This document shows positions 1 through 64,000 of a DNA stretch of 64,000 bases, piece after piece. Position 1 is the stretch's first letter. Each line of letters opens with the position of its first letter. The notes under the pieces are model-generated. The model searched no databases. It was given only the letters and a program-made list of their open reading frames with translations, and was not told the DNA's origin. A program made the translations under genes and the position numbers. The stretch comes from Streptomyces sp. NBC_00690 (GTDB lineage Bacteria; Actinomycetota; Actinomycetes; Streptomycetales; Streptomycetaceae). The stretch lies in assembly GCF_036226685.1 (NCBI RefSeq), contig NZ_CP109009.1, positions 6,475,501 through 6,539,500 of the forward strand, written 5' to 3'.

Positions 1-269
1 TGGGCCCACCCCACACGGTCTGTTGTGCGCGCTGCGGTCCGCACCCAACGCCATGTGCACCGTACGAATCCGTTAGATGCCGATGCCGATGCCGGTCGGT
101 ATCGGTGTTGGTGTCGATGGATGCCGCCACAGCTCGTGATCGACCGCGAGGCGCCGCCTGACCTGCGCTATCGCCTCATGGTTCGCCCCCGTTCATCGTC
201 TCCCGCACCGCGCGGGCAGTGTGTGACGCCCTGCACGGACGGGGGTCGGGAGTCCCGATGATCAGCGAA
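1..269. other. Intergenic region without a supported gene
   Basis: No reading frame here has a credible start, ribosome binding site or recognisable product. A small GATGCC tandem triplet lies at about 76-93. The rest is presumably the tail of a gene cut by the window edge or the promoter region of the flavoprotein gene downstream. Confidence 0.5.
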
Positions 270-288
270 TGAGGTTAGCCTAGCCTTA
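270..288. promoter_or_regulatory. Iron box (DmdR/IdeR-type operator)
   Basis: The 19-mer TGAGGTTAGCCTAGCCTTA matches the actinobacterial iron-box consensus TTAGGTTAGGCTAACCTAA at 15 of 19 positions. It lies about 30 bp before the GTG start of the siderophore-interacting protein, where a DtxR-family repressor with Fe2+ would block transcription. The agreement between motif and product makes this a confident call, although binding is inferred. Confidence 0.8.
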
Positions 289-317
289 TTGTTTACTGAA
301 CTTCTGGGGGTGGACCC

Positions 318-1199
318 GTGGCCGGGACACTGAGGTACTCCGCGTTGCACGTCAGCCGCACCGAACGCATCACCCCGCTCATGCAGCGGGTGACCTTCGG
401 CGGTGAGGATCTGGCCGACTTCAGCCATGTCAGCCCCGATCAGCACTCCAAGCTGTTCTTCTCCCGACAGGAGGGGCGAGCCCCGGTCGTCCCACCGATG
501 CCCGCCGACGGCGATGTGGGCCGCTGGTACCGGGACTACCTGGCCATGCCCGAGGCCGAGCGGCCGTGGATGCGCAGCTACACCATCCGCAGCCACGACC
601 CGGTGCGCCAGGAGATCGACATCGACTTCGTCCTCCACGGCGATGGCGACCACAGCGGCCCGGCCTCGCGTTGGGCCGCCCAGGCCGAACCCGGCGATGT
701 CGTGGGCATGTACGGGCCCGCGGTCAGCCACTACCGCACCCCCGGACTGCGGGACTGGACGCTGCTCGCCGGTGACGAGACCGCACTACCGGCGATCGGT
801 GCCCTGATCGAGGCATTGGAACCGGGGGAGCGCGCGATTGCCTACATCGAGGTCGACGGCCCGGCCGAGCAGCAGGAGTTCACCACCGTCGGCGATGCCG
901 AGGTCCACTGGCTCCACCGTGGTGGCACCGCGGCCGGCCACTCGACCATCCTCGCCGACGCGGTACGGGCCGCGGACTTCCCCTCGGGCGAGGTGTTCGC
1001 CTGGGTCGCCGGGGAGTCCTCGGCTGTCCGCACGCTACGGCGGCATCTGGTCAACGACCGGGGCATCGACAAGCGGGCCGTGGCCTTCACCGGTTACTGG
1101 CGCCTCAAGCTCACCCAGGACGACGCACCGACGACGGATGATCTCGCCGACCAGGCCGAGGCGATGGACGAAGTGCAGGTGGGCAGCGCCCAGGGCTGA
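318..1199 (+). CDS. Siderophore-interacting protein (FAD-dependent ferric-siderophore reductase)
   Basis: A 293-aa cytosolic flavoprotein of the ViuB/SIP family, which reduces imported ferric siderophores so that iron is released. The N-terminal part is the FAD-binding barrel, with an RSYTIR-type FAD motif near residue 90. The C-terminal part is the SIP NAD(P)H-binding domain, containing LLAGDETALPAI and a WVAGESSAVR segment typical of the family. The GTG start at 318 follows a G-rich ribosome binding site (306-311). An iron box lies immediately upstream, so expression is probably iron-repressed. No siderophore transporter is visible here; one may lie outside the left edge. Length is normal for the family. 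Confidence 0.92.
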   Translation: MAGTLRYSALHVSRTERITPLMQRVTFGGEDLADFSHVSPDQHSKLFFSRQEGRAPVVPPMPADGDVGRWYRDYLAMPEAERPWMRSYTIRSHDPVRQEIDIDFVLHGDGDHSGPASRWAAQAEPGDVVGMYGPAVSHYRTPGLRDWTLLAGDETALPAIGALIEALEPGERAIAYIEVDGPAEQQEFTTVGDAEVHWLHRGGTAAGHSTILADAVRAADFPSGEVFAWVAGESSAVRTLRRHLVNDRGIDKRAVAFTGYWRLKLTQDDAPTTDDLADQAEAMDEVQVGSAQG

Positions 1200-1288
1200 C
1201 CGCGCCCCATCGGCACTGGTCGCCGGCGCTGCTCGTCGACACTGCCACAGACGCTCGATCGAGCCGCTAGCGCGGGTGAGGGAGGGGG

Positions 1289-2110
1289 CTACCGTGGAGC
1301 CGTTGGTGTGGTGGCCCCCATCTGGGCGGAGAGCCGTTGGGTCGCTTCCAACAGCACCTGCGCACAGCGCTTCGCTTCGCTCCGGAACCGCTCACGGGGC
1401 CCGCAGATGCTGATCACCCCGACCGGACTGCCGTGGTGGTCGAAGAGGGGGGCCGCCACGGAAGCCGACCCCGACTGGCGTTCAGCGATGGACTGCGCGA
1501 AGCCCCGTCTGCGGATCGTGGCGATGTCCTTGCGCAACGCGGCCTCGTCGGTCACCGTCGATTCGGTGAGGCGGGCGAGTTCCTCGCCCAAGTAGGCGTC
1601 GATCTCGTCGTCGGAGAGGAACGCCAGGAACGCCTTCGACGAGGCACCCGCGTGCAGCGGGTAGGGGATGCCCAGCCGTACCGACATGATCACCTCGCGG
1701 TTGGGGGTCACCTGGTCCACGTACACCCGGCTCCCGGAGGTCAGGATCGAGAGCGTCGCCGTCTCGTCGGTCACGCGTGAGAGCCGTACCAGCTCCGGCG
1801 CCGCGAGGGCGCGGACGTCGATCCGGTCCAAGTAGGCCAGCCCCAGACGCATGGTGCTCAGCCCCAGCGAGTAGCGCCGGGTCTCCTCGTCGACCTCGAC
1901 CAGCCCCCGCACGCGCAGGGCGGCGAGGATGCGGTGCACGGTGGGTTTGGACAGCCCCAACCGCTCGGCGATCTCGGTCACCCCGAGGGTGAGGGTGCCA
2001 GGTTCGGCGAAGAGCAGCAGGACGTCCGCGGATCGTTCGACCGTGGCGGCGGTCTGGCTGCCGGTCTCCGTCTTCCGGGCCCTTGCCGCTCCGGGGGCGT
2101 CAGTCGGCAT
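1289..2110 (-). CDS. IclR-family transcriptional regulator
   Basis: A 273-aa DNA-binding regulator. A winged helix-turn-helix occupies about residues 18-80 (with LGLSKPTVHRILAAL), and an IclR effector-binding domain fills the rest, including the family-typical HAGASSKAFLAFL and the C-terminal SVAAPLFDHHGSPVGVISI stretch. I chose the ATG at 2110 because AAGGA precedes it at good spacing; the frame stays open upstream to 2248, but that extension is low-complexity and overlaps the preceding stop. The gene follows the MmgE/PrpD gene on the same strand by about 135 bp, so it is either the last gene of that operon or has its own promoter. It most likely controls the flanking catabolic genes, including the divergent promoter at 5635-5797. 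Confidence 0.93.
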   Translation of the reverse strand: MPTDAPGAARARKTETGSQTAATVERSADVLLLFAEPGTLTLGVTEIAERLGLSKPTVHRILAALRVRGLVEVDEETRRYSLGLSTMRLGLAYLDRIDVRALAAPELVRLSRVTDETATLSILTSGSRVYVDQVTPNREVIMSVRLGIPYPLHAGASSKAFLAFLSDDEIDAYLGEELARLTESTVTDEAALRKDIATIRRRGFAQSIAERQSGSASVAAPLFDHHGSPVGVISICGPRERFRSEAKRCAQVLLEATQRLSAQMGATTPTAPR

Positions 2111-2244
2111 CGGCTTCCTTATCGGTGGGGGATCGTGGTGTGGGACTGATACCACCACGGACGGTCGGGGCGCGTCGCCGACTTCACTGCTTTTGCGCAG
2201 GCGGTGCCGTGCGCGGCAGCCCGGTGCGGTCGGCGACCACCCGA

Positions 2245-3666
2245 TCATAGGAACAGTGCGCGTACGTCCGGTGCCTGGGCCAACTTCGCCGTCACCTCAA
2301 GCAGACGTGAAACGCCCTGCTCCGGTAGGTCACGAGCGGCGTTCAGCCGGAACTTCGTCAGCAACTGCTCCCGGCTCAGGGGCCGGCCCGGCCCGCCGAG
2401 TGAAGAGTCCACCCGCTGCTCCAGAACCGATCCGCCCTTGGTGCGCACCCGTACCACCGCGGCGAACGCATGGGGGAAGATCTCGCTGGCCCGCTCGTCC
2501 ACCGCACAGACGACCTTGGAGGCGAGCGCCAGCCGTTGGGGATCGCTGAGCGTCTCCTCGGTGAAGTCATCAAGGTAGACACCGAGCCCACCGCCGCCGA
2601 GCAGTGCCGTGGCGACGGTGAAGGGGCCGGAGAACTTGGCGTGGTACGCGGTCTGCGGCCGGACCTTCTGCTCCCTGGGCTCGGCGACCGTCCGCAGGGT
2701 GGGCGCGGGCATCCCCAGTTCGATCGACGCCACATCGGCCGGGACGAGACCTTCCCGGCGCAGGGCCAGCGCGCAGTCGATCGCCGGGTGGGTGAAGTGG
2801 TTGGACGGGTAGGGCTTGTAGACGGTCCGCAGTGTCTCCCACCGCTGACCGAGCCCACCCAGCATGGCCTGGGTGTCGCAGGTGCCGTCCAGCCAGGCTT
2901 GGAAGAAGCCGAACCGGCCCTCCAGTACGGTCGGCGGTCCGGTGATGCCGGCCCGGGCCAGCGCCGCTGCGGACACTCCGGCGTGTGCGGCCCAACCGCA
3001 GTGGATGCGTTTGACCGTGCCCCCGGTGCGATTGGCCTCCAGCAGACCCGAGCCCATGCTCGCCGCCACTCCCATGGCGTCGGCGACACCGCCCTCGTCG
3101 AGGCCGTAGAGCAGGGCGGCAGCCGCCGCCGCGCCCAGGGTGCCGCAGATCGAGGTGGCGTGCTGGCCCTTCTCGAAGAAGACGGAGTTGCGGATGTCCG
3201 GGCGGTACGAGGCCATGCCGAGGCGGTTGCAGATCTCGATGCCCGCCGCCACCGCCGCAGTCAACTGTGCACCGCTCGCGCTGACCTCCTCGGCGACGGC
3301 GAGGGCGGCAGGGACCACGGAGGCGCTGGGGTGCAGTACGGAGGGCAGGTGGGTGTCGTCGAAGTCCAGGGTGTGGGCAAGAGTGCCGTTGACCAGGGCG
3401 GCCTGCGGGGCGGGTAGTCGATCCTCCGTACCGAAGAGGCTTGACTGCGGTGTGCCGCCCCAGGCGCGGACGGTCTCCAGGACGGCCTCGGCGGGGCCGC
3501 CTTCGGCGCGGCCGGCCAGACAGTTGCCCACCACGTCGAGCACCCGGCCGACCACGTCCTCGGCGACGGGGTCCGGGAGTCCTTTGTCCCGGCACTCCAC
3601 GGCGAAGTGCGCGAACTGCTGGACGGCGGTCAGCGAATTCCGGTCGGTCGTGACCACTTCACTCAT
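2245..3666 (-). CDS. MmgE/PrpD family protein (2-methylcitrate dehydratase / cis-aconitate decarboxylase superfamily)
   Basis: A 473-aa cytosolic enzyme, full length for the MmgE/PrpD superfamily. Members dehydrate 2-methylcitrate, decarboxylate cis-aconitate, or act on iminodisuccinate-like tricarboxylates. The N-terminal helical domain carries the family signature DFDDTHLPSVLHPSASVVPA (about residues 100-120). The YKPYPSNHFTHPAID segment in the second domain is also characteristic. The start overlaps the end of the cyclase-family gene by 8 bp, which implies translational coupling. There is no citrate-synthase-like partner, so a standard methylcitrate cycle is unlikely. A role on a dicarboxylic or tricarboxylic intermediate of this island fits better. 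Substrate not determinable. Confidence 0.88.
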   Translation of the reverse strand: MSEVVTTDRNSLTAVQQFAHFAVECRDKGLPDPVAEDVVGRVLDVVGNCLAGRAEGGPAEAVLETVRAWGGTPQSSLFGTEDRLPAPQAALVNGTLAHTLDFDDTHLPSVLHPSASVVPAALAVAEEVSASGAQLTAAVAAGIEICNRLGMASYRPDIRNSVFFEKGQHATSICGTLGAAAAAALLYGLDEGGVADAMGVAASMGSGLLEANRTGGTVKRIHCGWAAHAGVSAAALARAGITGPPTVLEGRFGFFQAWLDGTCDTQAMLGGLGQRWETLRTVYKPYPSNHFTHPAIDCALALRREGLVPADVASIELGMPAPTLRTVAEPREQKVRPQTAYHAKFSGPFTVATALLGGGGLGVYLDDFTEETLSDPQRLALASKVVCAVDERASEIFPHAFAAVVRVRTKGGSVLEQRVDSSLGGPGRPLSREQLLTKFRLNAARDLPEQGVSRLLEVTAKLAQAPDVRALFL

Positions 3667-4438
3667 CGTCGATCACCGCCAGGGGCCGTACGGGGGCGCC
3701 GGTCGCGCCGACGACGTTCAGCGGGTTCAGGACCAGGGTGAAGTCCCGTACGCCGCTGTCCAGGAGTTCGTCCAGCTTCATCGTCTCCACGATGTTGATG
3801 CCGGACTCGACCAGCAGTACGCGATGGACGGGCAGGGTCGCATGGCCCTCGCCGGGTGCGAGGTGCTCGAAGGCGATCGTCTCGCCGCCGACCGCACGCG
3901 GTCGGCGTTCGGCCAGCCAGCGGCCGGCGGCCTCACCGGGGCCCGGTACTCCCTCCGAGTGGCCGATGAAGGATGTTCCGTCGTGCCACAGCCTGGACCA
4001 GCCGGTTCCGATCAGCAGGACGTCCCCGGGCTGTGGGGCGAGTCCTGCCGCCGCCTTGTCGAGGTCGTCCGGGGTGATCTCGTAGCCCGCGGGCAGGGTG
4101 GGGACACCATGGACGGCAGCCACATCGAGCAGTACGCAACGGCCGACGTACGGCCTGAAGTCGTCGATGCCGAGTTCGCTGAAGCCGTTGTGGCTGGTGA
4201 TGCCGTCCGGTTTGAGCCCTCCGTGGACCAGTCCGTCTTGGGAGACATGGGCGATGGCGTCCACGTGGGTGCCCACATGACCACCGGTGATGATGATCTC
4301 GTTGGCCGCCGAGCCGCCGTCGGTGCGGACCATGTCACCGTGTCGGCGCTCCAGGAGCATGCGGAACGGCGGGTGGTTGGGCGACTGGGGCATCCCCCGT
4401 CGCAGGGGCTGGGCGAGGTCTATCAGTCGCATGGTCAA
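3659..4438 (-). CDS. Cyclase-family metal-dependent hydrolase (kynurenine formamidase-like)
   Basis: A 259-aa member of the cyclase family (kynurenine formamidase, isatin hydrolase and cyclic-imide hydrolases), which use a divalent metal to hydrolyse amide or ring bonds. The metal-binding signature HxGTHxDA is intact (His54, His58, Asp60), followed by His64. The gene overlaps the CoA-transferase gene upstream by 4 bp (ATGA) and the MmgE/PrpD gene downstream by 8 bp, so it is the middle of a tightly coupled operon. The first ATG (4438) or the third codon ATG could be used; the former gives the canonical overlap. In this context a ring-opening hydrolase working with the hydantoinase-like enzyme is plausible. 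Confidence 0.88.
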   Translation of the reverse strand: MTMRLIDLAQPLRRGMPQSPNHPPFRMLLERRHGDMVRTDGGSAANEIIITGGHVGTHVDAIAHVSQDGLVHGGLKPDGITSHNGFSELGIDDFRPYVGRCVLLDVAAVHGVPTLPAGYEITPDDLDKAAAGLAPQPGDVLLIGTGWSRLWHDGTSFIGHSEGVPGPGEAAGRWLAERRPRAVGGETIAFEHLAPGEGHATLPVHRVLLVESGINIVETMKLDELLDSGVRDFTLVLNPLNVVGATGAPVRPLAVIDDE

Positions 4439-5634
4439 AGAACGCCCTTCACGCGGAGTCGGTCGATCTCTTCGGTGGCCAGGCCGAGCCGGCTGCCGTA
4501 GACGTCTTGGTTGTGGGCGCCTTTCGTGGCGCCGGTCGTACGGATGGAACCGGGCGTCCGGTCGAGCCGGAACAGCACGTTCTGCATCCGCAGCGGCCCC
4601 AGGTCGGGGTCCTCGACGGTGGTGATGGTGTCGAGGGCCTGGTACTGGGGGTCGGCGAAGACATCACGGATGTCGTAGACGAGCGCGATCGCGGCCTGGG
4701 CCTGCTCGAAGGCGTCGATCACATCGTCGGCATCGCGTACCGCGATCCATCCGCCGACGTAGTCGTCGAGGAGGTCCGCGTGTTGTGCACGGCCGGAGCC
4801 GCCCGCGAACCAGGGTTCGTCGATGACCTCGGGGTGGCCGACCAGGGTGAGGACCCGTTCGGCGATGTTCTGCGAGCTGGTCGACACGGCGACCCAACGG
4901 CCGTCGCGGGTGCGGTAGGTGTTGCGCGGAGCGTTGTTGACCGACCGGTTGCCGGTGCGTTCCTGGACGATCCCGAGTTGGTCCCAGACCATGGGTTGGG
5001 GGCCGAGCAGGGTGACCAGGGGTTCGATGATGGCGAGGTCGACGATCTGCCCGGGCCCACCGTTCGCGTCTCGGTGGTGCAGCGCCATCAAGATGGCGCT
5101 GACGCACGTCAGAGCCGCTATTCCATCGGCAAGTCCGAAGGGCGGCAGGGTCGGCGGGCCGTCGGGCTCTCCGGTGGCGGCGGCGAATCCGCTCATGGAT
5201 TCGGCCAGGGTGCCGAAGCCGGGGCGCTTGGAGTACGGCCCGAACTGACCGAAGCCCGTGACGCGGGCGATCACCAGCCGAGGGTTGATCTCCTGGAGGA
5301 CGTCGGGGGCGAGACCCCAGCGCTCCAGTGTCCCGGGCCGGAAGTTCTCGATGAGCACATCCGCCCCGGCGGCCAGCCCCCGCAACAACTCGGCGCCCTC
5401 ATCGGAGCCGAGGTCGCAGGTGATGGCTTTCTTGTTGCGGCCGAGCATCTTCCACCACAGCCCGTGGCCGTCCTTGGCGGGGCCGTGGGTGCGCGACGGG
5501 TCCCCCTTCGACGGATGTTCGACCTTGATGACCTCCGCGCCGTAGTCGCCCAGGATCGTCGCGGCGAGCGGTCCTGCGAAGAGAGTGGCGAGATCGAGTA
5601 CGACGATCCCATCCAGTGGTCCCGGCTCAGACAC
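4435..5634 (-). CDS. CaiB/BaiF-type (family III) CoA transferase
   Basis: A 399-aa family III CoA transferase that would move CoA from one acyl-CoA to a free carboxylate by way of an aspartyl-CoA intermediate. It starts with LDGIVVLDLATLFAGPLAATILGDYGAEVIKVE, the nucleotide-proximal signature, and carries the presumed catalytic aspartate in FGLADGIAAL (about residue 170). I prefer the GTG at 5634, which has GGGAGGA four bases upstream, over the in-frame GTG at 5655, which has no convincing ribosome binding site. It is the first gene of the minus-strand operon, divergent from the amidohydrolase. Together with the HpcH/HpaI lyase at 7322 it suggests activation of a dicarboxylate to its CoA ester followed by C-C cleavage. 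Confidence 0.92.
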   Translation of the reverse strand: MSEPGPLDGIVVLDLATLFAGPLAATILGDYGAEVIKVEHPSKGDPSRTHGPAKDGHGLWWKMLGRNKKAITCDLGSDEGAELLRGLAAGADVLIENFRPGTLERWGLAPDVLQEINPRLVIARVTGFGQFGPYSKRPGFGTLAESMSGFAAATGEPDGPPTLPPFGLADGIAALTCVSAILMALHHRDANGGPGQIVDLAIIEPLVTLLGPQPMVWDQLGIVQERTGNRSVNNAPRNTYRTRDGRWVAVSTSSQNIAERVLTLVGHPEVIDEPWFAGGSGRAQHADLLDDYVGGWIAVRDADDVIDAFEQAQAAIALVYDIRDVFADPQYQALDTITTVEDPDLGPLRMQNVLFRLDRTPGSIRTTGATKGAHNQDVYGSRLGLATEEIDRLRVKGVL

Positions 5635-5659
5635 CTGTCCTCCCACCTGTTCCACTTAT

Positions 5660-5674
5660 CGGAATGCTGTTTCG
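5660..5674. promoter_or_regulatory. Possible IclR-type operator in the divergent promoter
   Basis: The 15-mer CGGAATGCTGTTTCG is an interrupted palindrome, CGRAA-N5-TTYCG. It sits between the divergent CoA-transferase and amidohydrolase genes, and a further TTCC half-site is at 5652-5655. IclR-family proteins often bind GGAA/TTCC-type palindromes of this size. Assignment to the IclR protein at 1289 is inference. Confidence 0.4.
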
Positions 5675-5753
5675 AATCTGCCGTCAGACTCTAGCCCTGA
5701 ATGTAGAACGGCGTTACGATTTTTGGAACAGCCCGGGAGGCTCCGACATCGCG

Positions 5754-5797
5754 AAGGAGGTGACGGTCGATCAGAACCCTTGATCGACCCGGCCCGT
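5754..5797 (+). promoter_or_regulatory. Perfect Shine-Dalgarno followed by a 9-bp-stem hairpin before the amidohydrolase start
   Basis: AAGGAGGTGA at 5754-5763 is a full anti-16S match, but it ends 34 bases before the ATG. A perfect inverted repeat lies between them: GGTCGATCA (5765-5773) and TGATCGACC (5781-5789), with a 7-nt loop. If it folds in the mRNA, the remaining linear spacing from Shine-Dalgarno to ATG is 9 nt, the usual optimum. The same palindrome could instead be a DNA operator. Confidence 0.55.
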
Positions 5798-7246
5798 ATG
5801 ACTCGATACGACCTGCTTGTCAAAGGTGGAGTCCTCGTACTCCCGTACCACGGCGAAGTCCGTGCGGACCTCGCCGTCGCCGACGGCCGCATCGTCGCCA
5901 TCGGTGACGATCTGCCGACCACCGACGCCGCGGAGGTCCTCGACGCGGACGGCAAGGCGGTGCTGCCGGGGGCGGTGGACTCCCACTTCCACATCGGCAT
6001 CTACCGGGACCTGGCGCTCGACGCCTACGAGGAGACCAGGTCCGCACTGGTCGGCGGAGTGACCTCCGTGCTGTCCTACTTCCGAACCGGACAGCACTAC
6101 CTCGACCGCACCGGCTCCTACCAGGAGATCTTCCCCGAGGTGTTGGACGCGGTCGCCGGAAAGTCGTTCACCGACTACGGCTTCCACCTCGCGCCCATGA
6201 CCGTGGACCAGATCGGGGAGATACCCTCCCTCGTCGCCGACCACGGCATCACGTCCTTCAAGTACTACATGTTCTACAAGGGCTTCGACCTCACCGCGAA
6301 CAGCAGGGACGCCCGCTCCTTCACCATGGGTGACGAGTACGACCTCGGGCATCTCTATCTGATCCTCGAACAACTCGCGAAGACCCAACAGGACCATCCC
6401 GACCTGCGGCTCTCCCTCTCCCTGCACTGTGAGCAGGCCGAGTTGATGCGGGTCTTCATCGAGCGCACCCGGAACAGCGGTCAGCCACAGAACCTCAAGG
6501 CGTACTCCGACGGGCGCCCCACCCTCACGGAACAGGTGGCGATCTCCGAAGCCACCACACTGGCCGGACACACCGGCACCAACGTCAACCTGCTCCACCT
6601 CTCCAGCGCCGACGCACTCCGCTCGGCGATCACCGGCCGGCAGTTGCACGGCAACGACGCCCGGTTCGAGGTCACCCTCCACCATCTCTGCCTCGACCAC
6701 GAGACCCTGGACGCCCGCGGTGGGCTCGGCGGCAAGGTCAACCCACCGATCCGCACCCCACAGGACAGCGAGTTCCTGTGGCAGGGCATCAAGGACGGCC
6801 AGGTCAGTTGGGTGGCATCCGACCACGCCTGCTGCATGGAGGAGCACAAGGGCGACGAGCTGTGGCCCGCGCGCCCGGGCTTCGGCGGCACCGCGCTGCT
6901 CTACCCCGTACTGATCAGCGAAGGCCACCACCGCCGCAAGCTCCCACTGACCCGGATCGCCGAGCTCGCCTCGGCCAATCCCGCCAAGGCGTACAACCTC
7001 TGGGGCCGCAAGGGGAGCCTCGGCGTGGGCTTCGACGCCGACTTCACGGTGGTCGACCTCGACCTGGAACGGGAGGTCAGCACCGATCTGCTGCTCTCCG
7101 GTCAGGACCACTGCCCGTTCGACGGTGTAGCCGTGCGTGGCTGGCCCGTCGCCACCGTCGTCGGCGGGCGGATCGCCTACCGGCTCGGCAAGGACGGCCC
7201 GGAGATCATCGGCGAACCGTCGGGCGCCTATCTGCGCCGCGACTGA
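5798..7246 (+). CDS. Dihydropyrimidinase/D-hydantoinase/allantoinase-type amidohydrolase
   Basis: A 482-aa cyclic-amidohydrolase that would open five- or six-membered cyclic ureides or imides. All expected metal-centre residues are visible: HxH in DSHFHI (His63, His65), the carboxylated lysine in SFKYYMFYKG (Lys155), metal histidines in LHCEQ (His210) and HLSS (His267), and the catalytic Asp342 in ASDHACC. The start at 5798 fits the usual N-terminus (YDLLVKGG); the frame is open upstream to 5585, but that part is not protein-like. An in-frame TTG at 5780 is an alternative. It is divergent from the CoA-transferase operon and followed by the CoA-ester lyase. Hydantoinase, allantoinase and dihydropyrimidinase cannot be separated by eye. 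Confidence 0.9.
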   Translation: MTRYDLLVKGGVLVLPYHGEVRADLAVADGRIVAIGDDLPTTDAAEVLDADGKAVLPGAVDSHFHIGIYRDLALDAYEETRSALVGGVTSVLSYFRTGQHYLDRTGSYQEIFPEVLDAVAGKSFTDYGFHLAPMTVDQIGEIPSLVADHGITSFKYYMFYKGFDLTANSRDARSFTMGDEYDLGHLYLILEQLAKTQQDHPDLRLSLSLHCEQAELMRVFIERTRNSGQPQNLKAYSDGRPTLTEQVAISEATTLAGHTGTNVNLLHLSSADALRSAITGRQLHGNDARFEVTLHHLCLDHETLDARGGLGGKVNPPIRTPQDSEFLWQGIKDGQVSWVASDHACCMEEHKGDELWPARPGFGGTALLYPVLISEGHHRRKLPLTRIAELASANPAKAYNLWGRKGSLGVGFDADFTVVDLDLEREVSTDLLLSGQDHCPFDGVAVRGWPVATVVGGRIAYRLGKDGPEIIGEPSGAYLRRD

Positions 7247-7321
7247 GCTGCGCCGGTCGCGGCCGTGCGTGCTGCCACCGACGGCAACCGCGAGCTCGAC
7301 ACCTCAGTAGAAGGGAGCTCT

Positions 7322-8191
7322 ATGAGATCGGCCCTCTATGTGCCGGGCAATGCCCCGGACAAGCTCGCCAAGGCGCTCGATCGGGGCGCGGATGAACTGA
7401 TCGTCGATCTGGAGGACTCGGTACCGCCCGGTGGAAAGGATGACGCACGGCGCACGGTGGCCGAGTGGTTGGGTTCGTTCGCTCCCTGTGCGGCGCCTCG
7501 CCTGTGGGTCCGCATCAATCCCAGCGAGGAGGGACTCGCCGACATTGCGGCCGTTGCGGCGACAGCGGTGGTCGGGTTCTGTGCCGCGAAGACGGAGAGC
7601 GTGGGCCGTCTGGTCCAACTGGACGGCGCGCTCCGTCGGGCGGAGCAGGAGGTGGGTCTTCGACAGGGCGCCTTCGGGCTCGTACCGCTGTTGGAGTCGG
7701 CCGCGGCGGTGCATGCGGCTCCCCTGCTGGCGCGTGGACCGCGCGTCGTACGCCTCCAACTGGGCGAGGCCGACCTGTGCGCCGACACCGGTATCGAACC
7801 GGGGCCCGACGAACGCGAGCTGCTGTACGCCCGCTCCCGGGTCGTGCTGGCGTCAGCCGCGGCCGGCATCGGTCCGCCCATGGCCCCGGTGAGCACCGAC
7901 TTCCGTGATCTCGATCGGTTGCGCACCTCCACCCGTGCGCTGAAACGGCTCGGCTTTCGAGGTCGGGCGTGCATCCACCCGGCCCAACTCGACGTCGTGC
8001 ACGAAGTGTTCACCCCGTCGGAGGGCGAGGTGGAGCGGGCGCGGGATCTCATCGGACGGTACGAGCGGGCGAGAGCTGCGGGGGAGGGGGTCTGTCTGGA
8101 CGATGCCGGCCGGTTGGTCGACGAGGCCGTGGTGCGTTCGGCCCGTCGGGTACTGACACAGACGGGAGTGCCACTGGTCAGCCCTTCCTGA
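7322..8191 (+). CDS. HpcH/HpaI (CitE-like) CoA-ester lyase
   Basis: A 289-aa TIM-barrel lyase of the CitE/malyl-CoA lyase group, which cleaves beta-hydroxyacyl-CoA esters to acetyl-CoA or propionyl-CoA plus glyoxylate or pyruvate. Hallmarks are RSALYVPGN at the N-terminus, the DLEDSVPP loop (about residue 40), the magnesium-site segment LQLGEADLCADTG and ACIHPAQL near the C-terminus. The ATG at 7322 has GAAGGGAG upstream. It lies 75 bp after the amidohydrolase on the same strand and is likely co-transcribed. With the CoA transferase across the divergent promoter it makes a logical activation-cleavage pair, similar in logic to itaconate or citramalate breakdown. No hydratase of the usual (R)-specific type is present; MmgE/PrpD might supply hydration/dehydration. 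Confidence 0.88.
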   Translation: MRSALYVPGNAPDKLAKALDRGADELIVDLEDSVPPGGKDDARRTVAEWLGSFAPCAAPRLWVRINPSEEGLADIAAVAATAVVGFCAAKTESVGRLVQLDGALRRAEQEVGLRQGAFGLVPLLESAAAVHAAPLLARGPRVVRLQLGEADLCADTGIEPGPDERELLYARSRVVLASAAAGIGPPMAPVSTDFRDLDRLRTSTRALKRLGFRGRACIHPAQLDVVHEVFTPSEGEVERARDLIGRYERARAAGEGVCLDDAGRLVDEAVVRSARRVLTQTGVPLVSPS

Positions 8192-8599
8192 CCTCCGCCC
8201 GCCCCGGGACTTCTCGGCGCGTTGTGTCGCTGCGTTGTGTTCGGCCCTGCACGCACCTCGGGGCCGAAGGTGATCCGTTCGGGACGGACTTCGCCGTGCC
8301 CCCCCGCGCACGGTGGCCCGGGGCACCAGGGGAGGAGGGCAAACGTGTCCGTTGTGACCCTTTCACAACGCTCCCCGTGATCGTGCCGTAGCGCCTCCCC
8401 TCGGGCTCTTCACGCCTGGGGAACCCCTGCGGCCACTGGTCTGTCGCTGCATCGAGATCTGGCCACCGACTCCGTTCACCACATCGCGCACCCATCTTCT
8501 CGGTGCACCTCTCCACTCGCAGTGCAGCTCAAAGCCACCTTCGGGTGCTCAAACGCCCGTGTGGGGAATTTTCCTAGCCAATCAACTGGCCCAAAGGTA
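8192..8599. other. Intergenic region, no gene seen
   Basis: About 400 bp separate the CoA-ester lyase from the FAD monooxygenase. Reading frames on both strands are low-complexity, without ribosome binding sites. A clear stem-loop terminator was not found. This probably marks the boundary between two unrelated gene groups. Confidence 0.5.
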
Positions 8600-8640
8600 T
8601 TGACGCCTTGTCGGCAAAGTTGTTTTATCCCCTAACAACT
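8600..8640 (+). promoter_or_regulatory. Promoter with overlapping operator-like inverted repeat
   Basis: TTGACG (8600-8605) and TTTTAT (8623-8628) with 17-bp spacing form a plausible housekeeping promoter ending about 23 bp before the GTG start of the monooxygenase. The -10 region is embedded in a perfect inverted repeat, AGTTGTT (8618-8624) and AACAACT (8634-8640), centred on the expected transcription start. A repressor bound here would exclude polymerase. The MarR protein encoded at 21413, at the end of the same gene run, is the obvious candidate. Confidence 0.55.
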
Positions 8641-8651
8641 GGGAGGCAGCC

Positions 8652-9788
8652 GTGCCACATGTCCTTGTTGCCGGGGCGGGCCCCGTGGGCCTGACCACCG
8701 CCGTCCTGCTCGCCGAAGCAGGACACACCGTGGAGGTGTTCGAAGCCGGGGAAGCGATCACCACCCAGCCCCGAGCCTCCACCTTCCATCCACCCACCCT
8801 CGACCTGCTGCACCGCATCGGCATCACCGCCCCACTGATCGAACAGGGCCTCAAGGCCCCCGTCTACCAGCACCGGGACCGCGAACGCGGACTGGTCGCC
8901 AATTTCGACCACAAGCACCTCGCCGACGACACTGATTTCCCCTTCCGGCTCCAAGCCGAGCAGCACAAGCTGTGCGAGCTGCTGCTGGACCGCTTGGGCG
9001 AGAAGGTCCGCTTCCAACACACCGTGCGCGGCGTCAAACAGGACACCGACAACGTCATGGTCACTGTCGAGGGCCCGAACGGGACCTCGGACATCCAGGG
9101 CGACTATCTGATCGACGCAGGTGGTGCGTCCGGAGCGGTCCGGCAGTCACTCGACATCGCCTTCGAAGGATTCACCTACGAGGACCGGTATCTGGTCCTC
9201 CTGACCCCCTTCCCCTTCGAAGACCACCTGGACGGGTTGGAGAAGGTCAACTACATCTCCGACCCCGACCAGTACGTCGTGCTCCTGCGGGCGCCCGACG
9301 CCTGGCGGGTCCTCTTCCCCGTCAAGGAGGAGATCCGGGACCCCGAGGTGTGGGAGCAGATGCTCCAGGGGGTCGTCCCGCACCCCGTCCCCTACGAAGT
9401 CATCCACCACCAGCTCTACTTCATCCACCAGCGGGTCGCCGAACGGTTCAAGGAGGGGCGAGTGTTGTTGATCGGGGACGCGGCACATGTGAACAGCCCC
9501 ATCGGTGGCATGGGGATGAACAACGGCATCCACGATGCGTTCTCGCTGGTCGAAGCCCTGCCACACGATTTGGACGGCTGGGCGGAGCAACGCCGCAGGA
9601 TCGCCCTGGACTACGTCAAGATCATCACTGATCGCAATGCCAGGGCACTGGGCGAGAAGGATCCCGCCCAGCGGCTCGCAGCACAACAGGAGATGGCCGC
9701 CACCGCGGCCGACCCGGAACGTGCCCGGCAGTGGCTGCTCGACTCCTCCATGCTCAACGCGGTCCGCAGACAGGGACTGCTGCCGTGA
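8652..9788 (+). CDS. FAD-dependent aromatic-type monooxygenase
   Basis: A 378-aa class A flavoprotein monooxygenase (UbiH / p-hydroxybenzoate hydroxylase / MhpA type) that hydroxylates an aromatic or heteroaromatic ring with NAD(P)H and O2. The N-terminal Rossmann motif GAGPVGL (residues 7-13) binds ADP. The second FAD motif, LLIGDAAHVNSPIGGMGMNNG, starts near residue 271, with Asp276 contacting the ribityl or pyrophosphate region. The GTG start at 8652 follows GGGAGG (8640-8645). It is the first gene of a long plus-strand run and shares a GTGA overlap with the next gene. The substrate is unknown; methyltransferases, an aldehyde dehydrogenase and an importer in the run suggest an imported aromatic compound. 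Confidence 0.9.
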   Translation: MPHVLVAGAGPVGLTTAVLLAEAGHTVEVFEAGEAITTQPRASTFHPPTLDLLHRIGITAPLIEQGLKAPVYQHRDRERGLVANFDHKHLADDTDFPFRLQAEQHKLCELLLDRLGEKVRFQHTVRGVKQDTDNVMVTVEGPNGTSDIQGDYLIDAGGASGAVRQSLDIAFEGFTYEDRYLVLLTPFPFEDHLDGLEKVNYISDPDQYVVLLRAPDAWRVLFPVKEEIRDPEVWEQMLQGVVPHPVPYEVIHHQLYFIHQRVAERFKEGRVLLIGDAAHVNSPIGGMGMNNGIHDAFSLVEALPHDLDGWAEQRRRIALDYVKIITDRNARALGEKDPAQRLAAQQEMAATAADPERARQWLLDSSMLNAVRRQGLLP

Positions 9789-10582
9789 TCGGCGTCGACG
9801 AGCGGAACTCGTCCACCGGGCCCCGCTCCGACGTCCTTCCGCTGCGGATCGGTGAACAGCGCGCCCGCCTCGCGGTGCTCGTCCCTTCGACGAACACGGT
9901 CGTGGAGGCCGAGTACATAGCGATGGCGCCCCGGGGCGTCACCCTCCACTCCGGTCGGATGATGGTCCCCGCACCCTCGGTGGCCAGCGACGACGACACC
10001 ACCCGACTGCTCGCCGACGTACGCGAGGGAGTGCCGACCGCGCTGCGCTCGGTGATGACGTGCCGGCCCGACCGGGTACTGCTGGGCATGTCCGCACCGA
10101 CGTTCTACGGCGGGGTGGCGGGAGCCGAGGCGTACGAGGCCGACATCGCCCAGCGGGCCGGTGTGCCCGCCATCGCCGGCTCCACGGCCTGCACGCTCGC
10201 ACTCCGGGCGCTCGGCGCCCGCCGGATCGCCGTCCTCAGCCCCTATCGACCCGTCAACGACCGCCAGGTCCGCGCCTACTTCACCGATGCGGGCTTCGAG
10301 ATCGCCGACTATCACACCCTGCTGTGCACCTCGGCGCACCAGATCGCCGAGGTGGGCGAGGAGGCGATAGCCCCCGCGGTCGCCCGGTTGGCCCAGGCCC
10401 GTCCGGACGCCATCGTCCAGGTGGGCACCAACCTCTGGTTCGCCGCCCTTGCGGTGGAGCTGGAAAGCCGGCTGGACATTCCGGTCGTCGCGATCAACAC
10501 CGCAACCCTGTGGGCTGGCCTACGGGCCACCGGGATCACCGATCGAGTCGAGGGCGCCGGCCGTCTGCTGGCGGAACACTGA
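9785..10582 (+). CDS. Maleate isomerase / arylmalonate decarboxylase-like protein lacking both catalytic cysteines
   Basis: A 265-aa Asp/Glu racemase-superfamily protein closest in layout to maleate cis-trans isomerase (COG3473). The substrate-binding VLVPSTNTVVE motif near residue 40 and the ALRALGARRIAVLSPY hinge are conserved. In active isomerases two cysteines occur in motifs of the type GCTSG and SCTNL; here the equivalent segments read GMSAPTF and VGTNLWF, so both thiols are gone. It therefore cannot work by the two-cysteine mechanism and may be a lyase, decarboxylase or another member. The GTG start overlaps the monooxygenase stop (GTGA). Gene 2 of the plus-strand run. Confidence 0.82.
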   Translation: MIGVDERNSSTGPRSDVLPLRIGEQRARLAVLVPSTNTVVEAEYIAMAPRGVTLHSGRMMVPAPSVASDDDTTRLLADVREGVPTALRSVMTCRPDRVLLGMSAPTFYGGVAGAEAYEADIAQRAGVPAIAGSTACTLALRALGARRIAVLSPYRPVNDRQVRAYFTDAGFEIADYHTLLCTSAHQIAEVGEEAIAPAVARLAQARPDAIVQVGTNLWFAALAVELESRLDIPVVAINTATLWAGLRATGITDRVEGAGRLLAEH

Positions 10583-10596
10583 AGGGAACGCCCTGC

Positions 10597-12000
10597 ATGC
10601 CCACCACCGTAGTGAGTCCCATCGACGGACAGGCGCTCGGCCAGGTCGAGCAGTTGGACGCCGCCGCCGTCGACCTCGCGTACAGCACCGCGCGCAAGGC
10701 ATTGGAGGAGTGGCGCAAAGTACCGTCCGAGCGACGTGGCCGCATTCTGCTCAAGGTCGCGGACCTGTTGGAGACACGCGCCGAGGACTTCGCACAGACG
10801 GAGACCCTCAACACCGGAAAGCTGCTGAAGGACACCCGCCGGGAGGCCGGCCGGGCCGCGGCCTGCTTCGCCTACTACGGCGGACTGGCGGACAAGGTCA
10901 CCGGTGACACCCTCGATGTGGCGGGCCCGTTCCACACCTATACCAAGCGCGAGCCCTACGGCGTGGCCGTCGGGGTCATCCCGTGGAACGTGCCCTACGT
11001 CTTCGCCGCCAAGAAGATCGCCCCGGCCCTTGCGTTCGGCAATGTGAGCCTCTTGAAACCGGCGGAGGAGACCCCGCTCACCGCGCTGATGCTGGCCGAG
11101 GTGCTGGCCGATGCCGGACTGCCCGAAGGTATGGCCCAGGTCCTCACGGGCGGCGCCGAGACCGGCAAGGCGCTGGTGGCCGACCCGCGTGCCGATCTGA
11201 TCGTCTTCACCGGGGCCGACGCCACCGGGCGTGTGATCGCGAAGGCCGCCGCCGAGAACCTGACACCCATCGCGATGGAACTCGGTGGCAAGTCACCGCA
11301 GATCGTCTTCGCCGACGCCGACCTCGACGCCGCGCTCGCCTCCGTACTCCTCGGTGCCTTCAGCGCCACCGGCCAGATGTGCATCGCCGGTTCACGGCTC
11401 CTGGTGCAGAGCGAGGTGTACGACACCTTCGTGGCCAAACTGCGCACGGCCGTGGCCGGACTGCGCGTCGGCGACCCGCGGGAGCACCGCACCCAGGTCG
11501 GGCCGCAGGTCACCCCGGGGCAGCGGGACAAGACCCTGGACATGATCCGGCTCGGACAGGACGAGGGCGCCACCCTGGCAGCCGACGCCCCCTACCCGGG
11601 CGCCGAGTCAGGTGGCTTCTATGTGCCACCGACCCTGTTCACCGAGGTCAACCCCGAGATGCGCATCATGCGGGAGGAGATCTTCGGCCCGGTCCTCGCG
11701 GTGATGCCCTTCGCCACCGAGGAGGAGGCGGTGGAACTGGCCCACGCCACCGACTTCGGTCTGGCCGCAGGCGTCTGGACCAAGGATCTCGGCCGCGCCC
11801 ACCGCATGGCGAGCCGGCTGCGCGCCGGCACGATCTGGCTCAACACCTATCGGATGCTCTCCGACAGCGTCCCGTTCGGGGGCGTCGACCACTCGGGGTA
11901 CGGCCGCGAGGGCGGCCCTGACGCGGTCCGCCTCTACACCTGGACCAAGAGCGTCTGGACATCCACCGAACCCGGCATTCCGCCCGGCTACGACTTCTGA
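10597..12000 (+). CDS. NAD(P)-dependent aldehyde dehydrogenase
   Basis: A 467-aa member of the aldehyde dehydrogenase superfamily, oxidising an aldehyde to the acid. The general base is Glu228 in MELGGKSPQIVF and the nucleophile is Cys262 in GQMCIAGSR, with the usual 34-residue spacing. The cofactor-binding IPWNVPY and LLKPAEETPLTA segments and the EEIFGPVLAVMPF motif are intact. The ATG at 10597 has GAAGGGA upstream and lies 14 bp after the preceding stop; the frame runs open upstream but overlaps the isomerase-like gene. Its length is slightly short for the family (about 480) but nothing is missing. It belongs to the same transcript as the monooxygenase. Confidence 0.95.
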   Translation: MPTTVVSPIDGQALGQVEQLDAAAVDLAYSTARKALEEWRKVPSERRGRILLKVADLLETRAEDFAQTETLNTGKLLKDTRREAGRAAACFAYYGGLADKVTGDTLDVAGPFHTYTKREPYGVAVGVIPWNVPYVFAAKKIAPALAFGNVSLLKPAEETPLTALMLAEVLADAGLPEGMAQVLTGGAETGKALVADPRADLIVFTGADATGRVIAKAAAENLTPIAMELGGKSPQIVFADADLDAALASVLLGAFSATGQMCIAGSRLLVQSEVYDTFVAKLRTAVAGLRVGDPREHRTQVGPQVTPGQRDKTLDMIRLGQDEGATLAADAPYPGAESGGFYVPPTLFTEVNPEMRIMREEIFGPVLAVMPFATEEEAVELAHATDFGLAAGVWTKDLGRAHRMASRLRAGTIWLNTYRMLSDSVPFGGVDHSGYGREGGPDAVRLYTWTKSVWTSTEPGIPPGYDF

Positions 12001-12039
12001 ATCCCGACGACTTCCCATCCCTCTCCAAGGAGACCCTCC

Positions 12040-13047
12040 ATGCTGATCGTCGTTGCGGGTGCGACCGGCCGTACCGGCCGCCGTCTCATCCCGCTCCTGA
12101 CCGCCGCCGGACACGGCACCAGGGCGCTGACCCGCTCGGCCGACCCCGTGCCGGGCGCCCAGTCCCATCCCCTCGATCTGGTCGCGGCCTCCGCCGAGGA
12201 CCTGGACGCGGCCGTATCGGGCGCCGGTGCCGTGGTGTGGCTGGCCGGCCCGGCCGGAGGCTCGGTGGAGTCCGCCGAAGCCCTCGACAACACCGCCGCG
12301 ACCGCGCTCATGGATGCCTGCGTACGCCAGGGAGTGAAACGATTCGTCCTGGTCACCTCCAAGGGGACCGACAACCCGGAGCGTTCCCCGGACTTCCTCC
12401 GCCCCTATCTGGAGATCAAGGCCAAGGCGGAGGCGCACCTCGCGGGCAGCGGGCTCGACTGGACCGTGCTGCGCCCGGGCGGACTCACCGACGACGAACC
12501 CACCGGCAAGGTGCAACTCGGTACGGCGCTGGGCCGGGGCAAGGTCGCCCGCGCCGACGTCGCCGCCGTGGTGGCCGAACTCCTCGGCCGGCACGACCAG
12601 ACGGGCCGGGCGATCGAGGTCCTGGGTGGTGAGCTCGCACCGGCCGATGCGCTGAACGAGTTGACCCCCCGGGTGAACATCGTCGATTTCCTCTTCGATC
12701 TGAAGCGGCTCGGCCGGGTGCATCTGGCGGTCTTCGGCGGCTCCACCGGCGAGGCCATGGCCGAGGCCAAGGAGCACTTCACCAACTGGAAGGTCTCCGA
12801 GAACTACGTCAACTACTTCGACGGGCCGGAGCTGCACTTCTCGCGCAAAACCCGCTGGCGTCTGGAGTTCGGGGAGGGCCCCGGTCGGCACTCGGGCAAG
12901 ACCGAGTACTGGGTCATGGTCCACAACGAGCGGGGTGAAGGTGTCTTCCGCTTCGGTCTGCTCCGGCCCGAGGGCTCGGAGGAGCACGATCCCGAACTGG
13001 TCGCCGCGTACCGCGTGTTCAGAGACCACTACTCCAATAAGTCGTAA
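12040..13047 (+). CDS. NmrA/SDR-like NAD(P)-binding protein with unknown C-terminal domain
   Basis: A 335-aa protein. Residues 1-210 form an atypical short-chain dehydrogenase (NmrA/SDR_a5 type) with the GATGRTGR dinucleotide motif at residues 7-14 and a VTSKGTDNPE segment after the fourth strand. Residues about 215-335 do not belong to that fold: they are rich in aromatic residues (FTNWKVSENYVNYFDG, TEYWVMVHNERGEGVFRFG) and look like a small alpha+beta domain that I do not recognise. The ATG follows CCAAGGAGA. The fusion is unusual and suggests a substrate-specific reductase or a two-step enzyme. Same operon run. Confidence 0.78.
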   Translation: MLIVVAGATGRTGRRLIPLLTAAGHGTRALTRSADPVPGAQSHPLDLVAASAEDLDAAVSGAGAVVWLAGPAGGSVESAEALDNTAATALMDACVRQGVKRFVLVTSKGTDNPERSPDFLRPYLEIKAKAEAHLAGSGLDWTVLRPGGLTDDEPTGKVQLGTALGRGKVARADVAAVVAELLGRHDQTGRAIEVLGGELAPADALNELTPRVNIVDFLFDLKRLGRVHLAVFGGSTGEAMAEAKEHFTNWKVSENYVNYFDGPELHFSRKTRWRLEFGEGPGRHSGKTEYWVMVHNERGEGVFRFGLLRPEGSEEHDPELVAAYRVFRDHYSNKS

Positions 13048-13096
13048 CGACTAGCGGGGGCCGGGCGGCCTCGGTCGCCCCGGCCCCACCCAATCA

Positions 13097-13111
13097 GTTA
13101 GGTAACCTAAC
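13097..13111. promoter_or_regulatory. Perfect 15-bp palindrome before the ABC importer
   Basis: GTTAGGTAACCTAAC has 7-bp perfect arms around one central base and ends 15 bp before the TTG start of the first permease gene. Its size and symmetry fit a MarR-family operator. It also resembles iron-box half sites, but the spacing is wrong for DtxR/IdeR. The MarR protein at 21413 is the likely partner; this is inference. Confidence 0.5.
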
Positions 13112-13126
13112 GGAAGTGAGGTTCCG

Positions 13127-14086
13127 TTGGTAGCCCACATGCTCCGCCGGGCAGCCGCCATGGCGGTGGTCCTGCTCATCGTCCTGACTCTCGTCTTCTT
13201 CCTGATGCGCATGGCGCCCGGGAGTCCGGCCTATCTGATCGTGGGCGCGGACGCCTCCCCGGCCGAGATCGCCAGCGTCGAGCGCGAACTCGGACTCGAC
13301 AAGCCACTGATGGTGCAGTACGCAACCGAACTCGGGCGCATACTCACCGGAGACCTCGGCGAATCGATCTTCACCGGAGACACCGTCTCCCATGAGCTGA
13401 TGCTCAGACTGCCCATCACCCTCGAACTCACCATGGTCTCGCTGCTGTTCTGGATCCCCCTCGCCCTGATCGCAGGACGAGTGGCCGCAGCCCGCCGGGA
13501 CACCCCGGTCGACGCGACCGTCCGGATCATCGGCAACCTCTCCATCGCGGTCCCCAGCTTCTGGCTCGGCGCACTGCTCGTCCTGCTCTTCGGCCTCTAT
13601 CTACCAGGAGTGCTGCCCTCCAGCGGTTGGGTCGGTCTCGCCGAAGACCCCATGGGGCATCTGCGCTCCCTGGTCCTGCCCGCCTTCGTCCTTGGACTCG
13701 GCACCTTCGGTGTCACCGCCAACACCCTGCGGGTCTCGATGATCGAGTCCGTGCGTACCGACTATGTGCGGTTCGGTCACGCCATGGGCCTGTCGGAGCG
13801 GCGCATCAACCGCTCCCTGGCCTTCCGCAACTCCCTGCTCCCCACCACCGCGGTGGTGGGCCAGTTGGTCGGGGTGATGCTCAGCGGATCGGTCCTCATC
13901 GAGAACCTCTTCAACCTGCCGGGCATGGGGCGGCTCCTGGTCGACAGCATCCGCCGCCAGGACTACCCGCTGGCCGTCGGGGCGACGCTCTCGCTCGCCG
14001 TCTTCTTCCTGCTCGCGAATCTGATCGTCGACATCCTCTACGCGGCCCTGAACCCTCGCGTCCGGCAGAAATTCGCAGGTACCTGA
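13127..14086 (+). CDS. ABC transporter permease, DppB/OppB type
   Basis: A 319-aa inner-membrane permease of a peptide/nickel/opine-class importer. An N-terminal membrane helix (MAVVLLIVLTLVFFLMRMAPG) is followed by five more hydrophobic segments, and the EAA-type cytoplasmic loop is visible around YVRFGHAMGLSERRI. The TTG at 13127 has GTGAGG five bases upstream; the ATG at 13139 would shorten the protein by four residues. It heads the sub-operon of two permeases, two ATPases and a binding protein, after a palindromic operator candidate. The preceding gene stops 79 bp upstream, so an internal promoter here is likely. Confidence 0.93.
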   Translation: MVAHMLRRAAAMAVVLLIVLTLVFFLMRMAPGSPAYLIVGADASPAEIASVERELGLDKPLMVQYATELGRILTGDLGESIFTGDTVSHELMLRLPITLELTMVSLLFWIPLALIAGRVAAARRDTPVDATVRIIGNLSIAVPSFWLGALLVLLFGLYLPGVLPSSGWVGLAEDPMGHLRSLVLPAFVLGLGTFGVTANTLRVSMIESVRTDYVRFGHAMGLSERRINRSLAFRNSLLPTTAVVGQLVGVMLSGSVLIENLFNLPGMGRLLVDSIRRQDYPLAVGATLSLAVFFLLANLIVDILYAALNPRVRQKFAGT

Positions 14087-14089
14087 GCC

Positions 14090-14989
14090 ATGACCACGAT
14101 CTCTCCCACCCGCGTACGAGTCGGCCGACGCCGCATCGTCGTCAAAGGCCGCCATGTCAAAGGGATGACGGTCATCGGAGTCGTCCTCGTCGCCAGCTAT
14201 CTGCTCCTCGCGGTCTTCGGTCCGATGCTCACCGTCGATCCCTTGCAGCGCACCGGCGACCCATTGGCCGGCCCCTCGGCCGCCCACTGGTTCGGCACCG
14301 ACCACCTCGGACGCGATCTGCTCTCCCGGGTGGCGGCCGGAGCCCGGGTGTCCGTCCTGGTGGCCGTCATCAGCGTCGGCATCGGCCTGGTTTTCGCCCT
14401 GCCCCTGGGAGTGTGCGCCGGATACTTCGCCGGGCGCTGGCCGGACGAACTGATCATGCGCGTCTTCGAAGCCATCCAGACGGTGCCGCTGTTCGTCTTC
14501 GCCATGGTCGTCCTCGGCATCACCGGCGTTAGCTCCTTCCATCTGGGGCCCATCGAGGTCAGCGCGGCCGGCAAGATCATCCTGCTGATCGCCATCGCCG
14601 CCACCCCCTACTTCGCGAGGGTCGCCCGTGCAGCCACCCTCGCCGAGATCCAGGAGGACTACATCTCCGCCCTGCGGCTCCTGGGGGTGTCCCGGCGCCG
14701 CGTGATCATGGACGAGCTGATGGTCAACGTGCTCCCGCCGGTCATCGTGCAGAGCTGTCTGTGGATGGCGGTCGCCGTGTTCGCCGAAGGAGCACTCGGT
14801 TTCCTGGGCGTGGGAGTGCAACCGCCCACCCCCACGCTCGGCGGAGTCATCGCCGACGCCACCCGCTACATGATGGCCGGCGCCTGGTGGTACTGCGTCA
14901 TGCCCGGTCTTGTCCTGCTGGTCGCCACCGTGGGCTTCGGCCTCCTCGGCGACGGCGCCAACGACCTGCTGGACCGAGGAGAGCGCTGA
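14090..14989 (+). CDS. ABC transporter permease, DppC/OppC type
   Basis: A 299-aa second permease of the Dpp/Opp-type importer. It carries the N-terminal OppC-like helix, the GTDHLGRDLLSRV motif (about residue 66) that is characteristic of DppC proteins, and the EAA loop ALRLLGVSRRRVIMDELMVNVLP. It begins 3 bp after the DppB stop and forms the transmembrane heterodimer with it. Confidence 0.94.
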   Translation: MTTISPTRVRVGRRRIVVKGRHVKGMTVIGVVLVASYLLLAVFGPMLTVDPLQRTGDPLAGPSAAHWFGTDHLGRDLLSRVAAGARVSVLVAVISVGIGLVFALPLGVCAGYFAGRWPDELIMRVFEAIQTVPLFVFAMVVLGITGVSSFHLGPIEVSAAGKIILLIAIAATPYFARVARAATLAEIQEDYISALRLLGVSRRRVIMDELMVNVLPPVIVQSCLWMAVAVFAEGALGFLGVGVQPPTPTLGGVIADATRYMMAGAWWYCVMPGLVLLVATVGFGLLGDGANDLLDRGER

Positions 14990-15035
14990 TGTGGACCGTA
15001 CCGCCGACCGTCGCCCCGGTGCCTCGGGAGCCGCG

Positions 15036-16022
15036 ATGACGACCGAACCCCTACTCGCTGTCCGTGACCTCGACGTCGTCTTCGACACCGCACGCGGCCA
15101 AGTCCCCGCCGTACGAGGGGTGACGTTCGAGTTGGCGGCGGGCGAAGTCTTCGGCCTGGTCGGAGAGTCGGGCAGCGGCAAGAGCACCGTCTTGTCGGCC
15201 ATCATGCGACTGCTCCCGGGCGTCGCGGTGACGAACGCCTCGCAGCTGAGCTTCCAGGGCCTGGACCTCATGTCCATGAAGCCCGCCCAACTGCGGCAGA
15301 TCCGGGGTACCGGCATCGGACTCGTCCCGCAGCGCCCGATGACCTCCCTCAGCCCCGTCACACCCCTGCGCAAGCAACTGCGCTGGTTCCTCGGCGACAT
15401 GCCGCAGTCCGAGATCGTGGACCTCCTCGACCAAGTGGGGCTGCGCGCGGTCGCCGAACGACTCGACGGCTACCCCTTCGAGTTCTCCGGCGGACAGCTC
15501 CAGCGCCTCCTGATCATGCTGGCGGCGCTGGCGCGACGGCCATCGCTCCTCCTCGCCGACGAACCCACCACCACCCTGGATGCCACCGTGCAGGCCCAGG
15601 TGCTGCGGCTGATCCTCGATCTGCGCGACCGGCTCGGCCTCGGAGTCGTCTTCGTCAGCCACGACCTCGGAGTGATCGCCCAGGTCTGCGACCGGGTCGG
15701 GGTGATGTACGCGGGACGCCTCGTCGAAGCCGCCCCCATCGGGGAACTCTTCGACAACCCCCGGCACCCCTACACCCAGGCGCTGCTCCGGGCGCTGCCC
15801 AGCCGCTACAAGCGCGGCGAACGCATCAAGGTGATCGAGGGGACCGCTGCCGGCGCCAACCGGCTGCCGGGGTGCGCCTTCGCCCCGCGCTGTCCGCGGG
15901 CCGAATCCCGGTGCCGGGAACAGGAGCCGGAGAACCGCACGGTCGGTGGGGCCCTGGTGCGCTGCCACTTCGCCGAGGACGCGGCGGGCGTCGGTGTGCC
16001 GAGGGGGGAGGCCGCGGCATGA
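15036..16022 (+). CDS. ABC transporter ATP-binding protein, DppD/OppD type
   Basis: A 328-aa ATPase energising the importer. Walker A is GESGSGKST, the ABC signature is FSGGQLQRL, Walker B is LLLADEPTT and the switch His is in FVSHDLGV. The C-terminal oligopeptide-transporter extension has a CxxRCPRAESRCREQEP cysteine cluster typical of OppD/DppD (iron-sulphur-like motif). I used the ATG at 15036 (GGAG five bases upstream); a GTG at 14991 in the same frame, two bases after the permease stop, also has a GAGGAG ribosome binding site and would add 15 residues. Confidence 0.94.
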   Translation: MTTEPLLAVRDLDVVFDTARGQVPAVRGVTFELAAGEVFGLVGESGSGKSTVLSAIMRLLPGVAVTNASQLSFQGLDLMSMKPAQLRQIRGTGIGLVPQRPMTSLSPVTPLRKQLRWFLGDMPQSEIVDLLDQVGLRAVAERLDGYPFEFSGGQLQRLLIMLAALARRPSLLLADEPTTTLDATVQAQVLRLILDLRDRLGLGVVFVSHDLGVIAQVCDRVGVMYAGRLVEAAPIGELFDNPRHPYTQALLRALPSRYKRGERIKVIEGTAAGANRLPGCAFAPRCPRAESRCREQEPENRTVGGALVRCHFAEDAAGVGVPRGEAAA

Positions 16023-16975
16023 CGATCGCCATCGAGGCCGAGGGCCTGACCAAACACTTCTCGCTCAAGCAGGGGAAGGGATCCGTTCCCTGGTTCAGGG
16101 CCCGCGGCATGCGGACCGTGCACGCGGTCGACGACGTCGGCTTCCGGATCGCCGCGGGCGAGACCCTGGCCATCATCGGAGAGTCCGGCTGCGGCAAGTC
16201 CACCGTCGCCAAACTGCTCCTCGGACTCACCGAACCCACTGCCGGTTCGATCACCATCGCGGGGGAGCGCCGCATCCAACTGGTCGCGCAGAACCCCTGG
16301 TCGGCTCTGAACCGCCGCAAGACCATCGGGCACGCGCTCAACCAGCCCCTCCTGATCCACCGGCCCGACCTGGACAAGGACGGGCGTGCCGCACGGGTCC
16401 AGGAGTTGCTGGACGTCACCGGACTGGCATCGGACTTCCTGCTGCGCTACCCGGGCGATGTCAGCGGCGGCGAACTGCAACGCGTCACCATCGCCCGTGC
16501 CCTCGCCGCCCAACCCCGGGTGCTCGTCCTGGACGAGCCGACGGCGAGCCTTGACGTCAGTGTCAAGGCGAGCCTGGTCAACCTCCTGTGCGACCTGCGC
16601 GACGACCTCGGTCTGACGTACCTCCTGATCACCCACGAGATCGATGTCGCGCGACTGCTGGCCGACCAGGTGTTGGTGATGTATCTGGGCCACGTCGTGG
16701 AATCCGGCGACGCAGACGCGGTCTTCGACAACCCCGTCCACCCCTACACCCGTTCCCTCCTCGACTCGGTACCGGTGCCCGACCCCCGACGACGCAAGGA
16801 ACTGCTCCCGCTCGCAGGGGAGGTTCCGTCCGCAGTGGATCCGCCGAGCGGTTGCCGGTTCCGCACCCGTTGTCCGCACGTCCTGCCCAAGTGCGCGGAG
16901 ACCCGCCCCGCCGCGCGGGAATCCGGCGAAGGCCATCTCGCCGCCTGCCACCTCACCGCATGGAGCCCGTCATGA
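16019..16975 (+). CDS. ABC transporter ATP-binding protein, DppF/OppF type
   Basis: A 318-aa partner ATPase. It has Walker A GESGCGKST, signature VSGGELQRV, Walker B LVLDEPTA and the switch His in LITHEID. The C-terminal cysteine motif CRFRTRCPHVLPKCAETRP is also present. The start overlaps the DppD-like stop by ATGA. Between the Walker motifs it is shorter than many OppF proteins, but no core element is missing. The two ATPases plus two permeases make one complete importer with the binding protein downstream. Confidence 0.94.
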   Translation: MTIAIEAEGLTKHFSLKQGKGSVPWFRARGMRTVHAVDDVGFRIAAGETLAIIGESGCGKSTVAKLLLGLTEPTAGSITIAGERRIQLVAQNPWSALNRRKTIGHALNQPLLIHRPDLDKDGRAARVQELLDVTGLASDFLLRYPGDVSGGELQRVTIARALAAQPRVLVLDEPTASLDVSVKASLVNLLCDLRDDLGLTYLLITHEIDVARLLADQVLVMYLGHVVESGDADAVFDNPVHPYTRSLLDSVPVPDPRRRKELLPLAGEVPSAVDPPSGCRFRTRCPHVLPKCAETRPAARESGEGHLAACHLTAWSPS

Positions 16976-18534
16976 ACGCTCTGCCAGGCCACTCAAGACG
17001 CGATGTGCTGCGCATCTCCTCAGCCGCCATCGCCGCCGCCGCGCTCTCCGGTTGTGCGGGGGCGGACGACACCGGCGGTTCCTCGTCGTCCGGCTCCTCC
17101 GGCACCCTCTCCGTCGGGCTCTTCGAAGTACCGGTGGGATTCGCGCCGCTCTACTCCAACTCCCAGAACGTCCGCTGGGTGACCGAGCCCGCCACCGACA
17201 CCCTGCTCACCCACGACGCGTCCGGCAAGCTCGTCCCACATCTGGCCGCCGCCCTGCCGGTGGCGGGCCCCGGTGGGGTCTCGTACACGATCCGACTGCG
17301 CAAGGGCGTCCGCTTCCACAACGGGGACGACCTCACGGCCGAGCACGTCGCGGCCAGCTTCAACTTCATCCCCGGCAGCCGGGGCAAGAGTCAGTTCCTG
17401 TCGCTGCTGGCGCCCTGGTTCAACAGGGCGGTGGTGGTCGACCCGCTGACCGTACGGCTGGAACTGCGGATGCCGTACGGCATCCTGCCGGATCAGTTGG
17501 CCCGCATCCCCATCAGCCACAAGGACTTCATCGCCGAGAAGGCCAAACTGGTGGCGACCGGCCCGTTCCAGGTGGACAAGGTCGTCACCGGCCAGTCCAT
17601 GCGGCTGAAGCGCTTCGACGGCTACTGGGGACCGAAGCCCCAACTGTCGGCGATCGTGATGACGTCGGTCCCCGACCCGTCCACCCGGCTGGTCAACCTC
17701 CGGGAAGGCAAGATCCACATAGCGACCGGGGTGCAGCCCGTCGACATCGCCGGCATCCAGCGCGACCGGTCCCTCAAGCTCCACGAGATCCAGGGCACGG
17801 GGGGCATCCGGGCCATGCTCAACATGACCCGCAAGCCGTTCAACAACCCGGACTTCCGACGGGCACTGGCCTTCGCCATGGACCGCGAGGGCGTGCGCGA
17901 GGCCGTCTTCCACGGTGAGGCGGAGATCGCTCAGGGCCCGCTGGGGCCCAATGTCATCGGCTACGACGCCGGCTACCGGCCCTATCCGGCCAAGGCCGAT
18001 CTGAACCAGGCGCGGGAGTTGCTGAAGGCGTCGGGCGTCTCCAAGGACACCACCTTCAAGATCATGGTGTCCACCAGCGGCGCGGCCCGTGACATCGCCC
18101 AGGTCTTCGCCGAGAACTGGGGCCGGCTCGGCATCAAGGTCACCCTGGACGTCGCCGATCCGGCGAACTGGAACCGCCGCTGGCTGATCCGCGACTACGA
18201 CATGTCCCTCACCGTCCAGGAATACGGGCTGGTCGGCGGCTCCATGCCGCTCTCGCAGTTCACCGTCTACCGGGCGGCGTCCCGACAGAACCCCGGCTAC
18301 CGCAACGGCGCCTTCGACCGCGACTTCGGTCGTCTCTTCGCCACCTCGGACGAGGCCGAGCGCGCCCAACTGGCCGGCAAGTTGAACCGGATCCTCGCCG
18401 AAGAGGCGATCGAACTGCCGCCCGTGTACCCCAAGCTCCTCGTCGCCCAGCGCGCCGAGGTCAGCGGCCTGGACGAGAAGGCGCTGCTCCTCGGTCGGTT
18501 GAACCTGCGGGGCGTCAGCATCTCAAGCCGTTAA
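16972..18534 (+). CDS. ABC transporter substrate-binding lipoprotein, family 5
   Basis: A 520-aa extracytoplasmic solute-binding protein (SBP_bac_5, peptide/nickel class). The N-terminus is a twin-arginine-like lipoprotein signal: SRRDVLRISS, a hydrophobic AAIAAAA core and the lipobox LSGC near residue 29, after which the mature lipoprotein is Ser/Gly rich. The family signature RLRKGVRFHNGDDLTAEHVAAS is at about residues 105-126. The start overlaps the ATPase stop by ATGA. This class often binds di- or oligopeptides but also opines, sugars, heme or plant metabolites, so it gives the uptake function but not the substrate. The following methyltransferase gene is 20 bp downstream. Confidence 0.94.
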   Translation: MNALPGHSRRDVLRISSAAIAAAALSGCAGADDTGGSSSSGSSGTLSVGLFEVPVGFAPLYSNSQNVRWVTEPATDTLLTHDASGKLVPHLAAALPVAGPGGVSYTIRLRKGVRFHNGDDLTAEHVAASFNFIPGSRGKSQFLSLLAPWFNRAVVVDPLTVRLELRMPYGILPDQLARIPISHKDFIAEKAKLVATGPFQVDKVVTGQSMRLKRFDGYWGPKPQLSAIVMTSVPDPSTRLVNLREGKIHIATGVQPVDIAGIQRDRSLKLHEIQGTGGIRAMLNMTRKPFNNPDFRRALAFAMDREGVREAVFHGEAEIAQGPLGPNVIGYDAGYRPYPAKADLNQARELLKASGVSKDTTFKIMVSTSGAARDIAQVFAENWGRLGIKVTLDVADPANWNRRWLIRDYDMSLTVQEYGLVGGSMPLSQFTVYRAASRQNPGYRNGAFDRDFGRLFATSDEAERAQLAGKLNRILAEEAIELPPVYPKLLVAQRAEVSGLDEKALLLGRLNLRGVSISSR

Positions 18535-18554
18535 GGAGAACAGGAGAATCGATC

Positions 18555-19655
18555 ATGCTGGGACTCAACGATCAACCCGTAACGGGCACCGACCGTGCCT
18601 ATCTCGACTTCTACCTAGGACTGCGGATCGGCTGGGCCAAGCTCCACCATCCCCTCCTCGACGCGTTCGACGAGCGGGCCGGGGACTGGGCGGCGGAGCA
18701 CGGCCGCGCCCCCGAGGAGACCACCGAGATAGGGGAGGTCATCGAGGAATCCGCCCTCTTCCGGTACTTCATGTACCTCCAGCGGCACACCCAACTGCTG
18801 ATGAAGTACGGCCCCCGCGGCACCCACGCCTACATCGAAGGGCATCGGGCCGAACTGGAGGAGCGGATCGCCGGCATCGAGGGTCTTGAACTCGATCCCG
18901 AGCTGGAGATGCCCGCCTACTACGCCGACACCGACTACCACCTGGAGAAGGGCGGCTACTGGCAGGACGATCTGGACGGTCCGGTCTATGACTTCGGCAC
19001 CCGCATCCACTTCGCGGGCCTGGAGAACGTCGGCTCGATCCACCGGGCGAAGACGGAAGCCCTGCCCAAGGGCCCGTACCGTCGGATCATCGATCTGGGC
19101 TGCGGCACCGGCGACGGCACCTTCGGTCTTGCCGAGACCTTCCCCGGGGCCGAGGTCATCGGCGTGGACCTGGCGGCGCCCTTCCTGAAGTGGGCGCACC
19201 TCAAGGCCGCGGACCGGGGGTTGCCCATCACCTTCGTCCAGAAGGACGCCGCGGAAACCGGGTACGAGTCGGGCTCGTTCCAGCTCGCCACCTCGACGAT
19301 GATCTTCCATGAGATGCCCGCGGAGCACGTGGCCGCGATCGTCCGGGAGAGCTTCCGACTACTGGAGCCCGGTGGACAGTTCGCCATCTACACCGCCGGT
19401 GAACTGCCCACCACCTACGGCCTGTTCATGATGGACTGGCACGCTCACATCAACAATGAGCCCTTTATGTCCGAGTTCTTTAGGGCGGACCTGGAGAAGC
19501 CCCTCATCGACGCGGGCTACACCGATGTCGTCACGACCGTCGTGGACGCGTTCAAGCACGGCGACAAGAAGGCGTACGGCTCTGCCGCTCCCCCCGACCC
19601 GCGTCGGGCACGTGCGGGCGGCTGGCGTCTGGTCACGGGAAGGAAGCCGGAATGA
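18555..19655 (+). CDS. Class I SAM-dependent methyltransferase (long N-terminal domain)
   Basis: A 366-aa protein. A helical N-terminal region of about 170 residues (rich in aromatic and acidic residues) precedes a class I Rossmann methyltransferase domain with motif I IIDLGCGTGDGTF (about residue 178), motif II EVIGVDLAAPFL and the post-motif STMIFHEMPAEH. Similar architecture recurs in the second methyltransferase at 20522, so the two are probably distant paralogues. Preceded by GGAGAACAGGAG. It overlaps the next small gene by ATGA. The methyl acceptor is unknown; two methyltransferases in a run with an importer and oxidoreductases argues for tailoring or demethylation-type recycling of an imported molecule. 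Confidence 0.88.
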   Translation: MLGLNDQPVTGTDRAYLDFYLGLRIGWAKLHHPLLDAFDERAGDWAAEHGRAPEETTEIGEVIEESALFRYFMYLQRHTQLLMKYGPRGTHAYIEGHRAELEERIAGIEGLELDPELEMPAYYADTDYHLEKGGYWQDDLDGPVYDFGTRIHFAGLENVGSIHRAKTEALPKGPYRRIIDLGCGTGDGTFGLAETFPGAEVIGVDLAAPFLKWAHLKAADRGLPITFVQKDAAETGYESGSFQLATSTMIFHEMPAEHVAAIVRESFRLLEPGGQFAIYTAGELPTTYGLFMMDWHAHINNEPFMSEFFRADLEKPLIDAGYTDVVTTVVDAFKHGDKKAYGSAAPPDPRRARAGGWRLVTGRKPE

Positions 19656-19999
19656 AGCAGGCACCCAAGATCGTCGATGGACAGATGGTCTTCTTCGACG
19701 ACCCCGCCATCGACAAGCTCCTCGGCATGGTGTTGGCCCTGGCAGGCGAGACCTACGTCCTGCGCGACCGGGTCCGCGTACTGGAGCAGCTGCTGACCGA
19801 CGGGGGAACTTTGCCCGCCGGAGCGGCCGAGGACTATGTGATTCCCGCGGAGGCCGAGCCGGCCTGGCGCACCGACCGGGACGCCTTCTTCGACCGTCTC
19901 CTCGGCCCGCTGGCGGCCGACCTCATGGGCCCGGAGGCCACCCTCAAGGCCGACGCCGTCGTCAAGGCGACCGCGGCCGGCAAGGCGGCAGCCTCGTGA
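19652..19999 (+). CDS. Small protein of unknown function (115 aa)
   Basis: I do not recognise this 115-aa soluble protein. It is predicted to be mostly helical: DPAIDKLLGMVLALAGETYVLRDRVRVLEQLLTD resembles a short coiled-coil or oligomerisation helix, and an Ala/Lys-rich tail follows. It overlaps the methyltransferase before it (ATGA) and the VOC gene after it (GTGA), so expression is tightly coupled to both. A subunit or chaperone-like partner of a neighbouring enzyme is the simplest guess. Codon use and the overlaps make it a real gene. Confidence 0.8.
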   Translation: MKQAPKIVDGQMVFFDDPAIDKLLGMVLALAGETYVLRDRVRVLEQLLTDGGTLPAGAAEDYVIPAEAEPAWRTDRDAFFDRLLGPLAADLMGPEATLKADAVVKATAAGKAAAS

Positions 20000-20529
20000 G
20001 CACACCCGCCTGGCTGGAGCGTGAGCCGTTGCAGAGCGACGGGTCGATCCTCTGGCGCACCAGCATGATCACCATCCGCTCCACCGACCAGCCGCGGGCG
20101 GTGCGCTGGTACCGCAACGTCCTGGGCTTCAAGCTGGAGTTCGACATCCCCATCCGAGTGCCCAACCGGCCGTTCCGGATGGCCGTCCTGGTCGGCCCGG
20201 ACAACCGGCGGATCGAGATCACCGGTCGCGGGGTGCCCAGCAAGGAACCCGTCGACGTGTGGGACACCCCCGTCTCGGTCACCTACCAGGTGGAGGACCT
20301 GGCCGCGACCCGGGCCCATCTGGAGGCCATGGGCGTCCCGTACTTCACCCCGGAGTTCAAGGGGCAGTACGGCATGCTCCTGACGATCCTCGACCCCGAC
20401 AACAACATCATCAAGATCCAGGCCCCCAATGACCGGTGCGTCGAGGAGCAGAACCTCGAAGACCCGAACACCCCGCGGTACTTGGACGACCCCAAGTACG
20501 TACCCGACCCGGAGGTGAGCCATGGCTGA
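19996..20529 (+). CDS. VOC (glyoxalase/bleomycin-resistance/dioxygenase) superfamily protein
   Basis: A 177-aa vicinal-oxygen-chelate protein. Two beta-alpha-beta-beta-beta modules are visible: TSMITIRSTDQPRAVRWYRNVLGF begins the first, and SVTYQVEDLAATRAHLEAMGVPYF begins the second, which ends with LLTILDPDNNIIKIQ. Such proteins can be extradiol-type dioxygenases, isomerases or binding proteins. The metal-ligand pattern is not certain by eye. GTG start at 19996 overlaps the 115-aa gene stop; the frame is open upstream but only because of GC bias. The tail LEDPNTPRYLDDPKYVPDPE is an acidic extension. It overlaps the second methyltransferase by 8 bp. Confidence 0.86.
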   Translation: MSTPAWLEREPLQSDGSILWRTSMITIRSTDQPRAVRWYRNVLGFKLEFDIPIRVPNRPFRMAVLVGPDNRRIEITGRGVPSKEPVDVWDTPVSVTYQVEDLAATRAHLEAMGVPYFTPEFKGQYGMLLTILDPDNNIIKIQAPNDRCVEEQNLEDPNTPRYLDDPKYVPDPEVSHG

Positions 20530-21412
20530 GCAGACGACGACCCGTCCGCGCCCCCCGTTGCCCGAAGGCTGGAAGCCGACCCTGCTGTCCCTGCGGCTGG
20601 CCAAGAAGCACCCCAAGCTCTCGCGCGCCATCATCAAGTGGGAGATGAACCGGGCGCCCAAGGCCACCGGTCCCGGTGATCTGTCGGATCTGCTGGCGCC
20701 CGGCCAGGACCGCCCCGCCGACTTCCCCTCCTACTACGTCTCCAACCCGGTCCACCACATGAACGGACTGCACTGGATGCACCCGTCCATGGGCTACCGG
20801 CTGGAGCGCATGGCGGAGGACTTCCCCCTCGGCAAGCGGGAACAGATCCAGTGGTGGGTGGAGAGCCAGGTGCTCGACCGCGGGGTGCGTCCCCAGCGCA
20901 TCCTGGAGGTCGGCGCCGGCACGGGAGCGACCGCCTTCGTCTACGCCCAGGTCTTCCCCGATGCCGAAGTGATCGGGGTCGACCTCTCCCCTTCGGTGTT
21001 GCGTTGGGCTCGCAAACGGGCGAAGGAGTTGAGGATCGACAACGTCAGCTTCTACCACATGGATTCGGGCGAGCTCTCCCACTTCGACGACGGCACCTTC
21101 GACGTGGTCCACGAGTCGCATCTGCTGCACGAGATGCCGACGTACCAGATCGAACGGACCGTCCACGAGATGGTGCGGGTCTGCAAACCGGGCGGGTTCC
21201 TCGGCTTCTTCGACTGGGCCATCCCCGAGAACGACCGGGACTGGCGACAGCGCGAGGGCATGGTCCGCAACAACGTCGAGCCCTTCATGCTCGACTACTC
21301 CCGGGCCAACCACCCGGCGATCCTGGCCGAGTTGGGCTGTGAGGAGATCGTGATGGTCGAGCGGCACAGCCAGTCCGCCAGCTGGCGGGCAGTCAAGGGT
21401 AACCTCGGTTAG
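20522..21412 (+). CDS. Class I SAM-dependent methyltransferase (second in cluster)
   Basis: A 296-aa methyltransferase. An N-terminal helical part of about 125 residues, including YYVSNPVHHMNGLHWMHPSMGY, precedes motif I ILEVGAGTGATAF, motif II EVIGVDLSPSVL and HESHLLHEMPTYQIE, which mirrors the corresponding segment of the methyltransferase at 18555. The start overlaps the VOC gene by 8 bp and the stop codon TAG is followed directly by the GTG of the MarR gene. It could methylate the product of the first enzyme or form a heteromeric complex with it. Confidence 0.9.
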   Translation: MAEQTTTRPRPPLPEGWKPTLLSLRLAKKHPKLSRAIIKWEMNRAPKATGPGDLSDLLAPGQDRPADFPSYYVSNPVHHMNGLHWMHPSMGYRLERMAEDFPLGKREQIQWWVESQVLDRGVRPQRILEVGAGTGATAFVYAQVFPDAEVIGVDLSPSVLRWARKRAKELRIDNVSFYHMDSGELSHFDDGTFDVVHESHLLHEMPTYQIERTVHEMVRVCKPGGFLGFFDWAIPENDRDWRQREGMVRNNVEPFMLDYSRANHPAILAELGCEEIVMVERHSQSASWRAVKGNLG

Positions 21413-21916
21413 GTGGCGGACAACGGTGAGGGCGCGTTCCTCGGGTCGGAGAACCACCTCAGCGGTCTCCTGACGCTGACCTCACGGCTCATACAGGACC
21501 GTCTATCTGTCGCGCTGCGGCCCTTGGGCGTCACCTATGCCCAGGCCGCGGCGCTGGTCCGACTGTGGCGTTCGCCCGACGGGCGCATGTTGCAGAACGA
21601 CTTCGTCACCTCTCTCGCGCTCGCCCGACCGTCGGGGACCCTTCTCCTCGCCGATCTGGAACGGGCCGGATTGGTGGCCCGTTCGCCGGATCCGACCGAC
21701 GGCCGCCGCCAGGTCATCACCCTGACCCCGCTGGGGCGGGACCTGGAGACATCGGTCTTCGCGGTGATCTCGGGGCTTCAGCGGGAAATCGAGGAGATCG
21801 CGGGCGGCGAGGACCTCGCCACCACCATGCGGGTGCTGACCAGGGTGTTGTCCTGGTTGGAGCCCGCGGTACTGGCGGCCCTGCCGGCCCGGGATCGCGA
21901 CGTCTACACGCGATGA
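21413..21916 (+). CDS. MarR-family transcriptional regulator
   Basis: A 167-aa winged-helix regulator. The typical MarR fold is visible: LTLTSRLIQDRLSVALRPLGVTYAQAAALVRLW (helices 1-3), the recognition region ALARPSGTLLLADLERAGLVAR and the wing with SPDPTDGRRQVITLTPLGR. The GTG start abuts the methyltransferase stop, so it is co-transcribed with the whole run and probably autoregulates it. Its likely operators are the inverted repeats at 8618-8640 and 13097-13111. An aromatic ligand would be usual for this family. Confidence 0.93.
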   Translation: MADNGEGAFLGSENHLSGLLTLTSRLIQDRLSVALRPLGVTYAQAAALVRLWRSPDGRMLQNDFVTSLALARPSGTLLLADLERAGLVARSPDPTDGRRQVITLTPLGRDLETSVFAVISGLQREIEEIAGGEDLATTMRVLTRVLSWLEPAVLAALPARDRDVYTR

Positions 21917-21970
21917 GCAAGCGGTTGCGGATTCCTCCGGGTCGCCGAACGATCCCGGACCCGGGGGAAT

Positions 21971-22005
21971 CCGGCCGATCGGGGGGAATCACTCCGATCG
22001 GCCGG
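21971..22005. terminator. Bidirectional stem-loop terminator
   Basis: A perfect 12-bp stem, CCGGCCGATCGG (21971-21982) with CCGATCGGCCGG (21994-22005), lies between the convergent MarR and thioredoxin-reductase-like genes. A second weaker repeat, CGGATTCC/GGAATCCG, is at 21928-21973. Confidence 0.75.
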
Positions 22006-22029
22006 TGATCTGCCCCGACGCAGGAGGTG

Positions 22030-23013
22030 TCACACCGCGGGGACGGCGGTCCCCGCCCGTAGGGACTCGACCGCCCGCTGGGTGTCCTCGGCGACGAGAT
22101 CCTGGTGGACGGCGATCGCGGCGGCAGAGCCCATTCCCGCTGCCGTCACCACCTGGGCCTTTCGATCGGCGACATTGCCCACCGCCCAGACGCCGTGGAC
22201 GCTGGTCCGCCCGGCCCCATCGGTGATCACCCAGCCATCGTCGTCCACCGCGCACCCCAGTGCGATCAGCAGCGTGTCGCGGGGCACCATGCGGGACTGT
22301 ACGAACACGGCTTCGCGCCTCACCACCTGTCCCTCGGCGAGCTCGACGCCCACCAACTGGTCGCCCGCTAGCACCAGTTGCTTGACGGCACCCTCGACGA
22401 TGCGCACTCCCCGTGCGGTCAACTGCCGCCGCTCGTCCTCACCCACTGCGAACCCGCGGGCCCCGTGAGCCTCGTGGGTAAAGAAGACGACGTCCTGCGA
22501 CCACTCGGGCAGCAACAGCGCTTGATGCACGGCACCCGGGCCGGTGGCGACCACCCCGAGCGGCCGATCGCGCACCTCGTAGCCGTGGCAGTACGGGCAG
22601 TGCAGCACATCGCGCCCCCAGCGCGCGGCGACTCCGGGCAGATCGGGCAGCTCATCGCGGAGCCCGCTCGCCACCAGGACGCGGCGTGCCGCCACTGCGG
22701 CGCCGCCTTCCAGCCGTACCGAGAACCCGGGCCCGATGTGCTCCACCCGCGCGTCGATGAGATCCACTCCGTAGCCGGCGACCTCGGCGCGCCCCACTTC
22801 CAGCAGGGCCGCGGGCGACATGCCGTCCCTGGAGAGGAACCCCTGCATATGTGCGGCCGGTGCATTGCGTGGCTCGCCCGCATCGATCACTGCGACCCGG
22901 CGTCGGGCCCGCCCCAGCACCAGTGCCGCATTGAGTCCGGCGGCCCCGCCCCCGACCACCACCACGTCGTATATCGATTCGTCCACCACCGGTGCCTCCT
23001 TCAAGCCGTCCAT
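22030..23013 (-). CDS. Thioredoxin-reductase-like NAD(P)/FAD oxidoreductase
   Basis: A 327-aa pyridine-nucleotide-disulphide oxidoreductase of the TrxB type. The FAD motif VVVGGGAAGLNAALVLGRARR is at about residues 17-37, the redox site is CPYCHGYEV (CxxC, about residue 143), and the C-terminal FAD motif VHGVWAVGNVADRKAQVVTAAG is present. Proteins of this subgroup with CPYC occur without a thioredoxin and can oxidise dithiols in small molecules. Start at 23013: AGAGG lies 8 bp upstream, and the earlier in-frame ATG at 23019 is too close to it. It is divergent from an XRE-cupin regulator that probably controls it. Confidence 0.9.
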   Translation of the reverse strand: MDGLKEAPVVDESIYDVVVVGGGAAGLNAALVLGRARRRVAVIDAGEPRNAPAAHMQGFLSRDGMSPAALLEVGRAEVAGYGVDLIDARVEHIGPGFSVRLEGGAAVAARRVLVASGLRDELPDLPGVAARWGRDVLHCPYCHGYEVRDRPLGVVATGPGAVHQALLLPEWSQDVVFFTHEAHGARGFAVGEDERRQLTARGVRIVEGAVKQLVLAGDQLVGVELAEGQVVRREAVFVQSRMVPRDTLLIALGCAVDDDGWVITDGAGRTSVHGVWAVGNVADRKAQVVTAAGMGSAAAIAVHQDLVAEDTQRAVESLRAGTAVPAV

Positions 23014-23095
23014 CGCCATCACCTCTGCCGTCAGCATGCGGATCTCCATGCCAGGGCGACAACGTTTGTTGCTGTTTTCGGGAAGAGGGTGTGCA
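23014..23095. promoter_or_regulatory. Divergent promoter region with CAACGTTTGTTG repeat
   Basis: This 82-bp gap separates the flavoprotein and XRE-cupin starts. CAACGTTTGTTG (23060-23071) has CAAC/GTTG arms around four bases and is a candidate operator for the XRE-cupin regulator. Confidence 0.35.
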
Positions 23096-23731
23096 ATGGG
23101 AGGCGTGGAGCACTCATCTGCCATCGCCAGGGCATTGACCGAGGTGGGCCCGCGGCTCAAGAAGTTGCGTACGGAGCGCGGGGTCACCCTGGCTGCGCTC
23201 TCGGAGGCCACGGGCATCTCCAAGAGCACCCTGTCCCGGCTGGAATCCGGCCAGCGGCGCCCAAGCCTGGAACTGCTGCTGCCCATCGCCCAGGCCCATC
23301 AGGTGCCCCTCGACGAATTGGTCGGCGCACCCGAGGTCGGCGATCCCCGCGTGCGGATCACACCACAGCGGATCAACGGCGCTGTCGTCTTGCCGCTGAC
23401 CCGTCACCCCGGCCCGCTCCAGGCGTTCAAGATGGTCATTCCGACGTCCCGCAGCACACCGGAGCTCTTCACTCATGAGGGGTACGAGTGGCTGTACGTA
23501 CTCTCCGGGCAGTTGCGGTTGATCCTCGCCGAGCACGATCTGCTGCTGGGTGCGGGGGAGGCGGCCGAGTTCGACACGCGCGTTCCCCACTGGTTCGGGA
23601 GTACGGGCGAGCATCCGGTGGAGGTGCTGAGCCTCTTCGGTCGCCAGGGCGAGCGGGTCCATGTCCGTGCCCGCCCGGCCAGCGGCGGACGCAAGGCTCT
23701 GGAGTCCGCGACGGCGGAACAGCAGGAGTAG
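23096..23731 (+). CDS. XRE-family regulator with C-terminal cupin domain
   Basis: A 211-aa regulator. Helix-turn-helix residues 17-75 (LKKLRTERGVTLAALSEATGISKSTLSRLESGQRRPS) are followed by a cupin_2 domain (about 120-195; THEGYEWLYVLSGQLRLILAEHDLLLGAGEAAEFDTRVPHWF), which usually binds a small ligand or metal. ATG at 23096 has AGAGGG six bases upstream; a GTG three codons in is an alternative. It is divergent from the thioredoxin-reductase-like gene, a common regulator-target arrangement in streptomycetes. Confidence 0.9.
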   Translation: MGGVEHSSAIARALTEVGPRLKKLRTERGVTLAALSEATGISKSTLSRLESGQRRPSLELLLPIAQAHQVPLDELVGAPEVGDPRVRITPQRINGAVVLPLTRHPGPLQAFKMVIPTSRSTPELFTHEGYEWLYVLSGQLRLILAEHDLLLGAGEAAEFDTRVPHWFGSTGEHPVEVLSLFGRQGERVHVRARPASGGRKALESATAEQQE

Positions 23732-23752
23732 CACCAGTCTCCGGCATGGGCA

Positions 23753-23777
23753 CCGCCCCCGCTCCTCCTCGGGGCGG
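23753..23777. terminator. Possible stem-loop between convergent genes
   Basis: CCGCCCC (23753-23759) pairs with GGGGCGG (23771-23777) in the short gap between the XRE-cupin gene and the chitinase gene on the other strand. No T-tract follows. Confidence 0.4.
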
Positions 23778-23851
23778 GGACGGCGCCTTCCGTGCCCACT
23801 GCGCACTGCCCACTGTCCGCGGTGACGGAGGGGGCGACAGCCGTGGGCCCG

Positions 23852-25423
23852 TCAGCCGTTGTAGGCGCCGACGATCCGGGAGAACTCATACGGCGACTGC
23901 GGGACGTTGGTGCACAGGGACAGATTTCCGGTGCAGGCGTTGCGGTCGCGTGTGACATCCCAGAACGAGATCATGCCGAGCTTCTTGCTCCGCGCGAACG
24001 CCACCAACTGCCGGGCGTCGGCCTGGTCGTAGATCTGGTGGTCGTCGTTCTCACCGATCATCGGTGTGACCCCGAGCATCCCCCAGAGCTGGGCGTCGGT
24101 GCGGGCCGGGTAGAGCGCCTTCAACTGGGTGACCGTGGCCTCCGCGGCTTGGATCGCCGCATCGCCGTAGTCGATGACCATGAAGTAGTCCATCGTCATC
24201 ACATTGACCACGTCCAACGCGACACCCGCATCGCGGGCCGAGGTCACCACGGAGAGGCCCGTCTGTGTCAGCCCCGATGGAGCGACCGGCAGGGTGAGCG
24301 AGATACGCAGACCCGGGTGGGCCTGTTGCAGTCGGGCGAGGGCCGCCGAGCGGCGCGCGATGGAAACCGGATCGTTGACGGCCGCGCCTTCGATGTCGAA
24401 GTCGACATAGCGCAGGTCGTACTGTCTGACCACCGCGTCGTACTCGGTGAACAGGGCGTCCACCGAGTCACAGTTCTGGGCGAGTTCCCTGCCGCCCGCA
24501 CCGCCGAAGGTGACCTTGACTTCTCCGCCCGTGGCCCGCAATGCGTTGATGTTCTCCTTGCCCCACCCGGCCCGGGGGTCGTAGTAGTTGAACCACATCG
24601 CCTTGCAGGTCGGTGAGGTGATGGCGCCCAAGCTGAAGTTCTTCAGTCCGCTCTCCGAAGCCAGCGTGCTCAGACTCGGAGTGGGCCAGGCACCCATGTC
24701 GACGTAGGGCGCAGTGGGCTTGGTGCGCGTCGGACTGAGGTCCCCGGTGGTGCCCGTGACCGCGTTACTCGACGCGGACTGGTTGCCGGCCTCGTCCTTC
24801 GCGATGAGTTGGAAGGTGTACGGCGTAGCGGGCTGGAGGCCGGTCACACGGTAGGAGGTGACGCCGGCCAGGGTCGCGTACCGCACTCCGTTGACGAAGA
24901 GGTCGTAGTTCACCACCGGGCTTTGGTCGTCCACCGATGCCGTCCAGTTGAGGGTGAGCGCCCCGTCCTCGATCCCGGTGATGTGGACACCGGTGGGAAC
25001 CGTCGGCGCTGTGATGTCCCCGCCCCCTTCGCAGGGCCCGCCCTTGTTGACCACGCACTGCGCAGGCACACCGCTGCCTTGGGCCACCCATCCGAACGTG
25101 GTGGAGGCCCCGGGGGCGAGCGGCCCGTTGTAGCCCACGTTGCGGAAGCTGTAGCGGTTCCCCTGGCGGATGAGTTGGGCGTCCCAGTGGGCGCCGACGG
25201 TGGTGCTCGCGGGCAGATCGAACTCAACGGTCCAACCGCTCAGCGCCGTACGGCTGTGATTCTTGATCGTGTACGTGCCCTGGTAGCCGTTCTCCCAGGA
25301 GGAGGTCTTTCGAAACTCTGCCGTCACCAGCACCAACGGGCTGGTGGCGGAGGCGGGTGGGGCGCATAACAGGGTGAGAACCCCGAGGACGGTGGCGACC
25401 AAGGACGCCAATGGTCTTCGCAT
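23852..25423 (-). CDS. Secreted GH18 chitinase with CBM2 and fibronectin III domains
   Basis: A 523-aa secreted glycosidase. The signal peptide (MRRPLASLVATVLGVL..., cut after about residue 26) is followed by a CBM2 cellulose/chitin-binding module (about 30-130; SSWENGYQGTYTIKNHS), an FnIII domain (about 138-228) and a GH18 barrel (about 238-523). The catalytic strand reads YVDFDIEG, with Asp341, Asp343 and the proton-donor Glu345; the first Asp of the usual DxxDxDxE is replaced, as in some bacterial GH18 enzymes. Codon 19 is TTA (25367-25369), implying dependence on bldA tRNA. A DasR-type site lies about 50 bp upstream. Confidence 0.93.
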   Translation of the reverse strand: MRRPLASLVATVLGVLTLLCAPPASATSPLVLVTAEFRKTSSWENGYQGTYTIKNHSRTALSGWTVEFDLPASTTVGAHWDAQLIRQGNRYSFRNVGYNGPLAPGASTTFGWVAQGSGVPAQCVVNKGGPCEGGGDITAPTVPTGVHITGIEDGALTLNWTASVDDQSPVVNYDLFVNGVRYATLAGVTSYRVTGLQPATPYTFQLIAKDEAGNQSASSNAVTGTTGDLSPTRTKPTAPYVDMGAWPTPSLSTLASESGLKNFSLGAITSPTCKAMWFNYYDPRAGWGKENINALRATGGEVKVTFGGAGGRELAQNCDSVDALFTEYDAVVRQYDLRYVDFDIEGAAVNDPVSIARRSAALARLQQAHPGLRISLTLPVAPSGLTQTGLSVVTSARDAGVALDVVNVMTMDYFMVIDYGDAAIQAAEATVTQLKALYPARTDAQLWGMLGVTPMIGENDDHQIYDQADARQLVAFARSKKLGMISFWDVTRDRNACTGNLSLCTNVPQSPYEFSRIVGAYNG

Positions 25424-25471
25424 TGCTGCCTCCCATACGGGGAACGAGCGCGAGCCGTACCGGTCGATGCG

Positions 25472-25493
25472 GGCTTTGGTCTATACCAAAGCC
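25472..25493. promoter_or_regulatory. DasR-responsive element (dre) upstream of chitinase
   Basis: Nine-bp perfect arms GGCTTTGGT (25472-25480) and ACCAAAGCC (25485-25493) flank CTAT. The core TGGTCTATACCA differs from the dre core TGGTCTAGACCA at one base. DasR is the GntR-type N-acetylglucosamine regulator that represses chitinolytic genes in Streptomyces, so the site fits its target. Confidence 0.8.
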
Positions 25494-25704
25494 GCCTGCA
25501 TTGACTATCGGTCGCGGGCTGCCGCGTCAAGACGAAGGACCGTCTGCCTCGGACCCATGCTGGTCGCTCCCGGGATTTCCCCGGATATGTGCCCGCGGCA
25601 CACCGCCCGCGGGGTCACCGGCCCGAGGCGCCATGCCCCGCTGCGGTGGTCGGCCGTGTTCGCACAACGGCGTAACGCCTTCAACCGTTGCTCGTTCACC
25701 GACC

Positions 25705-25998
25705 ATGAAGAAGATCATCACTCTGGCGGTTGTCGCACTGGCGGGCGTCTCCATCGCGACCCCTGCCCACGCGGACAACGACAGCAACTTCGGCGGCGGC
25801 GTCAACGCCGCCAACAACTGGAACTTCACCGCTGCCGCGGTCTGCCTCCAGGAGGTGGCGGTCGTCCCCGTACTCGGGGACTACCTGGCCGACCACACCA
25901 ACAACTGCACCAACGGCAATGTGATCAACCACGCCCTCGGCTGGCGGCCGCAGCACCGCACTTCACGCGGCACCGATCCGCCACTCTGCGTGAACTGA
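25705..25998 (+). CDS. Small secreted protein (97 aa)
   Basis: The N-terminus MKKIITLAVVALAGVSIATPAHA is a clear Sec signal peptide cut after AHA (about residue 23). The mature part is about 74 residues with two cysteines (in VCLQEVAVVPVLGDY and NNCTNGNVINH) that may form one disulphide, and an Asn-rich N-terminus (NAANNWNF). It resembles small cell-surface proteins of sporulating actinomycetes but lacks the chaplin signature. No ribosome binding site stronger than a weak GA-rich stretch is seen. A stem-loop follows the stop. Confidence 0.75.
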   Translation: MKKIITLAVVALAGVSIATPAHADNDSNFGGGVNAANNWNFTAAAVCLQEVAVVPVLGDYLADHTNNCTNGNVINHALGWRPQHRTSRGTDPPLCVN

Positions 25999-26038
25999 AA
26001 TGTCATGTCGAGAGCCGAGTGCCGAGTGCACGATGCGC

Positions 26039-26069
26039 GGCCTCCGTATCCAGTGCCGATGCGGAGGCC
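26039..26069 (+). terminator. Stem-loop after the small secreted protein gene
   Basis: GGCCTCCG (26039-26046) and CGGAGGCC (26062-26069) form an 8-bp stem about 40 bp after the stop codon. There is no T-run. Confidence 0.5.
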
Positions 26070-26408
26070 GGCTCTCTCACGGCAGCGGACCACGCCGGGC
26101 GGAATGCCCCCGGTCGGAGCCTCCCTGAGTCGCGTCGAGGAAACGGGAGCGCCCCGGAGGTAGAAGTGAAGGCGCCCCATGGCGCCGGGGCCAGGGGCTC
26201 TTGGTCGTTCGGGTGCTGTAGCGGATCTATCTGGCAAACGGACAGTAGGACGCGCCGGGCGGGCGAGTGACGCCGATATCAGATCGGCTTTTTTGTCTCA
26301 TATCACGTAGAGATACAGGTCAAGCGGGCGCTGAAGAGATCACCCCGTTCCGGGCCGAGTCACCCAATCGACCCATTTCGGCGAGGTCGTCGGGATCGTT
26401 GGCTCGGC
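26070..26408. other. Intergenic region with a second terminator
   Basis: No gene is supported. The region includes the intrinsic terminator at 26272-26294 and an A/T-richer stretch (26280-26330) that probably holds the promoter of the 97-aa gene. Confidence 0.5.
26272..26294 (+). terminator. Rho-independent terminator
   Basis: GCCGAT (26272-26277) and ATCGGC (26283-26288) form a short stem followed by six T residues (26289-26294), a textbook intrinsic terminator and unusual in this GC-rich DNA. Confidence 0.7.
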
Positions 26409-26702
26409 GTGACACCACTGAAATGCGATGCCCCACCCGTCCGTGACCTCGCCGCCCTCGCTCCCGTGCCCGGAAGGGCGGTGCCGATGCGCAGCCCTCA
26501 GATCGTTCCGGACGTGAGCGACCCGAACATCGTCAGGTTGCAGCCCCCGCCGTTCTGCGCCGACATCCTGGCCGACTTCCTGGCCAGGTTGGAGAACATC
26601 AGGGAGGACTTCCGCACCCGCTTCGAGGGATGTCCCCCGACGTCGCCCCCCGCGGCGCTCCGGGCGGATGAGGGAAAACGCGAGCCGGTGCGGCATGTAT
26701 GA
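26409..26702 (+). CDS. Hypothetical protein (97 aa), coupled to DUF2637-like gene
   Basis: A 97-aa protein of unknown function. The N-terminal half is Pro/Ala/Val rich and the second half is LQPPPFCADILADFLARLENIREDFRTRF, probably helical. The GTG start has no strong ribosome binding site, and an internal ATG at 26487 is possible. The stop overlaps the start of the next gene in the sequence ATGTATGA, so the pair is translationally coupled; that is the main reason to accept it as a gene. Confidence 0.6.
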   Translation: MTPLKCDAPPVRDLAALAPVPGRAVPMRSPQIVPDVSDPNIVRLQPPPFCADILADFLARLENIREDFRTRFEGCPPTSPPAALRADEGKREPVRHV

Positions 26703-27450
26703 CCCGCCGGACCCCTTTGACCATGGGTATCCCCAGGTGGGGCCCGACGACTGGTACCGGGACAGCGTGCGCAGGGTCGAAGACGAGCTGACGCAACCTC
26801 AGGAGATGTACCAGCCCTATCTCCTCGATCATGACATCGGGCAGCCGACGATGGACTGGGACGATGAGCTGACCCTGCTGTTGCGGGCCACTCCCGCGGC
26901 GCCGCCCGCAGTTCCCCGGCCGCGTTCGCACAGTCGGCGCAAGGTGCGCGAGCCGCGCAAGCCCATCGTCTGGCCGAGCGGAACGCGGCTGTTGAGCGCG
27001 ATCATTGCGATGATGACCGCCTTTTTGATGACCGCCGTCGGAATGCTCAGTGCGTTGGTCTCCTACGACCCCCTGCGCTATCTGGCGCTGGTGGGTGTTC
27101 CGGACGAGTTGGCCCGAGGATGGCCGTTCCTTGTCTTCGGGCCCTGGTTGGTGGCCTGTCTGTCCATCCTGCGCGCCGCGATGCATCGACGGCAGGCCCT
27201 GCACGCCTGGCTGATCGTCGTGTGCTTCACCGGTGTGGCGATGGTGTTGTGCATCGCGCATGCCACGAAGACGGTGCCCGGTGTGTCGGTCGCGGCCATT
27301 CCGCCGGTGGCGGCGCTGGCCTGCTTCCATCAGTTCATCCGGCAGGTCACCCTCACTCATCCCCGGCACGCCCGTGTCCGCTCCGATGCCGCGCACCGGG
27401 CCAGAACTGCCGTCGACGGACTGCGGAAGGGCCGGCGCACCGACGCCTGA
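26695..27450 (+). CDS. DUF2637-like membrane protein
   Basis: A 251-aa protein with a soluble N-terminal third (acidic, then a basic SHSRRKVREPRK stretch) and four predicted membrane helices between about residues 100 and 215 (LLSAIIAMMTAFLMTAVGMLSALV; WPFLVFGPWLVACLSIL; ALHAWLIVVCFTGVAMVLCIA; PGVSVAAIPPVAALACF). The arrangement matches DUF2637/SpdB-type proteins of actinomycetes, some of which occur near conjugative elements or developmental loci. The C-terminus is basic and cytoplasmic. Start at 26695 chosen because it gives the ATGTATGA coupling; the frame is open upstream only over the preceding gene. Confidence 0.72.
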   Translation: MYDPPDPFDHGYPQVGPDDWYRDSVRRVEDELTQPQEMYQPYLLDHDIGQPTMDWDDELTLLLRATPAAPPAVPRPRSHSRRKVREPRKPIVWPSGTRLLSAIIAMMTAFLMTAVGMLSALVSYDPLRYLALVGVPDELARGWPFLVFGPWLVACLSILRAAMHRRQALHAWLIVVCFTGVAMVLCIAHATKTVPGVSVAAIPPVAALACFHQFIRQVTLTHPRHARVRSDAAHRARTAVDGLRKGRRTDA

Positions 27451-27836
27451 CCGCGAGGAACCGGCTGGCCAGAGAGGGTCATCGAGGTTCGACAGGGCGC
27501 AGTTGCGGGTGTGGGCGACCCGCGTGATGGTGGGCCGCCGTGCGGAATCCTCCCGCGGCGGCCAACAGGCCGCTCCCGACAGGTGATCCAGACTTGTCGA
27601 TCATGATGTGTTGAACGAGGGAGGCCCCCTCAGGTCACACCCGTGATCAAGCTCGGCCGAGTCCCGCGCATCCGATGTGGGCTCGCCTGGGCGCGATGCG
27701 ACGATCATATGTGGGATATCGCATGGCTTCGGTGGTTTTCTCCATGTTAGATGCGGGGCTATGGGCGCAGTTGTTGCGCCACGCCGATTCTCGATGCTCC
27801 GGCGTGGCGGGAACTGTATAGGGCTCCGGTTGGCGT
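27451..27836. other. Intergenic region, no gene seen
   Basis: Between the DUF2637-like gene and the convergent STAND gene I see no protein-like frame. The stretch around 27700-27760 is less GC-rich but contains no recognised element. Confidence 0.45.
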
Positions 27837-27874
27837 CGCCGGCGGACGTGCCTCGTGGCGTACGTCCGCCGGCG
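27837..27874. terminator. Strong stem-loop terminator
   Basis: A 13-bp perfect stem, CGCCGGCGGACGT (27837-27849) and ACGTCCGCCGGCG (27862-27874), with a 12-nt loop immediately after the stop of the minus-strand STAND gene. Confidence 0.75.
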
Positions 27875-27882
27875 CGGGCGGC

Positions 27883-30800
27883 TCAGCCGGGGCAGATGGA
27901 CCGATGCGGAACATCGGGGAGATAGGTCTTCCACTCGGCCTTGGGAAAGGACTGCCCCGGTCGGGAACACAGTGCCTCGGCCGTGTGGCTGGCGTCGAGC
28001 GACCAGGTGTGGGACGCCGTGTGCGGGGTGGTCACCCGTACTTGCCGGGTGTCGGGGGTGAAGGAGAGCGCCAACACCGGCCCGTAGGACTGGGGGAGCG
28101 GTTTCCCCGGCGAACGGGGCGAGGCGGTGTCCCACACCCGTACTCCACCGCTGGCCTCGCCGACCGCGAGTTTGCGGCTGTCGGGGGAGAAGGCCAGCGC
28201 CGGAGGTGTCGCATCGACCGTCCTGTCCAGTGGGTCGCCCGCGCTCAGCACACTGATCCTTCGCCTCCCTTCGCCATCCCACAGGGTGATCCGCCCGTCC
28301 ACGTCGCTGACTGCCATCAGTTCACGGTCATTGCTGACCGCCACCGCCGTGAGCGGCCCCTCCCCATGGGCGATGAAGTGGTCGGCTGACATCCCGTTCG
28401 AGTCGTGGGTGATGCGCTGCCGGGCCGAGGTCACGAGGGAGTCGTACGCGCCCGTCGCGAGGACTGTACCCGGGCGGTCTTCGACCAGATTCGACCACAC
28501 CGCCCCCTTCTGTCCTGGAGCCAGTGAGAGCGCGTCCACGAACTGAAGGTGCGCATAGGTACGGGACACGACGACCTTGCCCAGTGAGTCGATGAGGGCC
28601 AGAGCCGTGACACCGGGGGGAACCGGGGGCGTCCGGGTGCGTCTGACGTTCTTCAGGTTCCACACCACGACCCGGCCCGACGCCGGGAGATACGCGAAGG
28701 TCTCGGAGTGGCGGTCGAACGCCAGGAAGCGGGCGCAGTCCACGTCGCAGGCCGCCGGGGCGGGCTCAAGCTCCCCCAGGCGTCCGGTGCCGTCGCCATT
28801 GCGGAGCTCGTACCGTCCAGCGCTGACGGTGGCGAGCGCGGTGCCGTCCGGGCTGTACTTCGCAGCTGTGAGCGGTACTTCCTGTGCCACGTCACGCGTG
28901 GGGGTGCTCACATGGATGGTGCGCACGGTGAAGGCGTGCTTCTGGCCCATCGCATAGCGCAGCACACCCCGGAACATGTCCAGGCGGAGGGCGAAGACGT
29001 TCCTGCCGTGTACGGGGAAGCGGAGCATGGGCTGGGTGGGGGAGGTCATGCGCCAGACCAGGATCTCCCCGTCGCCGAGCGTGGCCAGATAGGCTCCGTT
29101 TGCGCTGAACGCAAGATCGGACTGGGGTGTCGTCCCGACCCGGGCCAACTCCCGTCCCGACGACAGTTCCCAGCGACGGACACCCGTGGCGGTGGCGACC
29201 GCCAGCGTCCCTCCCTCCGGGGTGAACCGGAACGAGTTCCGCGCACAGCTGCCGATGCGGTCGAGCCAGGGTGTGGCGATCCGGCGCCGCTCGCGGACGT
29301 TCCAGAGCTGGAGCGGGCCTTCATCGGCGCAGAAGACCAGCAGGCGATCGTCGGATGTGACCTCGACCTGGTGGATCGTGTCCCATCTGCCGCCCGTATC
29401 GAGCACCTTCGCTCCGGACCGGATGTTCCACAGCCCCACCGATCGCCCCTGTTCGTGCAGGGCGAGCAGATGGCCGCGCGTCGTGAACCAGGATTGGGAG
29501 AATCCGTGGGGCGAGGTCAGTACCTGGCCCGTCGGTGTGCTCGACGAGAGGTCCCACAACTGGACTCCGCGTGCCACGCGGACGACGGCGGTCCGTAGAT
29601 CGGGGGCGATCTCCATCACCCGTGTCCAACTGCGTTCCAGGATCTTCAGCTGGGGAAGTCGATTGCCGCTCGACACGTCCCAGCGGTCGATGTGGTTCGC
29701 ACCGACGCTCATCACTGTCTGACCGTCCGCGCTGAGGCGGTGCTGACCGTTGATGAACCCGGGCGCGGAGGTCCACGGCGGAGTGAATGACGCGATGTCG
29801 GACTGGGCTGCCGCCGCGAAGAGCGCCCGCCGTGTCTCCGGGAGATCTGCCAGTCGCCAGGCAGCCAGACTCAGCCGGATGGCGGTGGCCGGATCGGTCT
29901 CCCGCATGGTGTCGGCCATCTGCGCCACTCGGCGGGCTTCCGCATCGACGGCGCGTCGCTGGCTCACCTCGCTCTGCCACCAGGCCATCCCCCCGGCGAT
30001 GGTGGCCAGACAGACCAGCAGGGAGAGGCACGCGGTGAGGAACCGCAGTCGACGGGTGGCCCGGGCACCCGCACGCCGGGCCTTGTCATGGGCCTGTGTG
30101 GAGGCCAGGAGGAACGCGCGTTCCTCTGGGGTGAGCGCGTCCGATTCGGTGAACGCCTCCCGTGCCAACTCCAGTTGTGCGCCCCAGTACAGTGCGCCCT
30201 CGTCCCGCCCCAACTCTTCCCAGACGCCGGCCGCCTCCGTCAACCTCCGGTGCATGCGGAGTGTTTCGCGGTCGTTCTCGATCCACCGCCGCAATCGGGG
30301 CCAGCCGGTGATCAGGGCTTCGTGGGCCAGATTGACCGCCTGGTCGTCGATGGTGAGCAGCCGGGCCCGCACCAGTCGTTCCAGCACGAGGGTCGACTCC
30401 GGTGACAGTTCCAACTCGGCCCGCTGGGCGGGGCGACGGGTGTCCGCGCTCGCCTCGCCCGGGGTGATCAACCGGAGCAGGAGTACGCGGGCGGCGTGCG
30501 CCTCCGGTTCGGTGAAGCCGGCGAAGACCCCCTCGGCGGTGTGGGCGATCGCCCCGTGGAGGCCGCCGATGGACTCGTACGCCGCCTCGGTGAGCGTCCG
30601 GCCGCGTCGGCGCCGCCAGATTTCCAGCAGGGCGTGCGACACCAGCGGCAACCCGCCGGGCTCGGCGCCCGCGTCGGCGACGATACGGGCGGTCAGCGCC
30701 CGCTCCACCGTGAGTTGCTCCGCGGTGGCGGGGCCCACCACGGCCTCCCGCAACTGTTCGGCCGTCATCGGTCCCACCAACAGGACGGCTTCCTTCAAGG

Positions 30801-31521
30801 CTGCGGCGAGTGCCGGGTGTTCCGCGCACCGGCCGTAGAAGTCGGCGCGGACGGCGATGACGATCCTGGCCGGGGAGTCGAGCAGCGCTTGGATGAAGGC
30901 GTTGCGTTCCACCGGGTTGCGGCAGACGGTGAAGAGTTCCTCGAACTGGTCCACGAGGACCAGCGCGCCTTCGCTGAGCAGCCCATCGCGGATGTGCGGC
31001 GGGCTCGGGGTGAGGATGCGGATCACCTCCGGGCCGTCCGTCGACGCCCGGACGGCGGGGATCAGCCCGGCCCGTAGCAGCGATGACTTCCCACTGCCGG
31101 ACGCCCCGACGAGCGCGACGAAGGGGCGCCGACCGATGAGCTCCAGCAGCTCGGTCACGAGTGCGTCCCGGCCGAAGAAGTGGTCGCTGTCCTCGGGCTC
31201 GTAGCGGGCCAGACCGGGGTACGGGGCTTCGGCGCCGTCGTCGCGCGTGTTGCCGGCCTCGTCGGCGGCGGCCATGTGCCAACGCTTCTCCCACAACTCC
31301 GGGTCCCCGCCGCAGGCCACGACATAGGCGAGCGTCACCGCGAGGGATGGCAGGCGCTCACCTGCCGCCGCGACCGAGAGCGTGGGCGCGGAGTATGGAC
31401 AACTCCTCGCCATCGCCCGATAGGTCGGGCCCCCCGCCGTACGGCGTAACTCCCTCAGCTCGGATGCGAAGCGCTGTACCGGCCCCGCCTCCGGCTCCAA
31501 CGGTTTCTCCCGACGTCCCAT
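27883..31521 (-). CDS. HTH - nSTAND1 NTPase - WD40 repeat protein
   Basis: A 1212-aa signal-transduction ATPase. Residues 1-100 form an XRE-like helix-turn-helix region (FASELRELRRTAGGPTYRAMARS). Residues 120-480 are the nSTAND1 NTPase, starting with PYPGLARYEPEDSDHFFGRD, Walker A GASGSGKSS (about residue 145) and Walker B ALVLVDQFEELF. A membrane-like helix (FLTACLSLLVCLATIAGGMAWW) lies near 515. The C-terminal 600 residues are WD40-type propeller repeats such as LAFSPDSRKLAVGEASGGVRVWD. I start at 31521 (GGGAGGGAG upstream). Codon 25 is TTA (31447-31449), so translation likely depends on bldA. STAND proteins of this plan act as ligand-triggered switches in regulation or immunity; the effector output is not evident. 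Confidence 0.9.
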   Translation of the reverse strand: MGRREKPLEPEAGPVQRFASELRELRRTAGGPTYRAMARSCPYSAPTLSVAAAGERLPSLAVTLAYVVACGGDPELWEKRWHMAAADEAGNTRDDGAEAPYPGLARYEPEDSDHFFGRDALVTELLELIGRRPFVALVGASGSGKSSLLRAGLIPAVRASTDGPEVIRILTPSPPHIRDGLLSEGALVLVDQFEELFTVCRNPVERNAFIQALLDSPARIVIAVRADFYGRCAEHPALAAALKEAVLLVGPMTAEQLREAVVGPATAEQLTVERALTARIVADAGAEPGGLPLVSHALLEIWRRRRGRTLTEAAYESIGGLHGAIAHTAEGVFAGFTEPEAHAARVLLLRLITPGEASADTRRPAQRAELELSPESTLVLERLVRARLLTIDDQAVNLAHEALITGWPRLRRWIENDRETLRMHRRLTEAAGVWEELGRDEGALYWGAQLELAREAFTESDALTPEERAFLLASTQAHDKARRAGARATRRLRFLTACLSLLVCLATIAGGMAWWQSEVSQRRAVDAEARRVAQMADTMRETDPATAIRLSLAAWRLADLPETRRALFAAAAQSDIASFTPPWTSAPGFINGQHRLSADGQTVMSVGANHIDRWDVSSGNRLPQLKILERSWTRVMEIAPDLRTAVVRVARGVQLWDLSSSTPTGQVLTSPHGFSQSWFTTRGHLLALHEQGRSVGLWNIRSGAKVLDTGGRWDTIHQVEVTSDDRLLVFCADEGPLQLWNVRERRRIATPWLDRIGSCARNSFRFTPEGGTLAVATATGVRRWELSSGRELARVGTTPQSDLAFSANGAYLATLGDGEILVWRMTSPTQPMLRFPVHGRNVFALRLDMFRGVLRYAMGQKHAFTVRTIHVSTPTRDVAQEVPLTAAKYSPDGTALATVSAGRYELRNGDGTGRLGELEPAPAACDVDCARFLAFDRHSETFAYLPASGRVVVWNLKNVRRTRTPPVPPGVTALALIDSLGKVVVSRTYAHLQFVDALSLAPGQKGAVWSNLVEDRPGTVLATGAYDSLVTSARQRITHDSNGMSADHFIAHGEGPLTAVAVSNDRELMAVSDVDGRITLWDGEGRRRISVLSAGDPLDRTVDATPPALAFSPDSRKLAVGEASGGVRVWDTASPRSPGKPLPQSYGPVLALSFTPDTRQVRVTTPHTASHTWSLDASHTAEALCSRPGQSFPKAEWKTYLPDVPHRSICPG

Positions 31522-31653
31522 GATCAGGCTCCCTCCCCCATGACTGCGAGCGTAGGGGAACCGAAGGGTGCGATGGATCGGAGGGCCACGCTCCACCGCC
31601 GGCCCGGTGAGCGGGCCGATGTGGGGACCCTGTCGATCAGCCGGTGAGCGGGC

Positions 31654-32160
31654 TCAGGCGCCGGTGACCCCGTCGATCCGTTCCCGCAGGAGATCGGCAT
31701 GACCGTTGTGACGTGCGTACTCCTCGATGAGGTGGATCAGGATCCAACGCAACGAGAACTCCTGCCCCTCGGTACGGGCACATGCGTCGAGGGGGACGTC
31801 CCTGACCAATTCCTGGCCGCGTGCGATCTGGGTCCGCCAGTCGGTCAGGACCTGCTCCCACCCCCGGTCGGATCGGAGGGCGAAACCGTCGCCGTCCCAC
31901 GTTCCGTACACCGGAGCGATGTCCGTTCCGGCGAACACCCGCTGGAACCAATTGCGTTCGACCTCCGCCATGTGCTGCACCAGGCCCAGAAGGGTCATGC
32001 TGGACGGTGCAGCGGACGGGGTGCGCAGTTGGTGGTCGTCGAGGTCCGCGCACTTCAGTACGAGGGTCTCGCGGTGGAAGTCCAACCAGGCTTCCAGCAT
32101 GGCGCGTTCATCGGCCTGAGGGGGTGGGACGGGGCGTCCGTCCGGCAGTGTCGTCTCCAT
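31654..32160 (-). CDS. DinB-family (DUF664) protein
   Basis: A 168-aa four-helix-bundle protein of the DinB/DUF664 superfamily, whose actinobacterial members include mycothiol-dependent transferases and metal enzymes. The metal-binding histidines are in [13 protein letters not shown] (first helix pair) and [20 protein letters not shown] (His of YARHNGH plus His of LIHL), which is the expected arrangement. ATG at 32160. The open frame continues upstream to 32580 but covers the terminator and the kinase gene, so it is not coding. Likely detoxification or housekeeping function. Confidence 0.88.
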
Positions 32161-32174
32161 GCGGTCCTTCCTGC

Positions 32175-32218
32175 CCGTCCGTACCGACGCCACACCGGGT
32201 GCGACCCGGTGCGGACGG
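32175..32218 (-). terminator. Nested stem-loop after the kinase gene
   Basis: CCGTCCG (32175-32181) pairs with CGGACGG (32212-32218), and an inner CACCGGGT (32193-32200) pairs with ACCCGGTG (32204-32211). It lies between the phosphotransferase stop and the DinB start. Confidence 0.6.
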
Positions 32219-32285
32219 CGGCACCGCCCGGCAAGTCCTCGGATGTGACGAACGGCCATGCCGGCAGGTGCGGGAAGGGCCTTGC

Positions 32286-32903
32286 TCAGGAGGGGGCCGG
32301 GCCGAGCGCGGCAAGGCGTTCGAAGGCGGTGGGAGTGGGCCGCGACGGTAGGAAGTCCTTGATCCGTCGGGCGCACTCGGCCGATGTGGTGGTGCTGGTG
32401 TCGCACTCCAGGTCGTACAGGCCGTGTGCATGGACCCGTGTGAACTGGTGGGCGGCCAGCCCCACGAGGCGGTCGCCCCGGGCCTGTTCCCTGCGTTCCA
32501 ACTCCGGCAGCGGACAGTGCACACCGACGAGGACGACGTCCTGGGGGCGAAGGAGCGCCACACATTCCCTCAGGCGCCACGGCTCGCTCAGTACGTAGTC
32601 GACGATGACGGTGTTGCCGGCCGCCGCCATGCCGGCCACCGCGCGGTGGTACCCCATCCAGGTGCGCTTGAGGACGGCCGGTAGCCGATCCGGTGCGAGT
32701 GCGGGGCTCGACCGCATGGCGTGGAAGGCGTCCACCGGTAGATGGAAGCAGGGGTCTTCGAGTTGCGTGGCCAACTCGCGGGCGATGCTCGACTTGCCGG
32801 AACTCGACGTGCCGTTGAGGAAGATGACGAGACCGCCGACGGTCTCCGACACCTCCGGCCGGTCGACAGGCCCGTCCGCTGCGGCGGCTGGTGTGGTCGT
32901 CAT
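32286..32903 (-). CDS. Chloramphenicol 3-O-phosphotransferase-like kinase
   Basis: A 205-aa P-loop kinase of the CPT family. Walker A is [10 protein letters not shown] (about residues 29-38), and [17 protein letters not shown] with a conserved aspartate corresponds to the region bearing the catalytic Asp in the Streptomyces venezuelae enzyme. The [14 protein letters not shown] and [29 protein letters not shown] motifs are characteristic of the group. Many genomic homologues phosphorylate something other than chloramphenicol, so resistance is not assured. The gene stands alone before the DinB gene; divergent from the ATPase/nuclease operon. Confidence 0.85.
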
Positions 32904-33199
32904 CGTCGCTCGCTCACGGTCTGCGGGGATGCATCGTCGGGCCTCACCCGGACCAACCTACCGTCGGTGCACATCCTCCCGGTCGCCCGGCCCCACGGCA
33001 CACCCGGCAGGGTCCGAGAGCAGAGCCCGACCTCGGCCCCGAGCATCCCTGCGGGCACGGGCTACCTCGGGCCTTCGGATCGGGAACCCTCTCCTTTCCC
33101 CCACCGACCTGAACGACCCTTACAGGCGGTATCGTCCGTTTGCCAGATCGGATCCTGGCGTGCGCAGTGTGCACCACCGCGGGGAGGGCGAGCAGGACA

Positions 33200-34087
33200 A
33201 TGAGTGACAAGTCTGTTCAGACGCTGAATATCGAGGTCGACGACCTCTCTCTGTCCCTGGTGGGATGGCAGATCGACGAGGTCGAAGCGCGACTGGTCAC
33301 CAAGAGCTACGGGAAGAAGGACCACTTCCAGGAGATAGCGGTCTCCGGCACGGTCCGGTTCCTCCCCGAGGACTGGACGGACCGCTTCGGCGGCGGTGAC
33401 TACGCGCCACCCCTGCTGATCGCCCTGAGCCGTCGGGAGGATTCCTCCGCGGCCCCCCGGTACGAGCGAGTCGTCCTGGAGACCGTCAAGAAGGTGAGCA
33501 AGCGCCCCCAGCGGATCTCCCTCAAGAGCGCGTCATGGGAGTGCAAGAAGCCCCTTGAGGCCGAGGACATCGCCCTGCGCCTCACCGCCTTCGACGTGGA
33601 GGAGATCGACTCGGGGTTGAGCCTGCCGCCGACGAACTTCACCGCCCTGCCGATCGAGGTGCTGGACGAGACTACCCACGAGTCCGTACGACTGCGGCTC
33701 AACACCAGCAGCGCCCACATCCTCCGTGACTCCTACGACAAGGTGCTGCGGGTCCACCTCGAAGGCTCCGCCGAGTTCGGTACGGCGCAGCAACTGCTCG
33801 CCGACCACCTCGCGGCCGAGGACTGGCGCGATCAGGACGCGACCCTCGACGACGAGTGCCCCTTCGAGGTGGCCCTGCCCGGTCTGGTGGTGGAAGTGCT
33901 CGACGAGGCCGGGTTCCTCCTGCAAAAGCGCGAGGTCAGCCTGTACGGCCACATCGCCGTCCAGGACGGGGGGAAGCTTCCCGGGCGCCAGCCGCGCTGG
34001 ATCGCGGACGTCGGCGACGACCTCGACGAGTACGCGGGGCAGCCGGTGCGTGTCGTCGTCCGGCTCGTCGATGCGGAAGACCTGTGA
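33200..34087 (+). CDS. Unknown protein coupled to an HSP90-like ATPase
   Basis: A 295-aa soluble protein that I do not recognise. It is acidic, beta-rich in appearance (alternating hydrophobics, e.g. VVLETVKKVSKRPQRISLKSASWECKKP), without membrane segments or obvious catalytic motifs, and may contain two or three related beta-sandwich units (compare VEARLVTKSYGKKDHFQEIAVSGTVRF with VLRVHLEGSAEFGTA). ATG at 33200 is preceded by AGCAGGA; the frame is open upstream but without a better start. It overlaps the ATPase-nuclease gene by GTGA, so the two proteins are made together and probably form a complex. Confidence 0.72.
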   Translation: MSDKSVQTLNIEVDDLSLSLVGWQIDEVEARLVTKSYGKKDHFQEIAVSGTVRFLPEDWTDRFGGGDYAPPLLIALSRREDSSAAPRYERVVLETVKKVSKRPQRISLKSASWECKKPLEAEDIALRLTAFDVEEIDSGLSLPPTNFTALPIEVLDETTHESVRLRLNTSSAHILRDSYDKVLRVHLEGSAEFGTAQQLLADHLAAEDWRDQDATLDDECPFEVALPGLVVEVLDEAGFLLQKREVSLYGHIAVQDGGKLPGRQPRWIADVGDDLDEYAGQPVRVVVRLVDAEDL

Positions 34088-35895
34088 GCGAGCTCGTCCC
34101 TCGACTCACCGCACTCCAGGACGCGCTGGTCCGCGAACACACCCAGGCGCCCGGTCTCTTCGGGGAGATCGCGCGCATGGAGGGGCTGCTCGCCGAGACC
34201 TACCGCAATCGCGTCCCGTATGAACTGCTCCAGAACTCCGACGACGCGGGCTCCGGCACCGTACGCATCGAAGCCCTCGGCGGCGGGCGCTTTCGCTGGA
34301 CCAACGACGGACGCCTCCTCGACGCCGCGGACGTCGAGGCGCTGTGCCGCAGTGCGAGTTCCACCAAGACCCGTGGTGGGGATTCGATCGGCTACCGGGG
34401 CATCGGCTTCAAGTCGCTGGCCGCGGTCGCCACCCGCATCGACGTGCGCTCCGGTGATGTGGGCTTCTCCTTCGACCGTGCCGCCTCGGCCGCGCTGCTC
34501 GGGGAGATGAGCCCGAACGCCATCCCGTTGATCCGGATACCCTCCGAGATCCACCGCGGGGACCCGGTGCACGGCGCCGTCTTCACCGTGACCTGCCGAC
34601 CCGAAGCGGATGCCGGGTTCGACGCCCTCGACCCGATCAGCGCGCTCTTCCTACGGAACGTGCGGCGTATCGAGATCAGCTCCGACGTCGGCAAGCGCGA
34701 CATCCACATCGAGCGCGACGCCTCGGACATCGTCCTTCGGCTGGCGGAGGGCGAAGCCCGGTTCGGGGTCCTGGTGCACGGCCGGGCGACCGTTGCCGTT
34801 CCGTTGAATGCCCGGGCCATGACGCTCACCGGACTGCGCGGCCGACTGGCGTGCTTCCTTCCCCTCGACGACGAGGTCGGTCTGCCCGTCGTCGTCTCGG
34901 GAGACCTCCTCACCGATCCTTCGCGCACCCATGCCGTGGTCGCCGACGAATCCACCCGACAGGTCCTCGCGGACGCTGCCCGGGCCATCGCCGACAGGCT
35001 GCGCACCCCGGGCGATCCCGTGTTCGATCGGCTGTGGCAACTGGTTCTGGAGGGCGAGGACATCCGCAACCTGCTGGTGTCCCCGGGCACATCGGCGAGC
35101 AAGCTCCTGGTCACCGCGCTCCGGCAGGAGATGACGGCCCGTCGCCCGCCCTTCGCGTACTCCGGCGTCCTGCTGGAGCCCGACGACGTGGCGGCTGTGT
35201 TTCCCGCGGGGGCGCCCGCGGCGCTGTATGCCCCCGGCAACCAGTCGGCCGCGCGGGCCGTCAAGGCGGTCCTTGGACTGGAGACGCTCGATCTGTCGGC
35301 GGTCCTGAGCGCACGGGGGAGCGAAGTACTCTCCGAACCGCTCCAGAGCCGATTGGGCGGGCACTTCCAGGAACTCGCCCGTACACACGGCCGCAAGCTC
35401 ACCCCGGTCGAACGGGAACTCGTCGAAGCGGCGGCGCCCGCCGTGCCACCGCCGCCGCCCACCGCCCCGGTGGTGTCCGCAGCCAAGGCCGCCCCCGCGC
35501 CGGACGGTTCCCTGCCGGCGGTCCTGGCGCGCTGGCGCACCGCCGAGATCGCCACCATGGAGTTCCTCAACGGCAAGGGCTGGAGCCTGCAGGACGTCAG
35601 CGGGCAGAACGTCGGCTACGACCTGGACGGCATCGACGCGCAGGGGCGACCCGTACGCATCGAGGTCAAGAAGGTCGACCGTCCCGACGCGCGGTTCGCC
35701 ATGACGAACAACGAGATGTCCCTGATGCTGACGACCCAGGGCGGCTATCTGCTGGCGGTGATCGTCGGAGACGGTCGCCATGTCGCCCTGATGCTCCTCG
35801 ACCCCTCGCAGGAGGATCTGCCGCGCGAGCGGGTCTGCCGTCGTTGGGACTGGGAGTTCACCGACTGGGCGCGCTTCGCCCGAACGGTCGAGTAG
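34084..35895 (+). CDS. Sacsin/HSP90-type ATPase fused to DUF3883-like (PD-(D/E)XK) domain
   Basis: A 603-aa two-domain protein. Residues 25-260 are a GHKL ATPase of the sacsin N-terminal class: N-box YELLQNSDDAGSG, G1 region RWTNDGRLLDAADVEALC and GxxGxG lid GYRGIGFKSL. A linker with a Pro-rich patch (VPPPPPTAP, about 450) leads to a C-terminal DUF3883-like module with a nuclease-type core: NVGYDLDGIDAQGRPVRIEVKK, in which the Asp of YDL and the IEVK residues fit D-(X)n-ExK. Related ATPase-plus-DUF3883 proteins occur in restriction/defence islands. A GTGA overlap links it to the gene before, and an 18-bp stem terminator follows. Defence is inference. Confidence 0.85.
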   Translation: MSELVPRLTALQDALVREHTQAPGLFGEIARMEGLLAETYRNRVPYELLQNSDDAGSGTVRIEALGGGRFRWTNDGRLLDAADVEALCRSASSTKTRGGDSIGYRGIGFKSLAAVATRIDVRSGDVGFSFDRAASAALLGEMSPNAIPLIRIPSEIHRGDPVHGAVFTVTCRPEADAGFDALDPISALFLRNVRRIEISSDVGKRDIHIERDASDIVLRLAEGEARFGVLVHGRATVAVPLNARAMTLTGLRGRLACFLPLDDEVGLPVVVSGDLLTDPSRTHAVVADESTRQVLADAARAIADRLRTPGDPVFDRLWQLVLEGEDIRNLLVSPGTSASKLLVTALRQEMTARRPPFAYSGVLLEPDDVAAVFPAGAPAALYAPGNQSAARAVKAVLGLETLDLSAVLSARGSEVLSEPLQSRLGGHFQELARTHGRKLTPVERELVEAAAPAVPPPPPTAPVVSAAKAAPAPDGSLPAVLARWRTAEIATMEFLNGKGWSLQDVSGQNVGYDLDGIDAQGRPVRIEVKKVDRPDARFAMTNNEMSLMLTTQGGYLLAVIVGDGRHVALMLLDPSQEDLPRERVCRRWDWEFTDWARFARTVE

Positions 35896-35916
35896 CCCTT
35901 CGACGTGTCCATTCTT

Positions 35917-35961
35917 CGGGAGCGAGGTCCGGCCGCAGCCCGTGGCCGGACCTCGCTCCCG
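35917..35961 (+). terminator. Very strong stem-loop terminator
   Basis: An 18-bp perfect stem: arms 35917-35934 and 35944-35961 (core GGGAGCGAGGTCCGGCC and its complement) with a 9-nt loop, 22 bp after the stop of the ATPase-nuclease gene. It closes the two-gene operon. Confidence 0.85.
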
Positions 35962-36090
35962 TGGGATGGGGGCCGATCGGGTGCCGTGGTCGGCGCAGCG
36001 CGATGTGGACACCGTCACGATCACGCCGCGTCGGTAGTGTCCGCTCGACGTTCACATTCGATGGCTCATCCACGACCAAGGGACAGATCC

Positions 36091-36288
36091 ATGCGTATGC
36101 GTACCCTGCTGGCCGCCCTCGCGCTCACCGTCGCCGGCATCGCCGGCGCTTCCACCGCCTCGGCCCAAGACTTCGGCGACATCATCATCACCATCGAGCA
36201 GGACCCGCGCATCGTCGTGGGGTGCAGCCCCGGCTTCGTGGTGGACTCCGAGTCCGCGCAGTGCGGGATCTACGACATCCTCGGCTGA
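36091..36288 (+). CDS. Small secreted peptide (65 aa)
   Basis: The N-terminus MRMRTLLAALALTVAGIAG plus ASTASAQD is a Sec signal peptide cut after residue 25, leaving about 40 residues. The mature peptide, DFGDIIITIEQDPRIVVGCSPGFVVDSESAQCGIYDILG, is acidic with two cysteines. AAGGGA precedes the ATG at 36091; an in-frame ATG ten codons earlier would extend the signal. Followed by a good terminator, so it is a separate transcript. I do not recognise a family. Confidence 0.7.
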   Translation: MRMRTLLAALALTVAGIAGASTASAQDFGDIIITIEQDPRIVVGCSPGFVVDSESAQCGIYDILG

Positions 36289-36297
36289 GGTCGTGCG

Positions 36298-36356
36298 CGG
36301 GGATCACACCGGGTCGGTGCGCGTCGACACCGCCCACTGACCCGGTCTGATCCCCG
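36298..36356 (+). terminator. Stem-loop terminator after the small secreted peptide gene
   Basis: An 18-nt arm at 36298-36315 (starting CGGGGATCA) pairs with 36339-36356 (ending TGATCCCCG) with a single mismatch, ten bases after the stop. Confidence 0.75.
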
Positions 36357-36532
36357 CCGCCACCCCTCCAGCACTGCCCGCCGTCCACGAGATGCCGTAC
36401 GGGGACTCGCGCGGTGCAGGACGGCCGGGGGAGTGGCCGGCAGCTTCATCGTCGTACCGCGACACCCACAACGGTCGCGAACCCTGGTGCACGAACCCTG
36501 GCGTACTCCGTCTACGCGGGTATCTTGGCCCG

Positions 36533-37600
36533 ATGATTGCCGGCACGACCGCTCAGGCCATTGTCGACGACATCGTCGGCCGCCTCGGGGTCAACGTGAA
36601 CATCATGGATGAGCGAGGTGTGATCACCGCCAGTGGCGATCGATCGCGCGTGGGAAGCCTCCATGAGGGTGCCCGACGGGTACTGGAGACGGGGCTGCCC
36701 TTCTCCGTCACCGGGGAAGAGGCCCGTACCCTCCACGGCACCCGGGCCGGTGTGAACCTGCCCCTGCGGTTGGACAACGAGATCGTCGGTGTCGTCGGTG
36801 TCAGTGGTGAGCCGCGGGATGTCGGTGAGATCGCCCGGGCGATCGCGCACCTGGCCGAGCTGATGGTCATGCAACAGGCGTTCCTCGGTGAGGCCGGCTG
36901 GCGCCACCGGGTGCGACAGCAGATCGTCGAGGACCTCGTCGCCGAACGGCTCACCGTGCAGAGTTGGCGTCAACGCCAGCAACTCGCGGGTTGCCGGGTG
37001 GAGGCCCCGTACACCCTCTTCGTCCTGCACTGCGGACAGCAGGACACGGCTGCCGACCCCCGCGAGTTGTACCGCTGGCTCGAAGTGGACGAGGCGGCCG
37101 TGCTGGTCGCGGCCGACGCCGAGGGCGCGGTGTGGGCCGTGGCCGGTGGCACCGCCGCCGTGGCCCTGCGCCGCCGCCTTGTGTCCCTGTGCGAGAGCCG
37201 CAAGGACATCGGTGTCCTCGACGCCGGTCGGTCAGAGGACTTCGCCGCCCTGGTGGAACGCACCGGGCAGGCCAGGTTCGCGATGCGCAGAAAGCTCGTC
37301 GGCGAGGTGCGCCTGTCGGACCTGGAACTCCCGGCACTGCTCGCCCGGATCGCGACCGACACCCGCAACGCCACCGCCGAACGCATCCTCGGCACGCTCT
37401 CCGCCGAGCTCCGACACACCCTGTGGGTGTACTTCGCCCAGGACCGCAGCATCACCGATGCCGCCTTGGCGCTCAATGTGCACCGCAACACCCTCGCCTA
37501 TCGGCTGGGCCGGATCGAGGACCTCACCTCGCGCGATCCCCGCTCCTTCCAGGACGCGGTCGTCCTCCAGGTCGCCCTGCATCTCACCGAGCTCGACTGA
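36533..37600 (+). CDS. cdaR: CdaR-family regulator of sugar-diacid/glycerate use
   Basis: A 355-aa regulator with the CdaR plan: an N-terminal putative sugar-diacid recognition domain (residues 1-130; AQAIVDDIVGRLGVNVNIMDERGVI), a middle GGDEF-like linker and a C-terminal PucR-type helix-turn-helix (ITDAALALNVHRNTLAYRLGRIEDLT). In E. coli CdaR activates glucarate, galactarate and glycerate genes on diacid or glycerate signals. ATG at 36533, where the protein begins MIAGTTAQAIVDD; the open frame upstream is not credible. It is followed by glycerate kinase and GntP on the same strand, the expected targets. Confidence 0.92.
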   Translation: MIAGTTAQAIVDDIVGRLGVNVNIMDERGVITASGDRSRVGSLHEGARRVLETGLPFSVTGEEARTLHGTRAGVNLPLRLDNEIVGVVGVSGEPRDVGEIARAIAHLAELMVMQQAFLGEAGWRHRVRQQIVEDLVAERLTVQSWRQRQQLAGCRVEAPYTLFVLHCGQQDTAADPRELYRWLEVDEAAVLVAADAEGAVWAVAGGTAAVALRRRLVSLCESRKDIGVLDAGRSEDFAALVERTGQARFAMRRKLVGEVRLSDLELPALLARIATDTRNATAERILGTLSAELRHTLWVYFAQDRSITDAALALNVHRNTLAYRLGRIEDLTSRDPRSFQDAVVLQVALHLTELD

Positions 37601-37633
37601 ATCGTCGGGATCGGCCCACTGCGCCAGATCCGT

Positions 37634-37652
37634 GTTGTGCACCGTGCACAAC
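37634..37652. promoter_or_regulatory. 19-bp palindrome upstream of glycerate kinase
   Basis: GTTGTGCAC and GTGCACAAC flank a single central C; an additional GTGTGCAC half-site is at 37658-37665. It lies between the CdaR gene and the kinase it should control. CdaR is the likely protein bound; I infer this from position only. Confidence 0.6.
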
Positions 37653-37782
37653 CTCGGGTGTGCACAGGGGGGAAAAGTTCGTCATCCGGGCCAATACTGA
37701 CCGGGCACCCCAGTACCTAGAGTTCCGACACAGCTCATCGGACTCCCCGGATGTGCTCATTCCTCCCGAAGGGCCTGGTTCT

Positions 37783-38910
37783 GTGCGTGTTGTTATCGCT
37801 CCCGACTCCTTCAAGGGCAGCCTTTCTGCTTCCCTGGTCTGCGCGGCGATCGAGACGGGTGTACGTCGCGCCCTGCCGGCCGCGGAAGTGGTCCGGGTCC
37901 CCATGGCCGACGGTGGCGAAGGCACCCTCGACTGCATCCTCGGTGCCACCGGGGGCCAGGAAGTCACCCTGAGTGCCACCGGCCCCCTCGGTCGTCCCGT
38001 CCCCGCCCGCTATGTGCTCTCCGGTGACGGCGGGTCCGCGGTGGTGGAACTCGCCGCCGCATCGGGACTGCCCCTGCTCGCCGAGGGGGAGCGGGACGCC
38101 CTGCACGCCGACACCACCGGCACCGGCGAACTGATCGCCGACGCCATCGAACGCGGAGCGCGCGACCTGCTCGTCTGCATCGGTGGCAGCGCCAGCACCG
38201 ACGGCGGTACCGGTCTGATGCGTGCGCTCGGCGTACGGTTCGAGGACGCCGAAGGCGCCGAACTGCCCCCCGGCGGCGCGGCGCTCGCACAATTGGCGCG
38301 CATCGACGTCAGCGGGGTGAAGGACTCCGTCCGCCAGACGCGCTTCCGCATCGCGTGCGACGTCACCAACCCCCTGGTCGGCCCCGAAGGTGCAGCCGCG
38401 GTCTTCGGTCCGCAAAAGGGCGCCACCCCCGAACAGGTACGGCAACTGGACAGCGCCCTCGCCCGCTTCGGCGATGTGCTCGCCGAACAGTTCGGCGTAC
38501 GGGTGCACGATCTGCCCGGCGCCGGAGCGGCCGGCGGCACCTGCGGCGGCATGGTCGCCGTCCTGGGCGCCGAGCCGGTCCGTGGTTGTGAACTGGTCGC
38601 CGACACCGTCGGACTCCCGGCGGCGCTCGCCGGCGCCGACCTGGTGATCACCGGAGAAGGCAGGCTCGACCGGCAGAGCGCGGCGGGCAAGGTCGTTTCC
38701 ATCGTCGCCCGGCTCGCCCGGGAGCGTGGTGTCCCCGCCGTCGCACTCGCCGGCGAGATCGTCCACCCGATCGACGAACTGCACGAGATCGGTCTGACCG
38801 CCGCGCTCAGCATCGCTGACGGTCCCCGGGCGCTGTCCTTCATGACCGAGTCGGCGGATCGGCTGCTGGCCAACGCCGCCGAACAAGCCGTACGCCTGCG
38901 GTCCGGCTGA
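37783..38910 (+). CDS. glxK: Glycerate kinase (GlxK/GarK type)
   Basis: A 375-aa type II glycerate kinase, phosphorylating D-glycerate to 2- or 3-phosphoglycerate for glycolysis. Family hallmarks are the N-terminal VVIAPDSFKGSLSA, MADGGEGTLDC, the DLLVCIGGSASTDGGTGLM loop and CDVTNPLVGPEGAAAVFGPQKGA. The GTG at 37783 has GAAGGG upstream at about 10 bp. Regulated, by inference, by CdaR at the palindrome 130 bp upstream. It is transcribed with the GntP permease 150 bp downstream. Confidence 0.94.
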   Translation: MRVVIAPDSFKGSLSASLVCAAIETGVRRALPAAEVVRVPMADGGEGTLDCILGATGGQEVTLSATGPLGRPVPARYVLSGDGGSAVVELAAASGLPLLAEGERDALHADTTGTGELIADAIERGARDLLVCIGGSASTDGGTGLMRALGVRFEDAEGAELPPGGAALAQLARIDVSGVKDSVRQTRFRIACDVTNPLVGPEGAAAVFGPQKGATPEQVRQLDSALARFGDVLAEQFGVRVHDLPGAGAAGGTCGGMVAVLGAEPVRGCELVADTVGLPAALAGADLVITGEGRLDRQSAAGKVVSIVARLARERGVPAVALAGEIVHPIDELHEIGLTAALSIADGPRALSFMTESADRLLANAAEQAVRLRSG

Positions 38911-39062
38911 CCCCTCCCCCCGGCCCACCGCACGCACTGACCCCGCCGAACCCACCGGCGCACCGCATTGCCTGACCCACCCGAGGGCTCCCGTCCTGCT
39001 CAGGACCGGCTCCCTTCCCTCCCCGTACCCGCAACGCCGTTCCTGTCCCCGCAAGGAGTCCC

Positions 39063-40490
39063 ATGAGCACCGCTGGACCCGCCCTGCTCGCCGCGTTGGC
39101 GGCAAGTATCGGCCTGATCATTCTTCTGTGCGGCCGATTCAAGATGCACCCGTTCCTGGCCATCGTCCTCGCCACCTACGGCTTCGGCCTGGTCGCGATG
39201 GGCATCGGAGCCGCGACCGGCTCGGACCAGGCGTACGTCGACAAGCTCGGCACCACCATCGCCGAGGGCTTCGGCGCCATCCTGGCCAGCATCGGTCTGG
39301 TGATCCTCTTCGGCACGATCATCGGCAAGGTGCTGGAGCGCACGGGCGCGGCCGTCACCCTCGCCGAAGCCGTGTTGAAGGTCGTGGGCAAACGCCACCC
39401 CGCGATAGCCATGTCCCTGATCGGATGGGTCGTCTCCATCCCGGTCTTCTGTGACTCCGGCTATGTGGTGCTCTCGCCGCTCCAGCGCTCGATCGCCCGC
39501 AAGACCGGCAAGAACCCCGTGGTCCTGGGCACCGCACTCGCCACCGGCCTGTACGCGTCCCACACCTTCGTGCCACCGACCCCCGGCCCGATCGCAGCGG
39601 CCGGCAACGTCGGCATCGGCTCCGACGGACTGATCTGGGTCATCCTCTTCTCCATCCCGGTCTCCCTCGTCGCCGCCCTCGCCGGACTGGCCTGGGCGCT
39701 GCGCCGCACCGGAAATCTGGAGAGCAAGCTCCCCGACGCCAAGCAGACGTTCGAGGAGTACAAGGAGCAGTTCGACCACCTCCCCAGCCTGTCCCGCGCC
39801 CTCACCCCGATCCTCCTGCCGATCGTGCTGATGGCTGTGGGTTCGGTCGCCGCCTTCCCCTCGGGTGACGGCACCGTGATCGACGGCGCCTTCGGCAGTC
39901 TGCTCAAGGACCTCGGCGCCCCGGTCAACGCCCTCCTCATCGGTGTGCTGCTGGCACTGTTGCTGCTCCCGAAGAAGCTCGATGCCAAGGCGCTCACCAC
40001 ATGGGTCGCCGAGGGACTGGTGGACGCGGCTCCGATCCTGGTCATCACCGGTGCGGGCGGTGCGTTCGGTGCGGTGATCAAGGGCACCCCGATGGCCGAC
40101 TACATCGGCACCCTCATCGGTGATGGTTCGGCGGTCAGCGGACTCACGGCGCTGCTCGTCCTGTTCGCCCTCGCGGCACTGCTCAAGACCGCGCAGGGCA
40201 GCACCACCGCCGCCCTGATCATCACCTCCACCCTGGCGCAGCCGCTCCTGCCCGCGCTGGGTCTGGACGGGACGATGGGTGCGATCCCGATCGGCCAGGT
40301 CATGGCGGTCCTCGCGATCGGTGCGGGTTCGATGGTGGTCAGCCATGTCAACGACTCCTACTTCTGGGTCGTCTCACAGTTCTCCGGCATGAACGTCAAG
40401 ACGGCCTACCGGGCCCATACGGCGGCGACCCTCGTCCAGGGCGTCACCGCGCTCGCCGCGGTCATGCTCATCGGAGTCTTCGTCCTGTAG
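39063..40490 (+). CDS. gntP: GntP-family gluconate/glycerate permease
   Basis: A 475-aa cytoplasmic-membrane proton symporter of the GntP family with about 12-14 hydrophobic segments. Signatures include GLVILFGTIIGKVLERTGAA, IPVFCDSGYVVLSPL (with the Asp/Ser of the substrate site), SHTFVPPTPGPIAAAGN and LLKTAQGSTTAALIITST. Preceded by GCAAGGAG. With the glycerate kinase this suggests uptake of glycerate or gluconate-like acids and entry into glycolysis; substrates of this family vary (gluconate, idonate, glycerate). The gene is followed by three inverted repeats. Confidence 0.93.
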   Translation: MSTAGPALLAALAASIGLIILLCGRFKMHPFLAIVLATYGFGLVAMGIGAATGSDQAYVDKLGTTIAEGFGAILASIGLVILFGTIIGKVLERTGAAVTLAEAVLKVVGKRHPAIAMSLIGWVVSIPVFCDSGYVVLSPLQRSIARKTGKNPVVLGTALATGLYASHTFVPPTPGPIAAAGNVGIGSDGLIWVILFSIPVSLVAALAGLAWALRRTGNLESKLPDAKQTFEEYKEQFDHLPSLSRALTPILLPIVLMAVGSVAAFPSGDGTVIDGAFGSLLKDLGAPVNALLIGVLLALLLLPKKLDAKALTTWVAEGLVDAAPILVITGAGGAFGAVIKGTPMADYIGTLIGDGSAVSGLTALLVLFALAALLKTAQGSTTAALIITSTLAQPLLPALGLDGTMGAIPIGQVMAVLAIGAGSMVVSHVNDSYFWVVSQFSGMNVKTAYRAHTAATLVQGVTALAAVMLIGVFVL

Positions 40491-40514
40491 CCCCCGGTAG
40501 TTCCCTGAAGCCGA

Positions 40515-40549
40515 TGGTGGCAGCGGGCTCCTGCCGGCCGCTGCCACCA
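40515..40549 (+). terminator. Stem-loop terminator of the gntP transcript
   Basis: A 12-bp perfect stem: TGGTGGCAGCGG (40515-40526) pairs with CCGCTGCCACCA (40538-40549), 25 bp after the gntP stop codon. Confidence 0.8.
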
Positions 40550-40558
40550 CCGGTTCCC

Positions 40559-40643
40559 ACAGTCAGGGCGGAGCCCCGGGTCGACCGCCGATTCCGACCC
40601 CGGGTTCCGCCCTCGCCCCCTTTCCGGGTCCCGCCCTGACTGT
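40559..40643. repeat. Long-range inverted repeat with inner stem
   Basis: ACAGTCAGGGCGG (40559-40571) and CCGCCCTGACTGT (40631-40643) are perfect 13-bp arms about 60 bp apart, and an inner CCCGGGTCG/CGACCCCGGG pair also exists. It could form a large cruciform or a structured RNA after gntP. Confidence 0.55.
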
Positions 40644-40665
40644 CGGAAAGGCCCGCTGGTCGGGG

Positions 40666-40698
40666 TGGTGGGGAGTCTGAGCCACGGACTCCCCACCA
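40666..40698. terminator. Third stem-loop downstream of gntP
   Basis: TGGTGGGGAGTC (40666-40677) pairs perfectly with GACTCCCCACCA (40687-40698) around a 9-nt loop. Confidence 0.6.
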
Positions 40699-41228
40699 TG
40701 GACATCCACCATCGGCGCACCCGCCTTCTGGGCATTCCCTCCTGGAGTTCCGTTCTGGATGGGAAAGCAGCCTATTTCCTGGAAACGGGTGAGCGTCGGG
40801 GAAAGGCGGTATCGGGGAAAAATCACCCGTGGCGTAACCCGTAGATGGACGACCTGGCATCGAATATCCAAAATTGCGAGACATCGAGAGGTGGTGGCTC
40901 AAGGGTTCTCATCGGGTAGGTATATGTGGGGGTCTCGGTGTCGGTTCGCCATGGACCGACCTTGTTTCGCATTGAAACGGACCTGTTGAGATGCCGGTTG
41001 GATATCACCGAGACCGGATATTGAAGAGAGGTGTGCACTCCCTCTCTGATCAGGCATGTTCGCAGGCTTGCCCATGAGTGAGCACCTATGCGTGTAATGG
41101 CCATGATTATTGATTCGACTTTTTAGAAATTCCAGATCCATTGTCTTGTGACCTGGTTCATATCCCCTTAGTGTCTGGCCGGGAAAACTCCCAAAGCTGT
41201 CGGCGCCATCGCGCCGGAGGAGGACACA
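40699..41228. other. Long leader or intergenic region before phoX
   Basis: No credible gene on either strand. It is noticeably less GC-rich than its surroundings (40840-41170). It holds ACGGGTGA/TCACCCGT (40785-40792/40823-40830) and AGAGAGG/CCTCTCT (41025-41031/41041-41047) inverted repeats, so a structured 5' leader or regulatory RNA is possible. A single GTTCATATCCC element at 41156-41166 resembles one half of a Streptomyces PHO box, but the tandem partner is not convincing. Confidence 0.5.
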
Positions 41229-43295
41229 GTGCGCAATATGCTGCCGCTTCTGAGCTCCAAGCCGCACCAGGGTGGACGTTCCGCGCTCACCTGCCGATAC
41301 CGGTGCGGTGACGCCTGTTTCCAGGAAGTCCCCAACACCAGTGACAACGAGTACGCCGCCGACATCATCGCCGGAGCGCTCTCCCGTCGGTCCGTGGTGC
41401 GCGCCGCAGCCGTGGTGACCGTCGCCGCTGCCGCCGGTACCGCGAGCGTCACCGGCCCTGGCGGGGGCGGACAGGCGCACGCTGCCGCTGCGGTCTCCCG
41501 GGGGGCGGGGAGCGGGCGCGCCGATGGCGCCCGTGGCCTGCGCTTCGCACCCGTCGCACCCAATGTGGCCGACACCGTCACCATCCCCTCCGGGTACCGG
41601 CAGGACATCGTGATCCGCTGGGGCGATCCGATCCTGCGCGGTGCGCCCGCCTTCGACGCCGAGAGGCAGACGGCCAAGGCGCAGGCCGGCCAGTTCGGCT
41701 ACAACAACGACTTCCTGTCCCTGCTCCCGCTGCCCGGTGAGCGCGGTCGACAGATCATGGTCGCCAACCACGAATACACCAGCGAGTGGTTGATGTTCCG
41801 CAACTACGATCCCCAGAACCCGACTCGCGAACAGGTGGAGATCGGCTGGGCCGGACACGGGCTGTCGGTCGTGGTGGTCCAGGAGGAACGGGGTACGGGC
41901 CGGTTGACCGCCGTCCCGCGCCACCGGCTGAACCGGAGGATCACCGCCACCACGGAGTTCCGTGTCACCGGGCCTGCTGCCGGTAGTCCCCTGCTGAAGA
42001 CTTCCGTCGACCCGTCGGGCACCCGAGTCCTCGGTACGTTCAACAACTGCGCGGGTGGCGAGACGCCCTGGGGGACGACGCTGCACGGCGAGGAGAACAT
42101 CAACAACTACTTCGCCAACTCCAGTCGTCCCACCGACCGGCGCTACGGGCTCGCCACGGGCGCGACCGAGCGCAAGTGGGAGCGGTTCGACAAGCGCTTC
42201 GACGTCCGACAGGAACCCAACGAATCACACCGCTTCGGCTGGGTGGTCGAGCTCGACCCGTACGATCCTGACTCCACTCCCCGCAAGCGCACCGCGCTGG
42301 GCCGCTTCAAGCATGAGGGTGCACAGCCCCGGCTGACCGACGACGGCCGCCCGGTCGTCTACATGGGCGACGACGAACGTTTCGAGTACTTCTACAAGTT
42401 CGTCTCCTCACGGCGGATGAAGAAGGGCAACTCCCGTGCGGCGCGCGAACACAACCTCACCCTGTTGGACGAGGGCACGCTGTACGTCGCCAAGCTGACC
42501 GGCGACAGCCCCGAGTACACCAACGGCACCGGTACGGGCGCGCATCCGGCCGACGGTGAGTTCGACGGCTCCGGTGTGTGGATTCCCCTGGCGACGAACA
42601 AGGTCTCGCACGTGCCGGGGATGACGGCGGACGAGGTGTACGTCTTCACCCGGCTCGCGGCCGACAAGGTGGGGGCCACCAAGATGGACCGTCCCGAGGA
42701 CGTGGAACCGTCCCCGCGCACGGGCCGGGTGTACGTGGCGCTGACGAACAACACCGAGCGCGGCAACCCCGGCAAGCCGGGCGCGGACGAGGCCAATCCG
42801 CGGAACTTCAACAAGCACGGCCAGATCCTGGAGCTGGCGGAGAACTGGGACGATCCATCCAGCGACGGCTTTGCCTGGCGGCTGTTCCTGGTGGCAGGTG
42901 ACCCGAACGACCCGCAGACCTACTTCGCCGGCTTCCCCAAGGACCGGGTGAGCCCGATCTCCTGCCCGGACAATGTGACGTTCGACCCGCACGGAAATAT
43001 GTGGATCTCCACCGACGGCAACAAACTCGGTTCCAACGACGGGCTGTTCGGGGTGGCCACCCAGGGCGAGCGCCGTGGTGAGCTGAAGCAGTTCCTCACC
43101 GTGCCGATCGGGGCGGAGACCTGCGGCCCTGTGGTGCAGGACCGAAGAGTCCTCGTCGCCGTCCAACATCCGGGCGAGACCGATTTCGCCACGGTCGAGA
43201 AGCCCGACAGCACCTGGCCGGACGGCCCGGGCAAGCTCGTCCGGCCGGCCGTGGTGTCGATCTGGCGCAAGGACGGCCGGGACATCGGCGTCTGA
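41229..43295 (+). CDS. phoX: Secreted PhoX-family alkaline phosphatase (DUF839)
   Basis: A 688-aa PhoX-type phosphatase, a Ca2+/Fe3+-dependent enzyme that releases phosphate from esters outside the cell. A long twin-arginine region (SRRSVVRAAAVVTVAAAAGTA, about residues 52-72) indicates Tat export. The catalytic propeller includes ANHEYTSEWLMF, FNNCAGGETPWGTTLHGEEN and RPEDVEPSPRTGRVYVALTNN, all typical of PhoX, plus CPDNVTFDPHGNMWISTDGN near the C-terminus. GTG start at 41229 after GGAGGAGGACACA. Usually part of the PhoP regulon. Isolated gene with its own long leader. Confidence 0.94.
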   Translation: MRNMLPLLSSKPHQGGRSALTCRYRCGDACFQEVPNTSDNEYAADIIAGALSRRSVVRAAAVVTVAAAAGTASVTGPGGGGQAHAAAAVSRGAGSGRADGARGLRFAPVAPNVADTVTIPSGYRQDIVIRWGDPILRGAPAFDAERQTAKAQAGQFGYNNDFLSLLPLPGERGRQIMVANHEYTSEWLMFRNYDPQNPTREQVEIGWAGHGLSVVVVQEERGTGRLTAVPRHRLNRRITATTEFRVTGPAAGSPLLKTSVDPSGTRVLGTFNNCAGGETPWGTTLHGEENINNYFANSSRPTDRRYGLATGATERKWERFDKRFDVRQEPNESHRFGWVVELDPYDPDSTPRKRTALGRFKHEGAQPRLTDDGRPVVYMGDDERFEYFYKFVSSRRMKKGNSRAAREHNLTLLDEGTLYVAKLTGDSPEYTNGTGTGAHPADGEFDGSGVWIPLATNKVSHVPGMTADEVYVFTRLAADKVGATKMDRPEDVEPSPRTGRVYVALTNNTERGNPGKPGADEANPRNFNKHGQILELAENWDDPSSDGFAWRLFLVAGDPNDPQTYFAGFPKDRVSPISCPDNVTFDPHGNMWISTDGNKLGSNDGLFGVATQGERRGELKQFLTVPIGAETCGPVVQDRRVLVAVQHPGETDFATVEKPDSTWPDGPGKLVRPAVVSIWRKDGRDIGV

Positions 43296-43360
43296 CGTCC
43301 GCGCGTTCAGGTGCCCGGTGGTCGAGGCGACGGGAGCGGTTTCCTCGGCTGCCGGGCACA

Positions 43361-43396
43361 CCTCTGTCCGGTCTGTTTGGTCTGTTCGGTCTGTCC
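43361..43396. repeat. Nine-bp tandem repeat (GGTCTGTYY)
   Basis: Three clear copies of GGTCTGTYY at 43370, 43379 and 43388, with a degenerate fourth at 43361. They lie just after the phoX stop. No function seen. Confidence 0.7.
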
Positions 43397-43755
43397 GGTA
43401 CGGATGGACCTGCGGCCATTCCTCGTCTGACGGGTGCCCGGCATCGAGGCCCTGCGCAGTCAACCCCCGCACCCCAGACCGGAGTCCTCATAGGTGCCGC
43501 GGCGCATGCTCTCCTCGCCGTCCGACGACCACTGAGCCGTGGTCTTCGACCACTGAGCCGTGGTCTTCGACCACTGGGCCGTGATCCAGGAACTCAAGCG
43601 GTGATCTAGTAATTTTCTCCGGGAATCAACCATTTCATCCCTCTTTGCGGTCTGTTGCGATGCGGGGCGGTCTCAGCCGAACCAGGGCGCCACCCCACAT
43701 CACGACCGCGCGGCCCACCCCGGCCCGCGGCGCAGCGAACCGTAGGGAGTCGCAC
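43397..43755. other. Intergenic region before the serine hydrolase
   Basis: No gene is supported. It contains the palindromic 21-bp tandem repeats (43526-43588) and then an AT-richer stretch with TAGTAATTTTCT (43608-43619) that could be a promoter for the serine hydrolase at 43756. Confidence 0.5.
43526..43588. repeat. Three 21-bp tandem repeats, each containing a palindrome
   Basis: Copies start at 43526, 43547 and 43568. Each has GACCAC-N6-GTGGTC (third copy degenerate at the end). The 21-bp period is two helical turns, so three dimers would bind on the same DNA face. It lies 170-230 bp before the serine hydrolase start. Confidence 0.75.
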
Positions 43756-45075
43756 ATGCCAGCACGAGGGAGAGCGCGTACGAGTGTGGTGGGCCTGATG
43801 GCTGTGGCGCTGGCCGCCTCCGCCTTCACGGCACCGGCGCAGGCCCGCTCGGACAGTACCGACCACCATCCGGACCACACCGCACATCGAGGAACACAAC
43901 AGGCGATGGAGGCCATCGTCCGCAACGGCATCCCCGGCGTCACGGCGCAGGCCCTGACCGAGGACGGCGTGTGGAAGGCCACGGCGGGCGTCGGCAATCT
44001 GAAGACCGGTGCTCCGCGCAAGGCCGACGACCGGTTCCGTGTCGCCAGCATCACCAAGACGTTCGTCGCCACCGTGATGCTCCAACTGGAGGCGGAGGGG
44101 CGACTCGACCTCGATGACACCGTCGACACCTGGCTGCCGGGAGTGGTGCGCGGCCAGGGGCACGACGGACGGAAGATCACCGTACGGCAGCTGCTCAATC
44201 ACACCAGCGGGGTGTTCGACTTCATCAATGATCCCGCCTATGCGGCCAAGTACCTCGAACCAGGCTTCTACCAGAACCGCTTCAAGACCAGAACGCCTCA
44301 GGTGGCGGTCGACGCCGCCATGTCGAACCCACCGACGTCGGCGCCCGGTACCGAGTACGCGTACTCGAACACCAACTATGTGCTGGCCGCGCTGATCATG
44401 GAGAAGGCCACGGGGAGCACCTATGAGCGCGAGGTCCGCGACCGCATCATCAAGCCGCTGAAGCTGCGCGCCACCGTCATGCCGGGGAACAGCTCCCTCA
44501 TGCCGCGACCGAGCAGCCGGGCGTACTCGAAACTGACGCGTGACCCCGCGGCCACCAAGATCTACGACATCACCCTGCAGAACGCGTCGCAGACCTGGGC
44601 CGAGGGCGACATCATCTCCAGCGCGGGCGACCTGAACCGCTTCTTCAGTGCACTGATGAAGGGGAGACTGCTCTCCCCGCGCCAGTTGAAGGCCATGAGG
44701 ACCGTATCGCCCGGTTCGGACTACGGACTCGGTCTCGAACGCCTCACGTCGAGTTGCGGCAAGACGCTGTGGGGACACGGCGGAAGCTGGGTCGGCTCGC
44801 TCTCGTACGCCGTGGCGACCGAGGACGGCCGCCATGCGTTCGCCTTCAACCTCAACGGTGACTGGAGTTCGGCGGGGATGCTCGAAACGATGGAGGCCGA
44901 GTTCTGCGGCACTCCGAGAGCCGACCGACAAGGCACCGAGCAGGGGAGTGCCAACGGCTCGGGTACGGGAAGCGCAACCGGCACCCCGTCTCCCAATGAC
45001 ACGACCTCGGAGGGGATCTCGGAGGGGATCACGGGGATCTCCCAACGCCTCCACCCCGTGACCGCCAGGCGCTGA
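43756..45075 (+). CDS. Secreted serine hydrolase (class C beta-lactamase / D-alanyl-D-alanine carboxypeptidase family)
   Basis: A 439-aa exported serine hydrolase. The signal peptide (ARTSVVGLMAVALAASAFTAPAQA, cleaved about residue 31) precedes a penicillin-binding-fold domain with the SxxK nucleophile motif SITK (Ser98, Lys101), the YSN triad motif (Tyr203) and HGG (about residue 345) in place of KTG. The C-terminus is Ser/Gly/Thr-rich and may be a cell-wall linker. It closely resembles Streptomyces R61-type DD-peptidases and related esterases. ATG at 43756 with AGGGAG upstream; the frame is open earlier but lacks a signal peptide there. Single-gene transcript. Confidence 0.92.
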   Translation: MPARGRARTSVVGLMAVALAASAFTAPAQARSDSTDHHPDHTAHRGTQQAMEAIVRNGIPGVTAQALTEDGVWKATAGVGNLKTGAPRKADDRFRVASITKTFVATVMLQLEAEGRLDLDDTVDTWLPGVVRGQGHDGRKITVRQLLNHTSGVFDFINDPAYAAKYLEPGFYQNRFKTRTPQVAVDAAMSNPPTSAPGTEYAYSNTNYVLAALIMEKATGSTYEREVRDRIIKPLKLRATVMPGNSSLMPRPSSRAYSKLTRDPAATKIYDITLQNASQTWAEGDIISSAGDLNRFFSALMKGRLLSPRQLKAMRTVSPGSDYGLGLERLTSSCGKTLWGHGGSWVGSLSYAVATEDGRHAFAFNLNGDWSSAGMLETMEAEFCGTPRADRQGTEQGSANGSGTGSATGTPSPNDTTSEGISEGITGISQRLHPVTARR

Positions 45076-45082
45076 GCCTGTT

Positions 45083-45107
45083 GGCAGCGCCCGGCGGTCA
45101 CGCTGCC
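45083..45107. terminator. Stem-loop between convergent genes
   Basis: GGCAGCG (45083-45089) pairs with CGCTGCC (45101-45107) between the serine hydrolase stop and the VOC gene on the other strand. Confidence 0.55.
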
Positions 45108-45191
45108 CACCCGACCGCGCACCCACAACACCGACCCACGGACCTCGGGAGCCGCAGGTGCGCGGTCGTGGACATCGGCCGGCCGATGCCG

Positions 45192-45638
45192 TCAGCTCTC
45201 CGTGGAGATGCAGAACGGGTGGCCTGCGGGGTCCAGCAGGACCCTCCGTTCATCGGGGTGTGGCTGAACCGAAGGCTCCACGGCGCCCAGGGCCAGCATC
45301 CGGGCGTGGGCCGCCTCCAGGTCGTCGACGCCCAGTTCCATGTGTGCCTGCTTCCCCTGGGACGGGTCCGGCCAGGTCGGCGGCCGGTAGTCGGCCACCC
45401 GGATGAACCCGAGACCGGGTGCGCCCTCCCGACCGAGCAGGACGAAGTCATCGCTGGAGTAGATGACGGGCAGGCCGAGAGCGTCACCGTAGAAGCGGGC
45501 CAGCACGATCGGGTCCGGGCAGTCGAAGTCGATGGACAGCATGCGGATCGCGGGCCCGGATGCGGTGGCGGTGTCGGTGTCCGATGAGGCTTCGGTGTGC
45601 AAAGCGCTGTCGGTGGTCAAGGTGGTTTCGGTACTCAT
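45192..45638 (-). CDS. VOC-family (glyoxalase-like) protein
   Basis: A 148-aa VOC protein. The N-terminal Thr/Ser-rich stretch is followed by MLSIDFDCPDPIVLARFYGDALGLPVIYSSDDFVLLG (first beta-alpha-beta-beta-beta unit), then HMELGVDDLEAAHARMLALGA and HPDERRVLLDPAGHPFCIS (second unit). Divergent from the truncated HTH gene at 45702, a common pairing of YafY/WYL-type regulators with VOC proteins. ATG at 45638 may be preceded by other starts; an internal ATG is at the start of the domain (about residue 33). Metal ligands are not certain. Confidence 0.85.
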   Translation of the reverse strand: MSTETTLTTDSALHTEASSDTDTATASGPAIRMLSIDFDCPDPIVLARFYGDALGLPVIYSSDDFVLLGREGAPGLGFIRVADYRPPTWPDPSQGKQAHMELGVDDLEAAHARMLALGAVEPSVQPHPDERRVLLDPAGHPFCISTES

Positions 45639-45701
45639 GGGGAGGACGCTAGGACGAGATGAGGACAGTTTCGGTCCTGATCATGGGGCACACCTCGGGA
45701 T

Positions 45702-45878
45702 GTGATCAGCACCTCCACCCGTCTGCTGCGACTGGTCTCGCTGCTGTCCACCCGATCGACGTGGACCTGCCGCGAGCTGTCCGAGCGCATGGCGGCCACC
45801 GACCGCACGGTCCGACGGGACATCGCCCGGCTGCGGGAACTCGGATGGCCGACCCAGGGGGCTGACTCATACGACTGA
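45702..45878 (+). pseudogene. Truncated YafY/WYL-type HTH regulator (N-terminal fragment)
   Basis: The 58-codon frame from GTG 45702 reads STRLLRLVSLLSTRSTWTCRELSERM followed by AATDRTVRRDIARLRELGWP, the HTH_11/DeoR-like DNA-binding domain of YafY-type WYL regulators, which are normally about 320 aa. It stops at 45878 after a few unrelated residues and the SARP gene begins its 3' end 15 bp later. The WYL ligand domain is therefore lost. It is divergent from the VOC gene it presumably once controlled. Confidence 0.75.
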
Positions 45879-45892
45879 TGCGGGAACCGGTC

Positions 45893-48694
45893 TCAGGGCG
45901 CCAAGGGGGCGCTTCCCCCGGCCGTGCCTCGAAGCTCCGCCAAGCGCTCCCGTACGGCGTCGGCCTCCGGGTCCCACAGTGCGTCGAACATCGCGGCGGC
46001 CCGTTCCCAGATCTCCTCCGCCTCCGCCGAACGGCCGGTCGCCAACTTGGTGTCGCCCAGCCTGACCAGGGTCTCGGCCTCGTGGTAGCGGTCGGCCGAG
46101 GACCGGAACAGCTCGATCGCCTCCTCATAGCTGGTCACCGCCCGGTCGTAGCGGGCCAGGTGGTGGTAGGCGAACCCCAGGCTGTCCAGCGTGGCGGCCT
46201 GCCCGTTGCGATCGCCCGCCTGCCGCTGTCGCTCCAGCGCACGCGTGCAGTGGTCGATGGCGGCCGGGTAGTCGCCCTGCGCGGCATGGAGCCACCCCAT
46301 CGCATTGAGGGTGCGGGCCTCGCCGTCCCGGTTGCCGGAGAGCCCGTACAGGCGCAGCGCCTCCCGCCCGTGTTCCAGGGCCTGGGCCAGCCGACCGCTC
46401 ATGTAGCAGAGCTCGACGTAGTTGTGCAGGGTCTGGGCCTGCCCGTTCCACTCGCCCAACCGCTCGTACAGCCCGAGGGCCCGGCGCAGCAGCTGTTCGG
46501 CGGTGTCGAGGGCGCCGAGTCGGGAGTCGGCCCGGGCGAGCAGCCGACAGGCCATGGCCTCGCCCACCTCGTCACCGGACCGTTCGGCGGCGGCCAACGC
46601 GGTCTCCTGGACCGTGCGCTGGTCCTGCCACTGGCCGAGGGGCGCCAGATAGGCGGTGAGTGCCCAGGCGAGCTGCCAGCTGTACGTTTCGAAGCCGTAC
46701 GCCGCGGCCTGCGCCACCGCCCGCAACAGCACTTGGCGCTCGCCGGCGAACCACGCAAGGGCGGCCTCCGCGTCCCGGGCGCACTCGCCGCTGTTCGACG
46801 GTAGCCGGGGCACGGGCACGACGGCGGGCCACTGCGGCTGTACGAGCACGGCGGCGGCGTGCGCGCGGTGCAGACAGTGGTCGTAGAACCGCTCCCGGGC
46901 CTGGAGCACACCGGAGGCCGGCTCGGTGGTCCTGACCAGCGCGGTCGCGTACGTCCGCAGCAGATCGTGGAACCGATAGCGGCCGGGGCGGTGTTCGGTC
47001 AGCAGATGCAGCCGGGTCAGCTCCCGCAGGAGGGGTCGGACGGAGTACACCGGGGCACCGGCCAGCGCAGCCGCGGCGTCCAGAGTCAGATCAGGCCCCG
47101 GGTGCAGCCCGAGCAGCCGGAACAGCCGGGCCGCCTCCGCGGAGAGGGCCAGATAGGACCAGGACAGAATCCGCTGTGCGTCGCCGTCCTCCAGTACGTC
47201 CAACAGGGCTCCGGTGGGACGGAGTTCGGCCGCGAAGGAGTGCAAGGGGAACGTCGGGTGGTCCGCCACCCGTGCGGCGACGACGGCGAGGGCGAGGGGC
47301 AGCCGCCCCGTCAGGGCCACGATGTCGGCGGCGGCGTCCGGTTCGGCTTCCACTCGCGGGCCCAGCCGACGGGCCAACATCCGGGCCGACTCCTGGGCGC
47401 TCAGCACATCGAGGGTCAGCGCCCGCGCCCCCTCGGACGTCACCAACCCCTGGAGCCGGTCCCGGCTGGTGACGATCACCACGCTGGTCCCGGCACCGGG
47501 GAGCAGCGGCCGGACATGGGCGGAGTCCCGGGCGTTGTCCAGCACCATCAGCATCCGGCGCGAGGCCAGGAGACTGCGGAACAGGCCCGCCCGCGCCTGC
47601 GTACCGGACGGTATGCGGGCCTGCGGTACGCCCAGTGCCTGAACGAACCCCTGGAGCGCGTCGGACGCGGACACCACCCCGCTCTCGTCGTACCCCCGCA
47701 GATCGACGTGGAGTTGCCCATCGGGGAACCGCTCGGCGACCCGGTGGGCCCAGTGCAGCGCGAGCGTCGTCTTGCCGACCCCTGCCATTCCGGAGACGGC
47801 TGTGATCACGACGCCCGACAGCTGGTCGTCCGTGCGCTGGAGACTGGAGTCGAGCGCGGCGATGGCCTCCTCCCGGCCGACGAAATCGGGTGTGATCAGC
47901 GGGAGTTGCTGGGGGCGTGGCGGCGGTGGCGGGGAGTCACCGCCGCCCGTGGTCGCTCGCTGTTTGAGGATGTCCTGGTGCAGTTGCGCCAGGTCGGGCC
48001 CGGGTTCCAGACCGGTTTCCCGGACCAGCGCGTCGCGCACTGTGCGGTACGCCTCCAGGGCTCCCCCCACATCGCCCACCCGGTACAGGCCGAGCATCAG
48101 ATGGCCCCAGGCCCGTTGCCGCAGGGGTTGGGACGCCACCAGTCTCCGCATCCGCCGCACCGCCTGCGAGAGGTCGCCCTCCGCGAGCAGCGCTTGGGCG
48201 TAGTCCTCCTCGGCGTGGCACCGGCGCTCCTCCAGACCGGTCGCCCACGGCACGAGCGCGTCCGGCAGCGCGAGCCCTTCGAGGACCCGGCCGCGCCACT
48301 CGGCGAGCGCCCGGGACAACTCCTCGCAGGCCAGGGCCGGATCGTCGGCCGCCAGCGCGCGGCGGCCCCGGAAGGCGGCCTCGTCGAAGCGTTCCACGTC
48401 CGTCGCGCCCGGTGGGACGCGGAGCAGATAGCCGCCCCGAGTGTGCGGCATGCCGTCCCAGGAGCCGTCGCCGCCCAGGGCGCCACGCAGCCCCCGGGCG
48501 TAGGTCCGCAGGTTGGCGGCGACGGACGCCGGCGGGTCCTCGCCCCACAGGGCGGCCACCAGTACACCGGTCGGCACCGTCTCCGAGGGGCGGCTGAGCA
48601 GGGTAGCCAGCAGCAGGCGCTGTTTGATGGAGCCCAGGGCGATGCTTTGCCCGTCGAGTGTGACCTCCAGGGGGCCCAGGAGAGCGAAGCGCAC
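45893..48694 (-). CDS. AfsR/SARP-family regulator with NB-ARC and TPR domains
   Basis: A 933-aa activator. Residues 1-95 are an OmpR-like winged helix (FALLGPLEVTLDGQSIALGSIKQRLLLATLL), 100-245 the bacterial transcriptional activation domain (BTAD; VERFDEAAFRGRRAL, GHLMLGLYRVGDVGGALEAYRTVRDALV), about 290-560 an NB-ARC ATPase with Walker A GMAGVGKTT and LMVLDNARD, and the C-terminal third TPR repeats (GEARTLNAMGWLHAAQGDYPAAIDHCTRAL). Start uncertain: GTG 48694 or 48700 give a normal SARP N-terminus, but neither has a clear ribosome binding site. The frame is open to 48814. The divergent secreted-protein promoter contains SARP-like direct repeats. Confidence 0.92.
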   Translation of the reverse strand: MRFALLGPLEVTLDGQSIALGSIKQRLLLATLLSRPSETVPTGVLVAALWGEDPPASVAANLRTYARGLRGALGGDGSWDGMPHTRGGYLLRVPPGATDVERFDEAAFRGRRALAADDPALACEELSRALAEWRGRVLEGLALPDALVPWATGLEERRCHAEEDYAQALLAEGDLSQAVRRMRRLVASQPLRQRAWGHLMLGLYRVGDVGGALEAYRTVRDALVRETGLEPGPDLAQLHQDILKQRATTGGGDSPPPPPRPQQLPLITPDFVGREEAIAALDSSLQRTDDQLSGVVITAVSGMAGVGKTTLALHWAHRVAERFPDGQLHVDLRGYDESGVVSASDALQGFVQALGVPQARIPSGTQARAGLFRSLLASRRMLMVLDNARDSAHVRPLLPGAGTSVVIVTSRDRLQGLVTSEGARALTLDVLSAQESARMLARRLGPRVEAEPDAAADIVALTGRLPLALAVVAARVADHPTFPLHSFAAELRPTGALLDVLEDGDAQRILSWSYLALSAEAARLFRLLGLHPGPDLTLDAAAALAGAPVYSVRPLLRELTRLHLLTEHRPGRYRFHDLLRTYATALVRTTEPASGVLQARERFYDHCLHRAHAAAVLVQPQWPAVVPVPRLPSNSGECARDAEAALAWFAGERQVLLRAVAQAAAYGFETYSWQLAWALTAYLAPLGQWQDQRTVQETALAAAERSGDEVGEAMACRLLARADSRLGALDTAEQLLRRALGLYERLGEWNGQAQTLHNYVELCYMSGRLAQALEHGREALRLYGLSGNRDGEARTLNAMGWLHAAQGDYPAAIDHCTRALERQRQAGDRNGQAATLDSLGFAYHHLARYDRAVTSYEEAIELFRSSADRYHEAETLVRLGDTKLATGRSAEAEEIWERAAAMFDALWDPEADAVRERLAELRGTAGGSAPLAP

Positions 48695-48751
48695 CGTCAC
48701 CAACCATGTCGCGAGAGCGGGGACCCACAACGTGGGCTGTCCGAAACCGAG

Positions 48752-48780
48752 TTGTGCATATGTCGTGCGCACATTGTGCG
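48752..48780 (+). promoter_or_regulatory. Three SARP-type heptamer direct repeats
   Basis: TTGTGCA (48752-48758), TCGTGCG (48763-48769) and TTGTGCG (48774-48780) are spaced exactly 11 bp apart, as in the operators of ActII-ORF4 and DnrI. A TAACCT -10 candidate lies at 48791-48796, 10 bp after the last heptamer. The adjacent AfsR/SARP protein is the probable activator of the downstream secreted-protein gene. Confidence 0.65.
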
Positions 48781-48835
48781 CGCGCCAGCCTAACCTTCGG
48801 GCTGTTGTGAACAACCCCTACGCAAGGAGTGCATG

Positions 48836-49141
48836 ATGCGAAAGTCCCGGAAGGCTGCACAGGCCGCGGTGACCGCGGTGGCTCTCGTCGGTTCCCTGGC
48901 GCTCTCGGCGTCGCCCGCGGCGGCTGCGACGACGGCTCCGTCCTGCGTCGGCCGCATGGTCACGGCGACCACCGACGGCTTCGACGTCCTGCTCACCAAC
49001 AACTGCTCCGGCACCCGTTCGGTGCGGGTCGTCGTGTCCCTGGCCCCGGACAGCCAGTGTTACCGGTTGGCGCGCGGCGCCAGCACGCTGTACATCTACA
49101 GCGGAATCCTCGGGAACTACGACCGTACGGTGAACTGCTGA
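48836..49141 (+). CDS. Small secreted protein (101 aa) divergent from the SARP gene
   Basis: An exported protein: the signal peptide MRKSRKAAQAAVTAVALVGSLALSASPAAAA ends near residue 31, and the mature 70 residues contain four cysteines (SCVGRM, NNCSG, SQCYR, VNC at the end), likely two disulphides. AAGGAG precedes two adjacent ATGs; the second (48836) has the better spacing. It may be controlled by the SARP through the heptamers upstream. I do not recognise the family; the cysteine pattern and size resemble small secreted inhibitors or signalling proteins. Confidence 0.78.
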   Translation: MRKSRKAAQAAVTAVALVGSLALSASPAAAATTAPSCVGRMVTATTDGFDVLLTNNCSGTRSVRVVVSLAPDSQCYRLARGASTLYIYSGILGNYDRTVNC

Positions 49142-49461
49142 CGGGACCGCGCTACCTCACCACCCCGACACCTCGAACGCGTCGGCCGCGGGGGTGCCTG
49201 ACGACTCGATCGGGCCGCACTGTGCTCCTGTCATCGTCACGCCGGGTGACAGCCGTGGATCTCGGGGCGGATGTGGCGTGTCCACAGCCCGCCCCGGGAA
49301 TCCCGCGGCAGCCCCGCGCGACCGCTGTGAGCAGCACAACGGCTGAGCGGGGCTGCAACGGTTCCTGCGGGGTGCAGGGGCTGTGACGCGGGTGGTGCGG
49401 GGATTCTTCCGTCCCATGCTGCGTCCCCTGGCGCGTGGGACGCTGCCCGTATCTTGGTGGC
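49142..49461. other. Intergenic region with hairpin
   Basis: No gene. It includes a 10-bp inverted repeat, GCAGCCCCGC (49308-49317) and GCGGGGCTGC (49347-49356), which may terminate the small secreted-protein transcript. Confidence 0.5.
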
Positions 49462-50571
49462 ATGACGATGCACAAGAGCGCTGCTGTGAGTGTTGACGCG
49501 ATGATCGAGGATCTACGGACGCTCGTCGAGGTCGAGTCCCCGTCGCGTGATCTCGCCGCCCTGGACGCATCGGCCCGCGCGGTGGCCGCGGTCATCGAGA
49601 ACCGGCTGGGTGGACAGGCCGTCCTGGTGGAGAGCGCGGCCGGACCGCACCTGCGCTGGTCGGGCGGCGGCGAGCCCCGGGTGTTGATCCTCGGCCACCA
49701 TGACACCGTCTTTCCGCTGGGCACGCTGGAGCGCCGCCCGTTCCGGGTGGCGGACGGGCATGCGACGGGCCCGGGAGTCTTCGACATGCTGGGTGGCCTG
49801 GTGCAGGCGATCCACGGTCTGGCGGCGCTGGACGATCTTTCGGGTGTGGAGATCCTGGTGACCGCCGACGAGGAGGTCGGATCGCGCTCCTCTCGGGCCC
49901 TGATCGAGGAGCTGGCCCGCACCTGCGGAGCTGTGCTGGTGTTCGAGGGCGCCGCCGATGACGGCGGCTTGAAGACGGGCCGCAAGGGGTGCGGCACCTT
50001 CGAGGTGTCCATCAAGGGACGTGCAGCGCATGCGGGGCTGGAGCCCGAAGCGGGAGTGAACGCCCTGATCGAAGCGGCGCACCAGGTGCTGGACATCTCG
50101 GCACTGAGTCGGCCAGAGATCGGGACGACGGTGACGCCGACGGTGGCATCTGCGGGAACCACGGACAACGTGATTCCCGCCGAGGCGACGGTCCTGGTCG
50201 ATGTCCGCGTCGAATCGGCCGAGGAGAAGGAAAGGGTCGAGACGTGGATGGCGACACTCGCCCCCCATCTGGACGAGGCCCAGATCACCGTTTCGGGAGC
50301 CGTGGGTCGGCCGCCGATGCCGGAGTCGGCGTCGGCGGAGCTGTTCGCGATGGCGCAGCGGATTCAGCCGGGCATCCTGGGCAAGGCGGTCGGTGGCGGC
50401 AGCGACGGCAACTTCACGGGCGCGTTGGGAGTGCCCACGCTCGACGGTCTGGGAGCCGTCGGTGGCGGTGCCCACGCCGAGCATGAGTATCTGGTGATCG
50501 ACGCGATGGAGGAGCGGGCGAACCTCGTCACCGGACTGGTGAACGCGATCCGCGACTCCCGGAGCGAGTGA
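49462..50571 (+). CDS. M20-family metallopeptidase (CPG2/ArgE-like)
   Basis: A 369-aa zinc exopeptidase of the M20/M28 clan. The metal sites are intact: HHDT (first zinc ligand and catalytic Asp, about residue 78), GPGVFDMLGG (bridging Asp) and TADEEVGS (catalytic Glu pair). The dimerisation (lid) domain lies between about 170 and 280, and the C-terminal ligand HAEHEYL completes the set. Such enzymes hydrolyse N-acyl amino acids, glutamate conjugates or small peptides. No signal peptide, so cytosolic. ATG at 49462 precedes MHKSAAVS; the ribosome binding site is weak (TTGGTGG). Confidence 0.92.
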   Translation: MTMHKSAAVSVDAMIEDLRTLVEVESPSRDLAALDASARAVAAVIENRLGGQAVLVESAAGPHLRWSGGGEPRVLILGHHDTVFPLGTLERRPFRVADGHATGPGVFDMLGGLVQAIHGLAALDDLSGVEILVTADEEVGSRSSRALIEELARTCGAVLVFEGAADDGGLKTGRKGCGTFEVSIKGRAAHAGLEPEAGVNALIEAAHQVLDISALSRPEIGTTVTPTVASAGTTDNVIPAEATVLVDVRVESAEEKERVETWMATLAPHLDEAQITVSGAVGRPPMPESASAELFAMAQRIQPGILGKAVGGGSDGNFTGALGVPTLDGLGAVGGGAHAEHEYLVIDAMEERANLVTGLVNAIRDSRSE

Positions 50572-50617
50572 GCGCGTAGGGACCGTGAGCGGCGGGCGCC
50601 GAAGCACCCGCCGACCG

Positions 50618-51061
50618 TCAGCGCTGCCGGTCCAGTTCGGCGCGCACGGTCTTCCCCCGGGGCGCCCGATCGACCACTTCCCAGCGGTCGGCGAGTGCCT
50701 CCACCAGCATCAGCCCCCGTCCGCCGTCCTGTTCGAGCCGCGCTTCGACCAGGGCGCCGGGCCCTGGGGGACGTCGTGCATGGCTGTCCGAGACATCGAT
50801 CCGCAGCAGTTCCGGTGTGAGCGAGAGCTCCAGTTCGAAGTCCGCGCCGGGCACTCGGCCGTGGGTGGCTGCGTTCGCGGCCAGTTCCGCGATGAGGAGG
50901 GCGGCGATATCACCGACGGCGGAACCGGCCGGTACGCCCCAGTCCTGGAGGCGGTAGCTCGCGAGGTGGCGAGCCAAGCGGGCGCCCAGCGGTGAGGAGG
51001 TGAACCGCTGCCGAAAGACGTGCACGGTCGCCTCAATGTCGTGGAGGGGGAAAGCTGGCAT
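50618..51061 (-). CDS. ATP-binding protein of the RsbW/anti-sigma HATPase family
   Basis: A 147-aa GHKL kinase-fold protein. The N-box-like ALLIAELAANAATHG (about residues 53-68), the LRIDVSDSHARRPP G1 region and the GRGLMLVEALADRWEV lid are clear. In streptomycetes such small ATPases occur next to XRE-DUF5753 and DUF397 genes in WhiJ/AbaA-type loci, where they are thought to tune developmental regulators. It is divergent from the XRE gene. ATG at 51061, with GGGGGAAAGCTGGC upstream. Confidence 0.88.
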   Translation of the reverse strand: MPAFPLHDIEATVHVFRQRFTSSPLGARLARHLASYRLQDWGVPAGSAVGDIAALLIAELAANAATHGRVPGADFELELSLTPELLRIDVSDSHARRPPGPGALVEARLEQDGGRGLMLVEALADRWEVVDRAPRGKTVRAELDRQR

Positions 51062-51429
51062 GGCGCCAATGTGCCCGCTGGCCAGGGACGTTCACCAGAT
51101 CGACGACCCCTACGCCGTCCCTGCGTACGAGTTCCCCACTCGACCGTAGGACCGACCGCCCGTAACCTCCGCGGGGTCGTCGCGCGGTGCATCCGCCCGT
51201 GGCCCGGGTGAGGGTATGAACATACGTACGGTAGTCGCGCCATTCTGGTCGGGCCATGTCAGAGAACGCTTTACCTACGGCGCTGACCTGCTGTTACGGG
51301 CAGCTGGCGACTGGTACGCGGGAGCAGCGTACGGGTTCGGGGCCTGGACGGTAGGGGTAACCGCCCGTGAGCATGGCCGAGTTGGCGCGTTGGATACGGG
51401 GAACAACGGTCGCGCGGGAGGTGTCTGGA
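51062..51429. other. Divergent intergenic region of the regulatory trio
   Basis: The 368-bp region between the divergent ATPase and XRE genes holds both promoters. AACATACGTACGGTA around 51219-51233 contains a small palindrome (TACGTA). Frames on the plus strand here lack credible starts. I see no other element. Confidence 0.45.
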
Positions 51430-52284
51430 ATGACGGACGGTACGGGTGCGGGCGTCGCCGCCGGTGGTGAACCGGAGACATCGGACAGCCTCAGGGCGTT
51501 CGGCGAGGTCGTCAAAGCGTTCCGCAAACGGGCGCGCCTGACCCAGGAGGAGTTCGCCCCGAGGGTCCGCTACTCGGTCCCCACCATCGCCTCCATCGAA
51601 CAGGGCCGCCGCTTCCCGCCACCGGACTTCGTGGAACGCGCGGAAGAGGTCCTGGACGCCTTCGGCGCCCTGCGCGGCGCCGCCCGACACCTCTCCCGCC
51701 AACCTGGCCTGGCGAGTTGGTTCCGCCAGTGGGCCAAGCTTGAGGCGGAGGCGGTGAGCCTCAACACCTACGAGTGCCGGGTGGTGCCGGGGTTGTTGCA
51801 GACGGAGGGGTACGCGCGGGCGGTGACATTCAGCGTGCCGCCCCTGCCGGACGCGGAGACGATGGACCAGCGGATCGCGGCTCGACTGGCCCGTCACGAC
51901 CTACTGTCCACGAGCAGGAAACCGCCAACGTCATTCAGCTTCATCGTGGAACAGGCGGTGCTGGAACGGCACACCGGAGGAGACGCCGTAACACGCGAGT
52001 TGTACGACCACCTGTTGGATTTGATCGAGCGCAACTGGAACGTGGAATTGCAGCTCATGCCGCTACGGCAGCCGGTGCACGCGGGTCTGGACGGACCACT
52101 GCGGTTGGCGGAGACCCCGGACAACCGGTGGTTCGGCTACTCGGAAGGCCAGGAAAACGGACGCCTCATTTCCGACCCGAAAGAGGTCAGCCGTCTTCAT
52201 CAACGCTATGCGAAGATGCGCTCACAGGCCCTGACCCCCGAGGACTCCTTGGGCCTGTTGAAGCGATTGCGAGGAACGCTATGA
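51430..52284 (+). CDS. XRE-family regulator with DUF5753 (WhiJ-like)
   Basis: A 284-aa protein with an XRE helix-turn-helix at about 25-80 (FRKRARLTQEEFAPRVRYSVPTIASIEQGRRFPP) and the DUF5753 domain filling the rest (WAKLEAEAVSLNTYECRVVPGLLQTEGYARAV; RQPVHAGLDGPLRLAE). It is the WhiJ-like regulator type with a DUF397 partner encoded immediately downstream, whose gene overlaps it by ATGA. ATG at 51430 has GGGAGG at 51417-51422. Probably acts in development or secondary metabolism; the exact targets are unknown. Confidence 0.92.
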   Translation: MTDGTGAGVAAGGEPETSDSLRAFGEVVKAFRKRARLTQEEFAPRVRYSVPTIASIEQGRRFPPPDFVERAEEVLDAFGALRGAARHLSRQPGLASWFRQWAKLEAEAVSLNTYECRVVPGLLQTEGYARAVTFSVPPLPDAETMDQRIAARLARHDLLSTSRKPPTSFSFIVEQAVLERHTGGDAVTRELYDHLLDLIERNWNVELQLMPLRQPVHAGLDGPLRLAETPDNRWFGYSEGQENGRLISDPKEVSRLHQRYAKMRSQALTPEDSLGLLKRLRGTL

Positions 52285-52526
52285 GCACGTCCGAACTGGC
52301 CTGGTTCAAGAGCAGCTACAGCGGCTCGCAGGGCGATGACTGCGTCGAGGTGGCGATGTCCTGGCACAAGTCCAGCTACAGCAGTGGAAGTCAGGGTGAC
52401 TGCGTCGAGGTCGCCGCCTGCCCCACCACGATCCATGTCCGGGACTCCAAGCTGCGGCAGAGCCCGCAACTGGCCGTCGCCCCGGAAGCCTGGAACACCT
52501 TCCTCACGTACGCGTCCCACCACTGA
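52281..52526 (+). CDS. DUF397 protein with internally duplicated motif
   Basis: An 81-aa DUF397 protein. The family motif W-x-KSSYS...CVEVA appears twice, as FKSSYSGSQGDDCVEVA and HKSSYSSGSQGDCVEVA, before the usual IHVRDSKLRQSPQLAV and a C-terminal WNTFLTYA. Most DUF397 proteins (60-70 aa) have one copy. It overlaps the XRE gene (ATGA) and probably binds it. Followed by a terminator. Confidence 0.93.
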   Translation: MSTSELAWFKSSYSGSQGDDCVEVAMSWHKSSYSSGSQGDCVEVAACPTTIHVRDSKLRQSPQLAVAPEAWNTFLTYASHH

Positions 52527-52539
52527 CCCACCGCGCGAC

Positions 52540-52578
52540 AGAACGCCTCGCTCCGGATCTCCGGCGGCGGGGCGTTCT
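52540..52578 (+). terminator. Stem-loop terminator after the DUF397 gene
   Basis: AGAACGCC (52540-52547) pairs with GGCGTTCT (52571-52578), 14 bp after the stop. Confidence 0.65.
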
Positions 52579-52682
52579 CCTGTTCTGCCCCCCTCCGAGC
52601 GCCGAACCGACCCCCTTCCTGGCCTCATTTATCGATCGCTTGATAGAAAGTTGATCGTCATACGTGTTCGCCAGGGGGACTT

Positions 52683-53126
52683 GTGTCATTTGATAGTGAA
52701 TGGGCTGAGCTGAGGTCGGCGGCGACCGATCGGCAGACCGCGATGCGGCTGAACCAGGTCGCCCCGGATGGAGGCGGTGGTCCCGGGCCGCAAGGTGACC
52801 TGGCCGTCGACCAGCAGGATCTGGCGGCGGTGGGCGACGCCGCGTTCAAACTGCGCCAGCGGCTCGGCACGGACGGCGACCACGCCAAGGCCAGCACCAC
52901 CGAGGCCGCGGGTTCCCTGAAGGTGGACTTCGCCCTGGGGGCCGCCCTGGCGACGGTGGCGGAGAAGTGGCAGACCCAGATGGGCACGGTGCTGGACGCC
53001 TGCGCCCATATCTCCAACCACCTCGACTACACCCAGAACGCCCACGCCGGTGATGAGCGCTGGTTGGTCACGCAGTTCAAGTTCGCCCAGCTGGACCAGG
53101 GATTCGAAGAAGGAGCGCAGCGCTGA
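52683..53126 (+). CDS. WXG100/ESX-like small helical protein
   Basis: A 147-aa protein, mainly helical, with WAELRSAATDRQTAMRLN at the start and a WQTQMGTVLDACAHISNHL segment that ends with a conserved aromatic-rich hairpin. This resembles Streptomyces WXG100-type proteins that precede large partner genes. GTG start at 52683 with AGGGGGA upstream. The stop shares one base with the start of the 687-aa gene, so they are coupled. Export through a type VII system is possible, but no secretion gene is present here. Confidence 0.65.
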   Translation: MSFDSEWAELRSAATDRQTAMRLNQVAPDGGGGPGPQGDLAVDQQDLAAVGDAAFKLRQRLGTDGDHAKASTTEAAGSLKVDFALGAALATVAEKWQTQMGTVLDACAHISNHLDYTQNAHAGDERWLVTQFKFAQLDQGFEEGAQR

Positions 53127-55189
53127 TGGACCTCGACGCCCTGCGCCTCGCGGACTTCTCCAAACTGGCCACCGCCGTCACCGACTGGACCGCCATGGCC
53201 ACCAAACTGTGGGAGTTGGAGGAGGACGCCCGTCGGGATCTCGGAGGGAAGGCCGCAAAGGCCAACTGGGCCGGGGTGAACGCCACCGTCACCCGGGAGT
53301 TCATCGGCAAGACGGCCAAGGAGTTCGCCGATGCCGCGACCCAGGCGACCAGCATCAAGAACATCCTCAGCGACACCCACGGCGAACTCGTCGACTACAA
53401 GGCCAAGCTGAACGCGGCCATCGGGCGGGGGCTGGAGAAGAACCTCACCGTCATCGGCACCGGCGACGGCGGTTTCACCGTCACGATGAACATCCACCCC
53501 GACCGTGCCGCCAAGGGGCACACGGTTCCCGAGCACTCCGAAGCCGACGCCATCGCGTTCCGGGACGAGATCCAACGCATCCTGGAAGGCGCGACCGAGA
53601 GCGACAGCAGCGCTGCCCGCGCCCTGACCATGCTCGTGGGGCAGACCGAGTTCGGGTTCTCCGACGCCGCGTACTACGACCGCGACCGGGCGGCCGAGGC
53701 GATGAAGGACGCCGACCGGATCGCCAAGCTGATGCAGACCAAGGGCGACGACATGTCCCCCGAGGAGTTCGACCGCCTCAATCGCGATCTCGCCCGCTAC
53801 CAGGACGACCCGCTGTTCCAGGAGACACTGGCCACCGCGATCGGGCCGCGCGGACTGCTCGACTTCTGGGCGGATCTCGCCGATCCCTCGGACGGTGGTG
53901 CGCTCCAGCGCTCCCGCCATGAACAGTTCGGCGACTTCCAGAGCAATCTTTCCCTCACCCTGGCGGGTGCCACCCAGTCCGACAGCCCCGCCATGCGCAA
54001 CTGGGAGAAGGACATGGTCAAGCTCGGTGAGGAGCGCGTCCAGACCCGTGGCAGCCAGGTCTACGGCTACCAGATCATGAGCAACCTGATGCGCACCGGG
54101 GACTGGGACAACCGCTTCCTCAACAACTACGGCAACGCGCTCGTGGCCACCGAGAAGAAGATGCAACTCCCGGCGAACTACTGGAACGGTGGACTCCCGC
54201 CCACGCCGAAGCTGAACTTCATCGGCGAGGACTTCGGCCGCGACCCCATGACCGGCTTCATGAGCGCGCTCGCGGCCAGCCCCGATGCCGCCACCGAGTT
54301 CTTCAACACCACCCGCCCCACCGACAACGCCCAATACGTACTCGGTGACCGGCAGACCTTCGACGACACGCCCCTCGACAGCAAGGACGGCAACGGGGCC
54401 CGTGAGGCGACCGGCGCCGCCCTCGTCGCCGCCACCACCGGCATCAACCCCAACGACCCCACCGCCAAGCCCGTCGACCACACCCCCGCACACCGCGAGG
54501 CACTGGACCGCTCCCTGAGGTTCCTCTCCGAACGCGGCGACGACTTCCCCGTCGAGATGCGCGACGACATGGCGAAGGTCCTGATCAACCATGGAGATGT
54601 GGTGCACCACACGGCCAGCGCGCAGGCGGACGATGCGAAGGACCCCAGACTGCTGGATCGCAGCCAGCTACTGGAGGTCAGCAAGCAGATCTCCCGTGAT
54701 CAGGAGTCCTATGGCATCCTCAACGACGGCATGAACCAGGAGATGTTGCGCGACATCCACCACGATCGTCCGAGCGACCCGCAGGAGACGCTGCTCAGGT
54801 CCGGAGCCACGGTGGGCTTCCTGGAGGAGGCGCGTTACCAGGCGCTCAAGACGGACAAGGAAGACCCCTCCTGGGAAGCCAAGTGGATGTACCACGGCTT
54901 CGGCGGGGCCGCCAATTTCATTCCGGTACTCGGCGACGCGGCCCAGCGCGGTGTCGATGCGCTCGCTTACCAATGGCAACTCGACGAGCAGGCTCGGATC
55001 AACGACGAGATCTCGCGCGAGAACGGCACGACGTTCAGAGCCCGTGAACAGCAGTTGCAGGCGCTCGCCGATGAATGGGCCAAGGCCAACCCCGACTCGG
55101 GAGCCAACCGCTATGTCCTGACGGACCAGATCAACGGCGCCGCCTTCGACGGCAACGGTCGGGCGGCCGGATTGGCGGGCGACCAGTGA
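53126..55189 (+). CDS. Large WXG-associated protein (DUF6571-like, 687 aa)
   Basis: A 687-aa soluble protein. The N-terminal 130 residues are helical and WXG/PPE-like (WELEEDARRDLGGKAAKANWAGVNATVTREFIGKTAKEFADAATQATSIKNIL). The middle and C-terminal regions, with FSDAAYYDRDRAAEAMKDADRIAKLM, LDFWADLADPSDG and WMYHGFGGAANFIPVLGDAAQRGVDAL, match the layout I recall for DUF6571-family actinomycete proteins. No clear enzymatic motif is visible. It may be a type VII substrate or a contact-dependent effector, or a scaffold. It is followed by a lipoprotein gene with a GTGA overlap. Confidence 0.72.
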   Translation: MDLDALRLADFSKLATAVTDWTAMATKLWELEEDARRDLGGKAAKANWAGVNATVTREFIGKTAKEFADAATQATSIKNILSDTHGELVDYKAKLNAAIGRGLEKNLTVIGTGDGGFTVTMNIHPDRAAKGHTVPEHSEADAIAFRDEIQRILEGATESDSSAARALTMLVGQTEFGFSDAAYYDRDRAAEAMKDADRIAKLMQTKGDDMSPEEFDRLNRDLARYQDDPLFQETLATAIGPRGLLDFWADLADPSDGGALQRSRHEQFGDFQSNLSLTLAGATQSDSPAMRNWEKDMVKLGEERVQTRGSQVYGYQIMSNLMRTGDWDNRFLNNYGNALVATEKKMQLPANYWNGGLPPTPKLNFIGEDFGRDPMTGFMSALAASPDAATEFFNTTRPTDNAQYVLGDRQTFDDTPLDSKDGNGAREATGAALVAATTGINPNDPTAKPVDHTPAHREALDRSLRFLSERGDDFPVEMRDDMAKVLINHGDVVHHTASAQADDAKDPRLLDRSQLLEVSKQISRDQESYGILNDGMNQEMLRDIHHDRPSDPQETLLRSGATVGFLEEARYQALKTDKEDPSWEAKWMYHGFGGAANFIPVLGDAAQRGVDALAYQWQLDEQARINDEISRENGTTFRAREQQLQALADEWAKANPDSGANRYVLTDQINGAAFDGNGRAAGLAGDQ

Positions 55190-55698
55190 GGCGGACCCGT
55201 ATCGCAGTCGTCGCACTCGTACTCGTCGGTGCTACGGCGGCCTGCTCATCCGATGAGGTCTACGCGGCACCCGACGAAGTCTGTGGGGTGGCCGTCGACA
55301 GTGGGGCGGTGGACCCGCTCCTGCCGGAGGGGAAGAAGCTCGACCAGACCAAGTCCGGTTCACAGGCGACACTTTCGCAGTGCCGCCTGAGTGTGGACGG
55401 GAAGGGAGTCCTCTCGGTGAAGAGCTACTTCGTACCCGCGAAGGAGGACCCCGTCGAGACCAAAGCCTGGGAGCTGACGAATCCCGCCGAGATCAGCGTG
55501 GGCGACAATGCCCGGGTCAGCGATGCCATGGCGATCGCCGTGGCTGATTGCGCCTCCGCCGGCGAGCGCCGCAAGTTCGTCGTCCAGGCGTACCCGTTGA
55601 CAACGGCCTCCGACCTCCCGGAGCGTCGTGAGGACCTCACCCGCTTCATGGCGGCGTACTTCCCGAAGGCCCAGGCAGCCGTCGACTGCACGTCATGA
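55186..55698 (+). CDS. Putative lipoprotein (170 aa)
   Basis: An exported lipoprotein: MRRTRIAVVALVLVGATAAC carries a lipobox TAAC (Cys20), after which the mature part begins SSDEVYAAPDEVCGVAV. Four further cysteines (VCGV, SQCRL, DCASAG, VDCTS) probably form disulphides. The GTG at 55186 overlaps the DUF6571-like stop by GTGA, so this is the third gene of the WXG-type operon. Immunity protein, anchor or sensor are all possible. Confidence 0.8.
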   Translation: MRRTRIAVVALVLVGATAACSSDEVYAAPDEVCGVAVDSGAVDPLLPEGKKLDQTKSGSQATLSQCRLSVDGKGVLSVKSYFVPAKEDPVETKAWELTNPAEISVGDNARVSDAMAIAVADCASAGERRKFVVQAYPLTTASDLPERREDLTRFMAAYFPKAQAAVDCTS

Positions 55699-55704
55699 CC
55701 CAAC

Positions 55705-55739
55705 CGTGTCGCCGCCGCGCCGAGGCAGGCGGCGACACG
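55705..55739. terminator. Bidirectional stem-loop terminator
   Basis: CGTGTCGCCGCC (55705-55716) and GGCGGCGACACG (55728-55739) form a perfect 12-bp stem between convergent genes. Confidence 0.75.
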
Positions 55740-55749
55740 CCGTGGAAGA

Positions 55750-55992
55750 TCAGAGCACGCGGACCCAGAGGGTGTACACGTTGGCGACGAACTGGTGGGG
55801 CCTGCAGTCGGAGAGCGGTCCGTACAGATGCGCCACGGCGGCGCCTGCGCGCTTGCATTCGGCGTATGTCGAGTGGTCGCTGATCGCGCGATAGCCGATC
55901 GACGCCGATGCGGAGCCGGCGCCCGCGAACAGGACGGCGCCGATGGTGAGGAACCCGGCGAGCACGCCGGCAGCACTTCGTTTCAAGGTCAT
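55750..55992 (-). CDS. Small secreted protein (80 aa)
   Basis: A signal peptide (MTLKRSAAGVLAGFLTIGAVLFAGAGSASA) is followed by a 50-residue mature domain, SIGYRAISDHSTYAECKRAGAAVAHLYGPLSDCRPHQF, with two cysteines, ending in VYTLWVRVL. AGGAG is 5 bp before the ATG at 55992. The upstream open frame to 56043 lacks a ribosome binding site. Family unknown; the sequence resembles small cysteine-containing secreted proteins common in streptomycetes. Confidence 0.75.
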   Translation of the reverse strand: MTLKRSAAGVLAGFLTIGAVLFAGAGSASASIGYRAISDHSTYAECKRAGAAVAHLYGPLSDCRPHQFVANVYTLWVRVL

Positions 55993-56280
55993 CACAACTC
56001 CTGAAGGTGCGGTGCGGTGGTCCAGGGACGGGGGTCGCGACATGCTCCGCCGACGGCACGGTTGCTCCCGGCTGGGGCGGCCGGGTGAAAACTATCCGCA
56101 TCGAACGAGGCTCGACAAGTGGTCTGCACCAATGGATAGTTGGGAAGGCCAGGTAATCTTGCTCACCCTGATCCACCCGCCGCCGCACAAGCCGTGGAAG
56201 CACCGCCGCCAGGGGACGACGCCCGCTCACCCACCGCACTACGCCCGCACCTGACCCGGCCCTGTGCCGGGCCTGCGGGC

Positions 56281-56724
56281 TCAGGCCGCGGCAGCAGTGG
56301 GTGTGAATCCGCTCTGCCCGAAGAGCACGGCGTGCCCGGGCGGAAGTTTGGCGAGGAGGCGGCGGGTGAGGGGACGGCCGGCGTGCTGGGCGACGAGGGC
56401 GAGGACGGTGCTGGCGGCCCAGCGGGCCTGGGGTGAGGTGGTGGGTGCGAGCCGGAAGGCGACAGCAGCGACGAACGCGGGCGCGCTCAGCGGCTCGACG
56501 AGCGACGGTTGAGCGACGAGCAGTTGTCCCGCCTCGCGGGGGAGGAGCCGAGCGAGCTCCGCACTCTCTTTGTCACTGAGTTGTCCGCCCAGGACGGTGA
56601 GTACTGCGCGCAGGGCCCGTTCACCCTCCTCTGGGGTGGCGTATCGGCCGGCGTACCTGACCTGCTCAAGGAGGAGTTGCCACGGCAAGATGGGGTGTCC
56701 TTTCTCAAAGCTGTCCGGATACAC
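56281..56724 (-). CDS. DUF2267-domain protein
   Basis: A protein of about 147 aa with the DUF2267 helical domain: LLEQVRYAGRYATPEEGERALRAVLTVLGGQLSDKESAELARLLPREAGQLLV, then AFRLAPTTSPQARWAASTVLALVAQHAG. The frame is open to 57153, but its first half is an arginine/proline-rich stretch that overlaps the PLD gene. I place the start at the GTG at 56724, whose ribosome binding site is weak, so the exact start is uncertain. DUF2267 genes often accompany stress-related loci, as here. Confidence 0.72.
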   Translation of the reverse strand: MYPDSFEKGHPILPWQLLLEQVRYAGRYATPEEGERALRAVLTVLGGQLSDKESAELARLLPREAGQLLVAQPSLVEPLSAPAFVAAVAFRLAPTTSPQARWAASTVLALVAQHAGRPLTRRLLAKLPPGHAVLFGQSGFTPTAAAA

Positions 56725-56977
56725 CGGACGGCACGGAAGCGGTTCGGCATGCGAACCGCGCGGATCGTCGGCGTCCCACAACGGGCCGCCATCCGCTGAG
56801 GGTTGGAGCGCGACCCGTCGGGCACAAGGGTTCCCGTTCCCGGGGCGCTCATGCGTCGCTGCCGCGGCTCGTGGTGAACCGGTCCCAGCGCTCTCAGTGG
56901 GCTCAGTGCCCTCAGGGTTCTCAGTGTCCTCAGAAGGGTGGCGGTCAGACGCGGATCGACCCCACGCCGTACCCCGG

Positions 56978-58177
56978 TCAGAGGAACCTTCGGATGGGGG
57001 CGACAGCGGCCTCCCGCAGCCGCTGACCATTGGATCGCCGTTTCCAGCGTCCCTTCTCGATCCGCTCACTGAGCTGGAGGTCCTCGTCGAAGTGACCGTC
57101 CAGGGTGGCGGTGAACGACGCGTCCAGGACCGCGAGCATGACCTCTTCGTCATGGTCGAGGGAGCGGCGGTTGAAGTTGGTGGAGCCGATCAGCGAGGTG
57201 ATCCGATCCACCGTGATCACCTTGGCGTGCATCATCGTCGGCTGGTACTGGAAGATCTTCACACCGCATTCGAGGAGCTCCTCGTAGTGGTGCTGGCCCG
57301 CGAGTTGGCAGACCCGTTTGTCGGTGTGAGGGCCGGGGAGCAGGATCTCCACCTCGACCCCGCGTCTGGCCGCAGCGCAGATCAGATCGATGAAGTAGGC
57401 GTCCGGGGCGAAGTAGGCGGTGGCCAGTCGGAAGCGTTCCTGGGCGGATTCGAGCGTGACACGGATCAAGGTCTGCATGTCCTGCCAGCCGAAACTGGCC
57501 GAGCCGCGCACGACCTGCACCACGGCGTCCCCCTGCGGAGAGTGGGTGGTGAAGCGGTCGTGGGAGTCGAAGAGGGAGTCATGGCACTCGGCCCAGTTCT
57601 GTGCGAACGCCGCGGCGATACCGTCCACGGCGGGACCGCTCACCCGGACGTGGGTGTCACGCCACTCGTTCTCGCTGCCGGCGTCACCGCACCACTCCTC
57701 GGCGATGCCCACCCCGCCGGTGTACGCCACCGACTCGTCCACGACCAGCACCTTGCGGTGGCAACGGTGATTCTGCTTCAGCGGGGAGAGGTACAGGGGC
57801 TTGCGGAACCAGGCCACCTGCGCACCGGCCCGATCCATCAGGTCGAGCAGGTCCTTCTCGATGAGACGGCTGCCGAAACCATCCAGCAGCAGACGCACCC
57901 GCACTCCGTTGCGAGCCCGGTCGGCCAGCGCTTCGGCGAACTGGCGCGCGATGTCACCGCGCCAGTACACGAAGGTCATCATGTCCACCGTGTGTTCCGC
58001 GTTGCGGATGCTCTCCAGCATCGCGGGGAAGATCTCGTCCCCGTTGCGCAGTGGCAGCAGGGCGTTCCCTTCCGTGGCGGCGATGCCGATCAGACGCTCC
58101 AGCCTGCGTCTCATGCGCTGCTTCCGCTCGTCCAGCAGGGAAGACGATGGGGCGGTTTCGTACGGCAGTCGTGTCAT
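56978..58177 (-). CDS. Phospholipase D-like (cardiolipin-synthase type) protein
   Basis: A 399-aa PLD-superfamily enzyme with both HKD motifs intact: HRKVLVVD (His140, Lys142, Asp147) and HAKVITVD (His317, Lys319, Asp324), each followed by the usual GG(V/I) or GSTN segment. It lacks the N-terminal membrane helices of classical cardiolipin synthases, so it may be a soluble bacterial type (ClsC/B-like) or another phosphatidyltransferase. ATG at 58177 has AGGTGA upstream; the longer frame to 58249 is not needed. It sits in a group of stress-type genes. Confidence 0.9.
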   Translation of the reverse strand: MTRLPYETAPSSSLLDERKQRMRRRLERLIGIAATEGNALLPLRNGDEIFPAMLESIRNAEHTVDMMTFVYWRGDIARQFAEALADRARNGVRVRLLLDGFGSRLIEKDLLDLMDRAGAQVAWFRKPLYLSPLKQNHRCHRKVLVVDESVAYTGGVGIAEEWCGDAGSENEWRDTHVRVSGPAVDGIAAAFAQNWAECHDSLFDSHDRFTTHSPQGDAVVQVVRGSASFGWQDMQTLIRVTLESAQERFRLATAYFAPDAYFIDLICAAARRGVEVEILLPGPHTDKRVCQLAGQHHYEELLECGVKIFQYQPTMMHAKVITVDRITSLIGSTNFNRRSLDHDEEVMLAVLDASFTATLDGHFDEDLQLSERIEKGRWKRRSNGQRLREAAVAPIRRFL

Positions 58178-58412
58178 GTCGTCACCTGGCCATTCGGGAA
58201 ATGCCGCCCCGAGGATCGGCAGGCACGGTGTGCTGACTGTACCGCGCATTCGTAAGAGCGAGGCACCCTACGGCATCGTCGGATCCGGAAATGTGGGGGG
58301 TGTGTCACGTCACGGCCACCTCTCTTGCCCAGGCTCGGTCAGATCAAAACAGCAGATTTTCAGGAGTGAATGTTTCTCGTCGGGGCACCTGATTTTCCGG
58401 AGGTTAATAATC

Positions 58413-58583
58413 ATGGTTCCCTTGGTTCTCGTTCTTCTTCTCGTCCTTCTGCTTTTCGGCGCTGGATTCGCTCTGGAAGCATTGTGGTGGCTCGCTGTCA
58501 TCCTGCTCGTCGTATGGGTGTTGGGCTTCGTCGTCCGGCCGGGTGGCGGCGGTGGCCGTCGCGGTCGCTGGTACCGCTGGTAG
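58413..58583 (+). CDS. Small hydrophobic membrane protein (56 aa)
   Basis: A 56-aa protein, MVPLVLVLLLVLLLFGAGFALEALWWLAVILLVVWVLGF with two hydrophobic helices and a GGGGGRRGRWYRW basic tail; it matches the short hydrophobic proteins widely annotated in Streptomyces. GGAGG precedes the ATG at 58413. It is followed by a 16-bp-stem terminator. Probably a stress-induced membrane protein. Confidence 0.82.
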   Translation: MVPLVLVLLLVLLLFGAGFALEALWWLAVILLVVWVLGFVVRPGGGGGRRGRWYRW

Positions 58584-58600
58584 CACGTCTTCCCGCATTG

Positions 58601-58640
58601 GGTGGGCCGGGACAGAGATCTTCTTCTGTCCCGGCCCACC
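58601..58640 (+). terminator. Strong stem-loop terminator
   Basis: A 16-bp perfect stem, arms GGTGGGCCGGGACAGA (58601-58616) and its complement (58625-58640), with an 8-nt loop, 18 bp after the stop of the 56-aa gene. Confidence 0.88.
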
Positions 58641-58933
58641 TGCGTGTGTGAGGCAGCTGGTTGTGCCCTGAGCAGTGCCCCGGCAGTCGAAATATCGGGG
58701 TGACATTCGCCATCGAAAACGTGCTGCCTTAGTCCATGGGCAAGGGCGAGAAAACCAACCAGCGGCACTATCGGTGATACCGCGACCAGGAGGCTGATCC
58801 CGTTTTTATCCCTGTGTTCCATCTTTTCGGGAATGTTCCGGATCGATTCGGGAAGCCGCTTCTATGAATCACCTGCCGGGTCGATGAGTTCACTGTCTGA
58901 TCCGTGCAGTCACTTTGATCGAAAGGATTCAAC
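58641..58933. other. Intergenic region before the PRC-barrel gene
   Basis: No gene. A less GC-rich stretch (58680-58900) probably contains the promoter of the PRC-barrel gene, but I could not find a convincing sigma-B type (GTTT-N14-16-GGGTA) element. Confidence 0.45.
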
Positions 58934-59281
58934 ATGACGAACATATGGGGATACCACGCAGCGTCCGGCCATCAGACCGGCTCGGACCTGACCGGCTTCA
59001 AGGTGGAAGCGACCGACGGCCAGATCGGCAAGGTCGACAAGTACTCGGAGGAGGTCGGCGCAGCCTTCCTCGTCGTGGACACCGGCATGTGGATCTTCGG
59101 CAAGCACGTACTGCTGCCGGCCGGCACCATCTCCCGCATCGACCCTGCCGAGCAGAAGGTCTACGTCGACCGCACCAAGGACGAGATCAAGGGCTCGCCT
59201 GAGTTCGATAAGGACAAGCACGTCGGAGACACCGGCTACCACCACCAGGTCGGCACCTACTACGGGACGCCCCGCGCCTAG
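58934..59281 (+). CDS. PRC-barrel domain protein
   Basis: A 115-aa protein consisting of a PRC-barrel (about residues 20-85; LTGFKVEATDGQIGKVDKYSEEVGAAFLVVDTGMWIFGKHVLLPAGTI) with an acidic/His-rich tail. PRC-barrel proteins bind RNA, RimM-type targets or reaction-centre subunits; stand-alone actinobacterial ones are usually stress-induced. Cytosolic. ATG at 58934 after AAAGGA. Confidence 0.85.
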   Translation: MTNIWGYHAASGHQTGSDLTGFKVEATDGQIGKVDKYSEEVGAAFLVVDTGMWIFGKHVLLPAGTISRIDPAEQKVYVDRTKDEIKGSPEFDKDKHVGDTGYHHQVGTYYGTPRA

Positions 59282-59325
59282 GTCGCCTGCCCATACCGGT
59301 GCATGACCCCTCACCGGTCACGGGC

Positions 59326-59376
59326 ACGAGGAGCGACGGGTGCGGCTGACCTCCCCAGGCGCCGCACCCGCCTCGT
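59326..59376 (+). terminator. Stem-loop terminator after the PRC-barrel gene
   Basis: An inner stem CGGGTGCGGC (59337-59346) with GCCGCACCCG (59361-59370) and an outer ACGAGG (59326-59331) with CCTCGT (59371-59376) form one extended hairpin. Confidence 0.65.
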
Positions 59377-59565
59377 CCGTCTGCCCCCGCCGGGCCCGGC
59401 CCATCCAGTCCGTTGCCGGGTTGTGATTCTCGTACGGGCATGACGGCCGCCGTGGGGCGGCTCGGGTCGTGCGGCCCTCGTGGGGGAGAGCGTCGGAGCA
59501 AGGTTGCACGGCGTGTTCCCGTGCAAGAGGGGTAGACGCTCGGCCAGAAAAGGGAGGGTGCGCCG

Positions 59566-60117
59566 ATGAGCGTGACGGATGGAAGCGAAAGACCCGGTGT
59601 CGAGCACGTGTGCCGGTGCCCGGGCGGTCGGAACGACACATCGGATGACGTCGAGGAGTCGCCGCGCGAGCGCGAGAACCGACGCTGGAACGAGATCCTC
59701 CAGGAGACCCGGGTAGCCCAGACCGGTGTTCAGATCCTGTTCGGGTTCCTGCTGAGCCTGGCGTTCACCCCGACCTTCCGTGAACTGGACACGCCCGGCC
59801 GCGCACTCTACGTCGCGACCGTGGCACTCGGGGCCTTGGCCACCGCCTCCCTCATAGCCCCCGTATCGATCCACCGCTTCCTCTCGGGCCAGCGCATGAA
59901 GGACGAAGTCGTCCGCACGGCAGGGCGACTGATGGTCCTCGGCATGGTCCTGCTCGCCTGCACCATCGGCTGCACCCTGCTCCTCATCCTGCATGTGGTG
60001 CTACCGGGCCCCCTCGCCACCACGATCAGCGGTGTGGTGATGCTCTGGTTCGCCCTCTGCTGGTACGTCCTCCCCTTCCGCCTGCGCCAACAGGCGAACC
60101 GCACCCCCACCCTCTAA
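59566..60117 (+). CDS. DUF6328-family membrane protein
   Basis: A 183-aa protein. A charged N-terminus (about 45 residues, with RENRRWNEILQETRVAQTG) is followed by four membrane helices: VQILFGFLLSLAFTP, ALYVATVALGALATASLIA, LMVLGMVLLACTIGCTLLLIL and ISGVVMLWFALCWYVL. The QETRVAQTGVQILFGFLL segment is the family signature. ATG at 59566 with GGGAGGG upstream. Its function is unknown; it lies in the stress-type block with the PRC-barrel and DUF2267 genes. Confidence 0.82.
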   Translation: MSVTDGSERPGVEHVCRCPGGRNDTSDDVEESPRERENRRWNEILQETRVAQTGVQILFGFLLSLAFTPTFRELDTPGRALYVATVALGALATASLIAPVSIHRFLSGQRMKDEVVRTAGRLMVLGMVLLACTIGCTLLLILHVVLPGPLATTISGVVMLWFALCWYVLPFRLRQQANRTPTL

Positions 60118-60577
60118 CGGTTCTGGCGGGGCTGACGGGGTCCGACGGGTCTGACAGCGCTGACGGGGTCCGCGAACGATTCCTGTTGCCGCTCGCGATG
60201 CAGCCCTTCGGAGCGAGACGTACGCCCTCATGGCCACGCCGCCGCGCACGCCGCCCGTACGTCCGGTGCCCCGTACGAGTGAATGGGCGTCAAGTCCCGT
60301 GCATCCGACGGGGTGGCCCGGCATCCTCCTGCATGTTGACCGGGGTGGTCCTCAGGGGAGAGGGACGGTCGCGCAGTTGTCCGTACTGAGGGTTGGTTCG
60401 TCGGGGGCTTCACGTTGACCGACGGCTCGGCGATTCTTCGTCGCCGAGCGCCGCCGGTGTGCCTCGGTACGGCATGTGCCGACCCGTAGTGAACCTTTCG
60501 AGCCGCGGCCCGCCCTGCCGAGTCAGCGGGATCGCCTGCGGTGAGCTGCTCTTGCCGCAACGACGGGAGGGGCGCAC
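60118..60577. other. Intergenic region before the cis-prenyltransferase operon
   Basis: About 460 bp without a credible gene. It includes a 14-bp direct repeat, GCTGACGGGGTCCG, at 60131-60144 and 60159-60172 (28-bp period), possibly a regulatory element. No promoter could be called with confidence. Confidence 0.45.
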
Positions 60578-61381
60578 GTGCAGGTCGACGGGGACGTCGG
60601 TGGTTCAACCCGGTTACCGACTCAGACCCAGAAGCGGCCTTCGGAGAGCGGGAGCCGGCGCAGGGGCGTGCCGCGTCACGTCGCGTGCGTGATGGACGGC
60701 AACGGTCGATGGGCGGCGCAGCGGTCCCTGCCGCGCACTTCGGGGCACCGCGCGGCGGAGACCACGGTGATCGACGTCATCGAGGCCGCCCGCTCGGCCG
60801 GGGTGGAGTGGCTGAGCCTGTACGCCTTCTCCACGGAGAACTGGCGCCGCCCGAGCAGTGAGATCGACTTCCTTATGCATCTGGTGCGCCGTGTGGTGCG
60901 CAAGCATGCACCGCTGCTGCATGCGCGCGGAATTCGCTGTCGGTTCCTCGGGGTGTCCGACTCGAAGGTCCCGGCGCCCCTGGCCCGGGACTTCGAGGAC
61001 CTGATGACCTTGACCGAGGCCAATCGCGGTATGACGTTGACCGTGGCGTTCGACCACGGCGGGCGCGGCGACATCGTCGAGGCGGCCCGGTCCCTTATTC
61101 GCGGTGGCGTACCGGCCGATGCGGTCACCGAGCAGAGCTTCGCCGCCCATCTTCCCTTTCCCGACACACCCGATGTGGATCTCGTCATCCGGACCTCGGG
61201 AGAGCAGCGCATCTCCAACTTCATGTTGTGGCAGGTCGCCTATGCCGAGTGGGTCTTCCCGCCCGTCCTCTGGCCTGACTTCCGTGCGGCGCACTTCGTG
61301 GAGTGCGTGCACACCTACCAACAGCGCGACCGCCGATTCGGCGGTGTCACTTCTGCCGTGAATGGAGCCCACCGACCGTGA
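60578..61381 (+). CDS. uppS: cis-Prenyltransferase (UppS family), TTA-containing
   Basis: A 267-aa cis-isoprenyl diphosphate synthase. The catalytic MDGNGRWAAQR motif (Asp40) and the RTSGEQRISNFMLWQ, YAEWVFPPVLWPDF and TVAFDHGGRGD regions are canonical for UppS, so it elongates farnesyl or geranyl diphosphate with IPP in cis. GTG at 60578 has GGGAGGGG upstream; codon 13 is TTA (60614-60616), which implies bldA control and is unusual for an essential undecaprenyl synthase. A later GTG (60668) would avoid it but has a poor ribosome binding site. The stop overlaps the DUF2236/EF-hand gene by GTGA, so this is likely a specialised second copy. Confidence 0.9.
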   Translation: MQVDGDVGGSTRLPTQTQKRPSESGSRRRGVPRHVACVMDGNGRWAAQRSLPRTSGHRAAETTVIDVIEAARSAGVEWLSLYAFSTENWRRPSSEIDFLMHLVRRVVRKHAPLLHARGIRCRFLGVSDSKVPAPLARDFEDLMTLTEANRGMTLTVAFDHGGRGDIVEAARSLIRGGVPADAVTEQSFAAHLPFPDTPDVDLVIRTSGEQRISNFMLWQVAYAEWVFPPVLWPDFRAAHFVECVHTYQQRDRRFGGVTSAVNGAHRP

Positions 61382-62877
61382 CCACCACCACCCCTCAGCC
61401 CGGCAGCGGCGAATCGACGGCCGCCAGCGACGGGGGGCCGACGCACCAGGCCGTGGATGACAGCCCGCTGTTCGGCCCCGGCTCGCAGTTCGACCAGTTC
61501 TTCAACGATCCGCGCTGGGCGCTGGCGATGGTCCGGGCGACCGTGCTGGAGGCCGCCCATCCGCAGATCGGTGCGGCCCTGATCGACAACTCCACCTTCA
61601 CCACCCATCCGTGGCGGCGGCTCCAGAACACCTTCCTGAGCATGCGGCGCATGTTCGGCGCCGATGAGGAGGTGCGGCAGCGCGAGGCCGCACGGTTGAA
61701 CCGGCTGCACGCCCGACTGAACGGCACCGACGCCCGCAATCAGCCGTACGACGCGATGGACCCCGAGGTGCGCGCCTGGGTGGTGGCGACGCTCTTCGAG
61801 AGCGCCGTCACCATGTGCCGGCTCAGCGGCCAGCCCCTCGAACAGATCACGATGGAGCGCCTGTACCGCGAGTTCCGGGCGTACCTCGCGGCGCTGGGGG
61901 ACCAGGCCGGCTATCTGCCGCCCACGCTGAACGAGTTCTGGCGGTACTACGACCGCATGGTCGAGGAGGAGTTGGAGAACACCGAAGCGCTCCAGATCAT
62001 CCTCTACAAGCTGTTCGACCACCTTCCCGCACCGGCTCTGCTGGAGGGCATTCCCACCATCTGGGCGGCGGGCCGGGCGCTCGCCGGGCCGGTCATCGGC
62101 ACGATCACCGTGGCCTCCCTGCCGGAGTCGTTCCGCCGTCGTGCGGGACTCCCGGAGATCCCCGGCGCTCAGACGCTGACCCAGAGCGCCTATCTGGCCG
62201 TCGGCCTGGCGCGCTTCCTGCCCGACGGCTGGATCCACGCCGAGGGGGTCGCCAGCCTGCTGTCCCTGTCCCCCGACAGCGATGATCCTCGTGCCAAGAC
62301 GATCACGGCGGTACGCGACGGGATCAAGCGTGCCGGGGCCCTGCTCAGATTGATCACCCCGCTTCCCGACGAGCCCGAGCCCGGTGACGTCAGCGGGTCC
62401 CAGCGCAGTGCCGAGGAGTTCTTCCGCACCGTGCTGGACCAGACCGGCGACGGCTCACTGGACTGGCCGGACCTCGCGGCCATGGCGCGTGAACTCTCCG
62501 GCCGCCTCGACCTGGACGAACCCGCGGAGACCGCGCTGTACAACGCCTACGCGGACTGGTGGAAGGAACTCCAACAGGCCCTCGACACCGACGGTGACGG
62601 TCGCATCAGCGCTCAGGAGTACGCCGCGGCCGTGCCCCATCTCGCCGGGCCGGCGCTGATCAAGCTCGCCGATGTCCTCTTCGACGCCACCGACGCCGAC
62701 GGGAACCAGTCCATCGACGCGGACGAGTACCGGGCGTTGTTCCGCACCGGGTTCCACCGCGATATGTCCGAGACCGGTGGGACGTACTCGCGCAGTGCGT
62801 TCGTGAAGGAGTTCCTGTCCTTCATGTCGGGTCGCCAACGCTCCAAGGCGTACGACCCGTTGCTCGCGCAGGCGTGA
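61378..62877 (+). CDS. DUF2236 oxygenase-like protein fused to EF-hand calcium-binding domain
   Basis: A 499-aa fusion. Residues about 35-320 form the DUF2236 (MpaB/latex-clearing-protein) oxygenase fold, including RLNRLHARLNGTDARNQPYDAMDPEVRAWVVATLF, FRAYLAALG and LPDGWIHAEGVASL. Most family members have a histidine in the corresponding WVHATL segment; here it is WVVATL. The C-terminal part has EF-hand loops at Asp354 (DQTGDGSLDWPD), Asp403 (DTDGDGRISAQE, a perfect loop) and about 439 (DADGNQSIDADE). It is coupled to the cis-prenyltransferase by a GTGA overlap. Latex-clearing proteins cleave polyisoprenes, so a calcium-responsive modifier of a polyprenyl product is a natural hypothesis. Confidence 0.85.
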   Translation: MTTTTPQPGSGESTAASDGGPTHQAVDDSPLFGPGSQFDQFFNDPRWALAMVRATVLEAAHPQIGAALIDNSTFTTHPWRRLQNTFLSMRRMFGADEEVRQREAARLNRLHARLNGTDARNQPYDAMDPEVRAWVVATLFESAVTMCRLSGQPLEQITMERLYREFRAYLAALGDQAGYLPPTLNEFWRYYDRMVEEELENTEALQIILYKLFDHLPAPALLEGIPTIWAAGRALAGPVIGTITVASLPESFRRRAGLPEIPGAQTLTQSAYLAVGLARFLPDGWIHAEGVASLLSLSPDSDDPRAKTITAVRDGIKRAGALLRLITPLPDEPEPGDVSGSQRSAEEFFRTVLDQTGDGSLDWPDLAAMARELSGRLDLDEPAETALYNAYADWWKELQQALDTDGDGRISAQEYAAAVPHLAGPALIKLADVLFDATDADGNQSIDADEYRALFRTGFHRDMSETGGTYSRSAFVKEFLSFMSGRQRSKAYDPLLAQA

Positions 62878-62952
62878 AGCGGGTGTAGCCGGCTGCCTTG
62901 ACCGAGGTGGCCGGCGATCGGCGGCGTCATCAGGGGCAGCGCGCCCCGCCCC

Positions 62953-62994
62953 AGTGGGCTCTTCGTGGCACGGTGCCACCGAGAGCCCACTTTT
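62953..62994 (+). terminator. Intrinsic terminator of the uppS operon
   Basis: AGTGGGCTC (62953-62961) pairs with GAGCCCACT (62983-62991), with an inner GTGGCAC/GTGCCAC stem, followed by TTTT. Classical rho-independent form. Confidence 0.85.
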
Positions 62995-63298
62995 CCATGT
63001 CGGGGAGTCGCCGCCCGGCCGTCTGTACCCCGGACGGCCCGGTTCGGGCGGCTCGGCGGGTGGGTCGGCGGGTGGGTCGGCGGTGTCACCGACCGTCGCG
63101 CCGAGTGGCGTGAAGCGCTGCACCGAGCGGCTGCCTGGGCAGTGGAGACTTCCGGCCAAATGTTTGACGCGACCCTGACAGATATCTATCACTCCTGTCA
63201 CTCTTCCACCGTTCGTCCCACCGTTGTTGTGCATCGCTGTGCCCCTGCGGGCGCGCCTTCACCAGGGCGTCCCGTACCTCTTGGCAGAAGGAGTTCGC
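62995..63298. other. Intergenic region before the metalloprotease gene
   Basis: Contains a 12-bp tandem repeat (GGCGGGTGGGTC, about 2.5 copies around 63055-63085) and the promoter candidate of the protease gene. No gene is supported. Confidence 0.5.
63164..63201 (+). promoter_or_regulatory. Promoter candidate and inverted repeat for the metalloprotease
   Basis: TTGACG (63164-63169) and TATCAC (63187-63192) with 17-bp spacing. An inverted repeat TGACAG (63176-63181)/CTGTCA (63195-63200) overlaps the -10 region and could bind a repressor. Confidence 0.5.
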
Positions 63299-64000
63299 GT
63301 GAGATCCACGCATCGTCGGCGCACCACCGTGACCGGCGCGCTCATGGCGACCGCGGCCCTGTTGGCCGTCGGATTCCAGGCAGGTCCGGTGGCGGCCCAC
63401 CCCACCGCCGCCGCACCCGGTGCCCCCCGCACCGGCACGCCCGACCCAGGGGCGCTGCCCCTGAAGCTGAGCCCCGCCAAACGGGCCGAGTTGATACGCA
63501 CCCAAAATGCCACCACCGCGGCGACCGCCAAGGAACTCGGCCTCACCGCACAGGAGAAGCTCGTCGTCCGGGACGTCACCCAGGACCGTGACGGCACCAC
63601 CCACACCCGCTACGAGCGCACCTTCGCCGGACTGCCGGTGCTCGGCGGCGATCTCGTCGTCGCCGAAACCAAGACCGGTGCGACCGAGTCGGTGAGCAAG
63701 GCATCGAGGACCGCCCTCAAGAACGTCGACACCAACGCGGGCGTCGGCCCGGCCGTCGCGGAGAAGCAGGCGCTGGGACGCGCGAGGGCCGAGGGCTCCG
63801 CCAAGACCAGCACGGAACGCGCACCCCGCAAGGTGGTCTGGCTGGCGCAGGGCACCAAACCGGTCCTCGCGTACGAGACGGTCGTCGGCGGCCTCCAGCA
63901 CGACGGCACCCCCAATGAACTGCACGTCGTCACCGATGCGGACAGCGGCGCGAAACTGTACGAGTGGCAGGCGGTGCACAACGGCACCGGCCATACGCAG
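63299..64000 (+). CDS. M4-family (thermolysin-like) metalloprotease precursor, partial
   Basis: A partial secreted metalloprotease, cut by the window end (234 codons present of about 550 or more). The GTG start is preceded by AAGGAG. A signal peptide (RRTTVTGALMATAALLAVGFQAGPVAA, cut about residue 33) leads into a propeptide with an FTP (fungalysin/thermolysin propeptide) domain: QDRDGTTHTRYERTFAGLPVLGGDLVV, then the PepSY-like region VVWLAQGTKPVLAYETVVGG. The catalytic HExxH lies beyond the window, so the M4 assignment is by propeptide only. Confidence 0.8.
   Translation, partial: MRSTHRRRTTVTGALMATAALLAVGFQAGPVAAHPTAAAPGAPRTGTPDPGALPLKLSPAKRAELIRTQNATTAATAKELGLTAQEKLVVRDVTQDRDGTTHTRYERTFAGLPVLGGDLVVAETKTGATESVSKASRTALKNVDTNAGVGPAVAEKQALGRARAEGSAKTSTERAPRKVVWLAQGTKPVLAYETVVGGLQHDGTPNELHVVTDADSGAKLYEWQAVHNGTGHTQ

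Follow-up and report, generated by a model that had tools for sequence, protein, structure and literature searches.

The joining of an N-terminal GHKL ATPase to a C-terminal PD-(D/E)XK nuclease domain has precedents in prokaryotic defence. In VcSduA, a type I-D Shedu protein, mutation of the GHKL glutamate or of the nuclease lysine is reported to abolish phage defence (PMC12137116). The paraMORC3 proteins are described as carrying GHKL and S5 domains together with a C-terminal E-D-ExK domain, and a role in looping DNA as part of restriction systems has been proposed for such ATPases (PMC2292703). The domain DUF3883 has been termed a novel REase domain at the C-terminus of helicases in DUF499 systems (PMC3710099), systems that bear the name Hma (PMC12839542). 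In the open-licence literature DUF3883 is seldom named, and in the accounts examined it figures as a label or a prediction. Tiamat, a single-gene system, also begins with a sacsin-like GHKL ATPase.

Here we describe a pair of genes in a 64,000-nucleotide stretch of contig NZ_CP109009.1 of Streptomyces sp. NBC_00690 (hereafter the window), which an initial annotation had singled out as a candidate anti-phage module. The pair is built like Tiamat and Shedu yet lies outside the definitions of both, and is probably an uncharacterised anti-phage system, to judge from the genes with which its relatives are associated. An immune protein composed of a GHKL ATPase and a nuclease is known; what appears to be new is a two-gene, companion-exchanging form that bears the NOV_C domain.

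A two-gene locus in Streptomyces

The features of the locus are listed below.

33200..34087, + strand: gene A, 295 aa, ATG start
34084..35895, + strand: gene B, 603 aa, GTG start
34144..35283, + strand: GHKL ATP-binding and middle (S5-like) region of B, residues ~21-400
34222..34245, + strand: N box of the Bergerat fold, E47/N51/D54 in YELLQNSDDA of gene B, from the alignment
35512..35892, + strand: NOV_C (DUF3883) nuclease-like domain of B, residues 477-603, from PF13020 and the DSSP order
35545..35670, + strand: E-D-ExK signature of B (E488, D513, E527 and K529), from the alignment
35917..35961, + strand: hairpin 3' of gene B, 20-bp stem and 5-nt loop
36091-36288: small ORF 3' of the hairpin

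Both reading frames are found where the initial annotation had placed them, and share the 4-bp overlap GTGA. The hairpin that had been read as an 18-bp stem terminator is likewise present, but its stem is 20 bp long and no T tract follows, so that a consensus terminator scan makes no call. Its 80-nt fold has a predicted energy of -63.6 kcal/mol (z -7.3, with 0 of 200 shuffles equally stable), and it is a probable terminator of gene B that lacks a T tract. On the other side, a divergent gene of the chloramphenicol-phosphotransferase (CPT) family starts at 32903 on the opposite strand and leaves about 300 bp for a promoter. Rfam has no match within 32900-36400.

The window around the pair is itself not a defence island. 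Neighbouring genes encode an nSTAND1-WD40 protein, a mycothiol S-transferase, the CPT kinase, a diacid regulator, a glycerate kinase and a GntP permease, and nine neighbours tested in frame against PADLOC at 1e-10 give a single match, to a generic TPR model. The nSTAND1-WD40 gene (27883-31596), previously pointed to as a switch protein just upstream, lies 1.6 kb away on the opposite strand with two unrelated genes in between, and does not speak for linkage. We rejected it as a component of the system on the basis of its strand and of the lack of a PADLOC match at 1e-10.

Gene B combines a GHKL ATPase with a NOV_C domain

Profile searches identify B as a sacsin/HSP90-type GHKL ATPase with a DUF3883-like C-terminus, in agreement with the initial annotation. 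The protein matches NF047352 (sacsin N-terminal ATP-binding domain) with E 1e-17 and 64.3 bits, the cut-off being 50, and, over residues 492-565, PF13020 NOV_C with E 2.2e-9 and 37.7 bits, the gathering score being 22.1. We take NOV_C to be the new name of DUF3883; homologs of B bear both labels. The Walker motif that had been named for mutants of B does not apply, as GHKL ATPases have a Bergerat fold and no Walker motif.

The residues expected of both domains are strongly conserved. E488, D513, E527, K529 and the N box are invariant in 49 of 49 relatives (alignment A2), and among 55 distant relatives the four nuclease residues are kept in 55, 55, 54 and 55, respectively, and the N box residues E47/N51/D54 in 53, the remaining two having a gap. 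N74, kept in 54 of these 55, is an asparagine that presumably replaces the adenine-contacting aspartate of the classical GHKL motif II, a point against the reading that we favour. In the structure model, residues 477-561 follow the order helix-strand-strand-strand-helix-strand (DSSP) with E488, D513, E527 and K529 in place. By secondary structure and motif, the C-terminus of B thus has the predicted core of a PD-(D/E)XK fold, the absence of which from a structure prediction had been named as grounds for abandoning the proposal.

A search that scored 7,998 candidates returned 157 homologs of gene B at E <= 1e-3, and gene A has 47 at the same threshold, all organism-named ones being actinobacterial. 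With such numbers, the pair is no chance pairing of open reading frames.

Relation to Tiamat, Shedu and Hma

In PADLOC the N-terminal part of B matches TmtA models with E-values of up to 2.4e-23, and four distant homologs of B do so with best E-values from 1.5e-48 to 6.5e-55. These matches would suit the reading of the pair as a short, split relative of Tiamat that is in essence already described. However, the best stretches are confined to residues 8-220 of B, plus a weak one at 236-321, in alignments to profiles of 1302-1782 positions, and the best match spans positions 42-226 of the 1302-position model. TmtA models as a whole run from 1063 to 1782 positions; B has 603 aa, less than half the length of the profiles of 1302-1782 positions, aligns over its ATPase part and is accompanied by a conserved second gene. 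As full-length TmtA coverage is lacking, B is not Tiamat by definition, and we regard a split Tiamat as very unlikely.

The architecture of B, an N-terminal GHKL ATPase and a C-terminal RE-fold with E-D-ExK, is that of type I-D Shedu and paraMORC3 proteins, as far as these are described (PMC12137116, PMC2292703), the E-D-ExK signature being that of paraMORC3. The initial view of a GHKL ATPase fused to a nuclease as a defence architecture thus finds a reported precedent in VcSduA, in which both activities are required (PMC12137116). On the other hand, the nuclease of those proteins is DUF4263 and that of B is NOV_C (PF13020), and they are single proteins, in contrast to the two genes found here. 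A Pfam scan of B at E <= 1 yields five families, NOV_C included, and no DUF4263, so B is not Shedu by definition. Hma helicases share the C-terminal DUF3883 with B, and the C-termini of HmaA and B match weakly (E 0.0017), but in Hma the nuclease is borne by an SNF2 helicase and not by a GHKL ATPase. No NOV_C domain is known in sacsin, Hsp90, MORC2 or GyrB, the functions of which, unlike that proposed for B, are cellular and not accessory.

The PADLOC copy used here contains no model for the pair, and it picks up B chiefly by way of the TmtA N-terminal ATPase. Our searches of open-licence literature brought up no account of the pair.

Gene A and its linkage to gene B

At E <= 1 neither Pfam nor PADLOC has a match for the protein encoded by gene A, and its sole match in NCBIfam is to SecB at E 0.23, which bears out the earlier remark that the partner belongs to no recognised family. 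A profile search adds five distant relatives with 26-29% identity, Brachybacterium among them. An AlphaFold2 model built from 39 sequences, namely A and 38 of its 47 homologs, is confident and mostly beta (pLDDT 90.9, pTM 0.87), with two beta-rich halves at about residues 1-140 and 145-295. The halves match each other in register (E 0.0019, probability 14%), which is suggestive of an ancient tandem duplication, short of proof. Structure comparison of the model gave no convincing solved relative.

Genome contigs scanned with the alignment of the ATPase yielded 79 loci, on the ORFs of which (>= 80 aa) the A profile was run to E 10. It matches beside B in ten loci (L002-L011) and in 0 of the 69 others. 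These ten are all actinobacterial, with B identities of 44-69%, so that 10 of the 11 actinobacterial loci retrieved have an A-family gene immediately upstream of B; the eleventh, from Dietzia (L041; B 31%), has in place of A an adaptor described below. Gene A is frameshifted in L003 and L011, and L010 yields only a 127-aa piece. The 4-bp overlap of A and B recurs in L002, L004, L005, L007, L009 and L089. Gene A is the less conserved of the two in 11 of the 12 loci in which both occur, for example 52 versus 68% identity in L002, 42 versus 62% in L004 and 29 versus 44% in L009; in L089 the two are equally conserved (72 and 72). Full-length A genes with no B within 17-18 kb occur in three genomes (G230, G278 and G320), and these orphans count against a strict sensor-effector pair, which does not predict them.

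Companions of distant homologs

Outside this clade, homologs of B go with different companions. Among loci L012-L074, 60 have a match to B, and 58 of these have more than 500 bp upstream of it. An adaptor family of 110 aa is found within 1.2 kb of B in 39 of the 58 and is missing from the other 19. The adaptor occurs either by itself, at about 110 aa, or as the C-terminal portion of longer proteins, which measure about 240 aa, and ends in a pattern like F.GFEVF...KIRIYPK. A HIRAN domain is fused to a second adaptor copy in L037 (E 5.2e-14), L051 (1e-7) and L070 (6e-14), and ankyrin repeats are fused to a second copy in L048 and to the sole copy in L069. Two further companions recur among the 19 adaptor-less loci: one of 155 aa downstream of B (L030, L040, L045 and L046), with which a longer protein of L053 clusters and to which L064 was added by inspection, and one of 209-212 aa upstream (L054, L056 and L063). 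The three adaptors scanned have no PADLOC match (E <= 1e-3).

Profile comparison finds no homology of A to the adaptor or to the 155-aa companion, and the adaptor fusions are therefore not directly informative about A. The ATPase-nuclease engine is constant and its companion varies between lineages. To call the pair a possible new subtype, as had been done, undersells the partner: A is a lineage-specific family, and the partners from other lineages that were compared with it have no detectable homology to it. HIRAN domains read DNA ends, and the HIRAN fusions hint that some companions do so as well.

The gene arrangement invites comparison with a toxin-antitoxin system, in which A would restrain B, a nuclease toxin, and any phage defence would arise only incidentally when B is set free. 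The genes overlap with the smaller one first, B has a nuclease-like domain, and the orphan A genes would suit leftover or anti-addiction antitoxins. However, B retains an intact ATPase machine, which is unusual in a toxin; L003 has an unbroken B next to its frameshifted A, a frameshift that might be a sequencing error; each of the unrelated companions elsewhere would need to be an antitoxin; and the HIRAN fusions are more sensor-like. We consider this alternative unlikely.

Distribution and genomic placement

The pair is patchily distributed. Gene A is present in 1 of 61 near relatives, namely its own genome, and gene B in 5 of 199 Streptomyces genomes, the source genome included, of which G031 keeps only a C-terminal piece. 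For twelve in-frame flanking proteins of the window, no relative appears at 1e-5 in any of 12 other loci with the module. The co-conservation with housekeeping genes that would have spoken against the anti-phage proposal is thus not seen. One site is shared by G185, in which the module is whole, G031, which holds the remnant, and S. philanthi L011, in which it is frameshifted. Patchy occurrence, unshared flanks, the remnant and the frameshifts argue for gain and loss and not for vertical housekeeping inheritance. The flanks are themselves variable, the CPT gene being present in 11 of 61 genomes (1e-30) and the CdaR-type regulator in 1 of 61 (at a strict 1e-100), so that a search for an empty site could demonstrate none. 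Carriage by mobile elements was considered and rejected, as searches with B found no match on plasmids (E <= 1e-30) or in phages (E <= 1e-15), which counts against the defence reading. One viral contig (L110) carries a 28% relative.

Neighbourhoods of the relatives

Genes near the distant homologs of B are rich in defence functions. At E <= 1e-25, 140 near proteins from 54 loci match 119 PADLOC families, against nine families for 141 proteins from control regions in 18 carrier genomes; these tallies count families and not proteins, and several models can match one protein. Genes 8-10 kb off, at the far ends of the same distant loci, still account for 57 families in 112 proteins; the homologs are thus associated with islands, and not solely with the genes next to them. 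Among the near matches listed (25 of the 119 families) are MkoA, MkoC, SoFic, a type IV restriction enzyme, PD-T4-2, Hhe, AriB, HerA, SIR2 and AbiEii; control matches include one type IIG restriction enzyme and the mads_3 model, matched by five proteins.

The near set comprises up to two genes per side encoding proteins of >= 150 aa in L012-L074 (one of them actinobacterial, L041), without the near-duplicate loci L015, L023, L029 and L033. Five of 145 sequences were removed by hand to leave the 140: a fragment of a broken ATPase (L064:10522-12006), two ORFs that are probably spurious (L068 and L069) and two for the size limit (L060:3048-3668 and L071:320-772). The controls are the first eight ORFs of >= 150 aa from each of 18 genomes, taken in a single 12-kb region per genome that was chosen blind to content and lies at least about 95 kb from the module; 14 of the genomes have distant homologs and four are actinobacterial carriers. 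Genes were called with a simple ORF picker.

As the near set excludes L002-L011, the clade of the window is sampled only through ten proteins picked by eye near the module, of which eight match PADLOC and two match nothing, a selection and not a count. They include DpdE-like and HmaA helicases in L004, a type IIG restriction enzyme just upstream of the module in L007, MzaC, MzaD, a candidate (PDC) model and a type II methylase fragment in L009, and a PN-superfamily effector in L002. In L041 a type IV restriction enzyme is followed by the adaptor and then by the ATPase. The neighbourhood check proposed at the outset therefore comes out in favour of an association with defence genes among distant relatives; the anti-phage role first suggested draws on these neighbourhoods, the window being no island, and is still a matter of inference.

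The same data bear on the possibility that the pair serves DNA repair or replication-fork maintenance in the manner of MutL or MORC, and not defence. The GHKL fold of B resembles those of MutL and MORC, and HIRAN, known from eukaryotic fork remodelling, is present in some companions. Against this stand the patchy occurrence at different genomic places, the remnant in G031 and the frameshifts in L011, and neighbourhoods of relatives that are rich in defence genes compared with controls, and we give a repair module only a slight chance.

Discussion

We rather favour the reading that the pair is an accessory module defending against foreign DNA, in which an exchangeable companion switches an ATP-gated nuclease. 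By analogy with VcSduA as precedent, the best-supported proposal is a nuclease clamp gated by ATP and licensed by the companion. ATP binding would make B dimerise through its GHKL ATPase, in the manner of Hsp90, MutL and MORC, and once closed the clamp would bring two NOV_C PD-(D/E)XK domains into position for DNA cutting. A, which is co-operonic with B and in most copies more diverged, may bind B and, on recognising an invader by a DNA end, a DNA structure or a phage protein, cause the clamp to close and cut, which would protect against phage. Across bacteria the core ATPase-nuclease would be retained and the companion swapped.

More tentatively, the pair may belong to a large undescribed immune family, in which a fixed GHKL-ATPase/NOV_C engine is wired to interchangeable companions that determine what is sensed, much like the specificity subunits of restriction systems. 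If so, this would be a two-gene ATPase-nuclease immune family spanning actinobacteria and many other lineages, its constant engine taking different sensors, and exchange of companions between homologous engines could show whether phage specificity tracks the companion. The pair also offers a tractable two-protein model for NOV_C/DUF3883 and bears on how sacsin/Hsp90-type ATPases gate effectors. The companion types of such a family would comprise the tandem beta-rich protein in actinobacteria, the adaptor and at least two further types. Its adaptor-bearing lineages would include Bacteroidota, Bacillota, Pseudomonadota, Cyanobacteria and others.

Companions beside and apart from the ATPase

In Nocardia vaccinii, a second, diverged gene A (the partner gene) is convergent with the module, and the arrangement at this locus is one engine, the GHKL ATPase encoded by gene B, with two companions around it. 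Orphan gene A copies occur in three congeneric genomes (G230, G320 and G278), with no B match in the 17-18 kb fetched around these copies (L119-L122); G230 also has a complete module at another place.

L006:11953-12837, (-), second, diverged gene A, Nocardia vaccinii
L119:8822-9700, orphan gene A copy
L120:8170-9048, orphan gene A copy
L121:8454-8774, orphan gene A copy, fragment
L122:8333-9208, orphan gene A copy

The gene A ORF of Rhodococcus koreensis has an extra N-terminal stretch of ~120 aa (L008:8754-9120) starting with a PGWYWD...RWWDGRVWT motif, which we take from its resemblance to be DUF2510-like. Among the distant B homologues, the companion adaptor is found fused to a HIRAN domain, and in L051 and L070 this fusion opens a three-gene array, followed by a stand-alone adaptor and then the ATPase.

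L037:12155-12817, HIRAN-adaptor fusion
L051:8962-9630, HIRAN-adaptor fusion
L070:8955-9647, HIRAN-adaptor fusion

Neighbouring and related proteins

The nSTAND1-WD40 protein of the window, which had no match in PADLOC at 1e-10, may be the switch of a conflict system independently of the A+B pair.

27883-31596, (-), nSTAND1-WD40 protein, 1237 aa (PF20703, E = 6e-118)

The ~860-900-aa ORFs of Paludibacteraceae (L075-L080), in which the ATPase match is weak, probably constitute a family separate from B. Ahead of these ORFs lies a gene of 193-227 aa; in L077 its product resembles the LOG family in sequence.
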